Shown one piece after another: positions 1 to 64,000 of a stretch of 64,000 bases of DNA; the first letter of the stretch is position 1, and every line of letters begins with the position of its first letter. This DNA comes from Photobacterium sp. TLY01. Its GTDB lineage: Bacteria > Pseudomonadota > Gammaproteobacteria > Enterobacterales > Vibrionaceae. The notes beneath the pieces are model-generated. The model searched no databases. It saw nothing but the letters and a program-made list of their open reading frames with translations, and was not told the origin of the DNA. The stretch lies in contig NZ_CP090364.1 of NCBI RefSeq assembly GCF_021432065.1, positions 186,001 to 250,000 of the forward strand. Direction: 5' to 3'. Made by a program: the position numbers and the translations under genes.

Positions 1-279
1 AGATTTTGCCGAATTAGGCAGGATATAAGCCTGATCATAATGATTGTTACGCAGTGAGCGTCCAATCCGGTAGCGCCCTTTGAGGTTAAATTCGCCGTGT
101 CCGATGGGCATTTCAAGCGCGCGGTGTACCTCGGGCATGCGTTCCAGAATAGGGCGGCACCAGGTCGGTGCCAGTACATCAATTTCAGCTTGCGGATACT
201 GCTGCTTGAGACTGGTATACAGGCATTGCGACATCACCATATCGCCAACCCAGGATGGACCGATAATAAGAATTTTCAT
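1..279 (-). CDS. waaF: ADP-heptose:LPS heptosyltransferase II, N-terminal part (truncated by window edge)
   Basis: Adds the second heptose to the inner core of lipopolysaccharide at the cytoplasmic face of the inner membrane. Only the first 93 residues lie in the window. They begin MKILIIGPSWVGDMVMSQ, the glycosyltransferase family 9 opening seen in WaaF, followed by the PTWCRPILERMPEV segment expected of heptosyltransferase II. The reading frame stays open to base 1. It is the last visible gene of the minus-strand LPS operon, 38 bases after the O-antigen ligase gene. The family assignment rests on N-terminal motifs only, so WaaC or another GT9 member is less likely but not excluded. Confidence 0.85.
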   Translation of the reverse strand, partial: MKILIIGPSWVGDMVMSQCLYTSLKQQYPQAEIDVLAPTWCRPILERMPEVHRALEMPIGHGEFNLKGRYRIGRSLRNNHYDQAYILPNSAKS

Positions 280-317
280 GGAGTCAGCACTTTTAACTTA
301 CGGAAATAAATTGTTAT

Positions 318-1571
318 CTAAGCGGGAACATTCTGCTTTTTCTGCATGCAACCAGCTAAGAAGATTACAGTAAAGACACTGTAAAACATGGTGCCTGAGT
401 TATGGTTCAGGAAATTCTGGCTTAAGCAGTAGCTGGCGACCAGTAATACATGAATGATGCCGCATTGAGCAAATACCCACTGACTGTCATGCCGCTGGTA
501 CTCGCGGCTATAGCGCATGAAAATGGCAAATGGGATAGCAAATAACATGATCAGGGCCGTGATACCAATCAAGCCTTTTGTTGCGGCTTCTTCAAGATAC
601 TGGTTATGTGCTCGTCCATATAATTCCACTACTTTGTCGACTTTTCCTTCTTCGACAAAGCGTTTTTCAGCGAGATCCCGCCCTGGAAAACCTTGACCAA
701 AAAATGGTTTTTCTTCCAGGCTGTACCAGGCGCTTTTCCACATTTCAAATCTTGCTCCCACAGAGGTATTGCTTCTGTCTTGTTGGGTATAGAGCTCGAC
801 ATCGGCATAAGCTTGATTGATACGGGTTTCGACTTCAGGCAGAAGTGTTGTGCCTAAAAGAAACAAGCTGACCGACATGACAGCAAACAGTCGTTTCGAT
901 AATAAATCGCGAAAATGATAGAGTATAAAAAACAGTACGATAGGGGCCAAAACCCATCCGCCGCGAGAGCCAGACAGTACGGAGCCCGTGATGCCAGACA
1001 GCGCGGCAATGAAAAACAATAAACTGATGATATATTTCTGTTTGCCCCAGTAATAGAAAGTGGCAAAAAGTGAAATCAGTCCCAGTGACATGGCCGTATT
1101 GCCCGATTGAATTGGCATATATCCTTTTACTAAGTGGCCAGTATATGCTCGTTCCATGTGCAGAATTTCTACATGGTAAATGGCCACGGCACCTGCGACA
1201 AAAGCGCCAACACCGACTCCAGCCAGTAACCAGTGTATACGGGGAGGGTAAAGTAACAGCAGGAATAGAATAGGCAGTGTTAATACCGTGCGGCTGGGAA
1301 TGTCTGCTTCACTGATATTACCCCCGTAGACCAGCAAAGACGCCAGCACGACGAGAAAATAGGTGCTGAAGGCTACAATTAACAGCTTGATATCTTGTGT
1401 GAAAAACGGGGTTTTTAATGTGAACAGTACAGGTAGTGCCATCGCCAGCAGAAGAACGGGCACTGGCTTATAGCCGCCACCGATGAGCAAGATAGTGGCA
1501 GGGTAAGCCGCAGCGAGAAATGCCACTAGACAGTGAAACGCAAAGGTAAACTTATTCGTCATGAGGCTCAT
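318..1571 (-). CDS. waaL: O-antigen ligase family protein (WaaL-like)
   Basis: Predicted polytopic inner-membrane protein of 417 residues that would transfer undecaprenyl-linked O-antigen to lipid A-core in the periplasm. About ten or more hydrophobic segments are visible. A SRGGW motif lies near residues 202-206, and a long hydrophilic loop (about 245-330) ends with the conserved HNQYLE at 322-327, typical of the Wzy_C/O-antigen ligase fold. Its ATG overlaps the stop of the upstream acyltransferase gene in an ATGA arrangement, so translation is probably coupled. A Wzy polymerase has the same fold, but the position between lipid A and core genes favours a ligase. The family is known for very low sequence identity. 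Confidence 0.78.
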   Translation of the reverse strand: MSLMTNKFTFAFHCLVAFLAAAYPATILLIGGGYKPVPVLLLAMALPVLFTLKTPFFTQDIKLLIVAFSTYFLVVLASLLVYGGNISEADIPSRTVLTLPILFLLLLYPPRIHWLLAGVGVGAFVAGAVAIYHVEILHMERAYTGHLVKGYMPIQSGNTAMSLGLISLFATFYYWGKQKYIISLLFFIAALSGITGSVLSGSRGGWVLAPIVLFFILYHFRDLLSKRLFAVMSVSLFLLGTTLLPEVETRINQAYADVELYTQQDRSNTSVGARFEMWKSAWYSLEEKPFFGQGFPGRDLAEKRFVEEGKVDKVVELYGRAHNQYLEEAATKGLIGITALIMLFAIPFAIFMRYSREYQRHDSQWVFAQCGIIHVLLVASYCLSQNFLNHNSGTMFYSVFTVIFLAGCMQKKQNVPA

Positions 1572-2554
1572 AAACCGCTAATCTTTAGTGTGTTATAAGG
1601 ATCAGGCTCATTATCCGGCCGGGTTTTTAATAAGCGTAAATTCCACATGTACTGTGTGGGGGTTGGGGCGACCATATTTTCCAGCGACTGGGCTAATGTA
1701 TCTGCATCCTGCTGCAAGTCACCCGTTGGCAGGTTATCAATAGCAGGTAATATATGGATTTCAAATTTACCTGTGATGCTGTTATAGACAGGCATCATTG
1801 GCAAAATTTCTGCGCCTGTCATGCGTACAATTTTTCCTAACCCGGCAAAAGTCGCTTTTTTCGTGGCAAAAAAGTCGGTGAACTGACTTTGCTCCGGGCC
1901 AAAATCTTCATCTGGCAGATAATAACCCATATAGCCTTGCTTTACGGCCTTGATATAGGGTTTCAAACCCTCTTCACGTGTATAGCAAACACCGCCATAT
2001 TGCAGACGCTGTTTGCTGATAAGCCAGTCGTATACGGGCTGGCGGTGTTGTGGCTTCATTAACGCGGCAACCGGTAACCCCAGTGAAGCCCAGTAAATGG
2101 CCGGAAAATCAATCGCCCAGGCATGAGGGACCAGCATAATCAGTGGTCGCTCTTCCTCAACGAGCTTTTCTAGGTGCTCAAGACCAAATACTTGCGTTCG
2201 TTCGTGTAGATGAGCCCGGTTTTTGAACGTCAGTTCACCCATTGCAAAAATGACTTGAGTAGCGACAGCGAACATATCGTCAATCATGGACTCCCGTTCC
2301 GCTGGACTTTGTTCGGGAAAACAGAGTGTCAGATTGACCTGGGCCCGCCGACGGACTTTTTTTGCCCGACGGCCAATGAATTTACCCAGCTTACCTGCGA
2401 TAGGATCTCTCACTTTCCAGGGTAGTAGGGCAAAGAGCATCAAAAAGCCAATGCTCACCCAGGTACCCCAATGTTTAGGGTGCAAAAAAGCCCACTTGAA
2501 CGATGGCCGGTAACCTTGATTAGGTAATGGCTTTAAAGTTCGTGATAGTTTCAC
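1568..2554 (-). CDS. lpxM: Lipid A late acyltransferase (LpxM/LpxN-like)
   Basis: Adds a secondary acyl chain to Kdo2-lipid A at the inner membrane. The 328-residue protein has one N-terminal hydrophobic anchor (about residues 33-46) and the lysophospholipid acyltransferase catalytic HX4D motif as His144-Asp149 (HAWAID). The length is normal for the LpxL/LpxM family. It lies 29 bases after hldD and overlaps waaL, so it belongs to the LPS operon. In V. cholerae the corresponding late acyltransferase (called LpxN) transfers a hydroxylated chain; the sequence alone does not tell me which acyl donor this enzyme uses. The family is certain, the LpxL versus LpxM/LpxN assignment less so. Confidence 0.82.
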   Translation of the reverse strand: MKLSRTLKPLPNQGYRPSFKWAFLHPKHWGTWVSIGFLMLFALLPWKVRDPIAGKLGKFIGRRAKKVRRRAQVNLTLCFPEQSPAERESMIDDMFAVATQVIFAMGELTFKNRAHLHERTQVFGLEHLEKLVEEERPLIMLVPHAWAIDFPAIYWASLGLPVAALMKPQHRQPVYDWLISKQRLQYGGVCYTREEGLKPYIKAVKQGYMGYYLPDEDFGPEQSQFTDFFATKKATFAGLGKIVRMTGAEILPMMPVYNSITGKFEIHILPAIDNLPTGDLQQDADTLAQSLENMVAPTPTQYMWNLRLLKTRPDNEPDPYNTLKISGL

Positions 2555-2583
2555 TTGTCACTACTCGTTGATTTTATTGGTCG

Positions 2584-3534
2584 TCAGGATTTTGCGTTCA
2601 GAATCGCCATATACTCAGCAACGCCTTCGGCAACGGTTTTAAACGCTTCGTGATAACCGGCGGCACGGACTTTGGTCAGGTCTGCCTGAGTATAGGCCTG
2701 ATAGCGGCCTTTCAGGTGCTCCGGAAACGGGACAGTTTCGACCTGGCCTTTACCGTGATGCTGAATCACAGCATCGGCGACGGCCTGAAAACTTTCTGCC
2801 CGGCCGGTACCGCAGTTGAAAATACCGGAGACGCTATGTTGCCAGAACCACAGGTTCATTTTGCAGACATCACCCACATAGATGAAATCGCGCTTAAAGG
2901 TGTCTGAGCCTTCAAACAGCTTTGGCATTTCGCCTTTTGCAATTTGTTCATTCAGGTGAAAGGCAACGGAGGCCATGCTGCCTTTGTGCTGCTCGCGCGG
3001 GCCGTAGACGTTGAAGTAACGGAAGCCGGTAATCTGCGAGAGCGTTTCGCCGTGGGCTTCGGCATCTTGCCACAGGCGGCGGACATAGTTGTCAAACAGC
3101 TGCTTGGAATAACCGTAAACGTTCAGGGCGCCTTCGTAGGCCTTCTCTTCGATGAAATCACGGTCACGGCCGCCGTAGGTCGCGGCGGAAGATGCATACA
3201 GGAACGGAATCTCGCGCTCCAGGCAGAAGTGCAGCAGCTCTTTGGAATACTCATAATTATTGAGCATCATGTATTTGCCGTCCCACTCTGTAGTAGCTGA
3301 GCAGGCACCTTCGTGGAAGACGGCTTCGATCGGGCCAAAGTCATCACCCGCCATGATCTGGGTGATGAAATCTTCTTTGTCCATATAATCGGCGATATCT
3401 AAATCGACCAGATTCGCGAATTTGGTACCGTCTTTGAGGTTGTCGACGACCAGAATGTCGCTATACCCTTGTTCATTGAGCGCTTTTACAATGTTGCTGC
3501 CGATCATGCCGGCGCCACCAGTCACTATAATCAT
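2584..3534 (-). CDS. hldD: ADP-L-glycero-D-manno-heptose-6-epimerase
   Basis: Converts ADP-D-glycero-D-manno-heptose to the L-glycero form, the donor for LPS inner-core heptose. The 316-residue product is an extended short-chain dehydrogenase with the NADP-binding GGAGMIG motif at residues 6-12, where the glycines are correctly spaced. The YGYSK catalytic segment lies near residue 140, followed by a [11 protein letters not shown] block typical of HldD. Length matches the family. It is the promoter-proximal gene of the run hldD-lpxM-waaL-waaF, placing heptose precursor synthesis, lipid A acylation and core assembly in one transcript. Confidence 0.97.
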
Positions 3535-3718
3535 GGCACTTCCAGTTTTATCAGATGGACCCGGTAGTCAGAGGCCAAAAGCGTAGCAGAAGAACTGCAC
3601 CACCGCGTCAAAATTTAGTCAGTAGTTATGATAACATCATCAGGGTTTGTTGATCTGGATTTTGACCCACATAAGATAACAAACCGAGACTGCCCAGGGC
3701 GATGCAAGTGAGAGGCTT

Positions 3719-4366
3719 ATGAAAACCCGCGATAAAATCATCCATGCAGCATTAGAGTTGTTTAATGACGGAGGGGAACCCAACGTCACCACCAACCACA
3801 TTGCGGCACATATGGGCATCAGCCCAGGCAACCTGTATTACCATTTTCGTAATAAAGAAGAGATTATACACAGTATTTTTGATGAATACGCTCAGGATTT
3901 GCGGGTTCGCTTCCAGCCGCGGGAAGAGGCGGTGCTGTCGGCTGACAGTCTGCTGCAATACCTGGATGCGGTCTTTATGCTGATGTGGCGCTACCGATTT
4001 TTTTACGCCAACCTGCCCGATATTCTCAGCCGGGATCCTGTGCTGCAGCATAAGTATCTGGAAGCGCAGGAAAATCTCCATCAGGATATCATGGTGGTGA
4101 TGCGCCATTTCCGGACCTTAGGGCTGGTCACCCTGAATGATGATGATTTGCTGAGTCTGGCAACCACCCTCAAGCTGGTGGCGACCAGTTGGATCAGTTA
4201 TCAAACTGCGCAGGCACCCAAGGCGAAAATTACCAAGGCTGTTATCTATCAGGGCGTGTTGCAGATGCTTGCTGTGATAAGACCTCTGACCAGTGAGGAG
4301 GGGCGGCAGGTCGTTCTTCAACTTGAATCACATTATTGTGATCAAGTGGAGCGGGATGTTTCATAG
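3719..4366 (+). CDS. TetR/AcrR family transcriptional regulator
   Basis: DNA-binding repressor-type protein of 215 residues. The N-terminal helix-turn-helix covers about residues 8-52 (VTTNHIAAHMGISPGNLYYHF carries the recognition helix), and the C-terminal two-thirds is a helical ligand-binding domain with no close match I can name. GAGAGG precedes the ATG, supporting this start. It sits between the LPS operon and kbl-tdh on the same strand as kbl, 130 bases upstream of the kbl start. I infer it may be autoregulated or influence one of its neighbours, but no operator is obvious. The effector and regulon are unknown. Confidence 0.85.
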   Translation: MKTRDKIIHAALELFNDGGEPNVTTNHIAAHMGISPGNLYYHFRNKEEIIHSIFDEYAQDLRVRFQPREEAVLSADSLLQYLDAVFMLMWRYRFFYANLPDILSRDPVLQHKYLEAQENLHQDIMVVMRHFRTLGLVTLNDDDLLSLATTLKLVATSWISYQTAQAPKAKITKAVIYQGVLQMLAVIRPLTSEEGRQVVLQLESHYCDQVERDVS

Positions 4367-4496
4367 TTGTCGACGGACTAGAGTTTAGCTCTTAGAATCC
4401 GGCAAACTTTGTAACATTGTGGTGAATGATTGCTAATTTAATAGTAGGTTGTTCGCTAAAAGTGGCAAATACGCCTTTACATGTTTGGAGAGCAAG

Positions 4497-5690
4497 ATGT
4501 CAGCTGCCTTTTATCAACAGATCGCCGATCAGATTCAGGAAGTGAAAGCAGAGGGATTATACAAAAGTGAGCGTGTAATCACTTCTGCTCAGAAAGCCAA
4601 TATTGCAATTGCCAGTGGTGATCAGGTATTGAATTTCTGTGCCAACAACTACCTGGGTCTGGCTAACCACCCGGCGTTGATTGAGGCTGCCAAACAAGGC
4701 ATGGATGAGCACGGTTTTGGTATGGCTTCAGTGCGTTTTATCTGCGGTACGCAGGACGCACATAAAGAGCTGGAGAGTAAGCTGTCGGCCTTCTTAGGCA
4801 TGGAAGACACTATCCTTTACTCTTCGTGTTTTGATGCAAATGCAGGTCTGTTCGAGACCATTCTCGGCCCTGAAGATGCCATTATTTCAGATGCGCTGAA
4901 CCACGCTTCTATCATTGACGGTGTACGTCTGTGTAAAGCCAAACGCTTCCGCTATGCCAACAATGACATGGCCGAGCTGGAGCAGCAGTTGATCGCTGCC
5001 AATGAAGCCGGCGTGCGCCACAAGCTGATTGTGACCGATGGTGTCTTCTCGATGGATGGCGTGGTGGCAAACCTGCCGGCTATCTGTGATCTGGCGGATA
5101 AGTATGATGCGCTGGTGATGGTCGATGATTCTCACGCTGTTGGCTTTATGGGTGACAATGGCCGTGGTACCCATGAGTACCATGATGTGATTGATCGCAT
5201 CGACATCATCACAGGGACGCTGGGTAAAGCTCTGGGCGGCGCGTCAGGCGGTTATACCTCAGGTAAGAAAGAAGTGATCGACTGGCTGCGCCAGCGTTCT
5301 CGTCCTTACCTGTTCTCGAACTCGCTGGCTCCGGCGATTGTGTCTGCTTCGATCCGCGTGCTGGATCTGCTGGCGGAAAGCAGCGATCTGCGTGCGACGC
5401 TGTGGAAAAATGCAGCGCACTTCCGCACCCGTATGTCTGAAGCCGGCTTTACACTGGCAGGCGCGGATCATGCCATTATCCCAATTATGCTGGGTGATGC
5501 GAAAGTTGCAGCGGAATTTGCTGAGCGCGCCCTGAAAGAAGGCATTTACGTGGTGGGTTTCTCTTACCCTGTGGTGCCAAAAGGCCAGGCGCGAATCCGT
5601 ACTCAGATGTCTGCCGCGCACAGCGCAGAACAGCTGGATAAGACGATCGATGCGTTTATTCGCATTGGTCAAGAGATGGGTATCATCTGA
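4497..5690 (+). CDS. kbl: 2-amino-3-ketobutyrate coenzyme A ligase
   Basis: PLP enzyme that cleaves 2-amino-3-oxobutyrate with CoA into glycine and acetyl-CoA, the second step of threonine degradation. The 397-residue protein carries the alpha-oxoamine synthase lysine at Lys244 within [13 protein letters not shown], the same position as in E. coli, and the DDSHAVGF cofactor segment at about 210-217. The ATG at 4497 is preceded by GGAG, and the length equals the family norm; the frame is open 48 bases further upstream but has no reason to start there. tdh follows after 63 bases, so the pair forms an operon. Confidence 0.97.
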
Positions 5691-5753
5691 TCATCACCGA
5701 CTTTGCTGCAGGAGCGGTTTGAAACCGCTTCTGGGCCACTTGTGGAAAGCATC

Positions 5754-6785
5754 ATGAAAATTAAAGCATTAGCAAAACTGAAGCCTGAAGAAGGCATCTG
5801 GATGACAGAGGTCGACAAGCCTGAGATGGGCCACAACGACCTGCTGATCAAGATTAAGAAAACCGCGATTTGTGGTACTGACGTTCATATCTATAACTGG
5901 GACGAATGGTCACAAAATACAATTCCTGTGCCTATGGTCGTCGGTCACGAGTACGTGGGCGAAGTGGTCGCGATTGGCCAGGAAGTGCGTGGTTTTGAAA
6001 TTGGCGACCGTGTCTCTGGTGAAGGCCACATTACCTGCGGTCACTGCCGCAACTGTCGTGGCGGTCGCACTCACCTGTGCCGTAACACGATTGGTGTGGG
6101 TGTCAACCGTGAAGGGGCCTTTGCTGAGTATCTGGTGATCCCGGCCTTCAACGCATTTAAGATCCCGGACAACATTTCAGACGATCTGGCGTCGATTTTT
6201 GACCCGTTTGGTAATGCAGTGCACACGGCGCTGTCTTTCGACCTGGTGGGCGAAGATGTGCTGATCACAGGTGCCGGTCCTATCGGGATCATGGCGGCGG
6301 CGGTGGCCAAGCACGTCGGCGCGCGCCATGTGGTGATCACGGACGTGAACGAATTTCGCCTGGATCTGGCCCGCAAGATGGGCGTGACCCGTGCCGTCAA
6401 CGTGGCTGAGCAAAAGCTGGAAGATGTGATGGCGGAGCTGGGCATGACAGAAGGCTTTGATGTCGGTCTGGAAATGTCGGGTGTACCGGCGGCGTTTAAC
6501 AGCATGCTGTCGAGCATGAACCATGGCGGAAAGATTGCCATGCTGGGTATTCCGCCTTCGAACATGGGCATTGACTGGACTCAGGTGATTTTCAAAGGTC
6601 TGGTGATCAAAGGGATTTATGGCCGTGAAATGTTTGAGACCTGGTACAAGATGGCCAGCTTGATTCAGTCTGGTCTGGATCTGACGCCTATCATCACCCA
6701 CCACTACAGCGTGGATGATTTCCAACAGGGCTTTGATGTCATGCGCTCCGGCCAGTCCGGTAAAGTGATTCTGAGCTGGGACTGA
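5754..6785 (+). CDS. tdh: L-threonine 3-dehydrogenase
   Basis: Oxidises L-threonine to 2-amino-3-ketobutyrate with NAD+, supplying the substrate of Kbl. The zinc-dependent medium-chain dehydrogenase of 343 residues shows the catalytic zinc ligands Cys40 and His65-Glu66 (GHEYVG), and the structural zinc cysteines 95, 98, 101 and 109. The Rossmann motif GAGPIG follows in the middle of the protein. It is nearly identical in layout to E. coli Tdh, with two extra N-terminal residues. The start at MKIKAL was chosen over in-frame upstream codons because the upstream residues do not resemble the family. A strong terminator follows. Confidence 0.97.
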
Positions 6786-6811
6786 TGTCCCTCTCATATG
6801 CAAACAAACGG

Positions 6812-6843
6812 AACGGTGTGCCTCGGCACACCGTTTTTTTTCA
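6812..6843 (+). terminator. Rho-independent terminator of kbl-tdh
   Basis: AACGGTGTGCC pairs with GGCACACCGTT around a TC loop, followed by eight T residues. The T-run reaches the last codons of the convergent yibQ gene, so the two transcription units meet here with no spare sequence. Confidence 0.9.
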
Positions 6844-7560
6844 GCTGCCGGTGGAAAACAGTTCAGACAGGCGAACCAGAGTGACCTGCTGCTGAATCTC
6901 AGGCAGCATGGCATTCAGGGTTGAGAGAGTGACCGGATGAGGATGGCCAATCGCAATCACCGCACCTTGTTGCTTCGCCTGTAAAACAGCCCGTTTCAGC
7001 TGGCGGCGGATGAAGGTTTCGCTTGGGACATGATCCAGAAAAACATGGCGGCGCAGGGCGGGAATGTGTGCCGCCCGGGCTTGCGCCTGAGCAACAGACT
7101 TCGCCGTCGTGCGGCTATCGAGAAAGGCGAGATGCTCTTGTTTGAGCACTTCCATCACCCAGTCCATCGCAGTCGGGTTCTGGGTCAGGGCGCTGCCCAT
7201 ATGATTATTGACCGCCACCGCGCCCGGCACGCGCGACAGCGCATGGCGGAGTTTATCCTGAAGCTCTTCCTTGCTCATGGTGGCGGTCAGGGTAGTCATT
7301 TCAAGCGGCGCCGTTCTGCTCGGCTGCATTGGCATGTGGAGCAGGACATCTCTGCTTTCCTGCTGAGCCTGACGGGCAGTGAGCTGGTCGTAAGGTGTTT
7401 CCGGCAAGATCGAGACACTGATTTGCGGCGGCAGGGCTGAGAGCGGGGAAGGCATGTGCTGATAACCCAGATCATCAATCACAATCGCCAGTCTGGCCGC
7501 TTGCGCTGAAGATGCCAGAAGCAACAACCAGATCAGACCTACACGAATTAACCCCTTCAT
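6841..7560 (-). CDS. yibQ: Divergent polysaccharide deacetylase family protein (YibQ)
   Basis: Secreted protein of about 239 residues with the divergent polysaccharide deacetylase (DUF610) fold: AIVIDDLGY soon after the signal peptide, LLHMPM, the NNHMGSALT segment and a late GHPHP motif, which together form the metal-binding set of the family. The biochemical activity is not established as far as I know. The start chosen (MKGLIRV) gives a clean signal peptide ending SSAQA and has AAGGA eight bases upstream; two in-frame ATGs 9 and 24 bases upstream are possible. It follows envC on the same strand after a short gap, an association seen widely in gammaproteobacteria. Confidence 0.85.
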   Translation of the reverse strand: MKGLIRVGLIWLLLLASSAQAARLAIVIDDLGYQHMPSPLSALPPQISVSILPETPYDQLTARQAQQESRDVLLHMPMQPSRTAPLEMTTLTATMSKEELQDKLRHALSRVPGAVAVNNHMGSALTQNPTAMDWVMEVLKQEHLAFLDSRTTAKSVAQAQARAAHIPALRRHVFLDHVPSETFIRRQLKRAVLQAKQQGAVIAIGHPHPVTLSTLNAMLPEIQQQVTLVRLSELFSTGS

Positions 7561-7606
7561 TCGAACCATCCTTGTTCTGCTCATGGGTGTTGTGCGCTAT
7601 AAAAAG

Positions 7607-8773
7607 TTAACGGCTCAGCCAGGGCTGCGGGTTGGTTGGCGTGCCTTTGCGGCGAATCTCAAAATACAGTCCCGGTGTTTCCTGACCGCCGCTGTCGCCA
7701 ACCAGTGCGATGGCTTCGTTTCGCTGCACGGTATCGCCCACTTTCTTCAGCACGGTCTGGTTATAGCCGTAAAAAGTCATGTCGCCCTGGCCGTGATCTA
7801 CGGCGACCATCAGGCCGTAGCCGCGCAGCCAGTCGGCAAAGACGACTTTACCACCATGGACGGCTTTGACTTCGCTGCCCACGGCCTGACTGATCACCAT
7901 GCCTTTCCAGCGCAGCTCACCCTGAAGCGGACTGCCGTACGCGTGGCGGATACGGCCTGTGACCGGCCAGGGCAATTTGCCTTTGTATTTGCCCAGGCCG
8001 TCCATATTGACTCTGGCCTGGCGTGCCGCTTCCTCGGCGGCTTTGCGGGCTTTGGCAATTTCGGCGATCAGACGGGATTCATTGCTTTTCAGCTCGGTTA
8101 AGTAGCGTTTATCTGCATTCAATTGGCCCTGTAATTCCCTGACCGTGCTTTGACGCGCCTGCTGACTGCCCAGCAGTGATGCCCGTTCTTTTTTCAACTG
8201 GTCGAGCAGGGATTGCTGTTCATGACGCTGTTCGCTGAGCTGATGTTTTTTGAGCTGCAGTTCGGTATCCGTGGCGGCCAGTTCATCCAGCGCCTGGCTG
8301 CGAGCCTGACTGAGGTGCGAGGCATAGATGGCCATGCGCTCTAACCGGGCCGGGTCACTTTCACCCAGCAGGTTGGCGAGCGGTGAGGATTTCCCAAGTT
8401 TGTATTGGCTGGTCAGTAACTCTTTCAGCAGCTCACGCTGGCCAATCTGACGTTGCAGCAGTGTTTGCTGTTCTTTTTCCAGTTGGCTGATTGAGCGCGT
8501 CAGGCCGTCTGTTTTTTGTTCGGCGGTGCGAATGTTACCAGCCGCTTTGGCAATGGCCAGCTCCTGTTGCTTCAGGGTTTTCTGCACATCATTGAGCTGT
8601 TGTTTTTTATCGCTCAGCTGTTTTTGCTGTCGCGCGATTTCCTGTTTCATGCCCTGCAGCTGATTTTGATCGTCAGCAAACAGGGGGGCACTGAACGCCA
8701 GGCATAGTAAAGCGCCAGTGCCTAAGGCACTGGCGCGGAGTGTACAGATCGCACGATAAAATAATTCCCGCAT
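7607..8773 (-). CDS. envC: Murein hydrolase activator EnvC
   Basis: Periplasmic activator of the N-acetylmuramoyl-L-alanine amidases AmiA/AmiB during cell separation. The 388-residue precursor has a signal peptide (about residues 1-33), a long Gln/Lys/Glu-rich coiled coil (about 35-265) and a C-terminal LytM (peptidase M23-like) domain from about 280. LytM segments such as GRIRHAYGSP, VAVDHGQGD and LVGDSGG are visible. EnvC LytM domains are degenerate and do not cleave peptidoglycan themselves. It lies just downstream of gpmM (8 bases) and upstream of yibQ, so the three may be cotranscribed. Confidence 0.95.
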   Translation of the reverse strand: MRELFYRAICTLRASALGTGALLCLAFSAPLFADDQNQLQGMKQEIARQQKQLSDKKQQLNDVQKTLKQQELAIAKAAGNIRTAEQKTDGLTRSISQLEKEQQTLLQRQIGQRELLKELLTSQYKLGKSSPLANLLGESDPARLERMAIYASHLSQARSQALDELAATDTELQLKKHQLSEQRHEQQSLLDQLKKERASLLGSQQARQSTVRELQGQLNADKRYLTELKSNESRLIAEIAKARKAAEEAARQARVNMDGLGKYKGKLPWPVTGRIRHAYGSPLQGELRWKGMVISQAVGSEVKAVHGGKVVFADWLRGYGLMVAVDHGQGDMTFYGYNQTVLKKVGDTVQRNEAIALVGDSGGQETPGLYFEIRRKGTPTNPQPWLSR

Positions 8774-8781
8774 GGCAGGGA

Positions 8782-10320
8782 TTATTTCAGATCGTACAGC
8801 ACCTGACCAGTCATCTCTGACGGGATTTGGAGCCCGGTCAATGACAGCATGGTTGGCGCCAGATCAGACAGCTTGCCGCCGTCTTTCAGGCTGATCTGCT
8901 TATCGCCGACATAAATCAGCGGCACAGGCAGGTTGGTGTGTGCGGTATGAATCCCACCAGTTTCCGGGTTCACCATCATTTCTGCGTTCCCGTGGTCGGC
9001 GGTGATCAGCAGCTGTCCGTCTGCTTCTTTAATGGCTTCAACCACGCGGCCAATACTTTCATCAATGGCTTCACAGGCTTTCACTGCCGCATCGTACACA
9101 CCGGTGTGGCCGACCATGTCGCCGTTCGGGTAGTTACAGATGATCATATCGAACTCGCCGCCTTTGATGGCTGCGACCAGCTTGTCGGTCAGCTCAGGGG
9201 CACTCATTTCAGGCTGCAGGTCGTAGGTAGCGACTTTAGGGGATGCCACCAGAGCGCGGGACTCACCTTCAAACTCGGTTTCGACACCGCCATTGAAGAA
9301 GAAGGTCACGTGCGCATATTTCTCGGTTTCAGAAATGCGCAGTTGGGTTTTGCCTTGTTTCGACAGCCATTCACCTAAGGTGTTGGTCAGGCTTTCCGGC
9401 GGGAACGCGGATGGCAAATCGATATCGGCGGCATACTGGGTCAGGGTCACGAAGTGCAGCGCCGGGAATTGTTTGCGCGCAAAGCCGCTGAAATCAGCCA
9501 GGAACGCGCGGGAGATCTGACGGGCACGGTCGGCACGGAAATTCATGAAGATCACCGCATCACCGTCCTGCATGGCGGCATCCGGCTGGCCGTCGGCACG
9601 AATCACAGTGGCTTTGACGAATTCATCGTTCTCTTCGCGGGCGTACGCAGCCTGCAAACCTTCAACCGCAGACGCCGCGGTGAAATCACCTTTGGCCGCA
9701 GTCAGCAGGTCATAGGCAGACTCAACACGCTCCCAGTTGTTGTCCCGGTCCATGGCGTAGTAACGGCCAACCAGAGACGCGGTGCGGCCTTTACCCAGTT
9801 GGGCAAATAAGGCATCGAAGCGTTCCAGAGAGGCTTGAGCACTGCGTGGCGGCGTGTCGCGGCCGTCGAGGAAACAGTGCAGGTAAATGTGCTCTGCACC
9901 GCGCTCTGCTGCCATTTTCACGGCCGCTTCAATGTGATCTTCGTGGCTGTGAACGCCACCGGGTGACATCAGGCCCATAATGTGCACTGCTTTGCCTGCG
10001 GAAATCGCGCTGTCCATGGCTTTGACCAGCGCAGGGTTATGCTGAAATTCACCGTCGGAGATGGATTTGGCGATGCGGGTCAGATCCTGATAGACCACGC
10101 GGCCTGCGCCGATATTGGTGTGGCCCACTTCTGAGTTACCCATTTGACCATCAGGCAGACCCACATCAAGACCAGAGGCCTGAATCAGGGTGTTGGCTTC
10201 ATTGGCCATCAGGTTATCCAGTACCGGGGTATTGGCATTGGCAATCGCGTTATTTGCCGTGTCTTCGCGGTATCCCCAACCGTCCAGAATCACCAGCGCC
10301 AGTGGTTTCTTAGCAGACAT
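8782..10320 (-). CDS. gpmM: 2,3-bisphosphoglycerate-independent phosphoglycerate mutase
   Basis: Interconverts 3- and 2-phosphoglycerate in glycolysis and gluconeogenesis, using manganese and a phosphoserine intermediate. The 512-residue protein belongs to the alkaline phosphatase superfamily: ILDGWGYRE near residue 11 carries the first metal aspartate, Ser63 in [10 protein letters not shown] is the phosphorylated serine, and [10 protein letters not shown] near the C-terminus carries late metal ligands. The ATG at 10320 has GGAGAGGA upstream and gives the normal family length; 45 extra bases of open frame upstream were excluded on that basis. The upstream intergenic region holds two perfect palindromes. 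Confidence 0.97.
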
Positions 10321-10745
10321 AAGTTGTCCTCTCCATAATGTGAACAATCTGAAAATGTAGACCAATTACCTCAACATCCGGCTTTAAAGCCGCTTCCAGG
10401 GGCTCAGGTAAGGAGTCAGGTCGGTAATTTTACTACAAAATTACCGCTTCTTTGTAGTTCAGATCAAACATTGCTGTAAATGGTTTGTTATCTTGACCTC
10501 CTAGAATATATGCATTTCCCCGGAGTAACGTAAGAGCTGAGCATACGTTTTTTTCTATTGTAGTTATCGGCGGCGCCTTGCGATATGTGGTTTATTGCGC
10601 ACAAAGCAGTGAGCCGTAACGCGTAAATGTGGCGGGTGGCTGTACTTCATTCCGGCCACAGGTATACTCAGTTTCCTTAATTTTGGTTGAATCTTACCCC
10701 TGTGCGGGAATCCGGCAGGCAGTCAAGGTGAATAGAGCGAAAATC
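10321..10745. other. Divergent intergenic region gpmM/yibN
   Basis: This 425-base region separates the two divergent genes and must hold both promoters. It contains a 14-base palindrome CGGCTTTAAAGCCG (10379-10392) and a larger perfect inverted repeat at 10422-10446, listed separately. I see no convincing small coding sequence; an open frame running into yibN from 10629 lacks a ribosome-binding site and family similarity. Confidence 0.6.
10422..10446. repeat. Perfect 10-base inverted repeat
   Basis: CGGTAATTTT and AAAATTACCG are exact complements separated by ACTAC. No T-run follows on the plus strand and none on the minus strand, so it does not look like an intrinsic terminator. It could be an operator for gpmM or a stem in the gpmM leader RNA, about 100 bases upstream of its start codon. 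Confidence 0.6.
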
Positions 10746-11180
10746 ATGCAGCAATTCATAGAGTTTGTTACGAGTAATCCTATTTTGTCACTGGTCTGGG
10801 TTGGCCTGGTTCTGGCCCTGATCGCTTCCATGGTGAAGCAAAAAACTGCGGGTTATGCCGTGGTCACCCCGAATCAGGCGACAATACTGGTCAATCGTGA
10901 AGACGGCGTTTTTGTCGATATTCGCAGCAAAGATGAGTTCCAGCGTGGCCACATTGCAGGCGCACTTCACATTTTACCAAGCGAAATTAAAGCCGAGAAC
11001 TTTGGACAGCTTGAAAAGTATAAGTCAGCCCCCATCATTGTGGTATGCAAAACAGGTCAGACGGCGCAGGAAAGCGCCAGCCTGCTGCACAAAGCGGGTT
11101 ACGCCAAGGTGAGCCTGCTGAAGGACGGATTGATTTCCTGGAATGAGGCCAATTTGCCTCTGGTGCAGGGAAAGAAATAA
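10746..11180 (+). CDS. yibN: Membrane-anchored rhodanese-like protein (YibN)
   Basis: Single-pass membrane protein of 144 residues with an N-terminal transmembrane helix (about residues 11-30) and a cytoplasmic rhodanese domain from about 45. The active-site loop is CKTGQTA with the catalytic cysteine at 101, so sulfur transfer or a persulfide-carrying role is possible. The start at MQQFIEF gives the same length as E. coli YibN. It precedes secB by 112 bases, matching the conserved order yibN-secB-gpsA-cysE. The physiological substrate is not known to me. Confidence 0.9.
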   Translation: MQQFIEFVTSNPILSLVWVGLVLALIASMVKQKTAGYAVVTPNQATILVNREDGVFVDIRSKDEFQRGHIAGALHILPSEIKAENFGQLEKYKSAPIIVVCKTGQTAQESASLLHKAGYAKVSLLKDGLISWNEANLPLVQGKK

Positions 11181-11292
11181 GTGCTTTGAACTCTCAGGTG
11201 GCTGACAGCGTCAGCTGCCCTTTATTTCAGGCCGGAAACTTCCGGTAAAAATGACAGATTTCTGAACGAAATCATCAAAAAAGGACAATATC

Positions 11293-11763
11293 ATGGCTGA
11301 AGCAGCGACCAACGAAGCGCAACAGAACTTCCAAATCCAACGCATTTTCCTGAAAGACGTGTCTTTCGAAGCGCCGAGCTCGCCGGAAATGTTCCAGAAA
11401 GAGTGGAACCCGGAAGTGAAATTGGATCTGGATACGCAGAGTCGTGAGCTGGCGGAAGGTGTGTACGAAGTGGTACTGCGCCTGACAGTCACAGTGAACA
11501 ATGCTTCTGAAGCGGCGTTCCTGTGTGAAGTTCAGCAAGGCGGTATTTTCTCTGTCGCTGGCATGGAAGCGCCACAACTGGCCCATTGCCTGGGCGCATT
11601 CTGCCCGAATATTTTGTTCCCGTACGCACGTGAAACAATTTCCAGCCTGGTGGTGAAAGGTACTTTCCCGCAGTTGAACCTCGCGCCAGTGAACTTTGAT
11701 GCCCTGTTCATGAACTACCTGCAAAGCCAGGCGGAAGGAAACCAGGAAAGCACGCAAGCCTGA
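11293..11763 (+). CDS. secB: Protein-export chaperone SecB
   Basis: Tetrameric cytoplasmic chaperone that keeps presecretory proteins unfolded and delivers them to SecA. The 156-residue protein shows the SecB core ([20 protein letters not shown], then EVVLRLTVT and [10 protein letters not shown]) and the acidic, substrate-binding surface expected of the family. A strong AAGGACA ribosome-binding site lies before the ATG. gpsA starts 13 bases after its stop, so the two are almost certainly cotranscribed. Confidence 0.98.
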
Positions 11764-11776
11764 TTGGCAACAACGT

Positions 11777-12793
11777 ATGACCTCAATCACTGATAACGCA
11801 ATCACGATGACAGTACTGGGTGCCGGTTCTTACGGCACCTCGCTGGCCATCTCGCTGGCCCGTAATGGCGCAAATGTCATTTTATGGGGCCATAATCCTG
11901 CGCATATGGCGCAGCTGGAAGCCGATCGGGCCAACGAGGCATTTCTGCCCGGGGTGGCCTTTCCGGAGTCGCTGATCCTGAGTGTGGATCTGGAAGCCGC
12001 CGTCAAGGCCAGTCGCGATTTACTGCTGGTGGTGCCCAGTCATGCTTTTGCCGATGTGCTGAAACAGATGAAGCCCTTCCTGCGGGAGGATTCCCGGATC
12101 TGCTGGGCCACCAAAGGTCTGGAGCCGGAAACCGGACGTCTGTTGCAGGATGTTGCCCATGAAATCCTGGGTGAAGAGATACCGTTAGCGGTGCTCTCCG
12201 GGCCGACGTTCGCCAAAGAGCTGGCTGCCGGTTTGCCGACCGCAATTGCGGTGTCGTCACCGGACGCCGGGTTTGTCAAAGATCTGCAGGATAAAATTCA
12301 CTGCGATAAAAGCTTCCGGGTCTACAGCAATAACGATTTCATCGGCATGCAGCTGGGCGGTGCGGTGAAGAACGTGATTGCGATTGGTGCCGGTATGTCG
12401 GACGGGATTGGCTATGGTGCCAATGCCCGCACTGCGCTGATCACCCGAGGTCTGGCCGAGATGTGCCGTCTGGGTGCGGCGCTGGGTGCGCAGCCGGAAA
12501 CCTTCATGGGCATGGCTGGGCTGGGCGATCTGGTGCTGACCTGTACCGACAACCAGTCGCGCAACCGCCGTTTTGGTTTGGCGCTGGGGCAGGGCAAGCA
12601 GGTTGATGAAGCGCAGCAAAGTATCGGCCAGGTGGTTGAAGGTTATCGCAACACCAAGGAAGTCTGGGTGCTTGCCCAGCGCTTTGGGGTCGATATGCCG
12701 ATCACCGAGCAGATTTACCAGGTGCTATATCAGGGTAAGGATGCGCGTGAGGCTGCCAGAGATCTGCTGGCACGGGCTAAGAAAGACGAGTAA
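11777..12793 (+). CDS. gpsA: Glycerol-3-phosphate dehydrogenase [NAD(P)+]
   Basis: Reduces dihydroxyacetone phosphate to sn-glycerol 3-phosphate for phospholipid synthesis. The 338-residue protein has the N-terminal Rossmann motif [10 protein letters not shown], the LSGPTFAKE block, and the [12 protein letters not shown] segment with the catalytic lysine. Length matches the family. The ATG at 11777 gives ten residues before the MTVLGAG core, close to the E. coli protein; its ribosome-binding site is weak, consistent with translation following secB. A terminator separates it from cysE. Confidence 0.97.
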
Positions 12794-12828
12794 TTGATTG
12801 GACAATTGCTCGGAAGCAAAAGATACAG

Positions 12829-12859
12829 CGCGGGCACTCAAGCCCGCGTTGTTTTTTTT
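12829..12859 (+). terminator. Terminator after gpsA
   Basis: CGCGGGC pairs with GCCCGCG around ACTCAA and is followed by a T-rich run (TTGTTTTTTTT). It separates secB-gpsA from cysE, although readthrough to cysE is possible. Confidence 0.85.
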
Positions 12860-12962
12860 GCTGAGAAGTTTAAAGTGATAACCATGATCAGCAGTCGAGA
12901 CTCATCCGGTGAGTAGGGTGCAGGCTATGGTGCAAACACATCAAGGATATACAGGGGACGAC

Positions 12963-13784
12963 GTGAGGGAGTGTCAACAGCAAGCCGTCTGGGAGACGAT
13001 TAAGCAAGAGGCCAAGGTGCTGACTGAGCAGGAACCGATGCTGGCCAGTTTTTACCATGCCACGATTATTAAGCACGATAATCTGGGTGCCGCACTCAGC
13101 TATATACTGGCGAATAAGCTGGCCACGCCTTCCATGCCTGCGATGGCCGTGCGGGAAGTGGTGGAAGAAGCCTATATCGCAGACAGTATGCTGACGGAAT
13201 CGGCGGCCTGCGATATTCGCGCTGTGGTTGACCGTGACCCTGCGATTAACAAATTTTCTGTGCCGCTTCTTTATCTGAAGGGCTTTCACGCTTTGCAGGG
13301 CTATCGGGTTGCCAACTGGCTGTGGAAACAAAAGCGCGAAGCACTGGCTATTTATCTGCAAAACCAAATCTCAGTCACCTGTCAGGTGGATGTGCATCCG
13401 GCGGCCCGAATTGGCCAGGGCATCATGTTTGACCATGCCACAGGTATCGTTATTGGTGAGACGGCAATTATCGAAAACGATGTGTCTATCTTGCAGGATG
13501 TAACGCTGGGCGGGACAGGCAAAGAGTGCGGCGACCGTCACCCGAAAATTCGTGAAGGGGTGATGATAGGCGCTGGTGCCAAAGTGCTGGGGAATATTGA
13601 AGTGGGTGAGGGCGCCAAGATTGGTTCTGGCTCTGTGGTGCTGGCCCCTGTGCCGCCTCACACCACAGTGGCGGGTGTACCGGCGAAAATTGTCGGTCGT
13701 CCGAGCAGCGACAAACCATCAATGGATATGGATCAGCAGTTCAACGGTATTTATCAGACCTTTATTGCCGGTGACGGCATCTGA
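12963..13784 (+). CDS. cysE: Serine O-acetyltransferase
   Basis: Acetylates L-serine from acetyl-CoA, the committed step to cysteine. The protein has the N-terminal SATase helical domain (about 1-140) followed by left-handed beta-helix hexapeptide repeats with DHATGIVIGET and the GGTGKECGDRHPK acetyl-CoA loop. The C-terminal DGI is the tail that binds CysK in the cysteine synthase complex. I chose the GTG at 12963 because AGGGG precedes it and it gives 273 residues, identical to E. coli CysE and aligned from the first residue. In-frame starts at 12927 (ATG) and 12909 (GTG) would add 12 or 18 residues with no family counterpart. Confidence 0.93.
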   Translation: MRECQQQAVWETIKQEAKVLTEQEPMLASFYHATIIKHDNLGAALSYILANKLATPSMPAMAVREVVEEAYIADSMLTESAACDIRAVVDRDPAINKFSVPLLYLKGFHALQGYRVANWLWKQKREALAIYLQNQISVTCQVDVHPAARIGQGIMFDHATGIVIGETAIIENDVSILQDVTLGGTGKECGDRHPKIREGVMIGAGAKVLGNIEVGEGAKIGSGSVVLAPVPPHTTVAGVPAKIVGRPSSDKPSMDMDQQFNGIYQTFIAGDGI

Positions 13785-13819
13785 GTGCGATTGCCCTCGC
13801 TGATTTTCAGTCAGTGTAC

Positions 13820-13843
13820 AAGGGAGCTTCGGCTCCCTTTTTG
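13820..13843. terminator. Bidirectional terminator between cysE and trmL
   Basis: AAGGGAGC and GCTCCCTT flank a TTCG tetraloop, with T residues on the plus side. It lies between convergent genes and probably serves cysE mainly. Confidence 0.85.
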
Positions 13844-13855
13844 TCACTGAAGGGG

Positions 13856-14320
13856 TTATTTTGCCCCGGCAAAATCAAACTGGCGCCAGGCTTCATAGGC
13901 AATGATGGCGGCCGCATTGGAGAGGTTCAGGCTGCGGCTGTCCGGATGCATCGGGATGCGCAGCCGTTGCGTTGCTGGCAGGCTTTCAATGATGTCCGCC
14001 GGCAAACCGCGGGTTTCCGGGCCGAACAGCAGGATGTCGCCATCCGCAAACTGGGCCTGAGTATGGTACTGGGTGGCTTTGGTGGTGCAGGCAAACAGGC
14101 GGCGACCGGCAGTGGCGGCCAGAAAGGCCTCAAAGTTGGCGTGACGATGCACATGGGCCAGATCGTGGTAATCCAGGCCGGCACGGCGTAATTTTTTCTC
14201 TTCCAGATCAAAGCCTAATGGCTCAATCAGATGCAGATGCGCACCGCAATTGGCGCACAGGCGAATAATGTTGCCCGTATTGGGCGCAATTTCAGGTTCG
14301 TACAGAGCAATATCAAACAT
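13856..14320 (-). CDS. trmL: tRNA (cytidine(34)-2'-O)-methyltransferase
   Basis: SPOUT-class methyltransferase (YibK) that 2'-O-methylates the wobble base of leucine tRNAs using S-adenosylmethionine. The 154-residue protein shows the family opening [21 protein letters not shown] and the knot-forming SAM-binding segments [10 protein letters not shown] and [16 protein letters not shown]. Length is standard for TrmL. It is convergent with cysE, its usual neighbour in gammaproteobacteria. The accessory operon begins just beyond its 5' end. Confidence 0.96.
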
Positions 14321-14376
14321 GGTCAGGCTACAACAGCGGTAAAAACACTATTGTAGCCTGCCTTGATAGCTGGGGA

Positions 14377-15117
14377 CTAGTGCTGCGCTGCTGCCCATGA
14401 CAAGAGCGTATTGAGCATCAGGATCAGCCCGACGGCCAGCAGAACGCCAAACACCAGCTTGCTGAAGTGCGCCTGATCGATACGGTGATGCAGCCGGTTA
14501 CCGACCCATGCGCCGATGCCGACACAGGGCGCCAGCCAGAGCAAGGTTTCCCGGTAGGGTGCCAGTTCGCCGGCCTGCAGGAAATAGATCGTCAGGCAGC
14601 CATTGAGGCAGAGCCAGACTGTCAGTAAGGTGGCTCTGAACTGGGTTTTATCCAGCGAGGTGCGGGCCAGCGCATACACCAGCAGCGGGCCGCCGGACGC
14701 GAACAAGCCATGGGTGATCCCGGCTGCCGTAATGGTAGAGTGCCGCCGCAGTGCAGGCATCTCAGCCGCCGCAGGTTGCAGCAGGGCACGGGCGGCAAAC
14801 CAGATGATGAGGCCGGCAAATAAAGTTTTGCTGAGTAACTCTGGCAGATAGGGGGTTAGCAAAACACCGATGGCAGTACCGGTCAGCATCATGGGCAAAA
14901 CAGTACGCAACAGAAACCTGAACTGAATATGCTGTCGCAGACGCCAGGTCATGGGTGCTGTCATCAGCAGATTCAAGGGCACCAGAATATGCACCAGGGG
15001 ATCGATCTCCATCACCAGCGCGCCCAGCGACAGCGCCAGCACGATACTGCCAAATCCCGTCATGGCTTCAATGCCAAAGGCCAGAATAATCGCTATCCCC
15101 AGCCACACCAGTGTCAT
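14377..15117 (-). CDS. TauE/SafE family membrane permease
   Basis: Predicted inner-membrane transporter of 246 residues with about seven or eight hydrophobic segments and the duplicated TauE/SafE topology. It opens with a glycine-rich first helix (AMTGFGSIVLALSLGAL). Characterised relatives export sulfite or other sulfur-containing anions such as sulfoacetate, but the family is broad and the substrate here is unknown. Its ATG overlaps the stop of the upstream SDR gene by four bases (ATGA), making it the last gene of a five-gene translationally linked operon. The context suggests export of a product of the oxidoreductases encoded upstream; this is inference. Confidence 0.8.
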   Translation of the reverse strand: MTLVWLGIAIILAFGIEAMTGFGSIVLALSLGALVMEIDPLVHILVPLNLLMTAPMTWRLRQHIQFRFLLRTVLPMMLTGTAIGVLLTPYLPELLSKTLFAGLIIWFAARALLQPAAAEMPALRRHSTITAAGITHGLFASGGPLLVYALARTSLDKTQFRATLLTVWLCLNGCLTIYFLQAGELAPYRETLLWLAPCVGIGAWVGNRLHHRIDQAHFSKLVFGVLLAVGLILMLNTLLSWAAAQH

Positions 15118-15908
15118 GACTTCACCTCAAGCTCAGTGGCAAATTTCCGGGACATCAGGTGCAGGAACACCCGTGGCAGCAGGCGGTAGAGCAAGCTGGA
15201 GAAATGGGTGAAGCGATCCGGGAACAAGCGCTCTTTGTGTTGCGCAATAGCGGCAAATATCTGCTCGGCCATCCATGAGCTGGTACGCATTTTGCCGACC
15301 ATTGAGCGTTTGTGGCGGCTGCGTCCCCCGTCGCCATTGAGGGCATTCTGTTCGATGGGCGTATCAAGAAAGCTGGGATAAACCATCAGTACCGTCACGC
15401 CATCCTGTCGCATTTCGGCCCGGAAAGTTTCAAAGTACTGGTGCAGGGCGGATTTAGAGGCGCAGTAACCGGCACGCCCCATCACTGGCATCCAGCCTGC
15501 CATTGAACTGATGTTGACCACTTTGGCCTGATGCTGCACCAGCAGCGGCAGCAGCCCTTGAGTCAGGCGGACCGGCGCAAAGAAGTTGACCGCCATGACT
15601 TTTTCGATCACCGCCGGTTGCGTGATACGGGACAGCGAACGGTGGGTGATTCCGGCATTGTTGATCAGCAGCGCAATCTCAGGCTCGTGCTGCCGGATAT
15701 CGGCAATCAGCGTATTCACGGCATGGCTGTCGGCGAGATCGCAGACAAAGCTCTGGCTGTCTTCCAGCGTGGCGGCCAGTTCTGTCAGCTTGTCTTCGTC
15801 CCTGTCGATCAGATACAGCCGGTAGTGATATGACAGCCGAATGGCCAGATCGCGACCCAGCCCTGAGGCGGCACCGGTGAGGATGGCAACTGGTTTGTGC
15901 TCAGTCAT
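15114..15908 (-). CDS. Classical short-chain dehydrogenase/reductase
   Basis: NAD(P)-dependent oxidoreductase of 264 residues. The cofactor motif TGAASGLG lies at residues 11-18, NNAG at 83-86, and the catalytic set is Ser134/135 with Tyr148 and Lys152 (YCASK). An Asp after the second beta strand (LIDRDED) suggests NAD(H) preference. The tail beyond residue 215 is basic and hydrophobic (RLLPRVFLHLM), as in SDRs that associate with membranes or long-chain substrates. It overlaps the neighbouring genes by 8 bases upstream and 4 downstream. The substrate is unknown; SDRs next to FMO genes often act on the alcohol, aldehyde or ketone partner of the oxygenation reaction. Confidence 0.85.
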   Translation of the reverse strand: MTEHKPVAILTGAASGLGRDLAIRLSYHYRLYLIDRDEDKLTELAATLEDSQSFVCDLADSHAVNTLIADIRQHEPEIALLINNAGITHRSLSRITQPAVIEKVMAVNFFAPVRLTQGLLPLLVQHQAKVVNISSMAGWMPVMGRAGYCASKSALHQYFETFRAEMRQDGVTVLMVYPSFLDTPIEQNALNGDGGRSRHKRSMVGKMRTSSWMAEQIFAAIAQHKERLFPDRFTHFSSLLYRLLPRVFLHLMSRKFATELEVKS

Positions 15909-16854
15909 GCGAACACCCCCTGGCCGGGATCAACCCTTGCTGGCTGGCATAAAATTCGAAGACTTCCAGCGAGGTTTTTTTCGGGATATAGCCAAAATCA
16001 AATTTCAGCGCGTAGTTTGCCAGCACAGGTCGATAGCGAAGAAAATCCAGCTGCTCGGGGCCGTATTGGGTCAAACGCAGCAGCTTGCCGATCCGCAGGG
16101 CGGTTTTCAGCAGCCAGGCTGGTAAATCCCGGGTGTCTTTGCCGAGAATATCGGCGATCTGGTGGACACTGAGGGCGCCGTCGCCCGCCAGGTTGAATTG
16201 CCCGGATTTATTCTGGCTGACCCCTTCGGTGATGATATCGATCACGTCCTGATCCCAGATGAAGACAAACGGCGACGGCGAGCCTTTGATGGCCAGTAAT
16301 TTGTCTTTGCGGAACAGATCCGTGATCAGGTTGTTGGTTTCAGCCCCCAGCACAGTGCCCGGGCGCAGGATCAGCTGTTGCAGTTCCGGGTAGGCGACAC
16401 GGTATGTGGCCAGCATCTCTTCCACCAGGCGTTTGTGGTAGCTGTAGGAAAAATGCCGGTTGCCCCGCAGCGGGTCGGACTCACGCAGCCACTCGGCATT
16501 GTCGGCATGATAGCCGTACGCAGCGCCGCTGCTGGTGACCGTCAGATGGGCGACCTGATGATTGATACAGGCTTTGAGCAGATTTTCTGTCCCGTTGACA
16601 TCAATGTCGTAGTCTCTGTCCCGGTCACGGGAGGGCTGCACTATGCTGGCCAGATGGATCACATGGCTGATGCGATGCCGGCCAATGAAATCACTCAGCG
16701 CAGCAGAGCGAATGTCCATTTTCTGATAGGTAATCCCCTCAGGCTGAGCGTCCTGAATATCTATGCCAAATACCTCGGCGTGCCGGGCGAGGCGCACGCT
16801 GAGCTGCCGGCCCAGATAGCCCTGGCAGCCGGTGATTAAAATTCGCTGCGTCAT
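15901..16854 (-). CDS. NAD-dependent epimerase/dehydratase family protein (extended SDR)
   Basis: Extended short-chain dehydrogenase of 317 residues with the GxxGxxG motif GCQGYLG at residues 9-15, an acidic residue after strand 2 (GIDIQD) favouring NAD, and the catalytic Tyr137/Lys141 pair (YSYHK) preceded by the TSSGAAYG serine segment. The substrate cannot be read from the sequence; members act on nucleotide sugars but also on sterols and other alcohols. It overlaps the transporter gene upstream by four bases (ATGA) and the classical SDR gene downstream by eight. Its company (monooxygenase, SDR, BASS transporter) argues against a role in LPS sugar synthesis. Confidence 0.83.
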   Translation of the reverse strand: MTQRILITGCQGYLGRQLSVRLARHAEVFGIDIQDAQPEGITYQKMDIRSAALSDFIGRHRISHVIHLASIVQPSRDRDRDYDIDVNGTENLLKACINHQVAHLTVTSSGAAYGYHADNAEWLRESDPLRGNRHFSYSYHKRLVEEMLATYRVAYPELQQLILRPGTVLGAETNNLITDLFRKDKLLAIKGSPSPFVFIWDQDVIDIITEGVSQNKSGQFNLAGDGALSVHQIADILGKDTRDLPAWLLKTALRIGKLLRLTQYGPEQLDFLRYRPVLANYALKFDFGYIPKKTSLEVFEFYASQQGLIPARGCSHD

Positions 16855-17777
16855 AAGGTCCCTTTATGCTGTTCGCGCGTGGATGAAACAGGTGAGGTGA
16901 GGGCGGCGTGGCGGTGATCCAGGCGGTGCCAGCAATAGCACAGTCCCATGCCACTGATCAGATGCCAGATCCCCCAGCCTGCGGCAATAATGGCCATCCC
17001 GGTCAGATCGCCGAAAAAGGTGAAAATGATGCCCAGTCCCAGGCCGGAATTCTGCAGCCCGACTTCCAGTGTGATCGCCCGGCGATCGGCAACCGGCAGT
17101 TTCATGACCCGGGCACAGAGCCAGCCGATCCCCAGCGCCAGGGCATTGTGGACAATCACCGCCAGCAGGAAAACACTGGCACCGGCAATAAAGCGCGGCC
17201 AGTTACTGACCAACGCAATCGCCACAAAGCTGAACAGAGTGAGCAGCGAGATGATGCGGAAAAAGGGCTCGCTGCGTTTGGCAAAACCGGGGGCTATCTG
17301 GCTGCAGATCAGTCCGAGCGCCAGCGGTAACGCCAGCACCAGTGCCACCATCATCAACAGACTTTCCGGCGGCACGGCAATTTGCTTCAGCAACTGGGCC
17401 GTCTGCGGGTTCATGCCGGCATAGAACATGAAATTAAAGGGGGTCATGAAGGCTGCGGCGACACTGGCGATTCCTGTCATACTGATGGACATCGCCGTAT
17501 TGCCTTTGGCCAGATAGGTGACGATATTGGAAAAGCTGCCGCCGGGGCAACTGGCCACCAGGATTAAGCCCAAGGCCACTTCGGCGGGCATGGGCACCAG
17601 CAGAGTAAGCAGCCAGGTCAGCGCCGGCATCAGCACAAACTGGGCCGCCAGTCCGGTCAGGGGGCCTTTGGGCTGGCGGATGACCTGGCGGAAATCGGCC
17701 GGCTTGAGGCTCAGGGCGATGCCAAACATCATCATGGCCAGGATCAGATTCAGTAACAGCAGGCTCGTGCTCGACAT
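16851..17777 (-). CDS. Bile acid:sodium symporter family (BASS) transporter
   Basis: Membrane protein of 308 residues with about nine or ten hydrophobic helices. It shows family hallmarks: the unwound-helix region SCPGGSFSNIVTYLAKG in the first repeat and LEVGLQNSGLGLGI in the second, which in structurally studied homologues form the sodium and substrate crossover. BASS proteins import organic anions such as bile acids, pyruvate or pantoate. The substrate here is unknown. The start codon abuts the stop of the monooxygenase gene (TGA then ATG), so it is translated with it. I infer it imports the compound handled by the operon's oxidoreductases. Confidence 0.85.
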   Translation of the reverse strand: MSSTSLLLLNLILAMMMFGIALSLKPADFRQVIRQPKGPLTGLAAQFVLMPALTWLLTLLVPMPAEVALGLILVASCPGGSFSNIVTYLAKGNTAMSISMTGIASVAAAFMTPFNFMFYAGMNPQTAQLLKQIAVPPESLLMMVALVLALPLALGLICSQIAPGFAKRSEPFFRIISLLTLFSFVAIALVSNWPRFIAGASVFLLAVIVHNALALGIGWLCARVMKLPVADRRAITLEVGLQNSGLGLGIIFTFFGDLTGMAIIAAGWGIWHLISGMGLCYCWHRLDHRHAALTSPVSSTREQHKGTL

Positions 17778-19103
17778 TCAGCGCTCCCATTGCAGCTGGC
17801 GCATTTCGCGGTTCAGTGCCGCCAGGTAATCGGCTTTGTGTACATAGTAGGCCATCCGCTCCAGGTTGAGATATGCAATGCCGCCGTCAATTCTGCGGCT
17901 CGCCTGCTGGCGGACTTTGTTCATAAATTTTTCCGCTTCGGCCGGTTTCTCATGGCGTGCCCGGATGAAACGGGCTACCAGCTGCGCCTGATCATCACGT
18001 CCCTGCCAGCCAAGCCCTGAGGCTTCCACCATGCCCATCACAAACAGGTTGTCATGCTGCGGGGTGAACATATTGAGGTACAGGCTGGGCGCATCGCCGT
18101 CCCAGTTCAGGTGCCGACGGTCGATAAAGGGATAATGCAGCGAATAGCCGGTGGCCTCAAGGATCAGATCATACTCTGCTTCCTGCCCGTCCTGGAAGCG
18201 GGCGCCATTGGGCAGTAACTGCTCAATCGATGGCCGCACGCCAATATCACCGTGCCCGATGTGGTGCAGGAACATGGAATTGACCACAGGGTGGGATTCG
18301 TACATGCGGTAGTCGGGATCCGGCAGACCAAACTGACTGGGCTTGCCGGAAATCAGTCTGACCAGGGTGCCGTCGACGAGCTGTTTCAGCCGGTTCGGTA
18401 AGCGCACTTTCCCCCCCAGAGTATCTGTGGGGACGCCCGCCACAAATTTAGGCAGGAAGTAATATCCCCGGCGGATCACCATGTCAACTGAGCGGGCGCG
18501 ATGCACGGCATCGACTGCAATGTCGCAGGCACTGTTCCCGCAGCCGACAATCAGGACCCGTTTTCCGGCAAAGACCTCGGCGCTTTTATAATCGCTGCTG
18601 TGAAATTGCTCGCCCCGGAATTCGCCGTCAAAGTTGCCCCGTCTGGGGTGATGCAGCGTACCATTGGCCAGCAGTACCCCGGATGCCATCAGGGTAAAGG
18701 TCTCATCATGCTGGCGGTAGGTGACCAGCCAGTTGCCCTGACAAGGCTCGACCTTCTCCACCCAGGCGTGAAAGCGATAATGGCCATAGAGATTAAAATG
18801 CCGCGCATAATCCTGAAAATAGCGGCACAGCTGATCATGTTTCGGATAGGTGGCCACATGATCCGCCATCGGAAAATCAGAGAACTCTGTCATTCGTTTG
18901 GAGGAAATCAGGTGAGCCGATTCATACATCGTACTGGTCGGGCTGCTGATGTCCCACAGTCCGCCGACATCGGCATGGGCTTCCAGCCCGATCACAGGCA
19001 ATCCTTGTTCGGCCAGGCGGCGTACTGTGCACAGGCCCATCGGGCCGGCGCCAATTACAACGTAGGGATGCATACTGAATGACTCTCTGTTTAGGTTCTG
19101 CAT
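17778..19103 (-). CDS. Flavin-containing monooxygenase-like NAD(P)/FAD oxidoreductase
   Basis: Class B flavoprotein of 441 residues. The FAD-binding motif GAGPMG lies at residues 18-23, the FMO identifying motif FxGxxxHSxxY at 162-172, and the NADP-binding GCGNSA at 187-192. A tyrosine closes the FMO motif where type I Baeyer-Villiger enzymes have tryptophan, so N- or S-oxygenation, or an atypical Baeyer-Villiger activity, is more likely. A start 30 bases further in (MHPYVVIGAG, at 19073) is equally plausible because neither start has a strong ribosome-binding site. It is first in the operon and divergent from the AraC gene. The gene content (FMO, SDR, divergent AraC) resembles the mymA/virS arrangement of mycobacteria. 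Confidence 0.85.
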   Translation of the reverse strand: MQNLNRESFSMHPYVVIGAGPMGLCTVRRLAEQGLPVIGLEAHADVGGLWDISSPTSTMYESAHLISSKRMTEFSDFPMADHVATYPKHDQLCRYFQDYARHFNLYGHYRFHAWVEKVEPCQGNWLVTYRQHDETFTLMASGVLLANGTLHHPRRGNFDGEFRGEQFHSSDYKSAEVFAGKRVLIVGCGNSACDIAVDAVHRARSVDMVIRRGYYFLPKFVAGVPTDTLGGKVRLPNRLKQLVDGTLVRLISGKPSQFGLPDPDYRMYESHPVVNSMFLHHIGHGDIGVRPSIEQLLPNGARFQDGQEAEYDLILEATGYSLHYPFIDRRHLNWDGDAPSLYLNMFTPQHDNLFVMGMVEASGLGWQGRDDQAQLVARFIRARHEKPAEAEKFMNKVRQQASRRIDGGIAYLNLERMAYYVHKADYLAALNREMRQLQWER

Positions 19104-19279
19104 ATCATCATTAACTTTTTGTTAACACTTGGCTATGGCCCAGACGGGACATAAACAGGTTAATTTGGGACACTATGGCCCAAAATAACAGTCGGGTTCC
19201 GAGCCGCATCACAGCGTTCGCGCAGGGGCCTGTGGTATAACGACCGCAAGTATGAGGAAGCATCACTCGGGTCAGTACT
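19104..19279. promoter_or_regulatory. Divergent FMO/AraC promoter region with spaced direct repeats
   Basis: CTATGGCCCA occurs at 19133-19142 and again at 19173-19182, 40 bases apart. GGGACA occurs at 19146-19151 and 19167-19172, 21 bases (two helical turns) apart. TTAAC and GTTAA also flank a T5 loop near 19111-19125. Directly repeated half-sites at helical spacing are typical of AraC-family operators, so this is the likely binding region of the adjacent regulator. No promoter hexamers could be fixed with confidence. Confidence 0.6.
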
Positions 19280-20269
19280 ATGTATGCCAGCACGGTCACA
19301 CCAGGATTTAGCAAGGCAATCCTTAAGTTTCTGCCGTCTTTGGGGATCACGCTGCCGGACGCCCTGCGGCGCCAGGTCGCCGCTTGTCCGGCCGGTGAAC
19401 GCTTGCCCTTGTCCTTGCAGGATCAGCTCTGGCAGACGATTGCGGATCTTGCCAGTTGCGACGGGGTCGGGTTGCGGATTGGCCGCCAACTGCAGATCGA
19501 TCAGTTTGATATGCTGGGCTTTTTGTTACTCAGTAGTGTCAATCTGGCCGGTGCGGTAGACAATCTGTTGCGTTTTTCTGATCTGGTCGGAGAAGGCGGA
19601 CGCTTTGCCCGGTTCCACAGTCAGGAAGGCTGGCATCTGGTTTATCGCCCCCATTTTGAGTCGGCCAGAGCCCCGCGACTGGAAGCCATTTTTGCCAGTG
19701 TGATGCAGGGCGCTGCCGTGGTCGCCGGTGGCCCGGTGATCCCGAAGCGGGTCGCGTTCGAGCATCCGCCTCAGGCGCCGCTGGCCCTGTACCGCGAGGT
19801 GTTTGGCGAGACTCAGATCTGTTTTTCGCAGACAGGGAACGCCTTGGTTTTCAGTGATGAAGACTGGTTGTGCAGCCGGCGTGACATTCAGCCGGAATTG
19901 CAGGCCCAGTTGATACGGCTGGCGCAGCAGCAGATGAAACGACTGGCGCCCGCCTCGTTTCTGGACCAAATCAGCCACCTGCTGACACAGCAACCCAGTC
20001 TGACCCGCGCGCAGACTGCGGCCTTGTGCAATCTCAGTGAGCGCCACCTCAACCGTAAGCTGGCGGATTTTGGCGTCAGCTTCAGGACCTTGTCTGAGCA
20101 GATAAAAAAGCAGCAGGCTCTGCAGATGCTGAACCAAAAAGGCAGCACCCAGGCCAATCTGGCGCTGCATTTTGGTTATGCAGATGACAGTGCCTTTGCC
20201 AAAGCGTTCAAACGCTGGACCGGCATGGGGATCCGGGACTACCGCGCCTCAGGCTGTGACAGCGAGTGA
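19280..20269 (+). CDS. AraC family transcriptional regulator with Arabinose_bd-type N-terminal domain
   Basis: Regulator of 329 residues. The N-terminal two-thirds resembles the Arabinose_bd domain of OruR/VirS-type AraC proteins (LGLRIG-like GVGLRIGRQLQ, then FDMLGFLLLSS). The C-terminal HTH_18 domain covers about residues 235-325, with LCNLSERHLNRKLADFG as first helix-turn-helix and HFGYADDSAFAKAFKRWTG as the second. It is transcribed away from the FMO operon and is the obvious candidate activator of it. Its last 31 bases overlap the antisense end of cpxA. The inducer is unknown; relatives respond to small organic metabolites. Confidence 0.88.
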   Translation: MYASTVTPGFSKAILKFLPSLGITLPDALRRQVAACPAGERLPLSLQDQLWQTIADLASCDGVGLRIGRQLQIDQFDMLGFLLLSSVNLAGAVDNLLRFSDLVGEGGRFARFHSQEGWHLVYRPHFESARAPRLEAIFASVMQGAAVVAGGPVIPKRVAFEHPPQAPLALYREVFGETQICFSQTGNALVFSDEDWLCSRRDIQPELQAQLIRLAQQQMKRLAPASFLDQISHLLTQQPSLTRAQTAALCNLSERHLNRKLADFGVSFRTLSEQIKKQQALQMLNQKGSTQANLALHFGYADDSAFAKAFKRWTGMGIRDYRASGCDSE

Positions 20270-21672
20270 CGCTGGCTTTTTTGTGCCAGCGGTAGCATCA
20301 GGGTGACTCTCAGTCCGCCCAGCGGGCTGTGGCTGGCGGTGATGCTGCCATTGTGCTGGCGAATGGCGTTTTCTGTAATCGCCAGCCCCAGTCCGGTGCC
20401 ACCGCTGTGGCGGTCCCGGGCGGTTGAGACGCGGTAGAAAGGCCGGAAAATATCTTGCAGCTGATCATCGGGCACGCCTTCGCCGTTATCGTCTATGGTC
20501 ACGGTCAGCGAATGGTCATTGGCGCTGAACTGAACATCGATGCGATCTTGGCTGTAGTAGATGGCATTGCGAACCACATTTTCCAGGGCACTGATCAGCA
20601 ATTCTGCGTTGCCTGCCAGCGGCCAGGGCTGTAACGGGCTGCAGGTGAGCGATTTCTGGTTCTGGCTGGCCTCAAATTCGGCATCTTCCAGCATGTCCTG
20701 CCACAGGCTGACCGCATCACTGTACTCGCGGGTTTCCTGCCCGTGGATTTGCATCCGCGACAGTTCCAGCAGTTTGGCAATCATGGCTTCCAGCCGTTCC
20801 GCTTCGGTATCAATGCGATCCAGCTCTGTGCTGTTGCCCTGCTTGCGCTGGGCCAGGGCGGTGGCCATGCGGAGCCGGGTCAGCGGAGAGCGCAGTTCAT
20901 GAGAGATATCTGACAGCAGTCGCTGTTGCCCGCTGATCATCTGATTGACTGAGGATACCATCTGATTAAAGCTGGCGCCGGCCTGGCGGAATTCAAGAGG
21001 GCCGGAGGATTCGAGCGTCGGATCCTGAGTAAATTGTCCGCTGGCAACGCGTTGCGCCGCTTCTTGCAGTTTGCGCGCCGGACGGCTTAATGCCCAGGCC
21101 AGCCACAACAGCAGCGGGGTACTGACCAGCATAGTCAGCAGCAGCAGATGAAAAGGCTGATCGAGAATACGCAGGAAGAAAGGCGGCGGGCGGTGCGAGA
21201 TTCTGCCGACATACATCAGCGCGCTTTGCTGCTGATCGGTCACCAGAAAAGGTCCGGCCACCATCCAGCGGCCGTAGAGTTTCTGGCGCGGCGCGTCCGG
21301 GCTGTCGGCACTGGTAATGAAATTGCGTAACGCTTTGGTACGCTGATGCGGCGTCAGGAGTTCGCCGTCATCATTGGTGAAATACAGCTGCATGCCTTTG
21401 TGGCGCTCGGGATCGGCCAGCGGCAGCAGTTTTGCCTGCAGCGGACCGGGCTGGCTGCTTAACCGCTCTGAAATGCGCGCCGCGGCGTCCTGATAACGCG
21501 CCAGCTCTGGCTGAGGAATCGTATGCTGCGAGCGAGGGTCAAGGTGGGGCAGCAGCAGAAGCACCACAACAACCAGCATCAGGGTCAGCCAGAAAATGGC
21601 AAAGATCCGGCTGGAGAGGCGGTTGAACACTGGCTTGTTGAATATGGGCCGGCTGAATGGGCTGAGTTTCAT
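20239..21672 (-). CDS. cpxA: Envelope-stress sensor histidine kinase CpxA
   Basis: Inner-membrane sensor kinase of 477 residues that phosphorylates CpxR in response to misfolded envelope proteins. It shows transmembrane helices at about 23-43 and 176-194, a periplasmic sensor domain between them, HAMP (SRPARKLQEAAQRVASG), the phosphoacceptor His in SDISHELRSPLTRLR, the N box (NVVRNAIYYS) and G boxes (DNGEGVP, GGTGLGLAI). The ATG overlaps the cpxR stop by four bases. The C-terminus runs about 11 residues beyond what I recall for E. coli CpxA, and this tail is encoded opposite the end of the araC-type gene. Confidence 0.95.
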   Translation of the reverse strand: MKLSPFSRPIFNKPVFNRLSSRIFAIFWLTLMLVVVVLLLLPHLDPRSQHTIPQPELARYQDAAARISERLSSQPGPLQAKLLPLADPERHKGMQLYFTNDDGELLTPHQRTKALRNFITSADSPDAPRQKLYGRWMVAGPFLVTDQQQSALMYVGRISHRPPPFFLRILDQPFHLLLLTMLVSTPLLLWLAWALSRPARKLQEAAQRVASGQFTQDPTLESSGPLEFRQAGASFNQMVSSVNQMISGQQRLLSDISHELRSPLTRLRMATALAQRKQGNSTELDRIDTEAERLEAMIAKLLELSRMQIHGQETREYSDAVSLWQDMLEDAEFEASQNQKSLTCSPLQPWPLAGNAELLISALENVVRNAIYYSQDRIDVQFSANDHSLTVTIDDNGEGVPDDQLQDIFRPFYRVSTARDRHSGGTGLGLAITENAIRQHNGSITASHSPLGGLRVTLMLPLAQKSQRHSLSQPEAR

Positions 21673-22358
21673 CCCGCCTCCACAAACAGATAACCTTTGC
21701 CGCGCAGGGTTTTGATTCGGGGTTTACCGTCTTCGCGCGGGGGCAGTTTTTTGCGCAAATTGGACACATGCATGTCGATGGCGCGGTCAAAGGGGGCCAG
21801 GCGTTTGCCCAGTACTTCCAGGCTGAGATCCTGTTTTGTCACCACAGTGCCGGGGTGACGGATCAGGTGGCTGAGCAGGGCCAGCTCTGTGGCGGTCATT
21901 TCTATCAGCTCGCCGTGACAGGTGACTTCCTGCCGGCCGGGATAAATGGTCAGATCCAGATAGCTCACGCAGTCTGATTCGTTCTGGTTGTCCTGCACCA
22001 GTCGAGAGCGGCGCAGGATCGCACGCATGCGGGCCAGCAGTTCCCGGTCGCTGAAAGGCTTGGGTAAATAGTCATCCGCACCCAGCTCCAGCCCCAGCAC
22101 CCTGTCGATCTCTTCACCTTTGGCGGTCAGCATCAGTACCGGCGTACTGCTGGTCTCGCGCAGTTTACGCAGCATATTAATGCCGTTCATGACCGGCATC
22201 ATGACGTCCAGCAGGATCAGATCTGTGTCCTCATCGGCCATTAACAGCCCCTGTTCACCATTGTGGGCAATGCGCACGGTGAAGCCTTCCAGCTGAAGGA
22301 TGTCATTGAGCAATGCTGTCAGTTCATGATCGTCATCGACCAGAAGAATGTTTGCCAT
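21669..22358 (-). CDS. cpxR: Response regulator CpxR
   Basis: OmpR/PhoB-type response regulator of 229 residues controlling envelope protein quality control. The receiver domain has the acidic pair DDD near residues 8-10, the phosphorylated Asp51 region (LILLDVMMPVMNG) and the conserved Lys (LPKPFSDRE). The C-terminal winged helix ends with a MHVSNLRKKLPP recognition segment and KTLRGKGYLF. It forms an operon with cpxA (ATGA overlap) and is divergent from cpxP, with a CpxR box in the shared intergenic region, implying autoregulation. Confidence 0.97.
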   Translation of the reverse strand: MANILLVDDDHELTALLNDILQLEGFTVRIAHNGEQGLLMADEDTDLILLDVMMPVMNGINMLRKLRETSSTPVLMLTAKGEEIDRVLGLELGADDYLPKPFSDRELLARMRAILRRSRLVQDNQNESDCVSYLDLTIYPGRQEVTCHGELIEMTATELALLSHLIRHPGTVVTKQDLSLEVLGKRLAPFDRAIDMHVSNLRKKLPPREDGKPRIKTLRGKGYLFVEAG

Positions 22359-22435
22359 ACTGATTCCATACCAAGTAAATGATTCAGGTTAAGTATCCCT
22401 TATGCCCGAAAGCAGGCCAAGCAGGATAACAGGGC

Positions 22436-22450
22436 TTTACCCAGCTTTAC
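22436..22450. promoter_or_regulatory. CpxR box
   Basis: TTTAC-N5-TTTAC, which on the minus strand reads GTAAA-N5-GTAAA, the exact CpxR recognition consensus. It lies between divergent cpxR and cpxP, so it can serve autoregulation of cpxRA and activation of cpxP. Confidence 0.88.
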
Positions 22451-22523
22451 GTTTGCCCGACAACAGTTTACCTGCCAGCGCGTAGTATTGGCTTATCGGA
22501 CACCAACAGAGCGAGAACAGAAT

Positions 22524-23030
22524 ATGAAAAAGACGATGACCAGAACAATGAAAACGACAGTTGCCATGGTACTTGCGGTACCTATGCTGCTGGGTTCCGT
22601 ATCGGCCCTGGCGGAAGGCGGAAAATATCATGGTAAGGGTCATGATGGTGACTGCGGGGGGCCTCGTGCCGAGCATGGGGTGATGCAGTCGCTGGATTTG
22701 ACCGATGCGCAAAAAGAGCAGATGCGCAGCCTGCGTGAGAGCCATAAAGCGGAGATGCGCGACAACATGGCCCAGGGCCGTAAAGCTATGAAGGCGAATC
22801 ACGACAAAATGCAAGCCTTGCTGCTGGCTGACAACTTTGATGAAAATGCCGTGCGTGAGCTGGCCAAGCAAATGTCGGATCAGCAAATTGAGCATCGGGT
22901 GAGTATGATGAAACAACGTCACGACATGCTCAATATTCTGACGCCTGAGCAGAAAGCACAGTACAAGACATTAAAAGCTGAGAAGCAGGCAGAATGCATG
23001 GCGAAATGGAAAGAAAAACGCAGTGAATAA
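22524..23030 (+). CDS. cpxP: Periplasmic CpxP/Spy family protein
   Basis: Predicted periplasmic helical protein of 168 residues with a signal peptide ending near ALA (residues 1-30), a histidine/glycine-rich stretch (GGKYHGKGHDGD) and two LTxxQ-type motifs (LTDAQKEQM and LTPEQKAQY) that define the CpxP/Spy fold. CpxP proteins dampen CpxA signalling and act as chaperones. Divergent placement from cpxRA and the CpxR box support CpxP rather than Spy. The His-rich segment might bind metal. The start at MKKTMTRTM was chosen because it begins a proper signal peptide. Confidence 0.88.
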   Translation: MKKTMTRTMKTTVAMVLAVPMLLGSVSALAEGGKYHGKGHDGDCGGPRAEHGVMQSLDLTDAQKEQMRSLRESHKAEMRDNMAQGRKAMKANHDKMQALLLADNFDENAVRELAKQMSDQQIEHRVSMMKQRHDMLNILTPEQKAQYKTLKAEKQAECMAKWKEKRSE

Positions 23031-23054
23031 TGCTGTATTTATCTGAGAACACCG

Positions 23055-23084
23055 AAGCCACAACGAAATGTTGTGGCTTTTTTT
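23055..23084 (+). terminator. Terminator after cpxP
   Basis: AAGCCACAAC and GTTGTGGCTT form a perfect 10-base stem with loop GAAAT, followed by a run of T residues. Confidence 0.92.
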
Positions 23085-23507
23085 GTTGTCACCATGAGCT
23101 TAACTTGTCAATTTTGTTATTAAATTTCATCACAAAACCGCTATACTGCGAATAATATTTGTCTGTTCATGTGGCCGGAAATCCGGCTCGCCGTCGGGGT
23201 TCAGGAGAATTCGCTGACAAGGCAGCCGACATGGCGAACTCAGCATATACTTAGTGGCATATAGTCTGGTCGCACCCTGGGGTACAAAATGCACTCGGGG
23301 TTCCAGGATGCCAGCAAGGCTGCCGACACATGGCAAGTTTACGTGATATGAATCAATACATCGTTTTTCTAAATTGTAATACTCCTACATTAGTAGGAAA
23401 GTTACAGTTTACGCGAGTCGCCACCGAGAGGCAGGCGAGGCGGAGTCGCTGACCAGGGCCAGCTCGCATAGGAAAGGATTTTCATTTCCCAAAGTCAGAG
23501 GGTAACC
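23085..23507 (+). other. Long intergenic region / leader upstream of pfkA
   Basis: About 420 bases without a convincing gene. It holds a pair of similar 42-44 base elements (listed separately), a short hairpin TCCTAC-ATTA-GTAGGA at 23383-23398, and a further stretch (23411-23475) with GAGTCGCTGACCAGGGCC resembling the first element. The pfkA ribosome-binding site (GAGGG) is at the end. The region could be a structured leader or encode a small RNA; there is no clear terminator inside it. Confidence 0.5.
23195..23337. repeat. Imperfect direct repeat in the pfkA upstream region
   Basis: Unit 1 (23195-23238) and unit 2 (23296-23337) share CGGGGTTC, then CAGGA, AAGGC(A/T)GCCGACA and TGGC(G/A)A in the same order, about 100 bases apart, with small insertions and deletions. 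GCATATA also occurs twice between them. I do not recognise the element as a named repeat family. Confidence 0.5.
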
Positions 23508-24470
23508 ATGATTAAAAAGATTGGTGTTTTGACCAGTGGCGGTGACGCCCCAGGTATGAACGCGGCGATTCGCGGTGTTGTTCGCGCAGGTTTATCAGAA
23601 GGCCTGGAAGTTTACGGTGTCTATGATGGCTATCAGGGCCTGCATCAGAACCGTATTCAAAAGCTTGACCGTTCCAGTGTCTCTGACGTGATCAACCGGG
23701 GCGGTACGTTTCTTGGCTCTGCCCGTTTCCCTGAATTCCGTGATGAGAAAGTCCGTGCTCAGGCGATCGAGAACCTGAAAATTCACGGGATTGACGCGCT
23801 GGTGGTGATTGGCGGTGATGGCTCTTATATGGGGGCGAAAAAGCTGACCGAGATGGGTTATCCGTGCATCGGTCTGCCCGGTACGATCGATAACGATGTG
23901 GCCGGAACCGATTATACCATCGGCTTTATGACGGCGCTGAATACCGTGATTGATGCCATTGACCGTTTACGCGATACGTCATCTTCACACCAGCGTATTT
24001 CTATCGTTGAGGTAATGGGGCGTCATTGCGGCGATCTGACCCTGATGGCATCGATTGCCGGTGGTTGTGAATACATCATCACCCCGGAAACCGGCCTGCA
24101 CAAAGAACAGCTGCTGGCCAAAATCAAAGAAGGTATCTACAAAGGTAAGAAGCACGCGATTGTGGCGATTACCGAGCTGATGACAGACGTCAACCAGCTG
24201 GCGAAGTACATTGAGTCAGAAACCGGCCGTGAAACCCGCGCCACCGTGCTGGGCCATATTCAGCGTGGCGGACAGCCAACGGCTTTTGACCGTATTCTGG
24301 CCTCTCGTATGGGTGCCTACGCGGTTGATCTGCTGATGCAGGGTGAGGGCGGCCGTTGCGTAGGGGTACAAAATGAAAAAATGGTCCATCACGACATTAT
24401 TGATGCCATCGAGAATATGAAACGCCCGGTGCGCACCGATTTGTACAAGGTTGCCGATAAGCTGTTCTGA
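23508..24470 (+). CDS. pfkA: ATP-dependent 6-phosphofructokinase
   Basis: Phosphorylates fructose 6-phosphate to fructose 1,6-bisphosphate, the committed step of glycolysis. The 320-residue protein matches bacterial PfkA length and motifs: [18 protein letters not shown] for ATP binding at the N-terminus, the nucleotide loop GGDGSYMGA, catalytic [17 protein letters not shown] and the substrate segment MGRHCGDL. The position directly downstream of the Cpx locus is the usual Vibrio and E. coli neighbourhood. The unusually long upstream region may carry its regulation. Confidence 0.98.
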
Positions 24471-24497
24471 TCATTTCAGGGCGGGACAGGTAAAACA

Positions 24498-24526
24498 AAG
24501 CCGACACTCAGCAGGTCGGCTTTTTT
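24498..24526. terminator. Terminator between pfkA and tpiA
   Basis: AAGCCGAC pairs with GTCGGCTT, followed by TTTTTTG on the plus strand. It lies between convergent genes and clearly serves pfkA. Confidence 0.9.
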
Positions 24527-24585
24527 GTGCGCTTGTCAGAAGACAGGACGCTGCAGGAGCGGCGTTTGCCGCCCCTGATGGTGTC

Positions 24586-25356
24586 TTATTTCTTTGCTTC
24601 TGCTGCGGCTTTGGCAATCGCTGCAAAACCTTCTGCATCCAGTGCGGCACCGCCAACCAGAGCACCGTCGATGTCTGGCATTGCGAACAGCTCAGCTGCG
24701 TTACCTGCTTTCACAGAACCGCCGTACTGGATCACTACGTTTTTCGCGACTTCTGCGCTGAAAGACGCGATGTGGGCACGGATCGCAGCATGGATTTCTT
24801 GTGCCTGCTGGGCCGTCGCCGCTTTACCTGTGCCGATGGCCCAGATAGGTTCATAGGCAATGATGGCGCCGTTCAGCGCTTCAACACCTTGTGTTTTGAT
24901 CACAGCGTCCAGCTGACGGGCGCACACAGCCACAGTTTCACCGGCTTCGTTTTGTGCTTCGGATTCACCGATACACAGGACAGGCGTCAGGCCGTGCTCT
25001 TTCAGGAAGGCAAACTTCTGCGCCACGAACTCGTCTGACTCGTGATGGTACTCACGACGCTCTGAGTGGCCGATGATAATGTGGCTGGCGCCAAAATCTT
25101 TCAGCATCTCTGGTGAGATATCGCCTGTGTACGCACCACTGGCGTTCACATCAACGTTTTGGGCGCCCAGAATGATATTGCTGTTGCCCTGGCTGATCAG
25201 GCGTTGTGCCAGATCCAGGTACATCACAGGTGGCGCGACTGCCACATCAACGCCCTCAACGCCAGCCAGCGCGGCATCCAGACCTGTCAGCAGGTTGGTG
25301 ACCATTTCTTTGCTGCCGTTTAGTTTCCAGTTACCCATAACTACAGGATGACGCAT
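24586..25356 (-). CDS. tpiA: Triosephosphate isomerase
   Basis: Interconverts dihydroxyacetone phosphate and glyceraldehyde 3-phosphate. The 256-residue TIM barrel has GNWKLNG with the active-site Asn/Lys at the N-terminus, the electrophilic His in IIGHSERR, the catalytic Glu in [11 protein letters not shown] (loop 6 follows) and the phosphate-binding GGSVKAGN near the end. GGAGAAAAT precedes the ATG. It is convergent with pfkA and monocistronic. Confidence 0.98.
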
Positions 25357-25727
25357 AAGATTTTCTCCATATCTATGTGATGTCTAAAGTCAGACTAAAC
25401 TGAGTACACCGCTGTCAGGCAGTAGTGTGTTCAGTGCAGCCTGACTGATCATGCTGGTTGAAACGTCCGATAGTATACGCCCGATAGACGTAAACTTCCT
25501 TAATCTCGAACAAATCCATGCCCGGTTGTACCTGTTTCAACGGCAAAAGTGAACTCTGAGCTGTAATAAATTTTCAGTGTCGGCTCAGTGCGGCCAGCCG
25601 GATGGAGGGTGAAAAGTGATCCACAGGGGATTTCTGCATGCCTGTGTCGCTGTCGTCAGTAAAATCGGCTAACTTAGGCGCCAGTTCATGGAATATCGGG
25701 TCGCCCCTGACCAACAAGGAGAGTTGT
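25357..25727. other. Divergent intergenic region tpiA / small tautomerase gene
   Basis: This 371-base region holds the tpiA promoter on the minus strand and that of the downstream plus-strand gene. CCGATAG occurs twice 15 bases apart (around 25468-25490), flanking GTATACG, which on the minus strand offers a TATACT-like -10. TCAGGCAG and a CAGCCTGA partner can form a hairpin near 25414-25445. No gene is seen; an in-frame extension of the tautomerase gene upstream of 25728 is not supported. Confidence 0.5.
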
Positions 25728-26075
25728 ATGCCACACCTGAAACTGGAATTTGCCGATCCTGTCGCTGAGCGCGTGAATGTTGCCGCCTTACTGGAAGACT
25801 TACACCAGTCGTTGTTAACCTGCGGGGTGTTTGAGCCCGCCTCGGTCAAATCCCGCGCTTATCCTTGCCACCAGTGGCAGGTCGGAGAGGGCGGCGATGC
25901 CCATAATTTTATTCACCTGGAACTGGCTTTGTTGTCGGGGCGTGACAATGACTGCAAGCGCGGACTGGCCGAACGCCTGATGCCGCTGCTGGAGCAGCAC
26001 GCCGCGGCGATTGACAGCCTGACGATAGAAATTCGCGATATGGAAAGTGAAACGTACTTAAAGTCGAAGCGCTGA
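25728..26075 (+). CDS. 5-carboxymethyl-2-hydroxymuconate Delta-isomerase-like tautomerase
   Basis: Small protein of 115 residues beginning MPHLKLEF, with the N-terminal proline (Pro2) that serves as general base in the tautomerase superfamily, and the conserved FIHLELALLSGRD and IEIRDME segments of the CHMI (HpaF) family. GGAGAG precedes the ATG. In the homoprotocatechuate pathway this enzyme isomerises 5-carboxymethyl-2-hydroxymuconate, but no other gene of that pathway is nearby, so its true substrate here is uncertain. It is a lone gene between tpiA and a DUF3135 gene. Confidence 0.85.
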   Translation: MPHLKLEFADPVAERVNVAALLEDLHQSLLTCGVFEPASVKSRAYPCHQWQVGEGGDAHNFIHLELALLSGRDNDCKRGLAERLMPLLEQHAAAIDSLTIEIRDMESETYLKSKR

Positions 26076-26084
26076 TCTGCCTGC

Positions 26085-26115
26085 CAGGAGCCAGCCGTCG
26101 CTGGCTCCTGATTTG
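26085..26115. terminator. Hairpin between convergent tautomerase and DUF3135 genes
   Basis: CAGGAGCCAGC and GCTGGCTCCTG form a perfect 11-base stem around CGTC. The following sequence (ATTTGTT) is only weakly T-rich, so termination efficiency is uncertain. Confidence 0.7.
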
Positions 26116-26137
26116 TTCAGTTCTGTTTAGCGGTCGC

Positions 26138-26449
26138 TCAGGCCTGACGGCGAAACGGCATCACTTTCGCTTCATGCTCCGTCAGGGTTTCGGGGGCGGT
26201 CAGTGAGCGGGCAAAGCGCTGTAATTGTTGTTGGAGTTCAGCCCGCAGCAGCATATTGGTATGAATCGGATTTTTACCCCGGGCAATGACCTGATTGATA
26301 TGGCTCATCTGCGCACGCAAGCGGGGCTGCATGGCAGGGCTGGCGTTTTCAATGATTTCCTCGCTCATCCGCAGCCGCAAGGCTTCCAGCTCTTCAGGGG
26401 CCGTTTCGGCCAGTTTCTTGAGTTCGTCAAAGGATGGTAACGTCTGCAT
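26138..26449 (-). CDS. DUF3135 domain-containing protein
   Basis: Small helical, charged protein of 103 residues (LPSFDELKKLAETAPEELEAL opening, then a basic RARGKNPIHTN-like centre and an MPFRRQA tail). It matches my memory of the uncharacterised DUF3135 family found in Vibrionaceae and relatives. No signal peptide or membrane segment. It is monocistronic, lying between the tautomerase gene and the fpr terminator. Function unknown. Confidence 0.75.
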   Translation of the reverse strand: MQTLPSFDELKKLAETAPEELEALRLRMSEEIIENASPAMQPRLRAQMSHINQVIARGKNPIHTNMLLRAELQQQLQRFARSLTAPETLTEHEAKVMPFRRQA

Positions 26450-26504
26450 AACTCATTCCCCAAGCGTCAAATCTGTGACTTACTTAACACTAGATGGCGG
26501 GGAA

Positions 26505-26533
26505 TGAAAAAAGCGTCTCATTGATGAGACGCT
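26505..26533 (-). terminator. Terminator of fpr
   Basis: On the minus strand AGCGTCTCAT and ATGAGACGCT form the stem, followed by a T6 run. It lies 67 bases beyond the fpr stop and just upstream of the DUF3135 gene. Confidence 0.88.
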
Positions 26534-26599
26534 CAATAAAAGTAACCTGAGTGTACAGAGAGTCAGGCTGGCTGTGGCTTTCGCGCCCGGTTACCTCGG

Positions 26600-27343
26600 T
26601 TACCAATAGTGCTCGACGGTGATCTGGCCGGGTTTGCGGCGCAGGTTTTTCTCAAATCCGCGTGCTTCCAGGACTGCCTTGGTGTCTTTCACCATGGCCG
26701 GGTTACCGCACAGCATCAGTTGCGCGGTTTTCGGATCGAGCGGTATGCCGACGTGGCGTTCCAGCTGGCCGTCTGAAATCGCTTGTGGAATACGGCCGGT
26801 GAGTGCCAGTGGTGCCGGCTCCCGGCTGACAAACGGCTGGACGATCAGTTGTTCAGGGTGGGCCGCTTTGAGCGCGTTGATTTCCGCCTGATAACTGAGA
26901 TCGGCGGCAAAGCGAACGGCATGCACCAGCACGATTTTACGAAACCGCTGCCAGGCGGTGGCTTCACGCAAAATAGACAGATAAGGCCCGATAGCGGTCC
27001 CGGTAGATAACAGCCACAGGCTATCGCCGTCTGGGACTTCATCCAGGGTGAAGAAACCGTTCGCCCGGGCGGTGATGAAGACCTCGTCGCCGGCTTCCAG
27101 GGCGTGCAGGCGGGGGGACAGCAAACCGTCTGCCACCCGTGTGGCGTAGATTTCAATCTGGTTGGTACTGGGTGGATTGACGAAGGAGTAAGCGCGTTGG
27201 ATCATTTTGCCGTCGCATTCCAGCGCCAGCTTCGTAAATTGCCCGGCTTTAAAGGGCTCAATATTCGCCTCCAGCGTTAAACTGAACAGTTCGCTGTTCC
27301 AGTGACGATTACTGATAACCTTGGCAGGGATCCAGTCAGCCAT
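26600..27343 (-). CDS. fpr: Ferredoxin/flavodoxin-NADP+ reductase
   Basis: FAD enzyme of 247 residues that exchanges electrons between NADPH and ferredoxin or flavodoxin, feeding Fe-S assembly and oxidative-stress repair. The FAD motif RAYSFVNPP, the NADP segment LLSTGTAIGPYLSIL and the C-terminal tail TVEHYW (the terminal aromatic stacks on FAD in this family) are visible, as is LMLCGNPAMVKD. Length matches subfamily II bacterial Fpr. The gene starts 43 bases after the stop of a cysteine-rich HTH regulator on the same strand, suggesting an operon and redox or Fe-S control. Confidence 0.95.
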   Translation of the reverse strand: MADWIPAKVISNRHWNSELFSLTLEANIEPFKAGQFTKLALECDGKMIQRAYSFVNPPSTNQIEIYATRVADGLLSPRLHALEAGDEVFITARANGFFTLDEVPDGDSLWLLSTGTAIGPYLSILREATAWQRFRKIVLVHAVRFAADLSYQAEINALKAAHPEQLIVQPFVSREPAPLALTGRIPQAISDGQLERHVGIPLDPKTAQLMLCGNPAMVKDTKAVLEARGFEKNLRRKPGQITVEHYW

Positions 27344-27386
27344 TGTTGATCTCCTTTTACATTGTCAGATTCACCGAGTCAGATGC

Positions 27387-28025
27387 TCAGGACGGAAGAA
27401 TGCGGTAGCTGCACCGGCGCTGACCGGCAATCATGTGTTCGTTGCGCTCTATGGTCACGCCATCCCCCAGCAGACGCTGGAAGACCGCCAGTTCAGATCG
27501 ACAAAGAGAGGGGCAGCGCTTCGCGGCATGGCAGATAGGACAATGGTTCTCAATCAGAATGAAGCCGTGTTCATCGGACTCCAGCTGTGCCATGTAACCT
27601 TCCTTTTCCCTCAGTGTAGTCAGAATCTGAAGTTTGTCTTTTAAATCTGTGGCCTTTGCAATGGCCTGCTGATACTGGATCAGCGTGCTTTCTTCGCGCT
27701 GCAGCAAAATTTGCTGCAAGCCTTCCTGGCCGAACAGGTTTTCCACCGAATCCAGCATCTGAATGATCAGATCGCCGTGACGATCAGCAAACTGCTCGTG
27801 GCCTTTGGCGGTCAGGTGCCAGTGACGGGTCGGCCGGCCGACTTTGGCTTTGATGTCTTCAAATCCCACCAGGCCGTCGTCTTCAAGCCCCTGCAAGTGC
27901 TGGCGCACGCCCATAGTCGTCAGGCTCAGCTCCTCAGACAGGGTTTTGGCCGTGACCGGGCCGTCCTGCTTCATTCGGTGGAGAATTTTATCTATGGTTT
28001 TCATCGTCGTATTACTTGTATTCAT
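27387..28025 (-). CDS. HTH transcriptional regulator with C-terminal cysteine cluster (SufR/COG2345-like)
   Basis: Regulator of 212 residues: an N-terminal winged helix (about 10-75, with LTTMGVRQHLQGLE as the recognition region and VGRPTRHW as the wing) and a C-terminal domain carrying Cys162, 165, 171, 175 and 205 in a CPICHAAKRCPSLC plus RRCSY pattern. That arrangement suits a bound Fe-S cluster as in SufR-type repressors; this is inference from cysteine spacing. The start at MNTSNTT was chosen over one 36 bases upstream for lack of a ribosome-binding site there. It is directly upstream of fpr on the same strand. Confidence 0.8.
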   Translation of the reverse strand: MNTSNTTMKTIDKILHRMKQDGPVTAKTLSEELSLTTMGVRQHLQGLEDDGLVGFEDIKAKVGRPTRHWHLTAKGHEQFADRHGDLIIQMLDSVENLFGQEGLQQILLQREESTLIQYQQAIAKATDLKDKLQILTTLREKEGYMAQLESDEHGFILIENHCPICHAAKRCPSLCRSELAVFQRLLGDGVTIERNEHMIAGQRRCSYRILPS

Positions 28026-28185
28026 GCGCCTATTATGTGGCCAGCCCAGTATATAAAGCAATGGCTTTACTAAATAGCATAGTCCAGCTTGCCAAAAAAA
28101 GCCGTAAAAGTCTGATGATGATCAGGTGGTTATCCCGGCGCCGAACAGATATCGGGAAGGCTGGCACCGGGAAGACAGGGCGCTG

Positions 28186-29193
28186 TCAGAGAATATGAGG
28201 CAGAATCGCCGGATCTTTTCTGTCCAGATAATGAATCGACTTGATTCGGCGGATCGTACGGCATTTGCCGCGGATGAGCAGGGTTTCTGTGGTGGCGATA
28301 TTACCGTTGCGGGTAATGCCGTCCAGTAAATCGCCTTTGGTGATACCCGTCCCGGCAAAGACCACATTGTCGCTTTTTGCCATTTGTTCCAGAAGCAGGA
28401 CCTGATTGGGCTCTATGCCCATGTCGCGGCAGCGGTCCATTTCCTGCTGGCCCATGCGATAGTTATCATCACTGCCGCCTTTGACCAGAAAACGCGGCAG
28501 CAGACGTCCTTGCATATCACCGCCTAACGCCCGGATGGCTGCCGCCGAGACCACACCTTCCGGCGCCCCGCCGATGCAGTACATCACGTCGACTTCGCTG
28601 TCCGGCATGCAAGTGAGAATGGAAGCGGCCACATCGCCGTCCGGCACGGCATAGACACGAATGCCCATGGCCTGCATCTTGGCAATCACCTCGTCATGGC
28701 GCGGTTTCGCCAGGGTGGTCACCACCAGGTTCTCTAACGGCTTACCCAACGCGGCAGCGATATTGACCAGGTTGTCTTCCAGCGGCAGATTGAGATCGAT
28801 CTTGCCCTTGGCCTGCGGGCCGACCACCAGTTTTTCCATGTACATGTCCGGTGCTTTGAGAAACGCCCCTTTTTCACCGGCTGCCAGCACTGCCAGTGCA
28901 TTGTTCTGACCCATGGCGGTCATTCGGGTGCCTTCGATCGGGTCGACTGCGATATCGACGGCATCACCACCGGCGCCAACCTGTTCGCCGATATACAGCA
29001 TCGGGGCGTCATCAATTTCTCCTTCACCGATGACAATCTCACCAGTGATCTCGGTTTTGTTTAGCAGGGTGCGCATGACTTCGACAGCAGCGCCGTCAGC
29101 GGCATTTTTGTCGCCCCGGCCGAGCCATTGATAACCTGCCAGCGCGGCACCTTCAGTGACACGGGAAAAAGCCATTGCCAAATCGCGTTTCAT
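28186..29193 (-). CDS. glpX: Class II fructose-1,6-bisphosphatase
   Basis: Hydrolyses fructose 1,6-bisphosphate to fructose 6-phosphate in gluconeogenesis. The 335-residue protein has the lithium-sensitive phosphatase signature DPIEGTRMTAMG, the EGEIDDAP metal ligands and GGAPEGVVSAAA typical of GlpX. It follows glpF and glpK on the same strand, as in the E. coli glpFKX operon, but a clear terminator lies between glpK and glpX, so glpX probably has an additional promoter of its own. Confidence 0.97.
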   Translation of the reverse strand: MKRDLAMAFSRVTEGAALAGYQWLGRGDKNAADGAAVEVMRTLLNKTEITGEIVIGEGEIDDAPMLYIGEQVGAGGDAVDIAVDPIEGTRMTAMGQNNALAVLAAGEKGAFLKAPDMYMEKLVVGPQAKGKIDLNLPLEDNLVNIAAALGKPLENLVVTTLAKPRHDEVIAKMQAMGIRVYAVPDGDVAASILTCMPDSEVDVMYCIGGAPEGVVSAAAIRALGGDMQGRLLPRFLVKGGSDDNYRMGQQEMDRCRDMGIEPNQVLLLEQMAKSDNVVFAGTGITKGDLLDGITRNGNIATTETLLIRGKCRTIRRIKSIHYLDRKDPAILPHIL

Positions 29194-29313
29194 GGGAACT
29201 CCAGAACTACTCAGTAAAAGATATCAGGTCAGTCACAGATATCAGGGTGTCGATTCTCTGCGCGAATTGTAACACAGACGCCAGCGCTGCGTTTCCTGCT
29301 GCAAGGGATCGAT

Positions 29314-29344
29314 AAAAAACAAGCCCGCCGGGAAGGGCAGGCTT
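29314..29344 (-). terminator. Terminator between glpK and glpX
   Basis: On the minus strand AAGCCTGCC and GGCGGGCTT pair (one G-T pair) around CTTCCC, followed by TGTTTTTT. It lies about 45 bases after the glpK stop. Confidence 0.82.
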
Positions 29345-29389
29345 GGGGTCAGCGTTCAAACACTTAGTGTGACCATTCGTCGGCGGGGA

Positions 29390-30925
<1,536 letters not shown>

Positions 30926-30952
30926 TTAAATTAATTATAGATAGCGCTGCAA

Positions 30953-31804
30953 TCAGGCTTGCGCGACTTCTTTCTCATCATCTGATTCACATTGGTTCGG
31001 CAGGGTACAGCGGTTACCCGGCAGATAGACGCCGACGGCTTTCGGGTACAGCCAGGCCCCGAAGCAGGCTCCGGCAATCGGTGCCAGAACAGGGATAATA
31101 AAGTAAGGAATGTCTTTGCCGCCAGTCAGCGCCATCTCGCCCCAGCCCGCCAGATAGGCGAAGAATTTGGGTCCGAAATCTCGCGCCGGATTCATGGCAA
31201 AACCGGTCAGCGGACCGAGCGAACCCCCAATCACGGCAATCAGAATGCCGATCAGTACCGGCCCCAGCGCGCCGCGAGGAGCGCCGTTTTTCTCATCACC
31301 GATGGCCAGAATGGCAAACATCAGCACGGCTGTGATCACAAACTCAACCGCAAACGCACCGCTGAAGGACAGGGCCGGGTTCGGATAGGTGGAGAAAATT
31401 CCAGCGGTGGCCAGGCTCTCGGCACTGCCGCGAATTATGCCATGCGCGCTTTCGAACTCGGTGAACAAATTGCTGTACAGGCCGTACACCAGAGCGGCTG
31501 AGCAGAAGGCGCCAGCCAGCTGAGACAGAATGTAAGGGAGCACTTTGGTTTTATCAAAGCCGTGAAAAAGGGCGAGCGCAAGGGTAACGGCCGGGTTGAT
31601 GTGCGCGCCTGAGACACCCGCGGTGCAGTAAATCGCGATGGTGACGCCCAGGCCCCACATAATGCTGATTTCCCACTGGCCGAAGTCAGCGCCTGCTAAC
31701 ACCAGAGCGGCGACGCAGCCCACCCCAAAGAAGATGAGCAGTCCGGTGCCGATAAATTCTGCCAGGCATTCGCCGAGCAGTGAAGGGGGTTGTCGTTTTG
31801 TCAT
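30953..31804 (-). CDS. glpF: Glycerol uptake facilitator (aquaglyceroporin)
   Basis: MIP-family channel of 283 residues with six hydrophobic segments and the two half-helix NPA motifs at residues 70-72 and 205-207. The second is followed by RDFGPK, the glycerol-facilitator version with Asp after NPAR rather than the water-channel form. First gene of the glycerol operon, upstream of glpK. The upstream region has GlpR-like palindromic elements. Confidence 0.97.
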   Translation of the reverse strand: MTKRQPPSLLGECLAEFIGTGLLIFFGVGCVAALVLAGADFGQWEISIMWGLGVTIAIYCTAGVSGAHINPAVTLALALFHGFDKTKVLPYILSQLAGAFCSAALVYGLYSNLFTEFESAHGIIRGSAESLATAGIFSTYPNPALSFSGAFAVEFVITAVLMFAILAIGDEKNGAPRGALGPVLIGILIAVIGGSLGPLTGFAMNPARDFGPKFFAYLAGWGEMALTGGKDIPYFIIPVLAPIAGACFGAWLYPKAVGVYLPGNRCTLPNQCESDDEKEVAQA

Positions 31805-31933
31805 GTGCCAATCCTTATGTCGAGTGATAGGTAAGAGAGTTGTTATCGTTATGTGACCAAAAAATACTCGAAGGGTGATTTAACCGAAAGTAACACGAGT
31901 TAAAAATGTGCGTTCGAGCATGTTATTTGTTTG

Positions 31934-31953
31934 ATTGGTCGATATCGAAAGGT
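31934..31953. promoter_or_regulatory. Candidate GlpR operator upstream of glpF
   Basis: ATTGGTCGATATCGAAAGGT agrees with the E. coli GlpR consensus at 15 of 20 positions, with the central TCGWTAWCGAA fully matched. It lies about 130 bases upstream of the glpF start. A second, weaker palindrome lies at 31906-31921. Confidence 0.4.
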
Positions 31954-31969
31954 AATCGAAAGGCACGAG

Positions 31970-31987
31970 ATAGAGTTTATACTCTAT
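31970..31987. repeat. Perfect inverted repeat with T-run
   Basis: ATAGAGT and ACTCTAT flank TTAT, followed on the plus strand by TTTTTG. It could be a weak AT-rich terminator or an operator in the glpF/zapB region. Confidence 0.5.
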
Positions 31988-32277
31988 TTTTGGGATGAGG
32001 CGCGAACACTAGCATGTCAGCGGAAGCGGTTCAAAATGCGCAGAGGAAAACTGAGTGTTCGCTAACAGTTCAGCGCAGCTGGCAGTGCATCCCAACACTG
32101 AAATCGTAAAATTTTGTTGAAGTTTGAATAATTTTTATCCGATTGTGATAAAGCGTGGTATTAGTAGATGCCAGACGAATAAGGCCTAGTTAGAATAGGG
32201 CTACGTTGGAATTGTAATTTGCCTGGTAGGCGTAGCTTAAGCTGCGGTCTTGCGCAGGTGCTGATAGGGTGAAAACT

Positions 32278-32520
32278 ATGTCTTTAGAGATGCTGGAACA
32301 GCTGGAAGCCAAAGTGCAAATGGCTGTCGACACCATTTCCCTGCTGCAGATGGAAGTGGAAGAACTGAAAGAGAAGAACGATAACCTGGTGAGTCTGGCT
32401 CAGGAACTGCGCGCCGATCGTGAGTCGCTGGCTCAGGATAACGAGAAGTTGCGTAACGATCATCAGGCGTGGCAGGAGCGTGTTCGCACCTTGCTGGGCA
32501 AAATGGAAACGGTTGAGTAA
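32278..32520 (+). CDS. zapB: Cell division protein ZapB
   Basis: Small cytoplasmic coiled-coil protein of 80 residues that associates with the Z ring through ZapA and promotes Ring assembly. Almost the whole sequence is a continuous heptad coiled coil (MLEQLEAKVQMAVDTISLLQ onward). The ATG at 32278 is preceded by AGGGTG and gives the family length (81 residues in E. coli); a GTG nine bases upstream would add MKT. It lies next to rraA, glpF and menA as in other Vibrio and enteric genomes. Confidence 0.93.
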   Translation: MSLEMLEQLEAKVQMAVDTISLLQMEVEELKEKNDNLVSLAQELRADRESLAQDNEKLRNDHQAWQERVRTLLGKMETVE

Positions 32521-32541
32521 GTCTCATCGTTACCAGAAAGA

Positions 32542-32566
32542 AAAACAGAGCCGGTTGGCTCTGTTT
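32542..32566. terminator. Bidirectional terminator between zapB and rraA
   Basis: AAAACAGAGCC and GGCTCTGTTTT form a perfect stem around GGTT, giving T-tracts in both directions between convergent genes. Confidence 0.85.
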
Positions 32567-32593
32567 TCGTTTGTGCGGGGAAGATCCGGCCGT

Positions 32594-33079
32594 TTAGTCG
32601 ATGTCCAGTGGCTCTGGTGACAAAATCACCCCGGTATTGTCAGCATAGAGATGGTCTTCCGGCAGGAAAGTAACGCCGCCGAAATTCACCGCGACATCGA
32701 CTTCGCCTGTACCTTGCTTGTCAGCGCCGACAGGAATCGATGCCATGGCCTGAATACCGATATCCAGTTCATCCAATTCATCGACATGGCGCACACAGCC
32801 ATACACGATGATGCCCTCCCACTCACTCTGTACTGCCAGTTGTGCCAGCTCGGCATCAATCAGTGCGCGACGAAGCGAACCGCCACCATCGATTAACAGG
32901 ACTCGCCCGGCGCCCGGTTCGGCCAGCACAGTCTGAAGCAAACCATTGTCTTCAAAACATTTCACTGTGGTGATCTGGCCTCCGAATGAGCTTCGGCCCC
33001 CGTAAGAGCTGAACATTGGCTCAACCACGTCAACCAGGTCGAGATAAATATCACAGAGTTCAGAGGTATTGTATTCCAT
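32594..33079 (-). CDS. rraA: Ribonuclease E activity regulator RraA
   Basis: Trimeric protein of 161 residues that binds RNase E and inhibits mRNA and rRNA processing. It shows the family opening [14 protein letters not shown], the [18 protein letters not shown] block and the [20 protein letters not shown] ring-forming segment, then [10 protein letters not shown]. It was once annotated as MenG because it neighbours menA, which follows downstream here too. Length is normal. Confidence 0.97.
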
Positions 33080-33196
33080 AAGCTCGCTTCTTTATTGGCA
33101 GTAAAATTAAGCCGGACAGGCAGCACAAAGCGCCTATTCACTAACTTGCTGAAAGTATAACCAGCTCAGGCGGCATTGCAATCTCGGCGCCATGCT

Positions 33197-34105
33197 TTAG
33201 CGGTCGGCAAGCAATCCGATGGCAAACAGCAAGTTAGTCATCAGGGCGATTTTAGCCAGTAAGCCCAGCATCGGTGCTAATGATTGCGCGTGTTGCGTGG
33301 TCAGTACCTGATTTGCATGGGTCAGTAACCAAGGGGCGGCCAGCAAAAATAGCCAGCCCCACGCCGAGTGGGCCATCAGCAGGGCATAGGCGGTAAAGCC
33401 AAGCAGGCTGAACACTAGGAGCAGCAGGTGATACCAGCGGCCTGCCTCCGGCCCGAGTCTTGCCGCCAGGGTGATTTTCCCGCAAGCCCGATCGTTCTCG
33501 ATATCCCGCAGGTTGTTGAGATTCAGCACCCCGACCGCCAGCAGGCCACTGGCGGTCGCGGGCAGTAAGATGAGCCAGTGAAATTGCTGGCTTTGCAGGT
33601 AATAGCTGCCGCCGACGGCAACCCAGCCGAAGAAGATCAGCACGGCAGGATCGCCCAACCCGCGATAGCCATAAGGCTTGGTGCCTAGCGTATAGGCCAG
33701 TGCTGCCAGGATAGAGACGCCTCCCAGTGCCACAAAGCTGAGCAAGACCGTGAGGGACGGCCGGGCCAGCCACAGCAGGGTGATACCGCTCAGAGTGGTC
33801 AACGTCAGGGTCAGGCCAATGGCGGTACGCATGGCGGTGAGGGAAATCCGGCCCTGCTGCAGTCCGCGCTGCGGCCCCAGACGGTGGCGGTTATCCGTGC
33901 CTTTGCGCACATCGCCATAATCGTTGGCCAGATTCGACAGGATCTGCAGCAACACAGCGGTCAGCAGCGTCAGCAGGGCGATCGCCGGTGAAAAATGTCC
34001 CTGGGCAGCGGCCAGGCTGTTACCGCACAACAGAGCGGCGACGGCCAGCAGCAGGGTTTTGGGCCGGGTCGCATCCAGCCAGACGGAGAAAGAGGACAAA
34101 GCCAT
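33197..34105 (-). CDS. menA: 1,4-dihydroxy-2-naphthoate polyprenyltransferase
   Basis: Inner-membrane UbiA-family prenyltransferase of 302 residues that attaches the polyprenyl tail to 1,4-dihydroxy-2-naphthoate in menaquinone synthesis. About eight or nine hydrophobic helices are visible. The first Asp-rich motif lies in NLANDYGDVRKGTD and the second in NNLRDIENDRACGK, together binding the diphosphate through magnesium. The ATG at 34105 (MALSSFSVWLDATRP) was chosen because the 43 residues encoded upstream of it have no family counterpart. Separated from hslU by a terminator. Confidence 0.94.
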   Translation of the reverse strand: MALSSFSVWLDATRPKTLLLAVAALLCGNSLAAAQGHFSPAIALLTLLTAVLLQILSNLANDYGDVRKGTDNRHRLGPQRGLQQGRISLTAMRTAIGLTLTLTTLSGITLLWLARPSLTVLLSFVALGGVSILAALAYTLGTKPYGYRGLGDPAVLIFFGWVAVGGSYYLQSQQFHWLILLPATASGLLAVGVLNLNNLRDIENDRACGKITLAARLGPEAGRWYHLLLLVFSLLGFTAYALLMAHSAWGWLFLLAAPWLLTHANQVLTTQHAQSLAPMLGLLAKIALMTNLLFAIGLLADR

Positions 34106-34183
34106 AATCCCAAGATAAAGACAGCATAGGGTGGAGTATGGCCCGATGACAGAAAAGAATGTTGTTCTGGCGCAACAAGAAGA

Positions 34184-34220
34184 TAAAAAACGGGATGCCA
34201 GTTGAGAATCTGGCATCCCG
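34184..34220 (-). terminator. Terminator of hslVU
   Basis: On the minus strand CGGGATGCCAG and CTGGCATCCCG form a perfect 11-base stem with an eight-base loop, followed by TTTTTT. It lies 53 bases after the hslU stop. Confidence 0.93.
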
Positions 34221-34273
34221 CTGGGGGACGGCACACTGAGTGGTTGAGTGAACCACTCTAGTGGCAGGTCTGG

Positions 34274-35605
34274 TTACAGAATAAAGCGGCTGAGATCTTC
34301 GTCTTCCACCAGTTCGCCCAGATGGGCATGCACATAGGCTTTATCGATGATCTGCTCTTTACCGCTTTGCTCGGACGCGTCATAAGACAGCTCTTCCATC
34401 AGGCGCTCCAGCACAGTATGCAGGCGGCGGGCACCGATATTTTCCGTACGCTCGTTGACCTGCCAGGCCGCATCGGCAATCTGGGCAATGCCATCTTCGG
34501 TAAAGCTGATGGTGACATTTTCCGTGGCCATCAGGGCGCGGTACTGCTCGGTCAGTGAGGCGTTCGGCTCGGTCAGGATGCGCTTGAAGTCTTCGCTGGT
34601 CAGGGCTTCGAGTTCAACCCGAATCGGCAGACGACCCTGCAGCTCTGGGATCAGATCCGACGGACGTGCGACCTGGAAGGCGCCGGACGCGATAAACAGG
34701 ATATGATCGGTTCTGACCATGCCATGTTTGGTCGAAACCGTGGAGCCTTCCACCAGCGGCAGCAGGTCACGCTGAACCCCTTCGCGGGACACATCCGGAC
34801 CTGAGCTTTCGCCACGCTTACAGATTTTGTCGATCTCATCAATGAAGACAATACCGTTGTTCTCAACCGCGTGAATCGCCTGCTCTTTCAGCTCTTCCTG
34901 ATTGACCAGCTTGGCGGCTTCATCTTCGGTCACCGCTTTGAGCGCATCTTTGATTTTCATCTTGCGCTTTTTGGTGGTGTTACCCGCCAGATTCTGGAAC
35001 ATCCCCTGCAGCTGGTTGGTCATTTCTTCCATGCCGGGAGGGGCCATGATCTCAACGCCCATTTGCGGCGCGGCGACGTCGATTTCGATTTCCTTGTCAT
35101 CCAGCTTGCCTTCGCGCAGTTTTTTGCGGAACGACTGACGGGTGGCCGAATTGGAGTCGCTTTCTTCATTCTTGCCCCAGGCATCACGCGGTGGCGGGAG
35201 CAAGACATCCAGGATACGGTCTTCGGCCAGTTCTTCAGCGCGGAAGCGGACTTTTTCGGTGGCCTGCTGATGGGTCATTTTGACCGCAACATCCGTCAGA
35301 TCGCGGATAATGGTTTCCACTTCTTTGCCGACATAACCGACTTCGGTGAACTTGGTGGCTTCAACCTTGATGAAAGGCGCGTTGGCCAGTTTGGCCAGAC
35401 GGCGGGCGATCTCGGTTTTACCGACACCGGTCGGCCCTATCATCAGGATGTTTTTCGGGGTTACTTCAACGCGCAGCTCTTCCGGCAGCTGCATGCGACG
35501 CCAGCGGTTACGCAGCGCAATCGCCACGGCACGCTTGGCCTTGTCCTGGCCGATAATATGGCGGTTCAGTTCATGAACAATTTCGCGGGGAGTCATTTCA
35601 GACAT
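34274..35605 (-). CDS. hslU: ATP-dependent protease ATPase subunit HslU
   Basis: AAA+ unfoldase that feeds substrates to the HslV peptidase. The 443-residue protein has the Walker A motif GPTGVGKTE, the I domain insertion (about 110-240, including the [13 protein letters not shown] region), Walker B ([12 protein letters not shown]) and sensor 2 ([14 protein letters not shown]). It ends LSRFIL, the C-terminal segment that docks into HslV. Starts 9 bases after the hslV stop; heat-shock operon hslVU. Confidence 0.98.
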
Positions 35606-35614
35606 GGGGAATCC

Positions 35615-36142
35615 TTACTGGGTATCGAGTTCTTCAACAGTCTGGAAGTCATTGGTGTAAACGCAGATATCACCAGCAATGGTCAGCGACTTCTCAGCTA
35701 TGGTGCGAGCATCCAGCTCGGTGTTTTCCAGCAGCGCCCGGGCTGCGGATAACGCAAAATTACCGCCTGAGCCGATGGCAATCAGGTCGTTTTCCGGCTG
35801 AACTACATCACCGTTCCCTGTGATAATCAGCGAGGCGGTGGCATCCGCAACGGCCAGTAAGGCTTCCAGGCGGCGCAGGCTGCGGTCGGTGCGCCAGTCT
35901 TTGGCCAGCTCGACCGCGGCTTTCATCAGATGCCCCTGGTGCATTTCCAGCTTGCGTTCGAAGCGCTCAAACAGGGTGAAGGCATCGGCGGTACCGCCGG
36001 CGAATCCTGCCAGGACCTGATTGTTGTATAAGCGGCGGACTTTGCGGGCGTTGCCCTTCATGACGGTATTGCCCAGTGAGACCTGGCCATCACCGGCGAT
36101 GACGACTTTTCCATTGCGACGTACAGAGACTATGGTTGTCAC
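35615..36142 (-). CDS. hslV: ATP-dependent protease subunit HslV
   Basis: Proteasome-like threonine peptidase, forming a double hexamer with HslU. The mature N-terminal Thr2 nucleophile is in [21 protein letters not shown] chose a GTG start at 36142 because it places Thr at position 2, has AGAGG seven bases upstream and gives 175 residues, as in E. coli (176). An ATG nine bases earlier would put MLRG before the nucleophile, which the family does not show; the frame remains open still further upstream without meaning. Confidence 0.95.
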
Positions 36143-36340
36143 GGTATTACCTCTTAGCATCAGTCCGGCTCGTGGGCCGGTATGGGTATAGCCGCAGATC
36201 TGGGGATGACGGTTTCCGATTTCAAGGCAAACCGGAGAATCTGCGTCGTGGAGACCATAAAAAAGGATGCCTTGGCAGCGTTTTGTCTGCGTCAGCATCC
36301 TTCATCAGTGTAGTGAGCCATGATCAGGCCAGCAAGCGGA

Positions 36341-37024
36341 TCAGGCGTCCCAATACCAGATGGCGCACGGTTCAATACCGGCCCGGCGCAGCATGTTGCG
36401 ATCACTTTCGGCTTTGCGTTTTTGAGGATAAGGACCGAGCACCACGCGATACCAGCTGCCTTTTTCACCCTGAGACACTTTGATCTGGCTGGTGAGCCCC
36501 TGGAAAGCAATCATGGCTTTACGCTCTTCTGCCTGAGCGGGCGAGCGGTAAGCGCCACACTGCATCAAATAAGGGCGTCCCGGCTTCTCCGGCACCTTTT
36601 TCGCTTCCACTTGCACTTCTTTGTTTTCCAGCTCTTCGATGTAGCGCCATTTTTCTGCCGGCTTAGGCGGCAGTTTTTCCTGTGGTTTCGGTGCAGTCAC
36701 AGGCTTAGTGTCGACTTTAGTGCTGGTTTCCTGCTTGGGTTTGGCGGCAGGGGCCGGCGGCGTTTTGTCTTTGACCGGCGTCTGTCGGGCAGGCGTTGTG
36801 TCGCTGACGGCAGGTTGAGGTGACGAAGACAGAAAATACAGGCCATATCCCAGAGCTGTGACCAGACACAGGGCGATCAGCGCCCATTTTACCGGGAACT
36901 GGCCGCTGGGTTGACTGCCGCGGGAAGGCGTTTTTCTGGCGGGCTTCTTCGCGGCCCGGCCTCGCTTGACGTAATCTTTGGTTGCCACAATGTTTTGATG
37001 ATTGCTGGACGAATGGTCAGACAT
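36341..37024 (-). CDS. ftsN: Cell division protein FtsN
   Basis: Bitopic divisome protein of 227 residues: a basic cytoplasmic tail (KRGRAAKKPARKTPSRG), a transmembrane helix (about 47-66), a Pro/Lys-rich periplasmic linker (about 70-145), and a C-terminal SPOR domain that binds denuded septal glycan (LMQCGAYRSPAQAEERKAMI onward). FtsN triggers septal peptidoglycan synthesis by FtsQLB/FtsWI. The ATG giving MSDHSSSN was chosen; a GTG 21 bases earlier also exists. Order cytR-ftsN-hslV is conserved. No clear ribosome-binding site is seen. Confidence 0.94.
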   Translation of the reverse strand: MSDHSSSNHQNIVATKDYVKRGRAAKKPARKTPSRGSQPSGQFPVKWALIALCLVTALGYGLYFLSSSPQPAVSDTTPARQTPVKDKTPPAPAAKPKQETSTKVDTKPVTAPKPQEKLPPKPAEKWRYIEELENKEVQVEAKKVPEKPGRPYLMQCGAYRSPAQAEERKAMIAFQGLTSQIKVSQGEKGSWYRVVLGPYPQKRKAESDRNMLRRAGIEPCAIWYWDA

Positions 37025-37150
37025 GGTACAAAGAAGTGCCCACACTGGCTAGTGTCGGGAAGCCTGTACCTGCTGCACAGGCAGTGCTTCCCGATTATTC
37101 TGTGACCTTTTGCTCAAAGTGATGATTTTTTCAGCTCAGGTCACGGGTGG

Positions 37151-38164
37151 CTATTGCGAATTGCCTGGCGGTGGCGCGGCACTTTCCCGGATCACCAGTT
37201 TGGCATCCAGCAGGCGCGAACCGGCCGCGATGTCTTTACCCTGAAGGATATCCAGCAGCATCAGCATCGACTGTCGGCCAATTTCATAGCGGGGCTGCGA
37301 CACTGTGGTCAGCGGCGGATCGCAGTATTCGGCGAACTGAATATCATCAAACCCGACGATGGACAGATCCTGAGGGACATTGATCCCGAGGCGTTTGGCT
37401 TGCTGCATCGCACCGATGGCCATGACATCGTTGTGGCACAGCAGGGCGGTCGGCGGCTCGGGCAGCGATAACAGGGTGGTCACGGCGCGGGCCCCCCCGG
37501 CAAAAGTGAAATCACTTTTGACTGTGTAAGCCGGATTCAGTTCTGTGCCGGCGCGGCGCAGGGCCTGCTGATAACCCTGGGAGCGGAACTGGCAGAGCAT
37601 GGCACTGTCTGGGCCTGTGATCTGGGCAATGTGCTTGTGGCCCATCTGGGTCAGGTAGTTCACGGCTTCAAATGCTGCGGTCAGGTTATCAATGTGGACG
37701 GTCGGCAGCTCCAGCTCTGGGGCAAACTCACAGGCCATCACCATAGGCGGCAGGTTTTTTTGCTCCGGTTTGCTGATATCAAAGGGTAAATCCGTGCCCA
37801 GCAGTAACATGCCGTCTGCTTGCTTGGTGAACACCAGATTCACGAATGAGTTTTCCCGGCTTTTCTGCTGGCCGCTGTCGCCCAGCAGTACCAGATAGCC
37901 ATATTCCATCGCCGCTTCTTCAATGCCCCGGATAATTTCTGTGAAATAGGGATCACAGATGTCGGGGACGATAGCGACAATGGTTTTAGATTCATTGCGC
38001 CTCAGGTTACGAGCCAGGGAATTGGGGGAATAGCCAGCATCCATGACAGCCTGTTCGACTTTTTTACGGGTCGAGGCTGACACTTTTTCCGGGTTCATCA
38101 ACGCGCGCGACACAGTCGCGGTGGAGACTCCGGCCAGCTGGGCAACATCCTTCATTGTCGCCAT
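37151..38164 (-). CDS. cytR: LacI-family transcriptional regulator CytR
   Basis: Repressor of nucleoside uptake and catabolism that works with CRP and is induced by cytidine. The 337-residue protein has the LacI HTH at residues 2-25 (TMKDVAQLAGVSTATVSRAL), the hinge (NSLARNLRR) and a periplasmic-binding-protein-like core. In Vibrio CytR also influences competence and biofilm. The neighbours priA and ftsN are the same as in E. coli, which supports CytR rather than another LacI member. Confidence 0.92.
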   Translation of the reverse strand: MATMKDVAQLAGVSTATVSRALMNPEKVSASTRKKVEQAVMDAGYSPNSLARNLRRNESKTIVAIVPDICDPYFTEIIRGIEEAAMEYGYLVLLGDSGQQKSRENSFVNLVFTKQADGMLLLGTDLPFDISKPEQKNLPPMVMACEFAPELELPTVHIDNLTAAFEAVNYLTQMGHKHIAQITGPDSAMLCQFRSQGYQQALRRAGTELNPAYTVKSDFTFAGGARAVTTLLSLPEPPTALLCHNDVMAIGAMQQAKRLGINVPQDLSIVGFDDIQFAEYCDPPLTTVSQPRYEIGRQSMLMLLDILQGKDIAAGSRLLDAKLVIRESAAPPPGNSQ

Positions 38165-38310
38165 AAATAGTTCCTCTCTAAGACATTTCTCTCAATAATG
38201 CTGGAGGATCGCAACCAACTCGGTGCAGAAACCTGGTCCAACAAGCCTGTTATTGTAGGCGCTTTATGCGGGTTTAAACATGTGCCAAATAGCATAAATT
38301 ACATTGGGCT

Positions 38311-38326
38311 TGTGATCCAAATCGCA
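38311..38326. promoter_or_regulatory. Candidate CRP site upstream of cytR
   Basis: TGTGA-TCCAAA-TCGCA matches the CRP consensus TGTGA-N6-TCACA at nine of ten conserved positions. It lies about 150 bases upstream of cytR and close to the end of priA. CRP control of cytR is established in E. coli; the distance makes this only a candidate. Confidence 0.4.
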
Positions 38327-38341
38327 TTAATTGTCTTATCT

Positions 38342-40540
38342 TCAGCTTAAATCCTGGGGTTCGACGTCCAGCGACCAGCGCACTTTCCGCGCCAATGGCA
38401 GCAAGTTAATGGCAGGACGGGCCACAGACAGCAGCGTTTGCAGGGTTTTCCGATCGGGCGCCTGAAGCAGTAACTGCCAGCGGTAGCGGCCGGCGCGGCG
38501 GGAGAGCGGCGCCGGATTGGGCCCCAGCACCAGCGTATGGGCTTCAAACAGCGGACTGGTTTCGAGAATCCCGCGCACCTGATGCAGGAACTGTTCGGTC
38601 AGTTCACTTTGCGCCGCCTCGGCCCGGAACAAGGCCAGATAGGTATAAGGCGGCAGCATGGCCTGACGGCGCTCTGTCAGCGCCTGAGCGGCAAAGTGGT
38701 CATACCCTTTGTAGAGCAGGGCCTGAAGCAGACTGTGTTCCGGATGGTGGGTTTGCAGCAGCACTTCGCCCGGCTTGCTGGCACGGCCTGCGCGACCTGC
38801 GACCTGGATGAACAGCTGAGCCAGGCGCTCCGCCGCACGAAAGTCATTACTGAACAGCGCGCTGTCGACATCGACCAGCGCCACCAGGGTGACATCCGGA
38901 AAGTGGTGACCTTTGGCCAGCATCTGGGTGCCGATCAGGATCTGATACTCCTTGTTCCTGACCGCTTCCAGGTAATTGTCCAGGCTGCCTTTGCGGCGGG
39001 TACTGTCGCGATCAATGCGCACGGTTTTGAATTCAGGGAACAAGCTGGCAAGCTGGTGTTCAAGCTGCTCGGTGCCGACCCCGACGGTCTGGAGCTGGGT
39101 TGAACCGCACTGCTGGCACTGGGGCATGACCGGCCGCTGGGTCTGACAATGGTGGCAGCGCAGTTCGCCGGAGTGCTGATGGTAAGTGTAATAGGCGTCG
39201 CATCGCTTGCATTCCGCCAGCCAGCCACATTCATGGCACATCAGCGCCGGCGCGAACCCGCGGCGGTTGAGAAACAGCATCACCTGATTGCCGGCGCTCA
39301 GGTGCTGGCGCATCCGGGCAATCAGCGGCGCGGACAGCCCCGCCTCCAGATGGAGCCCTTTCATGTCCAGTACCCCGTGGCGGGCGGCCTGCGCGTTACC
39401 GGCGCGGCGGGTCAGATGCAGGTGGTGGTATTTGCCGGTTCTGGCATTGTGCAGGGTTTCCAGTGCCGGGGTGGCTGAACCAAGCACAATCGGAATGTTT
39501 TCTTTGTTCGCCCGCAGCACGGCCATGTCTCTGGCATGATAGCGCAGGCTGTCCTGCTGCTTATAAGACGGGTCATGCTCTTCATCGACAATGATGATGC
39601 CGAGATCGGCGAACGGGGTGAACAGGGCAGAGCGGGTCCCAATAATAATACCGGCCTGATTGTCGCGCCCGGCCAGCCAGGCACTGAGGCGCTCGGTATC
39701 ATTCAGGCCGGAGTGAATGGTAAACAGCGGCACGTTGAAGCGGCGCTGAAAACGGTTGATGGTCTGAGGCGTCAGGCCAATTTCCGGTACCAGCACCAGG
39801 GCTTGTTTGCCAGCGGCCAGCACCGGCTCAATCAGGTTGAGATAGACTTCGGTCTTGCCTGAACCCGTCACCCCTTCCAGTAAATAACAGGCATAATCCG
39901 GGTTGGCATTGACGCTGGCAATCGCCAGTGCCTGTTCTTCGTTGAGGCGGGGTTTCTCTTCGGTGACAGCGAAATCCGTGGGCCAGTGGCCACTGTGCGC
40001 TGTGGTGTGAAAACTGTCGACCCAGCCTTTTTCGGCCAGCGTTTTCAGGGTGGCGCTGTTCACCTCCTGATCGAGCAAGGCATCGTGACTCAGCGCGCCA
40101 TGGCGCAGCAGCGTCAGTACTTTTGCCTGCCGCGGTGCCCGTTTGAGTGCCGCCAGAGGTTGTTCCTGGCCTTTTTCTGTCAATTGCCAGTAACGAATCT
40201 CAGCATTGGCCGGTCTGCCTTTACGTAAGGCCGAAGGCAGGGCATTGGCCAGGGTATCGCCCAACGGGTATTGGTAGTAGCGGCTGGTCCATTCCAGTAA
40301 CTGAAACAATGGCGGCTGCCACAGCGGTTCGCTATCGAGCACCGCCTTGAGGGGTTTGAGCTGGTCGCGGGGAAAATCGGACTGCCCGGTCAGGGCAATA
40401 ACAATCCCGGTTAGCTGCTGACGACCAAATGGCACCCGTACCCGGCCACCGACCACGGGCCGAAGGCCTGATGGGATCAGGTAGTCAAAGCTTTTGTCCA
40501 GCGGAACGGGCAGGGCAACCCTGGCGATGGTGGCAGTCAT
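38342..40540 (-). CDS. priA: Primosomal replication restart protein PriA
   Basis: Superfamily 2 helicase of 732 residues that reloads the replisome at stalled forks. It has the N-terminal fork-binding domain (about 1-200), Walker A LLEGVTGSGKTEVYL, the DEEH box (IIIVDEEHDPSYKQ), the zinc-binding cysteine region (CHECGWLAECKRC, CHHCQTQRP, CQQCGS) with eight cysteines in all, and helicase motif VI (QVAGRAGRA). Length equals E. coli PriA. It is divergent from rpmE, the usual arrangement. Confidence 0.98.
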   Translation of the reverse strand: MTATIARVALPVPLDKSFDYLIPSGLRPVVGGRVRVPFGRQQLTGIVIALTGQSDFPRDQLKPLKAVLDSEPLWQPPLFQLLEWTSRYYQYPLGDTLANALPSALRKGRPANAEIRYWQLTEKGQEQPLAALKRAPRQAKVLTLLRHGALSHDALLDQEVNSATLKTLAEKGWVDSFHTTAHSGHWPTDFAVTEEKPRLNEEQALAIASVNANPDYACYLLEGVTGSGKTEVYLNLIEPVLAAGKQALVLVPEIGLTPQTINRFQRRFNVPLFTIHSGLNDTERLSAWLAGRDNQAGIIIGTRSALFTPFADLGIIIVDEEHDPSYKQQDSLRYHARDMAVLRANKENIPIVLGSATPALETLHNARTGKYHHLHLTRRAGNAQAARHGVLDMKGLHLEAGLSAPLIARMRQHLSAGNQVMLFLNRRGFAPALMCHECGWLAECKRCDAYYTYHQHSGELRCHHCQTQRPVMPQCQQCGSTQLQTVGVGTEQLEHQLASLFPEFKTVRIDRDSTRRKGSLDNYLEAVRNKEYQILIGTQMLAKGHHFPDVTLVALVDVDSALFSNDFRAAERLAQLFIQVAGRAGRASKPGEVLLQTHHPEHSLLQALLYKGYDHFAAQALTERRQAMLPPYTYLALFRAEAAQSELTEQFLHQVRGILETSPLFEAHTLVLGPNPAPLSRRAGRYRWQLLLQAPDRKTLQTLLSVARPAINLLPLARKVRWSLDVEPQDLS

Positions 40541-40769
40541 GGGTATTGGCTGATATCACTTATACTTACAGGTAGATGGCAGTGTACCTTGCACAGGGGG
40601 TGAGGCAAAGCAAGACAACACTGTGATTGCAGGTTGATCTGTGTCGGCTGATTGATTATCATACGCCGCCTATTTGTCCAGCGCCGTCGGCCTGGCAGTA
40701 TTTATTAACCACGTGTGGTGCCCGGCTTTGGATCGGGAGAGCGACACGGCCTTAGCTTAGAGGTTTCCC

Positions 40770-40982
40770 ATGAAACAAGGTATCCACCCAGAATACACAG
40801 CTGTAAACGCACGTTGTTCTTGCGGCAACGCTTTTGTCTTTAATTCAACTATGAAAAAAGACATCAACCTGGATGTGTGTGACAAATGTCACCCATTCTA
40901 CACTGGTAAGCAACGTCAAGTGAGCACCGGTGGCCGTATCGACAAATTCAACAAGCGTTTCGGCGCTCTGTCTAGCAAGTAA
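40770..40982 (+). CDS. rpmE: 50S ribosomal protein L31 (zinc-binding type)
   Basis: Ribosomal protein of 70 residues bridging the subunits. It is the C+ form, with zinc ligands Cys16, Cys18, Cys37 and Cys40 (CSC and CDKC). Vibrio often carry a second, zinc-free L31 under Zur control elsewhere; it is not in this window. A GAGGTTT ribosome-binding site precedes the ATG. Confidence 0.98.
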
Positions 40983-41004
40983 TTGCTTTCAGACAACTGT
41001 CGAG

Positions 41005-41031
41005 AAAAGGGACGCTCAGGCGTCCCTTTTT
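41005..41031 (+). terminator. Terminator after rpmE
   Basis: GGGACGC and GCGTCCC pair around TCAG, flanked by A and T tracts that extend the stem and supply the T-run. Confidence 0.92.
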
Positions 41032-41242
41032 GCTGTCTGCGGTTTCTGCCTGCCCTTAATGACTGATTTATTTGTTGTCATTGACCCCTATCTGTTCTCC
41101 CCGCATATCTTCTGGCCTGCCACGGCCATTGTCTTGGTATTACCAGCTTGTACGAACTAGGATTTTGTGCTGCTATCGAATATGATTGATTGTTCAATAC
41201 CGAACCGAACAGAACATCCATCCATTCAGGATTCTAATAATT

Positions 41243-42490
41243 ATGTCTGAAGATTTTCGTCAACAAGCACTTCACTATCATGCTTACCCTGTCCCCGGGA
41301 AAATTTCGGTTGAACTCAGCAAGCCTGCGAATACAGTAGAAGATCTTGCGCTGGCCTACAGCCCTGGTGTGGCTGAGCCGGTGCGGGAAATCGCCCAAAA
41401 TGCAGAGAATGTCTATAAGTACACAGGTAAAGGCAACATGGTTGCTGTGATTACCAACGGTACGGCCATTCTTGGCTTGGGTAACCTTGGTCCGCTGGCT
41501 TCTAAGCCGGTCATGGAAGGTAAGGCCCTGCTGTTCAAGCGTTTCGCTGGCCTGGATTCAATAGATATCGAAGTGAAACACCGCACCATCGACGAGTTTG
41601 TTGATACTGTGGCCAATATCGCCGATACCTTTGGCGGGATTAACCTGGAAGATATCAAAGCCCCCGATTGTTTTGAGATTGAAAAGCGTTTGATTGAACG
41701 CTGCCAGGTGCCTGTGTTCCATGATGACCAGCACGGTACCGCGATTGTCACGGCTGCCGGTATGCTGAACGCTCTGGAGCTGCAGGGCAAAGATATCAAA
41801 GAAGCGGTGATCATCTGCCTGGGTGCCGGCGCAGCGGCCGTCGCCTGTATGGAACTGCTGATCAAATGCGGCGCCCAGCGTGAAAAAATCTACATGCTGG
41901 ATCGCAAAGGGGTCATTCACACCCGTCGTGATGATATCAACGAGTATAAGCAACTGTTTGCTAACAACACAGATAAGCGTACCCTGGAAGATGTGATCGA
42001 GGGCGCGGATATCTTTGTTGGTGTCTCTGGTCCGGATCTGCTGGCGCCTGAAGCACTGAAGCTGATGGCGGACAAGCCGATCGTCTTTGCCTGCTCAAAC
42101 CCGGATCCGGAAATTAAACCTGAGCTGGCCCATGCGGTTCGCAATGATCTGATCATGGGAACCGGCCGTTCGGATTATCCGAACCAGGTCAACAACGTCA
42201 TTTGTTTCCCGTTTATTTTCCGCGGTGCGTTGGATGTGCGTGCCAGCGAAATTAACGATGAAATGAAGCTGGCTGCGGTCAACGCGATCCGTGAACTGGC
42301 TAAAGAACCAGTGCCGGCAGAAGTGATCAAAGCCGCCGGGGTGGATAAGCTGGCGTTCGGTCCTGATTATATTATCCCGAAACCGATGGATCCGCGTTTG
42401 TTGCCACGGGTTGCCAAAGCGGTTGCGGTCGCAGCGGTTGAATCCGGTGTTGCCCGGATTGAGATGCCTGTGGGTTACATGGAAGTGTAA
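41243..42490 (+). CDS. NAD(P)-dependent malic enzyme (short form)
   Basis: Decarboxylates malate to pyruvate, generating NAD(P)H. The 415-residue protein has the malic enzyme N-terminal domain (AYSPGVAEPV, TNGTAILGLGNLG with the catalytic Lys region following at KPVMEGKALLFK), the metal ligands in VPVFHDDQHGTAIV and the Rossmann motif LGAGAAAVA. It lacks the C-terminal phosphotransacetylase-like domain of MaeB, so it is the short bacterial form. The ATG at 41243 was chosen because the residues encoded upstream are not part of the family. Cofactor preference is not clear from sequence. It sits between rpmE and metJ. Confidence 0.93.
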   Translation: MSEDFRQQALHYHAYPVPGKISVELSKPANTVEDLALAYSPGVAEPVREIAQNAENVYKYTGKGNMVAVITNGTAILGLGNLGPLASKPVMEGKALLFKRFAGLDSIDIEVKHRTIDEFVDTVANIADTFGGINLEDIKAPDCFEIEKRLIERCQVPVFHDDQHGTAIVTAAGMLNALELQGKDIKEAVIICLGAGAAAVACMELLIKCGAQREKIYMLDRKGVIHTRRDDINEYKQLFANNTDKRTLEDVIEGADIFVGVSGPDLLAPEALKLMADKPIVFACSNPDPEIKPELAHAVRNDLIMGTGRSDYPNQVNNVICFPFIFRGALDVRASEINDEMKLAAVNAIRELAKEPVPAEVIKAAGVDKLAFGPDYIIPKPMDPRLLPRVAKAVAVAAVESGVARIEMPVGYMEV

Positions 42491-42515
42491 TGACACCCAG
42501 TGTGTGCTTATGATT

Positions 42516-42547
42516 GAAAAAACCAGCCATGTGGCTGGTTTTTTTTT
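42516..42547. terminator. Terminator between malic enzyme and metJ
   Basis: ACCAGCC and GGCTGGT flank ATGT, with an A-tract before and nine T residues after. Convergent position allows use from both sides. Confidence 0.92.
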
Positions 42548-42567
42548 ATCTCAAGGCGCTATCTTGA

Positions 42568-42885
42568 TTATTCGTTGATGTCTTCGTACTCAATGCCCAG
42601 GCTGTCCATGATGGCCTTGGCTTCTGCCGGCAAATCGTCAGGGCGATCTTTGCGGATATCTTCATCCGTTGGCAGTGGCTGACCTGTGTAGGCATGCAGG
42701 AATGCCTCGCACAGCAGTTCACTGTTGGTGGCGTGGCGAAGGTTGTTTACCTGACGGCGGGTGCGTTCATCTGTGAGGATTTTCAACACCTTTAATGGGA
42801 TAGAGACAGTGATTTTCTTGACCTGCTCATTTTTCTTGCCGTGTTCCGCATAAGGGCTGATGTACTCACCGTTCCACTTTGCCAT
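42568..42885 (-). CDS. metJ: Methionine regulon repressor MetJ
   Basis: Ribbon-helix-helix repressor of 105 residues that uses S-adenosylmethionine as corepressor. It contains the DNA-contacting strand [19 protein letters not shown] near residues 22-41 and the conserved [23 protein letters not shown] block. Length and sequence are typical of MetJ. It is divergent from metBL, with four tandem met boxes in the shared intergenic region, so it likely represses itself and metBL. Confidence 0.98.
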
Positions 42886-42962
42886 TGTTTACCTTCTCAG
42901 CGATATCGAGTTTTGAAATATTGTATGGGGGGAATTTTAGCGGCATTTACTGCCACAAGCAA

Positions 42963-42994
42963 AGACATATGGACGTCTAGAAGTGTTGACGTCT
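42963..42994. promoter_or_regulatory. Array of four MetJ-binding met boxes
   Basis: Four contiguous 8-base units in register: AGACATAT, GGACGTCT, AGAAGTGT and TGACGTCT, against the consensus AGACGTCT. Tandem octamers are the cooperative binding arrangement of MetJ. They lie between metJ and metB. Confidence 0.9.
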
Positions 42995-43073
42995 TTTTTA
43001 AATCTCGCTAAGGTTGAGGCATCTTACTCTCGTCGGCCTCTGACCTGGTCCCAGAAACAAGGAAGCAAATTAC

Positions 43074-44243
43074 ATGAGTGACAAGAAAACAGCTACTATC
43101 GCTGTTCGCAGCGGGATTGAAACCGATCAGCAATTTCGTGCAGTGGTGCCACCTATTTACTTGACCTCAACTTACGGCTTCCCTGAATTAGGGACCTTAC
43201 CTCAATACGATTATTCCCGCTCAGGTAACCCAACCCGTAATTTACTGGCAGACACCCTGGCGGAGCTGGAAGGCGGGGCAGGCGGTGTGGTGACCAGCTG
43301 CGGCACGGCGGCGATTAACCTGCTGGCAACGGCACAACTGGGGCCGGATGATCTGGTTGTGGCACCTCATGACTGCTACGGCGGCACTTACCGCTTGTTC
43401 AATACCCGTGCCGGTAAAGGTGACTTCAAGGTACTTTTTGTCGATCAGGGCAACCCTCAGGCGCTGGCTGAAGCGCTGGCCAGAAAACCGACACTGGTGT
43501 GGGTGGAAACGCCGTCTAACCCGCTGTTGCGGGTGATCGACGTCGAGCAGCTGTGCCGTCAGGCGCACGATGCAGGGGCGCTGGTGGCGGTGGACAATAC
43601 TTTCCTCTCGCCGGCGCTGCAGCAGCCGATTGCCCTGGGCGCCGACTTTGTGGTGCATTCCACCACCAAATATATCAATGGTCATTCAGATGTGGTGGGC
43701 GGGGTGCTGATTGCCAAAGACAGTGAGCACGCCGAGACTTTGTCCTGGTGGGCCAACTGTATCGGCGCCACTGGCGCCCCCTTTGATGCCTACCTGACCC
43801 TGCGTGGTGTGCGCACGCTGATGGCGCGTATGCGGGTTCATGAAGAAAACGCCGCCCGGTTGCTGGCCTATCTGCAAACCCAGCCGCTGGTGGGCAAGAT
43901 TTACCACCCCAGCCTGGCCGATCACCCCGGCCATGCCATTGCAGTCCGGCAGCAAAAAGGCTTTGGCTCTATGCTGAGTTTTGAGCTGGCCGGCAGCAGG
44001 CAGCAGCTGGAAGTTTTTGTGGCGTCTTTGAATGATTTCTCTCTGGCTGAATCGCTGGGCGGTACGGAAAGCCTGATTGCACATCCTGCCAGCATGACCC
44101 ATCGTGCCATGTCGGATGAAGCACAGCTGGCTGCCGGTATTTTGCCTTCTCTGCTGCGTCTGTCTGTCGGGCTGGAAGATGCCGATGATTTGATTGCCGA
44201 TCTGGCCCAGGCCTTTGCCAAAGCGGCGGAGGCCAGTGAATGA
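43074..44243 (+). CDS. metB: Cystathionine gamma-synthase
   Basis: PLP enzyme condensing O-succinylhomoserine with cysteine to cystathionine. The 389-residue protein shows the Cys/Met metabolism PLP family features: YDYSRSGNPTRN, the cofactor lysine in VHSTTKYINGHSDVVGG, and SLGGTESLIAHPASMTH near the C-terminus. Upstream met boxes put it under MetJ. Its stop overlaps the metL start by four bases (ATGA), forming metBL. Confidence 0.97.
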   Translation: MSDKKTATIAVRSGIETDQQFRAVVPPIYLTSTYGFPELGTLPQYDYSRSGNPTRNLLADTLAELEGGAGGVVTSCGTAAINLLATAQLGPDDLVVAPHDCYGGTYRLFNTRAGKGDFKVLFVDQGNPQALAEALARKPTLVWVETPSNPLLRVIDVEQLCRQAHDAGALVAVDNTFLSPALQQPIALGADFVVHSTTKYINGHSDVVGGVLIAKDSEHAETLSWWANCIGATGAPFDAYLTLRGVRTLMARMRVHEENAARLLAYLQTQPLVGKIYHPSLADHPGHAIAVRQQKGFGSMLSFELAGSRQQLEVFVASLNDFSLAESLGGTESLIAHPASMTHRAMSDEAQLAAGILPSLLRLSVGLEDADDLIADLAQAFAKAAEASE

Positions 44244-46651
44244 CCCGGAAACGTCAACTGCACAAATTTGGCGGCAGCAGTTTAGCGGATGCCAGCTGCT
44301 ACCGGAACGTCGCTCATATTCTGGCACAATACTCCAGTGATGAGGATCTGGTGGTGGTCTCGGCGGCCGGCAAAACCACCAACCGACTGATTCAGTGGCT
44401 GTCTTTGCTGAGCAAAGATGGCCGGCTGGCACATGAAAGCCTGCAGGATTTGCGCACCTTTCAGCAGCACCTGATTGAAGAGTTGCTGGAAGAAACCGTG
44501 GCGGATGAGCTGCTCACTTCACTGCATCTGGAATTCAGTGAGCTGGGCCAGCTCACCGACAGTGATATCACCCCGGCCAGACAGGCCTGGGTGCTCGGAC
44601 ACGGCGAATTGTGGTCCTCCCGCTTGCTGGCCGCCTTACTGACACAAAAAGGCATGGCGGCACGTGCGCTGGATTCCCGTTCTTTCCTGCGTGCCGAACG
44701 CGCCGCGCAGCCTGAAGTTGACCGGGGCCGTTCACTGCCGTTGCTGCAAAATGAACTGGCGCAGCATAGCGGCCATCGTATGGTGATCACAGGTTTTATG
44801 GCCAGTAATCAGGCCGGAGAAACTGTGCTGCTGGGCCGCAATGGCTCGGATTACTCGGCCACAGTGATCGGCGCACTGGCCGGTGTCAGCCGGGTGACTA
44901 TCTGGAGTGATGTCGCCGGTGTCTACAGTGCAGATCCCCGCCTGGTCAGTGATGCCTGTTTACTGCCGCTGCTGCGTCTGGATGAGGCCGATGAACTGGC
45001 CCGTCTGGCAGCCCCTGTGCTGCACAGCCGTACGCTGCAGCCGGTTGCCCAGAGTGCCATCGACCTGACACTGCGCTGCAGCTTGCAGCCGGAATCTGGC
45101 TCGACGCGGGTTGAAAGGGTGCTCGCTTCCGGTCGCGGCGCCAAAATCATTACCTCGCTGGATGATGTTTGTCTGCTGGAGCTGTCTGTTTCCCGTGCTC
45201 AGACGCTGGCGCTGGCGCAGGTGGAGCGTGAGCTGGCGACGCTGCTGCCCAAAGCGCAGCTGATCCCGCTGGCCCAGTCGGTTGAAACCGATAAAGGGCA
45301 GATTCTGCTGGCCTATACCGCTGAAGTGGCCAACGGGGTGCTGGCATTGCTGCAAGACAGCGGCTTACCGGCCGAGATCCGTTTGCGCGATGGCTTTACG
45401 ATGGTCGCTGCGGTCGGGGCCGGGGTGGTGATCAACCCGGTTCACTGTCATGGTTTCCAGCAGCAGTTAAAGGGCCAGCCGGTTGAATTTATTGCCGAAG
45501 CCGAATCCGGACTGAGCCTGGTGGCGGTCCTGCGTCAGGCCGATACCCAGGCTCTGGTCCAACTGATCCACCAGAGCCTGTTTCAGGCGCAAAAGCGGAT
45601 CGGCTTGATTTTGTGCGGCAAGGGTAATATTGGCAGCCGCTGGCTGGAACTGCTGGAAGAAGAAAAAGTAGCGCTGGAAAAGCGGCACGGCATGAGCTTT
45701 ACCCTGATCGGGGTGGCGGACAGCCGGCGCCACTGGCTGGACCTGCAAGGCATTGAGCCGCTTCAGGCACTGACCCGGTTTGATGATGAAGCCACAGAGG
45801 GGGCGGACTGGCTGCCGGCCATCGGGCAGCATGATTATGATGAGCTGGTGGTGTTAGATGTCACCGCCAGCAAAGCGCTGGCAGAGCGTTATCCGGAATT
45901 TGCCAGTCACGGCTTGCATCTGATTTCGGCCAATAAAGTTGCCGGCTCGGCAAAAGGCAAAACTTACCGCGCCGTGGTCGATGCGTTCGAGAAAAGCAGT
46001 CGCCACTGGCTGTATAACGCCACGGTGGGCGCCGGGTTGCCGGTCAATCATACGGTCAAAGATTTGCGCGACAGCGGGGATACCATTATTGCTGTGTCCG
46101 GTATTTTTTCCGGCACCCTGTCCTGGCTGTTCCAACAGTTTGACGGCAGCCTGCCTTTTAGTCAGTTGCTTGAACAGGCCTGGCAGCAGGGGCTGACAGA
46201 GCCGGATCCGCGCCACGATCTGGACGGCAGCGATGTGATGCGAAAACTGGTGATCTTAGCGCGTGAATCCGGCCTGGCACTGGAGCCGGAGCAGGTCAAA
46301 GTCGAGTCACTGGTCCCCGAGGAGCTGGAACCCCTGAGTCTGGATGCTTTCTTTGAGCGCAGTGCCGTACTCGATGAGCGTTTGCAGGCGCGTCTGAGCA
46401 AAGCACAGCGAGAGGGAAAAGTGCTGCGTTATGTTGCGCGTCTGGACAAAAATGGGCACGCCGTGGTGGGCCTGGAAGCGTTGGAGCCTGAGCATGCGCT
46501 GGCAAACCTGCTGCCCTGTGACAACATCTTTGCGATTGAAAGCCGCTGGTACCGGGACAATCCGTTGGTGATCCGCGGTCCTGGCGCGGGCCGGGATGTG
46601 ACGGCAGGGGCGTTATTGTCGGATTTGAACCGCCTGGCGCGGCTTTTGTAA
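44240..46651 (+). CDS. metL: Bifunctional aspartokinase II / homoserine dehydrogenase II
   Basis: Catalyses the first and third steps from aspartate to homoserine for methionine synthesis. The 803-residue protein has the N-terminal kinase domain (HKFGGSSLAD, then GRNGSDYSATVIGALAG), a central ACT-type regulatory region (about 300-450), and the C-terminal dehydrogenase starting near residue 455 (LILCGKGNIGSRW), with SANKVAGSAKGKTYR and GAGLPVNHTVKDLRDSGD. Translationally coupled to metB. MetL is normally not feedback-inhibited but repressed through MetJ. Confidence 0.97.
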   Translation: MTRKRQLHKFGGSSLADASCYRNVAHILAQYSSDEDLVVVSAAGKTTNRLIQWLSLLSKDGRLAHESLQDLRTFQQHLIEELLEETVADELLTSLHLEFSELGQLTDSDITPARQAWVLGHGELWSSRLLAALLTQKGMAARALDSRSFLRAERAAQPEVDRGRSLPLLQNELAQHSGHRMVITGFMASNQAGETVLLGRNGSDYSATVIGALAGVSRVTIWSDVAGVYSADPRLVSDACLLPLLRLDEADELARLAAPVLHSRTLQPVAQSAIDLTLRCSLQPESGSTRVERVLASGRGAKIITSLDDVCLLELSVSRAQTLALAQVERELATLLPKAQLIPLAQSVETDKGQILLAYTAEVANGVLALLQDSGLPAEIRLRDGFTMVAAVGAGVVINPVHCHGFQQQLKGQPVEFIAEAESGLSLVAVLRQADTQALVQLIHQSLFQAQKRIGLILCGKGNIGSRWLELLEEEKVALEKRHGMSFTLIGVADSRRHWLDLQGIEPLQALTRFDDEATEGADWLPAIGQHDYDELVVLDVTASKALAERYPEFASHGLHLISANKVAGSAKGKTYRAVVDAFEKSSRHWLYNATVGAGLPVNHTVKDLRDSGDTIIAVSGIFSGTLSWLFQQFDGSLPFSQLLEQAWQQGLTEPDPRHDLDGSDVMRKLVILARESGLALEPEQVKVESLVPEELEPLSLDAFFERSAVLDERLQARLSKAQREGKVLRYVARLDKNGHAVVGLEALEPEHALANLLPCDNIFAIESRWYRDNPLVIRGPGAGRDVTAGALLSDLNRLARLL

Positions 46652-46851
46652 GATTTTCCCGTTATGAGATAGAACCAAAGGGTAGCCGAGCGCTGCCCTT
46701 TCTGTTTTCTTGCTTCGGCTTTTTCCTGTATTGGTGCGGGTTGGCGGGCAATCGGCAGGGTAAAACTCTGGACTTGAATAAAGTGGATCTTGATGTTGAG
46801 AAAAATTCATGTTGATGCGGTTGACATTAATTTGGTTACAAGACATTCTGT

Positions 46852-46867
46852 GGACATATAGACGTCT
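46852..46867. promoter_or_regulatory. Met boxes upstream of metF
   Basis: GGACATAT and a perfect AGACGTCT lie in register, about 65 bases upstream of the metF start. AGACATTC at 46841-46848 is similar but out of register. TTGACA at 46821-46826 may be the -35 element of the metF promoter. Confidence 0.85.
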
Positions 46868-46869
46868 AA

Positions 46870-47835
<966 letters not shown>

Positions 47836-47859
47836 TTGCTCTCTCGGGCAGGAAAAAGA

Positions 47860-47884
47860 AAAAGCCGCAATGCGGCTTTTTTTG
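47860..47884. terminator. Terminator between metF and aphA
   Basis: AAAAGCCGCA and TGCGGCTTTT form the stem, with seven T residues on the plus side and a T-rich tract on the minus side. Lies between convergent genes. Confidence 0.9.
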
Positions 47885-47965
47885 TCACTGGCAGGGCGTA
47901 ATTTATCGGCCCTTGACGTTCAGAGGAGCCGATAGTGCACTGCGCCTGCACATCAGTCTGCAGGA

Positions 47966-48538
47966 TTACTCTGCAGCCATGGCGACATTGCTGTCGGCGC
48001 TGTCGATGTCTTGCAGCTCGACCAGAACTTCTTCCGCCCAGTCGATCCAAGCCTGTCGGTTATGGATCCCGCGACGCAGTGTCAGGCGATCGAGGCGCGA
48101 CTGACGATCCATGTCTTTGTAATTGGCGAAGTGGACTTTTTCCAGCTCGTGGTAATGGTTCATCAGGGTGTGTGATTCCTCGATCAGTGCTTCCAACTGG
48201 CGCTGCATCGGCAGTGAGTTGTGAACACCGCAAACCAGAAGTTTGGCAGAGAATTCATCACGAATGGTTGGATTGCGGGCTGGCTCCTGGAACCACTCAA
48301 ACAGCGCCTGACGGCCCAGATCAGTGATAGAGTAGACCTTGCGATCCGGCTTACCTTCCTGAGGTTCCAGTTTGCAGGTCACCTGGTTGTTGGTGGCCAT
48401 TTTGTTGAGCTCACGGTAAACCTGCTGATGACTGGCTTTCCAGAAATAGCCGATACTGTGAGAAAACTCTTTAGTTATGTCGTAGCCGGTCGCGTCGCGC
48501 GAACTCAGCACGGTCAATATGACGTGTGGTAGTGACAT
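47966..48538 (-). CDS. aphA: PadR-family quorum-sensing regulator AphA
   Basis: Master regulator of the low-cell-density state in Vibrionaceae; in V. cholerae it activates tcpPH and is repressed by HapR. The 190-residue protein has a winged helix at the N-terminus (MSLPHVILTVLSSRDATGYD, then FWKASHQQVYRELNKM and LEPQEGKPDRKVYSIT) and a C-terminal antiparallel coiled-coil dimerisation arm with the conserved RLDRLTLRRG segment. It is about 11 residues longer than V. cholerae AphA as I recall it, ending in a small-residue tail. Its position next to ppc matches V. cholerae. Confidence 0.95.
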   Translation of the reverse strand: MSLPHVILTVLSSRDATGYDITKEFSHSIGYFWKASHQQVYRELNKMATNNQVTCKLEPQEGKPDRKVYSITDLGRQALFEWFQEPARNPTIRDEFSAKLLVCGVHNSLPMQRQLEALIEESHTLMNHYHELEKVHFANYKDMDRQSRLDRLTLRRGIHNRQAWIDWAEEVLVELQDIDSADSNVAMAAE

Positions 48539-48902
48539 CTCTTCTATCCGTTAAAATACTACAAAAAATAAACCGACGAGGCATAACGTTACCCTTCCGC
48601 TCTCAGGCGTTTTTATAATCGTCTTGTTGCAGTGCCCGGTCGAGATCACATAGGATATCATCAATTGATTCTCTGCAACCACTGGAAGCATAAATATTCC
48701 ATGATGAACAGTGAGCAATTACTTATCTTGTGACGCTCGTCCAATTATGTAGACTGCGCGCAGTGCATAAAGTTTCAATCAAATTGATTCACAGCACTCT
48801 ATAGACCTTAGTTGAAATGAAAAAAGTCACCTTGTCTAAATTGTAAATAAAAAAACAGGCCACCTGCCGGTGACCTGTTTGATGTTGCGATGAGGCGAAA
48901 TC
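48539..48902. other. Intergenic region upstream of aphA
   Basis: This 364-base region contains the minus-strand aphA promoter and leader, and at its far end the ppc terminator. The first 60 bases upstream of aphA are AT-rich with a GGGTAACGTTATGCC stretch on the minus strand. aphA leaders in other Vibrio are long and targeted by Qrr small RNAs; I could not confirm a pairing site by eye. No gene is seen. Confidence 0.5.
48848..48881 (-). terminator. Terminator of ppc
   Basis: On the minus strand AACAGGTCACC pairs with GGTGGCCTGTT (one mismatch) around GGCA, followed by TTTTTATTTAC. It lies just after the ppc stop codon. Confidence 0.85.
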
Positions 48903-51536
48903 TTAACCCGTGTTGCGCATGCCGGCGGCAATCCCGGCAATGGTGACCATCAGGGCTTCTTCCAGAATCGGCGATTCGCTCTCCTGCTGGCGGGTGCGGT
49001 GCAGTAATTCCGCCTGCAGCATGTTGAGCGGTTCAACATAGACATTGCGAAGGCGGATAGATTCAGCCCCCCAGGGATCCTGCTCCATCAGATGATCGCT
49101 GTTCTCTACGTTCAGCACCACCTTGATATCGCGCTGTAACTGGTCTCGCAATTCCTGCCCCAGCGGCCATAAACTCGCGTCTGTCAGCCGCTGATCATAG
49201 TATTCGGCAATCTGGATATTGGTTTTGCTGTACACCATTTCCAGCATACCTAGTCGGGTAGAGAAGAATGGCCATTCACGGCACATTTCTTCCAGCAACT
49301 CAGAATGGCCCTGATCGATGACATGCTGAATGGCTTTACCGGCACCCAGCCAGGCAGGCAGCAGCAGACGGTTCTGACTCCAGGCGAAAATCCATGGAAT
49401 GGCGCGTAAGCTTTCTACGCCGCCTTGCGGGTTTCGCTTGGACGGGCGTGAACCCAGCGGCAGTTTACCCAGTTCCATTTCCGGCGTTGCTGCGCGGAAA
49501 TAGGGCACGAAGGAATCATGGCCACGCACCACAGAGCGATAGGCCTCGCAGGAAACATCGGACAGCACGTCCATGACATCACGCCATTGCTGCTTAGGCG
49601 CCGGTGGCGGCAGCAGGTTGGCTTCCAGAATGGCGCTGGCGTACAGGTTCAGGCTGTTGACGGCCACGTCCGGCAGTCCCAGCTTAAAGCGGATCATTTC
49701 GCCTTGTTCGGTCACCCGCAGGCCGCCTTTGAGGCTGCGCGGCGGCTGAGACAGCAGGGCAGCGTGCGCAGGCGCACCGCCACGGCCAATACTGCCGCCA
49801 CGACCGTGGAACAGGGTCAGTTCAACACCGGCCTCGTCACAGACATTGACCAGGGCTTCCATCGCGCGATACTGCGCCCAGCCTGCCGCCGTAACCCCGG
49901 CATCTTTGGCTGAGTCAGAATAGCCGATCATCACCATTTGGTGGTTCTGGATGAAACCGCGGTACCAGTCGATGTTCATCAGCTGGGTAATGACTGCCTC
50001 GGCATTATTGAGGTCGTCCAGAGTTTCAAACAGAGGGCAGACATCCAGACGGAAGGTGCAGCCGGATTCTTTGAGCAGCAAATGAACGGCCAGCACATCC
50101 GAGGCGGTGCGGGCCATGGAAATCACATAGGCGCCCAGCGCCTGACGCGGCTGCTCAGCCACGACACGGCAGGTATCCAGCACTTCCTGTACCGCTTCCG
50201 ATGGCTGCCAGTTCCGGGGCAGCAGGGGACGATTGGACGCTAGCTCACGAACCAGGAAAGCCACTTTGTCCTGCTCGCTCCACTGATCGTAATCGCCCAA
50301 GCCCAGATAGCGGGTCAGTTCAGAAATGGCATTCGAATGGCGGGTGCTTTCCTGACGGATATCCAGTCGCACCAGATGGACGCCGAAACATTGAATGCGG
50401 CGCAGGGTATCCAGCAGCAAGCCGTCGGCAATGATAGACATGCCGCACTCGTGCAGTGAGCGGTAACAGGCATGGAGCGGTTGCCACAGTTGATCGATGT
50501 CTTCCAGGATAGCGACTTTCGGCACACTGTCGCTGCCTTTGATCTGAGCATCCAGCACATCGCGGGTCTGGGTCAGTAAAGTCCGCAAGCCTTTGATGAT
50601 TTCACGATACGGTTCGTGGGCACCATTGGCCAGTTCGCGCACTTCGCTGTTGCACTCGACCATAGACAGTTCGCTGACCAGCTCCTGGATATCATTGAGA
50701 TACAGGTCGGCCGCTTTCCAGCGGGAGAGCAGCAGTACTTCACGAGTGATCGTGGAAGTGACAAACGGGTTCCCGTCACGGTCGCCGCCCATCCAGGACG
50801 AGAACTTGACCGGTGCAGCGTCCAGCGGCAGGCTCTCACCAAGGTGCTGGTGCAGTTTCTCATCGAACTGACGCAGAAATTCCGGTACCGCCTGCCACAG
50901 TGAATTTTCAACCACGGCAAATCCCCACTTGGCTTCATCAAGCGGGCTGGGGCGTTGTTTACGGATCACATCGGAATGCCAGGCCTGAGCGATCAGTTGC
51001 TCCAGACGGCGTTCGGCTTTCTGGCGCTCACGGTGAGACAGCTCGCTCAGCTCGAGTTTGGACAGGCATTTGTTGATTTGCACCAGCTTGTGAATCATGG
51101 TGCGACGTGCAATTTCAGTCGGGTGAGCGGTTAGCACCAGTTCGATATTCAAATCGCGAACGGCTTGCAGCGAGTCGAGCTCGCCGATCTTTTCGTCTTT
51201 CAGTTTGGCGAACAGTGAATCCATTTCATCCGGATTACACACCAGCTCCTCGCAATGGCGAGAAATGGTGTGGTACTGCTCGGCGATGTTGGTCAGGTTG
51301 AGAAACTGGCTGAACGCATGAGTCACAGGCAGCAACTGATCGTCCGGCAAGTTCTGCAACTCTGTGATCAGTTTTTCCCGGTCATCACTGTTGCCGGCAC
51401 AAGCCGACTTAGACAGTTTCCGAATGGTTTCTACTTTATCCAGCAGTTCGCTGCCATGGGCGTCCTTGATTGTATTACCCAGCAAGTGACCAAGCATACT
51501 GACATTGCTTTTTAACGCACTGTACTTTTCGTTCAT
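48903..51536 (-). CDS. ppc: Phosphoenolpyruvate carboxylase
   Basis: Carboxylates phosphoenolpyruvate to oxaloacetate, replenishing the TCA cycle. The 877-residue protein carries the catalytic His in [13 protein letters not shown], the glycine loop [10 protein letters not shown], the [13 protein letters not shown] block and the absolutely conserved C-terminal MRNTG. Length matches enteric Ppc (883). The ATG giving MNEKYSALK was chosen over a start 66 bases upstream; GGATG lies before it. aphA lies downstream, argC upstream and divergent. Confidence 0.98.
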
Positions 51537-51775
51537 ATCGCATCCATATCGTAATTTTGTTACATCCAATCGCCAAGGCGTAGCCAACAATCTAGCCTTC
51601 ATTGGGGCGAAAGGTCAATAAGTGCACCCTTTTTAGGCCAAATTCCCACCGCTTTATCCTGCATAAGGCCGCTGTGTGTCTCATTCCTGTAATTTACTTT
51701 CTTTAGTTTTACAGTTTGAGCGTGCGCTTTAACACTGGCCCGGCGTCAGAAAAGGCATTTTTTCTTCTGCTTCAC

Positions 51776-51804
51776 TTGACACAAAAGGCAGGAAAAGGTA
51801 AATA
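51776..51804 (+). promoter_or_regulatory. argC operon promoter
   Basis: TTGACA (51776-51781) and TAAATA (51799-51804) are separated by exactly 17 bases. The -10 element lies inside the first ARG box, so ArgR binding would block RNA polymerase. Confidence 0.78.
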
Positions 51805-51837
51805 TAAAAATTCATAATAAGTGAATAAAAATATTCT
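51799..51837. promoter_or_regulatory. Tandem ARG boxes (ArgR operator)
   Basis: Two 18-base boxes (51799-51816 and 51820-51837) separated by 3 bases, the standard ArgR hexamer spacing. Box 1 has a good right half (ATTCA) and box 2 a good left half (TGAAT), each with AAAA at the centre. Confidence 0.8.
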
Positions 51838-52096
51838 TTGCTGTATCGGGTTCGCTCGAACCTGTTTCACCAGAGAATGACGTTGAACAACGCTTTTATC
51901 CGAATGACCAGAGGCTATCAGTAAGTAGTATGAACCAGGCGATGAATTACAAGCAGTATTCCTTCCGACGACGCTAAGTCTCTATCGCCTGGTGCCTCTG
52001 GCACCTTTCTCTTGCGCCTGCCCGGCGCCACGCGCTGAACACAGCAGTCATATTTTCTTGATAGTGAATTTCACAACGATGACAACGGGATCCAAT

Positions 52097-53110
52097 ATGT
52101 TGAACACATCTATCATCGGTGCCAGCGGTTATACCGGCGCAGAGCTGGCCGCTATGGTCCATAAGCACCCGCATCTGCAATTGGCTGGACTTTATGTGTC
52201 TGAAAACAGCTTAGACGCAAATAAGGCGATCAGTGAGCTTCATGGCCAGCTGCGCGGGCAGATTGATCTGCCTCTGCAACCTCTGACAGACGTGGCCGCT
52301 GTGGCACAGGCTTCCGATATTGTCCTGCTGGCAACGGCCCATGAAGTCAGTCATGACCTGGCACCTGTTTTCCTGGCGGCTGGCTGTCAGGTGTTTGATC
52401 TTTCCGGTGCATTCCGGGTGAAGGGGGATGACTTTTATACCCAGTATTACGGCTTCGCGCATCAGCATGCGAACTGGCTGGATGCGGCTGTGTACGGTCT
52501 GGCGGAGTGGAATGCTGAGGCGATCGCTCAGGCTCAGTTAGTCGCTGTGCCCGGCTGTTATCCGACGGCGTCGCAACTGGCGCTGAAACCGCTGCTGGCA
52601 GCCGGCTTGCTCGATACCCTGCAATGGCCGGTGATCAATGCCGTCAGCGGTGTCTCTGGTGCCGGCCGGAAAGCCAGCATGACCAACAGTTTTTGCGAAG
52701 TCAGCCTGATGGCATACGGTGTCTTTACCCATCGTCATCAGCCGGAAATTTCCGCGCACCTGGGCACTGATGTCATCTTTACCCCGCATCTGGGTAATTT
52801 CAAACGGGGCATTCTGGCCACGATTACGGCCAAACTGGCACCCGGAGTGACCCCGCAAGCGGTGACAGAAGCGATGGAAGCGGCCTATACCCAGCCGGGC
52901 CAGCAGGCGGTGCGTTTGCTGGGCAATCACACAGCACGTTTGCAGGATGTGGTGAATACTTGCTTCTGTGATATTGGCTGGAACGTGCAGGGGCAGCATG
53001 TGATCCTCACGTCGGCGATCGATAACTTATTAAAAGGCGCATCGTCTCAGGCGATGCAATGCATAAATATTCGTAATGGTTTTGCACCATTGACTGCGTT
53101 GGTTGGTTAA
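52097..53110 (+). CDS. argC: N-acetyl-gamma-glutamyl-phosphate reductase
   Basis: NADPH-dependent third step of ornithine synthesis. The 337-residue protein starts with the Rossmann motif [12 protein letters not shown] and has the catalytic cysteine at 154 in VPGCYPTAS, followed by the SGVSGAGRK loop and [11 protein letters not shown]. The start at MLNTSII gives the family length; an open frame 105 bases further upstream has no family similarity. First gene of the arginine operon argC-argB-argG-argHA. Confidence 0.97.
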
Positions 53111-53136
53111 GTCTGGCTGTTGAAAGGAGAACCGGG

Positions 53137-53916
53137 ATGGAACAGTCGCCGTTAGTAATCAAATTGGGTGGAGCCGTACTGTCGTGCACCGACACCCTGG
53201 AAAAAGTATTTGGTGCCATCAATGCCTATCAGGCCAAGGCTAACCGGCCTTTGGTGCTGGTCCATGGCGGCGGCTATCTGGTTGATGACCTGATGAAAAA
53301 GCTGAATCTGCCGACGGTGAAAAAGCAGGGGTTACGGGTGACGCCTGCGGACCAAATCGGCGTGATTGCCGGCGCCCTGGCGGGCACGGCCAATAAAATG
53401 CTGCAAGGTCAGGCCATCAAGTCCGGGGTGAAAGCGGTGGGGCTAAGCCTGGCAGACGGTGGTCTGTGTCAGGTCACTGAGCTGGATCCTGAACTGGGAG
53501 CCGTCGGCAAAGCCGCGCCGGGAAACAGCCACTTAGTGTCCGGCATTATCGCGGCAGGTTATCTGCCGATTGTCAGCTCAATTGGCCTCACGGCCGATGG
53601 CGAGTTGATGAATGTCAATGCTGATCAGGCCGCGGTGGCTGTGGCGGCGGCGCTGGATGCCGAACTGGTGTTGCTGTCGGATGTCAGTGGCGTACTGGAT
53701 GGCAAAGGGCATCTGATTGCCTCGCTGAGCGAGCCTCAGGCGGATGCGCTGATCCAGCAGGCGGTGATTACCGATGGCATGATTGTCAAAGTGAAAGCCG
53801 CATTTGAAGCTGCCAAAGGATTGGGACGTGCCGTCGAAATTGCCGGCTGGCGCTACCCGGAACAGTTGGTAAATCTGTTTGACGGGGAGCAAATCGGCAC
53901 CCGATTTGTGCTCTGA
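53137..53916 (+). CDS. argB: N-acetylglutamate kinase
   Basis: Phosphorylates N-acetylglutamate, the second step of ornithine synthesis. The 259-residue protein has IKLGGAVL at the N-terminus, the substrate loop [22 protein letters not shown] and [10 protein letters not shown] of the amino-acid kinase fold. The length is that of the short, arginine-insensitive enterobacterial type. A GGAG ribosome-binding site precedes the ATG and the gene starts 26 bases after argC. Confidence 0.97.
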
Positions 53917-54060
53917 ACCCGCAGAATTGAGTACAAACGCTGGCGGCAAACCGGCGTTTGGATATAAAAATTACCCTGATTTCGTTTGATGTTTCAAACA
54001 GTAAAGATTGATATCGCCTGAACGGGTAGACCGTCGAGCAGGCAACAAAGGAGAGTAACA

Positions 54061-55269
54061 ATGAGTAAGGTAAGTAAAGTTGTATTGGCCTATTCCGGCG
54101 GTCTGGACACATCGGCCATCATCCCATGGCTGAAAGAGAACTATGACTGCGAAGTGATCGCCTTCGTCGCCGATGTAGGCCAGGGTGAAGAGGAACTGGT
54201 CGGTATTGAAGAGAAGGCTCTGGCGTCAGGTGCATCGGCTTGTTATATCGCCGATCTGAAAGAAGAAATGGTCAAAGACTATATCTACCCAAGCCTGAAA
54301 ACCGGCGCTGTGTATGAAGGCAAATATCTGTTGGGTACCTCAATGGCCCGTCCGATTATCGCCAAAGCACAGGTTGAGTGTGCGCTGGAAGTGGGCGCGG
54401 ATGCCCTGTGCCACGGTTGTACCGGTAAAGGCAACGATCAGGTGCGTTTTGAAAGTGCCTACGCGGCCCTGGCACCACAACTGACTGTGATTGCCCCTTG
54501 GCGTGAATGGGATCTGCGCAGCCGGGAAGCTCTGCTGGATTATCTGGCCGAGCGTAAGATTCCAACCACGGCAACGCTGGAAAAAATCTATTCCCGTGAC
54601 GCGAATGCCTGGCACATTTCAACCGAAGGCGGCGTGCTGGAAAACACTTGGAACCAGTCCAACGAGCTGTGCTGGGTATGGACCAAAGATCCGGAAGATG
54701 CGCCGAACACCCCGGAAGAAGTGTCTGTACTGATCGAAAAAGGCGAGATTGTGGCAGTCGACGGCAAAGCCATGTCGCCGTATGAAGCGCTGGTCTATCT
54801 GAACAAGAAAGGTGCCGAGCACGGCGTCGGCCGGATCGATATCGTGGAAAACCGTCTGGTCGGGATCAAATCCCGCGGTTGTTATGAGACACCGGGAGGC
54901 ACCATCATGATGGAAGCCCTGCGTGCCGTCGAGCAACTGGTCCTGGACAAAGAGTCGTTTGAATTTCGTGAAAGCATTGGCCTGAAAGCATCGCACCTGA
55001 TTTACGATGGTCGTTGGTTTACTCCGCTGTGCCGTTCACTGCTGGCCGCCGCGAATGAGCTGGCGCAGGACGTCAATGGTGAAGTGGTACTGAAACTGTA
55101 CAAAGGTCAGGTCACTGCCGTTCAGAAACGTTCGCCGAACAGCCTGTACTCGGAAGAGTTCGCCACCTTCGGTGAAGACGAAGTGTACGACCACAGCCAT
55201 GCGGGTGGCTTTATCCGCCTGTACTCGCTGGCCAGCCGTATCCGTGCCCTGAACGAACAGAAAAAATAA
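54061..55269 (+). CDS. argG: Argininosuccinate synthase
   Basis: Condenses citrulline and aspartate with ATP. The 402-residue protein has the PP-loop [12 protein letters not shown], the [13 protein letters not shown] segment and GRFSPLCRS-like [11 protein letters not shown], as in the short-form bacterial enzymes. GGAG lies before the ATG. The 144 bases between argB and argG contain no gene; argF (ornithine carbamoyltransferase) is not part of this cluster, as in V. cholerae. Confidence 0.98.
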
Positions 55270-55340
55270 TCTAATCAGCGTAAAGCGCATTACTAATCAG
55301 ACATGTGAGCAAGTCGGTCGTACAGCAAAGGAGAAGTACC

Positions 55341-57218
55341 ATGGCACTATGGGGCGGACGTTTTAGTCAGGCAGCAGATACTCGGTTCAAGCAGTTTAAC
55401 GATTCCCTGCGTTTTGATTACCGCCTGGCGGAGCAAGACATCGTTGGCTCGGTGGCCTGGTCCAAAGCGCTGCGTCAGGTCGGGGTACTGACCGAAGCGG
55501 AGCAGCAGAAGCTGGAGCTGGCACTCAATGAGCTCAAGCTGGCTGTGATGGAGGATCCGCAACAGATCCTCCACTCTGACGCCGAAGACATCCACAGCTG
55601 GGTTGAGCAACAGCTGATCCACCGTGTGGGTGATTTGGGCAAAAAGCTGCACACCGGCCGTTCACGGAACGATCAGGTGGCGACTGATCTCAAGCTGTGG
55701 TGTCGTCAGCAGGGACACCAGCTACTCATGATGCTGGACCACCTGCAAAGTCAGCTGACGGCAGTGGCCCGTGCACACCAGACCACTGTGTTGCCGGGAT
55801 ATACCCACCTGCAGCGGGCTCAGCCGGTAACGTTTGCCCACTGGTGTCTGGCTTATGTGGAAATGTTTGAGCGGGACCATTCCCGTCTCAGTGATGCGCT
55901 GCACCGGTTAGATACCTGTCCGTTAGGTTCAGGTGCACTGGCTGGTACGGCTTACCCGATTGACCGTGAAGCTCTGGCCCACAGTCTGGGTTTCCACCGG
56001 GCAACCCGTAACAGTCTGGATTCTGTATCGGACCGTGATCATGTGATGGAGCTGTTGTCGACGGCGTCGATTTCCATGCTGCATTTGTCGCGGCTGGCCG
56101 AAGACATGATCTTCTACAATTCGGGCGAGTCTAACTTCATTGAGCTGGCCGATACGGTGACCTCAGGTTCTTCCCTGATGCCGCAGAAAAAGAATCCGGA
56201 TGCGCTGGAGCTGATCCGGGGTAAGTGTGGCCGGGTATACGGCTCCCTGGCGGGCATGATGATGACAGTCAAAGCGCTGCCGCTGGCTTACAACAAAGAC
56301 ATGCAGGAAGACAAAGAAGGCTTGTTCGACGCACTGGACACCTGGCATGAATGCATGGAAATGGCTGCGCTGTGTTTTGACGGTATCAAGGTCAATAAAG
56401 ATCGGACGCTTGAAGCGGCGATGCAGGGGTATTCCAATGCCACTGAGCTGGCCGATTACCTGGTGGCCAAAGGCATCCCGTTTCGGGAAGCACACCATAT
56501 CGTCGGCGTGGCTGTCGTCGCGGCGATTGAGAAAGGCTGTGCGCTGGAAGAGCTGTCACTGGAGGAGATGAAAGCTTTCTCGCCTGTGATTGCTGAAGAT
56601 GTGTACCCGATCCTGACCATTGAATCCTGTCTGGAAAAACGCTGCGCACTGGGCGGTGTGGCGCCCAATCAGGTCGATCATGCGATTTCACAGACAGAAA
56701 AACGGCTGTCAAAACGCCATGCACCGGGCGTGAAAGTGCGTGGGGCGCGCCTGACGGATCTCGACGCCATTGAAGGCATGGTGGCGTACTGGGCCGGGCT
56801 GGGCGAGAATCTGCCGCGTCCGCGCAATGAACTGGTGCGGGATATCGGCTCCTTTGCGGTGGCAGAAACCCAAGGGCTGGTCACCGGCTGTGCGTCGCTG
56901 TATGTCTATGACTCGGGCTTGGCGGAAATCCGTTCGCTGGGGATCGAGGCGGGCTGGCAGCATCAGGGGCAGGGCAAAGCATTGATCCAGCATTTGCTGG
57001 AAAAAGCCAGTCAGATGGCGATCAAGCGGGTGTTTGTGCTGACCCGTGTGCCTGAATTTTTCATGAAGCAGGACTTTATTCCGACCTCAAAATCCTTGTT
57101 GCCGGAGAAAGTGATGAAAGACTGCGATATGTGCCCGCGTCAGCATGCCTGTGACGAGGTGGCACTGGAAGTCAGGTTAGATCAGCAGCACGTGATTCCA
57201 AGCGTCAACGTCGCCTGA
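55341..57218 (+). CDS. argH: Argininosuccinate lyase fused to N-acetylglutamate synthase (ArgHA)
   Basis: Bifunctional protein of 625 residues. The N-terminal 460 residues are argininosuccinate lyase ([34 protein letters not shown], and the signature [12 protein letters not shown]). After a short linker (about 460-472, KRHAPGVKV) comes a GNAT acetyltransferase domain ([20 protein letters not shown] carries the acetyl-CoA loop) providing N-acetylglutamate synthase. The fusion is characteristic of Vibrio, Moritella and Alteromonadales. A cysteine-containing tail ([13 protein letters not shown]) follows. The ATG at 55341 has AGGAG upstream. It supplies both the first and last steps of the pathway. 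Confidence 0.96.
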
Positions 57219-57242
57219 TATTCACACTGTCTGCGAGTTAAT

Positions 57243-57272
57243 AAAAAAGCGCCGGTGATCCGGCGCTTTTTT
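57243..57272 (+). terminator. Terminator of the arg operon
   Basis: AAAAGCGCCGG and CCGGCGCTTTT form a perfect stem around TGAT, followed by further T residues. Confidence 0.93.
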
Positions 57273-57336
57273 GTCCCCTTCAAAACCACCGCCTATGGGC
57301 GGTAGTGATTGTTTCCCCGTCAGTGTCGGGGCTGAA

Positions 57337-58788
57337 TCAACAGCCGGGGCCGCAGTCCATGCAGTGCTTGATCATTTCCGGCCCCAGATGCAGTTTGGCG
57401 TTGAGATCGCGCAGTGCGGTACGGACACCTTCCTCGATCACCGGATGGTAAAAGGGCATGTCCAGCATTTGCGCCACTGTCATCTTGCTCTGGTGTGCCC
57501 AGGCCAGTAAATGCGCCAGATGTTCAGCATTCGGCCCCATCATCTCGGCACCCAGAAAACGACCTGTGCCATGTTCGCCGTACAGGTTCAGTATGCCCTT
57601 ATTGCGCAGCATCACCCGCGAGCGGCCTTGATTCTCGAACGAGACAGTCCCGACTTCAAAGCAGCCGCAGTTGCCCAGCCGCTGGGTAATCTCGCGACGA
57701 CTTTCCCCGATCATGGCAATTTGTGGCTCGGTGAATACCACGGAAATTTTCGAGCGACGCAGTCCGGCACGAATATCCGGGAAGCGGCCGGCATTGTCTC
57801 CGGCGATCCGGCCCTGATCAGCGGCTTCGTGTAGCAAAGGCAACTGATTGCTGGCATCACCGGCAATGAAAATTGACGCCACCGAGGTTTGCAGGGTGAA
57901 ATGATCAGCGACCGGCACGCCGCGCTCATCCAGTTCCACATCAGTGTTTTCAAGCGCCAGCTTGTCTGTATTCGGCCGGCGACCGGTCGCAGCCAGCACA
58001 TAGTCAAACGTCTGAGTTTCCAGCTCGCCTGATTTGTTAATGAACTGAATCTCAACCCTGTCGCCGATGCGTTTCATGCTTTCGACTTTGACATCGGCAT
58101 TCAGGTACAGCTCGTCATTGAAGGCGGTGTTGGCATATGCCATGACTTCATCGTCGGTCAGCGGGCCGACCTGGCCGCCGAGACCGAAGATTTTGACCTC
58201 AACTCCGAGGCGATGCAGTGCCTGACCCAGCTCCAGCCCGATCACACCCGGACCGAATACTGCTACCGAGGCCGGCAGATCATCCCAGTCGAAGACATCA
58301 TCGTTGATCACCAGGCGATCCCCCAGCTCATGCCATGCGCCCGGATAGGCCGGACGGGAGCCGGTGGCAATCACAATCCGCTGGGCTTCAATGCGGGTGT
58401 GATCATCGACCTCGAGTGTGGTGTTATTGATAAACCGGGCATAGCCGCTGATTTTGTCTGCCGCCGGAATCTCATCGACGCTCTCCAGCACGAAGCCAAC
58501 GAAGCGGTCACGCTCACGCTTGACCCGGTCCATGACTTCACGGCCGTTGATCTGAATCTCGCCCTGCGGATGCACACCAAAGGCGGGAGCTTTTTCAATG
58601 TTGTGGACGCTTTCAGCCGCAGCAATCAGCAATTTTGAGGGCATGCAGCCCACGCGGGCACAGGTGGTGCCGTAAGGGCCACCTTCGATCATGACCACGC
58701 TGTCAGTGTGCGCTTTGGCGGCGCGGTAAGCACCCAGGCCAGCCGTACCACCACCAATGACGGCCACATCTACGGTTAAGGTTTTCAT
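57337..58788 (-). CDS. Dihydrolipoyl dehydrogenase-like flavin disulfide reductase with cysteine tail
   Basis: Class I pyridine nucleotide-disulfide oxidoreductase of 483 residues. FAD motif IGGGTAGLGA (11-20), redox pair Cys43/Cys48 (TCARVGC), NAD motif GPGVIGLELGQAL, second FAD motif IFIAGDA and the dimerisation-domain HPVIEEGVRTAL. An unusual C-terminal tail ends with Cys476, Cys479 and Cys483 (CMDCGPGC), which could pass electrons on or bind metal. No E2 lipoyl partner is near. It lies 73 bases downstream of the peroxiredoxin-glutaredoxin gene, so I infer a role in peroxide defence rather than in a 2-oxoacid dehydrogenase complex. Confidence 0.85.
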   Translation of the reverse strand: MKTLTVDVAVIGGGTAGLGAYRAAKAHTDSVVMIEGGPYGTTCARVGCMPSKLLIAAAESVHNIEKAPAFGVHPQGEIQINGREVMDRVKRERDRFVGFVLESVDEIPAADKISGYARFINNTTLEVDDHTRIEAQRIVIATGSRPAYPGAWHELGDRLVINDDVFDWDDLPASVAVFGPGVIGLELGQALHRLGVEVKIFGLGGQVGPLTDDEVMAYANTAFNDELYLNADVKVESMKRIGDRVEIQFINKSGELETQTFDYVLAATGRRPNTDKLALENTDVELDERGVPVADHFTLQTSVASIFIAGDASNQLPLLHEAADQGRIAGDNAGRFPDIRAGLRRSKISVVFTEPQIAMIGESRREITQRLGNCGCFEVGTVSFENQGRSRVMLRNKGILNLYGEHGTGRFLGAEMMGPNAEHLAHLLAWAHQSKMTVAQMLDMPFYHPVIEEGVRTALRDLNAKLHLGPEMIKHCMDCGPGC

Positions 58789-58861
58789 CTTTTCTCTCCA
58801 ACGACATTCAGTTCAACGGTGTGCAATCTGGCAGGGCGTTCGCCCTGCCTTGGTGCGTGGG

Positions 58862-59590
58862 TTAGCCCAGGTAGGCTTCCAGCTCTTCGCTGCCGCCGAT
58901 GTGCTTGCCACCAATAAAGACCTGAGGCACAGTGCTGCGACCAGAGACAGCGCGCAGGCTGACTGTGGTGGCATCTTTACCCAGGATTACCTCTTCAAAC
59001 TGAAGCCCTTTGTCGATCAGGTTCTGTTTCGCCTTGGCACAGAACGGGCAGCCCGGTTTCGTGAAAATGGTAACCGACTCCTGCAGTTTATGGTCAGGGG
59101 CGATATAGTTCAGCATAGTATCAGCGTCAGAAACGTTGAACGGGTCGCCCGGTTCGTCGTTCTCGATAAACATTTTTGTGACCACGCCGTTTTTCACCAG
59201 CATGCTGTAGCGCCATGAACGGTCGCCGAAGCCCAGGTCGTTTTTCTGTACCAGCATGCCCATACCTTTGGTGAACTCGCCGTTACCGTCCGGGATGAAA
59301 GTAATGTTTTCCGCGTCCTGATCGGCTTTCCAGGCATTCATGACAAAGGTGTCGTTGACCGAGACACACAGGATGTCATCCACGCCATGCGCAGCAAAGA
59401 CAGAAGCCAGCTCGTTGTAACGTGGCAGGTGGCTGGACGAGCAGGTTGGCGTGAACGCGCCCGGCAGGCTGAATACCACCACGGTTTTGTTGCTGAACAG
59501 CTCATCGGTGGTAACGTCAACCCACTGATCACCCTGACGGGTACGGAAAGTCACCTGTGGAATCGCTTGGCCTTCTTTTGATGTAAACAT
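58862..59590 (-). CDS. Peroxiredoxin-glutaredoxin hybrid peroxidase
   Basis: Fusion of 242 residues that reduces hydrogen peroxide and alkyl peroxides with glutathione. The N-terminal Prx5-type domain (about 1-165) has the peroxidatic Cys50 in [14 protein letters not shown]. The C-terminal glutaredoxin (about 170-242) has the dithiol motif CPFC at 181-184 and [14 protein letters not shown] for glutathione binding. The architecture matches the Haemophilus and Vibrio PGdx enzymes. A GGAGAACA ribosome-binding site precedes the ATG. It is divergent from oxyR, suggesting direct peroxide induction. Confidence 0.96.
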
Positions 59591-59683
59591 ATTGTTCTCC
59601 TGCTGGATGTTTTGATTTCAATATTTTGTGGAACATTTTTGTCTTGTTCCTGTTGATGGGGCTAGTATGCGAAATTTGGATTG

Positions 59684-59718
59684 ATAGCTCTAATCGTTTG
59701 CTGTTATCTTATTAATCG
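59684..59718. promoter_or_regulatory. Candidate OxyR operator between prx-grx and oxyR
   Basis: ATAGCT-N2-AATCG at 59684-59696 and ATCTTA-N2-AATCG at 59706-59718 repeat at exactly 22 bases. OxyR contacts ATAGnt-like elements at 10-11 base intervals, so the periodicity fits, though the match to consensus is partial. Confidence 0.45.
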
Positions 59719-59751
59719 TTAATTTCTATTAAATGAAATGGGAACCGATTG

Positions 59752-60651
59752 ATGAATATCCGAGATCTCGAATATCTGGTGGCACTGTCTGAGCACCGAC
59801 ATTTTCGTAAAGCGGCAGAGGCGTGCTTTGTCAGTCAGCCGACCCTGAGCGGGCAGATCCGTAAGCTGGAAACTGAGTTAGGGGTGTCTTTGCTCGAGCG
59901 CACCAGCCGCAAGGTGCTGTTTACCGATGTCGGGCTCAGTCTGGTGACTCAGGCGAGAAAGGTGCTGCACGAGGTCAAGGTGCTGGCAGAAATGGCCAGC
60001 CAGCAAGGGGAAAGCATGGCCGGCCCGCTGCATGTCGGTTTTATTCCCACAGTCGGCCCCTACTTATTGCCCCTGATTATCCCGGCGTTGAAAGCGGCTT
60101 TTCCTCAGTTAGAGTTGTACCTGCATGAAGCGCAGACTCAGGTGCTGGTGCAGCAGCTGGAAGAAGGTAAACTGGATTGCATTATTCTGGCCGCAGTCAA
60201 AGAAAGTGAGCATTTCAAAGAGCTGTCGCTTTACCATGAACCTATGGTGTTGGCGGTGCCAGAGGGACATCCCTGGGCGGATAAAAGTGAGCTGTCCATG
60301 CAGGAATTGAATGGCCATACCCTGCTGATGCTGGGGGATGGGCACTGCCTGCGCGATCAGGCAATGGGGTTTTGTTTTGCTGCCGGCGCGAAAGAGGACG
60401 GCAGTTTCAAGGCAACCAGTCTGGAAACCCTGCGCAATATGGTGGCGGCCGGCAGTGGGATGACCTTGCTGCCGAAACTGGCGACACCGCATGCGGCAAA
60501 ACGGGATGGTGTATGTTATCTGAAAGCCTGCGATCCTGAACCGAGCCGTTTGATTACGCTGGCCTATCGTCCAGGCTCACCGCTTAAAGGGCGTTATGAG
60601 CAGTTGGCCGAGCAAATCCGGCGCACGATCAGTCTGCATCTGGACAGCTAA
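59752..60651 (+). CDS. oxyR: Hydrogen peroxide-sensing regulator OxyR
   Basis: LysR-type activator of peroxide defence genes. The 299-residue protein has the N-terminal HTH (LEYLVALSEHRHFRKAAEAC, QPTLSGQIRKLE) and the redox pair Cys199 and Cys208 within GDGHCLRDQAMGFC, at the same positions as in E. coli. Residue 204 is Ala as in E. coli. The ATG at 59752 was chosen; a TTG immediately upstream is unlikely. It is divergent from the peroxiredoxin-glutaredoxin gene. Confidence 0.97.
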   Translation: MNIRDLEYLVALSEHRHFRKAAEACFVSQPTLSGQIRKLETELGVSLLERTSRKVLFTDVGLSLVTQARKVLHEVKVLAEMASQQGESMAGPLHVGFIPTVGPYLLPLIIPALKAAFPQLELYLHEAQTQVLVQQLEEGKLDCIILAAVKESEHFKELSLYHEPMVLAVPEGHPWADKSELSMQELNGHTLLMLGDGHCLRDQAMGFCFAAGAKEDGSFKATSLETLRNMVAAGSGMTLLPKLATPHAAKRDGVCYLKACDPEPSRLITLAYRPGSPLKGRYEQLAEQIRRTISLHLDS

Positions 60652-60720
60652 AATGAAACAAGCGCGCCTGAAGGCGCGCTTGTTATTCCTGACTCACAAC
60701 CTGTTGTTCAGGGCGAGCGA

Positions 60721-63270
60721 TCAGAACAGCTCGTCTGAACTGTCGGATTCAAAGAGGCCGCCGTCGCTGCCCCCTTCACCGACATACTCTTTCGGTTCCG
60801 TCCCCTGAATGAAGTACTCGAACATTGAGGTAAAATCATTCTTCTTGGTCAGCTTGCCGGTGTCGCGGTCGATACGCACCTGAACAATGTTGGGCGGCAA
60901 TTGCTTGCGTTGTTCAGGCACATCCTGCAGCGCTTGTTCCATGAAGCCAATCCAGGCCGGTTGAGCCGTTTTGGCACCGGCTTCGGCGCCAGCCGTCTGA
61001 TCATTATCAATGTTCGGGTTGGTGCTGGTGCGGCCCAGTTCACGGCTGTGATCGTCAAAGCCAACCCAGGCCGTAGCGACAATCCCCGGCCCGAAACCTG
61101 TATACCAGGCATCTTTGGAATCGTTGGTGGTCCCGGTTTTACCGCCGATATCACGGCGTTTCAGGACCTGCCCGCGCCAGCCCGTGCCGTTCCAGCCACT
61201 GCCGTGGCGCCAGTCACCGCCGCCCCAGATGTTGCTTTCCAGCATTTCACGCACCAGAAAAGCGTTCTGCTCGGTCACCACTTGCGGTGCAATGCGAAGC
61301 GGCTGTTGATCGGCTGCCGTGGCACTGCCCGTCGGGCCCAGTTCTTCTTCGCTGATGGCGATGTCATGCATGACTGCGCGGCTGGCCACTACAGAGTTAC
61401 CTGCCAGTTGCTCTTTGCGCTGGCAATCATCATTACAGACCACATTCGGATGCGCCTGATAGACCAGATTACCGTAGGCATCTTCCACGCGTTCAATGAA
61501 ATAGGGCTCAACAAAGTAGCCGCCATTGGCAAAGACAGAGAAGCCCTGAACCATTTCCAGCGGGGTCAGGCTGCCAGCCCCCAGCGCAATGGCTTCGGCC
61601 CGGGGAATGTCTTCTCGTTTGAAACCAAAGCGGGTCAGGTAGCCGATGGTGTCGTCCAGCCCGACATCCTGCAACACGCGGACTGCCATCACATTTTTCG
61701 ATTGTGCCAGGCCGATACGCAAGCGGGTCGGGCCGTTGTAGGTCGGCGGTGAGTTTTTCGGGCGCCAGGCGGTGCCCATGCTCTTGTCCCAGCTGTTCAC
61801 CGGTGCATCGTTGATCAGAGTTGCCAGTGTCATCCCGGAGTTCAGGCCGGCTGAATAGATGAATGGCTTGATGCTGGAACCAACCTGACGGATGGACTGA
61901 GTGGCACGGTTGAATTTGCTGTGGACGAAGTTAAATCCGCCCACCATGGCCTGTACGGCACCATTGTATGGCGAAATGGCGACAAAGGCGGTGTTGGCAT
62001 CGGGCACCTGGCTCAGTACCCAGCTTTCACCTTTTTGCTGGACCCAGATTTGCTGGCCAGGCGCCAGGATCTCAGGCGCTGACTTCGGTGCCGGGCCCTG
62101 GCTGGAGTCGGTAATGAAGCGGCGTGCCCATTTCATGCCATCCCAGTCGAGACGCTGATGCTGGCCGCTACGCAGGACGACTTCCGCGCTTTTCTGGTCA
62201 ACCTTGATCACCACGGCAGGCTCCAGCTCACCGTAGCTTGGTTGTTTGGCCAGATGATCCAGGATCATCTGCTCATCCCATACCGCCTGTTCCGGCATCC
62301 ACAGGGTGGCCACCGCACCCCGGAAACCGTGGCGCTGGTCATAATCCATCAGGTTTTGTATGGCGGCCTGTTGTGCTGCCCGCTGCAATTTGGGGTTAAC
62401 CGTGGTGAACACTTTCATCCCGGATGTGTAAGCATCTTCACCATAGCGGTCCAGCATCCAGGCTCTGGCCCGTTCGGCAAAGTAAGGCGCATTGAGCGCA
62501 ATCTCCGCACCGTGATAGCGGGCAACGATAGGTTCTGCTTTGGCCTGTTCGAATTCAGTGCGGGTGATGTAGCCCTCATCCAGCATCCGGCTCAAGACCA
62601 CATTGCGGCGTGTGGTTGCCCGATCCAGCGAGTAAATCGGGTTCATGGTCGACGGCGCTTTCGGCAGGCCGCCAATGATCGCAATTTCACTCAGCGTCAG
62701 CTGGCTGACATCTTTACCAAAATAGACCTGTGCAGCCGCTCCGACACCGTATGCCCGGTAACCGAGGTAAATTTTGTTCAGGTACAGTTCCAGAATTTCA
62801 TCTTTGCTCAGCAGTTGTTCAATGTGAACAGCGATGAAAATTTCTTTGATTTTACGCATGATTTTTTTCTCATTGCTGAGGAAAAAATTACGCGCGAGCT
62901 GCTGGGTAATGGTACTGGCGCCCTGTTTGGCGGTTCCTGAGGTTGCCACCACAAAGGCAGCACGGGCGATGCCGATCGGGTCAATACCCGGGTGGTCATA
63001 ATAGCGGCTGTCTTCGGTCGCGATCACCGCGTTGATCATCTGCTGAGGAATTTGATCCAGTGTCAGTGGGATACGGCGCTTCTCACCAAACTGGGAAATC
63101 AGTTCGCCGTCAGCACTGTACACCTGCATAGGTGTCTGTAACTCAACGTTTTTCAGCGTTGCGACATCAGGGAGATCCGGTTTCAGATAGAGGTAGAAAC
63201 CAAAAATCGTGCTGACTCCAAGAATGATGCAAATGATTGCAAAAATAAATAATCGCTTTATGAACTTCAC
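60721..63270 (-). CDS. mrcA: Penicillin-binding protein 1A
   Basis: Bifunctional peptidoglycan synthase anchored in the inner membrane. The protein has one N-terminal transmembrane helix (about 6-28), the glycosyltransferase domain with catalytic Glu in ATEDSRYYDHPG and GASTITQQLARN, an OB-type insert, and the transpeptidase domain with the active serine in SSIKPF, SKN (AQSKNVMAV) and KTGTTN. I chose a GTG start at 63270 because it aligns VKFIKRLF with E. coli MKFVKYF and gives 849 residues (850 in E. coli); an in-frame ATG 33 bases upstream would add eleven polar residues. Divergent from pilM, as in Vibrio and E. coli. Confidence 0.96.
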   Translation of the reverse strand: MKFIKRLFIFAIICIILGVSTIFGFYLYLKPDLPDVATLKNVELQTPMQVYSADGELISQFGEKRRIPLTLDQIPQQMINAVIATEDSRYYDHPGIDPIGIARAAFVVATSGTAKQGASTITQQLARNFFLSNEKKIMRKIKEIFIAVHIEQLLSKDEILELYLNKIYLGYRAYGVGAAAQVYFGKDVSQLTLSEIAIIGGLPKAPSTMNPIYSLDRATTRRNVVLSRMLDEGYITRTEFEQAKAEPIVARYHGAEIALNAPYFAERARAWMLDRYGEDAYTSGMKVFTTVNPKLQRAAQQAAIQNLMDYDQRHGFRGAVATLWMPEQAVWDEQMILDHLAKQPSYGELEPAVVIKVDQKSAEVVLRSGQHQRLDWDGMKWARRFITDSSQGPAPKSAPEILAPGQQIWVQQKGESWVLSQVPDANTAFVAISPYNGAVQAMVGGFNFVHSKFNRATQSIRQVGSSIKPFIYSAGLNSGMTLATLINDAPVNSWDKSMGTAWRPKNSPPTYNGPTRLRIGLAQSKNVMAVRVLQDVGLDDTIGYLTRFGFKREDIPRAEAIALGAGSLTPLEMVQGFSVFANGGYFVEPYFIERVEDAYGNLVYQAHPNVVCNDDCQRKEQLAGNSVVASRAVMHDIAISEEELGPTGSATAADQQPLRIAPQVVTEQNAFLVREMLESNIWGGGDWRHGSGWNGTGWRGQVLKRRDIGGKTGTTNDSKDAWYTGFGPGIVATAWVGFDDHSRELGRTSTNPNIDNDQTAGAEAGAKTAQPAWIGFMEQALQDVPEQRKQLPPNIVQVRIDRDTGKLTKKNDFTSMFEYFIQGTEPKEYVGEGGSDGGLFESDSSDELF

Positions 63271-63413
63271 TTGAGAATTCCCGTTACACCTTCGTTTGGC
63301 CATCCGCGCTATTTCAGTCAGTAGTATAAAGATAACTCAAATAAATTTAACGCCGTCAGAGGTGTTTATTCGAATAATTTTGCCTTGTTTTTACCAGGGG
63401 AGCATACCACGCC

Positions 63414-64000
63414 ATGTTGCACAAGCCAGTCTGGACCGGGATAGATATCGGTCACCATAGTGTAAAGGCGGTCGTGCTTAAGCAAAATAAAGGGCGGCTG
63501 GCGTTATTAGATTACGCTGAAGTCGCTTTGTCTCCTGCAGAACATGCCGGGGCGTCCCCTGGCGGCGGGTCTTACCAGAATAGCCTGTCTGAACCTATCT
63601 TGTTGTCAGCCTTGCGTAAAATACGGATGCTGCTTCCAAAGCGCGCGGTCCGTACTGTGTTGTCACTGCCCGACAGTGAGGTAGTGCAGCAGGTGCTGAC
63701 GCTGGAACCACGCTGGGGACAGGATATCGGAACCGAACTGGCAAAGATACTGGCGGGTACGCTGTCGATGGCACCGGAGGCGTTGAGCCTGGATTATTCC
63801 CCTTCACTGGTTTCCGAACAGGGTGCGGCAGAGGACAGGCTGCGTTTTCAGGTTGTTGCGGCCAAAACCACTGTGGTTGAAGCGAGAGCCCGGAGTGTGC
63901 GTGAGGCTGGTTTTGAGCCTGTGATCATGGAATTGCAGGCGCGTGCACTCTTGTGGCTGCTGGAATACTGTCACCGGCAGGCAATAACGGCAATGGGAGC
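63414..64000 (+). CDS. pilM: Type IV pilus assembly protein PilM, N-terminal part (truncated by window edge)
   Basis: Actin-like ATPase-fold protein at the cytoplasmic side of the type IV pilus alignment complex. The open frame runs from ATG 63414 to the window end (195 complete codons). It begins MLHKPVWTGIDIGHHSVKAVV, the phosphate-1 loop of the PilM/HofM family, preceded by AGGGGAG. The position divergent from mrcA is where Vibrio and E. coli carry the pilMNOPQ/hofMNOPQ operon. The ATPase core and the rest of the operon lie outside. Confidence 0.88.
   Translation, partial: MLHKPVWTGIDIGHHSVKAVVLKQNKGRLALLDYAEVALSPAEHAGASPGGGSYQNSLSEPILLSALRKIRMLLPKRAVRTVLSLPDSEVVQQVLTLEPRWGQDIGTELAKILAGTLSMAPEALSLDYSPSLVSEQGAAEDRLRFQVVAAKTTVVEARARSVREAGFEPVIMELQARALLWLLEYCHRQAITAMG

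Follow-up and report, generated by a model that had tools for sequence, protein, structure and literature searches.

The window, a stretch of 64,000 nucleotides from Photobacterium sp. TLY01, contains between trmL (13856-14320) and cpxA (20239-21672) a six-gene locus that is, with near certainty, one real unit, with its own conserved two-box operator and a proposed core of an FMO-type flavin monooxygenase and an extended SDR. Five genes are on the minus strand, in the order TauE, classical SDR, extended SDR, BASS and FMO. They encode a TauE/SafE-family permease of 246 aa (TauE, 14377-15117; Pfam TauE 3e-22), a classical SDR of 264 aa (cSDR, 15114-15908; Pfam adh_short 3.8e-43), an extended short-chain dehydrogenase of 317 aa with a GalE-like fold (eSDR, 15901-16854; Pfam Epimerase 2.4e-23), an organic anion transporter of 308 aa (BASS, 16851-17777; Pfam SBF, PF01758, 2.7e-36) and a class B flavin monooxygenase of 441 aa (FMO, 17778-19103; Pfam FMO-like, PF00743, 1e-55). 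The sixth gene, divergent on the plus strand, encodes an AraC-type regulator of 329 aa (AraC, 19280-20269) with the PF12625 ligand domain (Arabinose_bd, 4.1e-28) and an HTH_18 domain (2.1e-14). All six families score above their own Pfam cut-off. The junctions TauE/cSDR, cSDR/eSDR and eSDR/BASS are overlaps of 4, 8 and 4 bases, BASS and FMO abut exactly (0 bases), and the 3' ends of AraC and cpxA overlap by 31 bases. The gene families, the tight junctions, the divergent AraC gene and the site between trmL and cpxA, as claimed in the original prediction, were all confirmed at base level.

Among 60 loci found with FMO, eSDR is present in 58, BASS in 57, AraC in 52 (divergent in all 52), cSDR in 48 and TauE in 42, and the order is the same. 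Many marine bacteria carry the set. Recurrence of this order in 60 loci, including those of many other species, rules out a chance adjacency, and together with the conserved operator it bears out the expectation of a co-conserved module. Distances covary over the 15 gene pairs (Spearman 0.77-0.90, a statistic that ignores host relatedness). The closest genomic partner of FMO is eSDR, whose profile matches 3 of 369 sampled Gammaproteobacteria, all three among the five genomes with FMO; the other two of these five show no eSDR match. Some of the 12 loci in which cSDR was not found, and two of the eight in which AraC was not found, are at contig ends. BASS is missing in L014, L102, L104, L105 and L136, which keep FMO and eSDR, and L017 and L137 show FMO without other operon genes. 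Since BASS or AraC is missing from some FMO loci, neither import nor the AraC switch is obligatory; FMO and eSDR are proposed as the core of the module, with BASS, cSDR and TauE as accessories. Locus L136 shows a reordered set, eSDR-TauE-FMO-other SDR, which still includes TauE and argues for function and not inheritance alone. No description of the operon was found in the open-licence literature, among the matches listed, and in that literature the earlier view of an undescribed system holds.

The putative operator lies upstream of FMO and consists of two boxes on the minus strand. Box 1, TGTCCCAAATTAACC (19158-19172), is shared by the intergenic regions between AraC and FMO, of which 39/53 match the seed at 11/15 or better, versus 1.05 expected from shuffles. 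Box 2, beginning TGTCCCG (19137-19151), is 21 bases downstream of box 1, and 33 bases separate it from the annotated start of FMO; 37/53 intergenic regions show five or six of its six positions at a spacing of 21-22, versus 1.7 in shuffles. When intergenic regions were scanned one by one for direct repeats the signal was weak, 44/52 being not significant, and the operator emerged only from the clade comparison. The two boxes are the putative binding site of AraC. A regulon scan of 11 genomes with box 1 at no more than one mismatch gave 12 matches, six at the operon and six elsewhere, the operators of G667, G669 and G671 being too degenerate for the pattern used; since the reversed pattern gave 14 matches, those outside the operon are regarded as background. 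One of them, a second box 1 match in G000 (L120), lies at a hairpin near a MarC-family gene and has no second box; its conservation is explained by an almost identical stretch in G047, and it was rejected as a further operator and attributed to chance. That G060 and G068 lack a box is to be expected and carries little weight.

The FMO family consensus starts at the equivalent of Met11, and L014 has a stop codon just upstream of that Met, so the true start of FMO is probably Met11 (19073). Two Rossmann motifs, the FMO motif and ATGY mark the FMO-type class, and FxGxxxHxxxW[P/D] is the fingerprint of Baeyer-Villiger monooxygenases. The FMO of the window shows GAGPMG at 18, FRGEQFHSSDY at 162, GCGNS at 187 and EATGY at 316, the full set of class B FMO-type motifs, and its fold also matches FMOs. 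The FMO motif in the form FxGxxxHxxx[YF] is found in 59 of 61 aligned rows; L008 has YRGEMMHSCDY, and L014, whose row is empty, fits by its own sequence. The Baeyer-Villiger fingerprint is found in 0/61 rows (60 of them non-empty). By motif, the oxygenase is FMO-type and not Baeyer-Villiger-type. Its closest structure is DiatB (PDB 8z12), and its structural neighbours include pyrrolizidine alkaloid N-oxygenase, Tmm and S-allyl-cysteine S-oxygenase.

BASS matches 3zux (phmmer 7e-45), which, like 3zuy, we take to be ASBT_NM. The residues that presumably form the sodium site in ASBT_NM numbering, S114, N115, E260 and Q264, are kept in 58/58, 58/58, 58/58 and 55/58 BASS, and CPGGxFSN in 57/58. Among the pantoate contacts of ASBT_NM given in PMC10645422, N265 (58/58), G267 (55/58) and H294 (58/58) are kept, whereas A113 is changed to F in 57/58 and N295 to L in 58/58. 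BASS thus has in common with ASBT_NM the sodium site and most of these contacts, at the carboxylate end and the 2-position, and lacks the contact that N295 makes with the far hydroxyl. It is not assigned to the PanS pantoate transporters (NCBIfam 141.4 bits versus a cut-off of 400). The residue argument uses one distant homologue and suggests specificity for a carboxylate with an apolar tail.

Catalytic motifs are intact in eSDR, cSDR and FMO. The fold of eSDR is nearest to GalE-type enzymes, that is, nucleotide-sugar epimerases, with which it is only about 20% identical, and its score against NCBIfam galE (49.3 bits versus a cut-off of 262.3) does not make it a UDP-glucose 4-epimerase. This nearness does not point to a carboxylate substrate. 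The sterol-like substrate once proposed found nothing in its favour beyond a secondary Pfam match of eSDR to 3Beta_HSD (1.1e-11), and GalE-type enzymes fit its fold best. The cSDR shows TGxxxGxG in 49/49 and scores 201.7 bits with the PRK06181 model, below the cut-off of 215; the sole PDB match of its profile at 1e-40 is (3R)-hydroxyacyl-CoA dehydrogenase. TauE belongs to the TauE/SafE (TSUP) family (PF01925, 79.9 bits versus a gathering cut-off of 32.6), and from this label it is a putative anion exporter.

The mycobacterial mymA/virS locus, put forward earlier as related, likewise pairs an FMO-superfamily operon with a regulator of the AraC type, VirS, and the AraC found here, divergent and with PF12625 and HTH_18, matches VirS (8rcx) at 8.4e-9 over residues 148-325. 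The mymA operon includes acyl-CoA synthetase and hydrolase genes, and none of these is found among the five operon genes here. In PMC13234193, MymA is called a Baeyer-Villiger monooxygenase and its operon has 7 genes, whereas the operon here has five, with BASS and TauE, and an oxygenase with the FMO-type motif and no Baeyer-Villiger fingerprint; on that description the kinship with mymA is not borne out. The Burkholderia ambifaria plasmid cluster L069 (AraC-FMO-SDR-DUF962) has a divergent AraC (31% over 186 aa), an FMO with 37% identity and a classical SDR with 32% identity over 183 aa, but no extended SDR, BASS or TauE annotated alongside, and its best box match is 8/15.

FMO is present in 43/46 genomes of the Alcanivoracaceae (the family of L047), in 3/52 Photobacterium genomes and, at 1e-60, in 4/296 Vibrionaceae genomes, one of the four being just 34% identical. 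At the trmL-cpxA site three Photobacterium species have the operon, one keeps BASS intact beside remnants of four other genes and another has BASS alone; of 30 loci fetched among the 52 genomes, 25 have cpxA next to trmL. In the sister species G060, two deletions took nearly everything and left the BASS gene intact: one, corresponding to 14466-16807, removed most of TauE, all cSDR and nearly all eSDR, and the other, to 17796-20168, nearly all FMO, the operator and most of AraC. In both G060 and G068, BASS is the sole survivor of the operon. Its dN/dS is 0.12-0.19 in pairs with these relic genomes, values that include time before the deletions, and 0.085-0.09 among operon carriers. Regarding the lineage-specific acquisition suggested earlier, the patchy distribution in Vibrionaceae agrees with it, but the relic loci at the site show that the operon is not simply a recent arrival in Photobacterium. 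The GC3 of the operon genes is 0.67-0.76, versus a mean of 0.625 (sd 0.053) in 45 other window ORFs, called mechanically and some perhaps spurious; since cpxA (0.70) and cpxR (0.69) are similarly high, foreign composition is no decisive mark of recent arrival and was set aside.

The reading we prefer, though tentatively and at less than an even chance, is an inducible module, with its chemistry predicted from the gene families, in which a carboxylate with an apolar tail is taken up, oxygenated and redox-converted, and an anion is exported. AraC would sense a ligand and turn the operon on by binding the two direct-repeat boxes, which lie upstream of FMO at a spacing of 21-22 bases. BASS, to judge by its family and residues, would import the carboxylate together with sodium; FMO, with FAD and NADPH, would add one oxygen atom to it; eSDR and the optional cSDR would oxidise or reduce a hydroxyl or carbonyl group; and TauE may export the small anionic product. 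It is reasonable to predict that an organic anion is taken in and an anion sent out. It is rather unlikely that FMO instead oxygenates the sulfur or nitrogen of an organosulfur compound or amine, with TauE exporting sulfite, sulfonate or similar and the SDRs acting on the carbon skeleton. The FMO-type motif, the N- and S-oxygenases among the structural neighbours and the TauE family label would suit this, as would the gene for a PLP enzyme of Cys/Met metabolism that adjoins the operon in 9/60 loci (Pfam run on one), but that gene is convergent with AraC and seen in Alcanivoracaceae only, and Tmm-type systems do not, to our knowledge, usually come with two SDRs and a BASS transporter. Plant YUCCA enzymes carry out oxidative decarboxylation of 2-oxo acids, and the pantoate contacts that BASS keeps and loses, together with a class B FMO without the Baeyer-Villiger fingerprint, are consistent with import of apolar 2-oxo acids, their decarboxylation by FMO to arylacetate- or alkanoate-type acids and export through TauE. 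This is improbable, as it leaves eSDR, the closest partner of FMO, unexplained. The matches listed in the FMO fold search include no YUCCA enzyme, which carries no weight either way.

A route in which the SDRs make a ketone from lipids or alkanes and FMO turns it into an ester, in Baeyer-Villiger fashion, is suggested by the frequency of FMO in Alcanivoracaceae, the hydroxyacyl-CoA dehydrogenase match of cSDR, a hotdog thioesterase gene after eSDR in Saccharospirillum L014, Mpo1-like genes near 6/60 loci (Pfam run on one) and the DUF962 gene in the distant cluster L069. It is unlikely, as the 60 non-empty FMO rows lack the fingerprint and no esterase is found among the five operon genes. Moreover, genome G675 (3,120,143 bases), which we take to be A. 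borkumensis SK2, shows no FMO match at 1e-120, so that an obligate alkane degrader seems to manage without FMO; for the same reason a link to the A. borkumensis FMOs ABO_0282, ABO_1097 and ABO_2107, three enzymes that PMC6850023 describes as alkane-induced, was dropped. A biosynthetic role in place of a catabolic one, in which the module makes and then exports a decorated product resembling a sugar or lipid, has little probability: the GalE-type fold of eSDR, the closeness of DiatB and the plasmid-borne distant FMO relatives (40-41% identical) adjoining ketosynthase, carrier-protein or phosphopantetheinyl transferase genes would fit it, but neither the five genes nor the 15 neighbouring proteins scanned include a synthase or ligase, and AraC control and an importer fit uptake better. 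Other neighbours are a CBS-domain gene after TauE in four Marinobacter loci and a GNAT acetyltransferase-like gene after the operon in four Alcanivoracaceae loci; nine downstream neighbours scanned gave seven different Pfam families or none, flank-gene clusters are unreliable in high-GC loci (spurious antisense ORFs), and a PHROGs search gave nothing useful.

New here are the shared two-box operator, the BASS-only relic produced by two deletions, the FMO-type class of the oxygenase and the Phe and Leu substitutions of BASS. The conserved operator means that any compound firing an AraC-operator reporter would reveal the inducer and, through it, the pathway, with no prior guess at the chemistry, and the BASS-only relics are natural controls for the role of the importer versus that of the enzymes. 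A fuller version of the uptake reading, itself doubtful, is an undescribed pathway for an apolar carboxylate that would be common in the sea yet has gone unrecognised, perhaps a 2-oxo or 2-hydroxy acid, with an AraC switch, a sodium-driven importer, FMO as the committed step with a GalE-fold SDR, and anion export; the block, with FMO near-universal in Alcanivoracaceae, would have been traded among marine bacteria, reaching Gemmatimonadota, and the importer alone would have been kept in Photobacterium when the pathway was lost. The Alcanivoracaceae are known for oil degradation, and since nearly all their genomes carry FMO in an operon that is apparently unnamed, its substrate is probably one of importance in the marine environment.

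The operon of the window contains five genes on the minus strand, which encode a class B flavin monooxygenase (FMO), a BASS-family anion transporter (BASS), an extended SDR (eSDR), a classical SDR (cSDR) and a TauE-type permease (TauE), and is preceded by a divergent gene encoding an AraC-type regulator (AraC). These six genes almost certainly constitute one unit. A FMO peptide scan of genome contigs, which is not a census, gave 80 pattern matches and 63 confirmed loci: three were set aside, with FMOs only 26-31% identical, and 60 were kept, with FMO identities of 52-97%. Re-search of each kept locus shows that the genes are conserved together: of the 60, 58 have eSDR, 57 BASS, 52 AraC, 48 cSDR and 42 TauE. 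The gene order is a divergent AraC, then FMO, BASS, eSDR, cSDR and TauE. Contig ends explain some absences: AraC in L028, all genes past FMO in L045 and TauE in L050. In seven loci (L015, L024, L030, L040, L052, L058 and L060) the gap from eSDR to TauE is shorter than 50 bases, so cSDR is genuinely absent there. Protein distances of the six families increase together (Spearman 0.77-0.90 in 15 pairs, uncorrected for host relatedness). Neighbours outside the block vary from clade to clade, and a few repeat inside clades; four Marinobacter loci show a CBS-domain gene 3' of TauE, and four Alcanivoracaceae loci a GNAT-like gene 3' of the operon.

The reading frames first proposed for the window are exact in position. 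There are overlaps of 4 bases at the TauE/cSDR junction, 8 at cSDR/eSDR and 4 at eSDR/BASS; BASS and FMO abut, and AraC starts at 19280 on the opposite strand. The 3' ends of AraC and cpxA share 31 bases (20239-20269), and therefore AraC transcription could extend antisense into the end of cpxA. Pfam gives a clear family for the operon proteins and AraC. Among the matches listed (for cSDR, the best 25 of 204), none of these six proteins reaches an NCBIfam cut-off, so function cannot be transferred to them.

In the gap between AraC and FMO, the FMO side shows 75 of 84 columns common to three Photobacterium species and the AraC side 50 of 88, a split chosen post hoc from the viewed alignment. 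Operators were compared in 53 gaps, those of 52 loci plus that of the window. Box 1, TGTCC(C/T)(G/A)AATTAACC, shows at least 11 of 15 seed matches in 39 gaps (1.05 expected from shuffles), a partly circular count, since the seed comes from the same data and the sequences are related. Box 2, GTCCCG, 21-22 bases further on, shows five or six of six matches in 37 of the 53 (shuffles, 1.7), and degenerate forms of the boxes are found in Marinobacter and Halopseudomonas. Searching 11 genomes for box 1 with at most one mismatch gave 12 matches, six at operons and six elsewhere (backward control, 14); the one extra match in genome G000 lacks the partner box. AraC probably binds both boxes and serves mainly the operon. 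An exact 10-base repeat, CTATGGCCCA, is located at 19133-19142 and 19173-19182, 40 bases apart, and each copy overlaps an outer edge of the operator region. The family consensus starts at the equivalent of Met11 (codon at 19073), so the true FMO start probably lies ten codons downstream of the annotated one; a start there leaves space for a promoter downstream of box 2.

L102, L104 and L105 have eSDR directly after FMO, without BASS, and a larger cut around L104 (L139) contains AraC, FMO, eSDR, cSDR and TauE; these loci come from G665 and G666, genomes with two FMO copies each. L136 shows the order eSDR, TauE, FMO and a different SDR, without BASS or AraC; this reordered module (6560-10436) lies 3' of genes for ribosomal proteins and the RNA polymerase alpha subunit and has two 4-base overlaps. 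Saccharospirillum L014 contains FMO, eSDR and, 3' of eSDR, a hotdog thioesterase gene (10446-10856; 4HBT_2, 6.4e-12); BASS, cSDR and TauE were not found on re-search of this locus. L017 and L137 show FMO and none of the remaining genes. Among 369 sampled Gammaproteobacteria, with the first few candidates per genome scored, FMO (E <=1e-120) is present in five and the eSDR profile (E <=1e-60) in three, all among those five. This co-occurrence and the variant loci indicate that FMO and eSDR are the closest partners and the remainder is modular.

Pantoate-contact residues of the BASS-family transporter ASBT_NM, taken from PMC10645422, were mapped to BASS through ungapped alignment blocks and compared in 58 sequences. 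N265 and H294 are kept in all 58 and G267 in 55, and the T112 position is Ser or Thr in 56. A113 is replaced by Phe in 57, and N295, which contacts the far hydroxyl of pantoate, by Leu in all 58. From this residue pattern, an apolar-tailed carboxylate is a more likely substrate than pantoate. The module would be induced, then take up such a carboxylate, oxygenate it, convert it by redox steps and export the product; we put forward this chemistry tentatively. Alkane-induced FMOs of A. borkumensis SK2 are described in PMC6850023; these would differ from the operon FMO, since the genome inferred to be SK2 lacks it, which weakens the alkane idea. Kinship with the mycobacterial mymA locus is not supported, the type of regulator being the only likeness. 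Mpo1-like genes (2-hydroxy fatty acid dioxygenase family; Pfam run on one of the six loci) lie near the operon in L019-L022, L061 and L063, all Alcanivoracaceae. L069, a distant AraC-FMO-SDR cluster carried by a Burkholderia plasmid, has an annotated DUF962 gene at 10320-10631.

FMO was found in 43 of 46 Alcanivoracaceae genomes searched for this gene only; reading three loci showed the complete set of six genes in L126 and L130 and every gene except TauE in L129. It is present in 13 of 124 Marinobacter genomes and in three of 52 Photobacterium genomes, the latter all within a 296-genome family sample in which four genomes pass 1e-60, one of them with merely 34% identity. In the FMO tree (61 rows, L014 excluded), the window FMO groups with Thalassolituus (Oceanospirillaceae; 100/97), followed by Paraglaciecola and Pseudidiomarina. 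This tree is at odds with the host families, which suggests that the operon block moved by transfer between hosts.

From the 52 Photobacterium genomes, 30 trmL loci were fetched: three contain the operon, 25 have cpxA adjoining trmL, and two are informative. In the relative G060, two deletions removed the bases corresponding to 14466-16807 and 17796-20168 of the window, leaving the ends of TauE, eSDR, FMO and AraC and an intact BASS of 307 residues (92% identical). The relative G068 shows a lone BASS, 77-78% identical, between cpxA and trmL. BASS dN/dS is 0.12-0.19 in pairs with G060 or G068, values that also cover the period preceding the deletions (dS to G068 about 1), versus 0.085-0.09 among operon carriers; BASS is thus constrained in these pairs, less than among the carriers. 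BASS would appear to be useful even without the enzymes, and the operon is likely to be older in the Photobacterium lineage than its current spread would imply.
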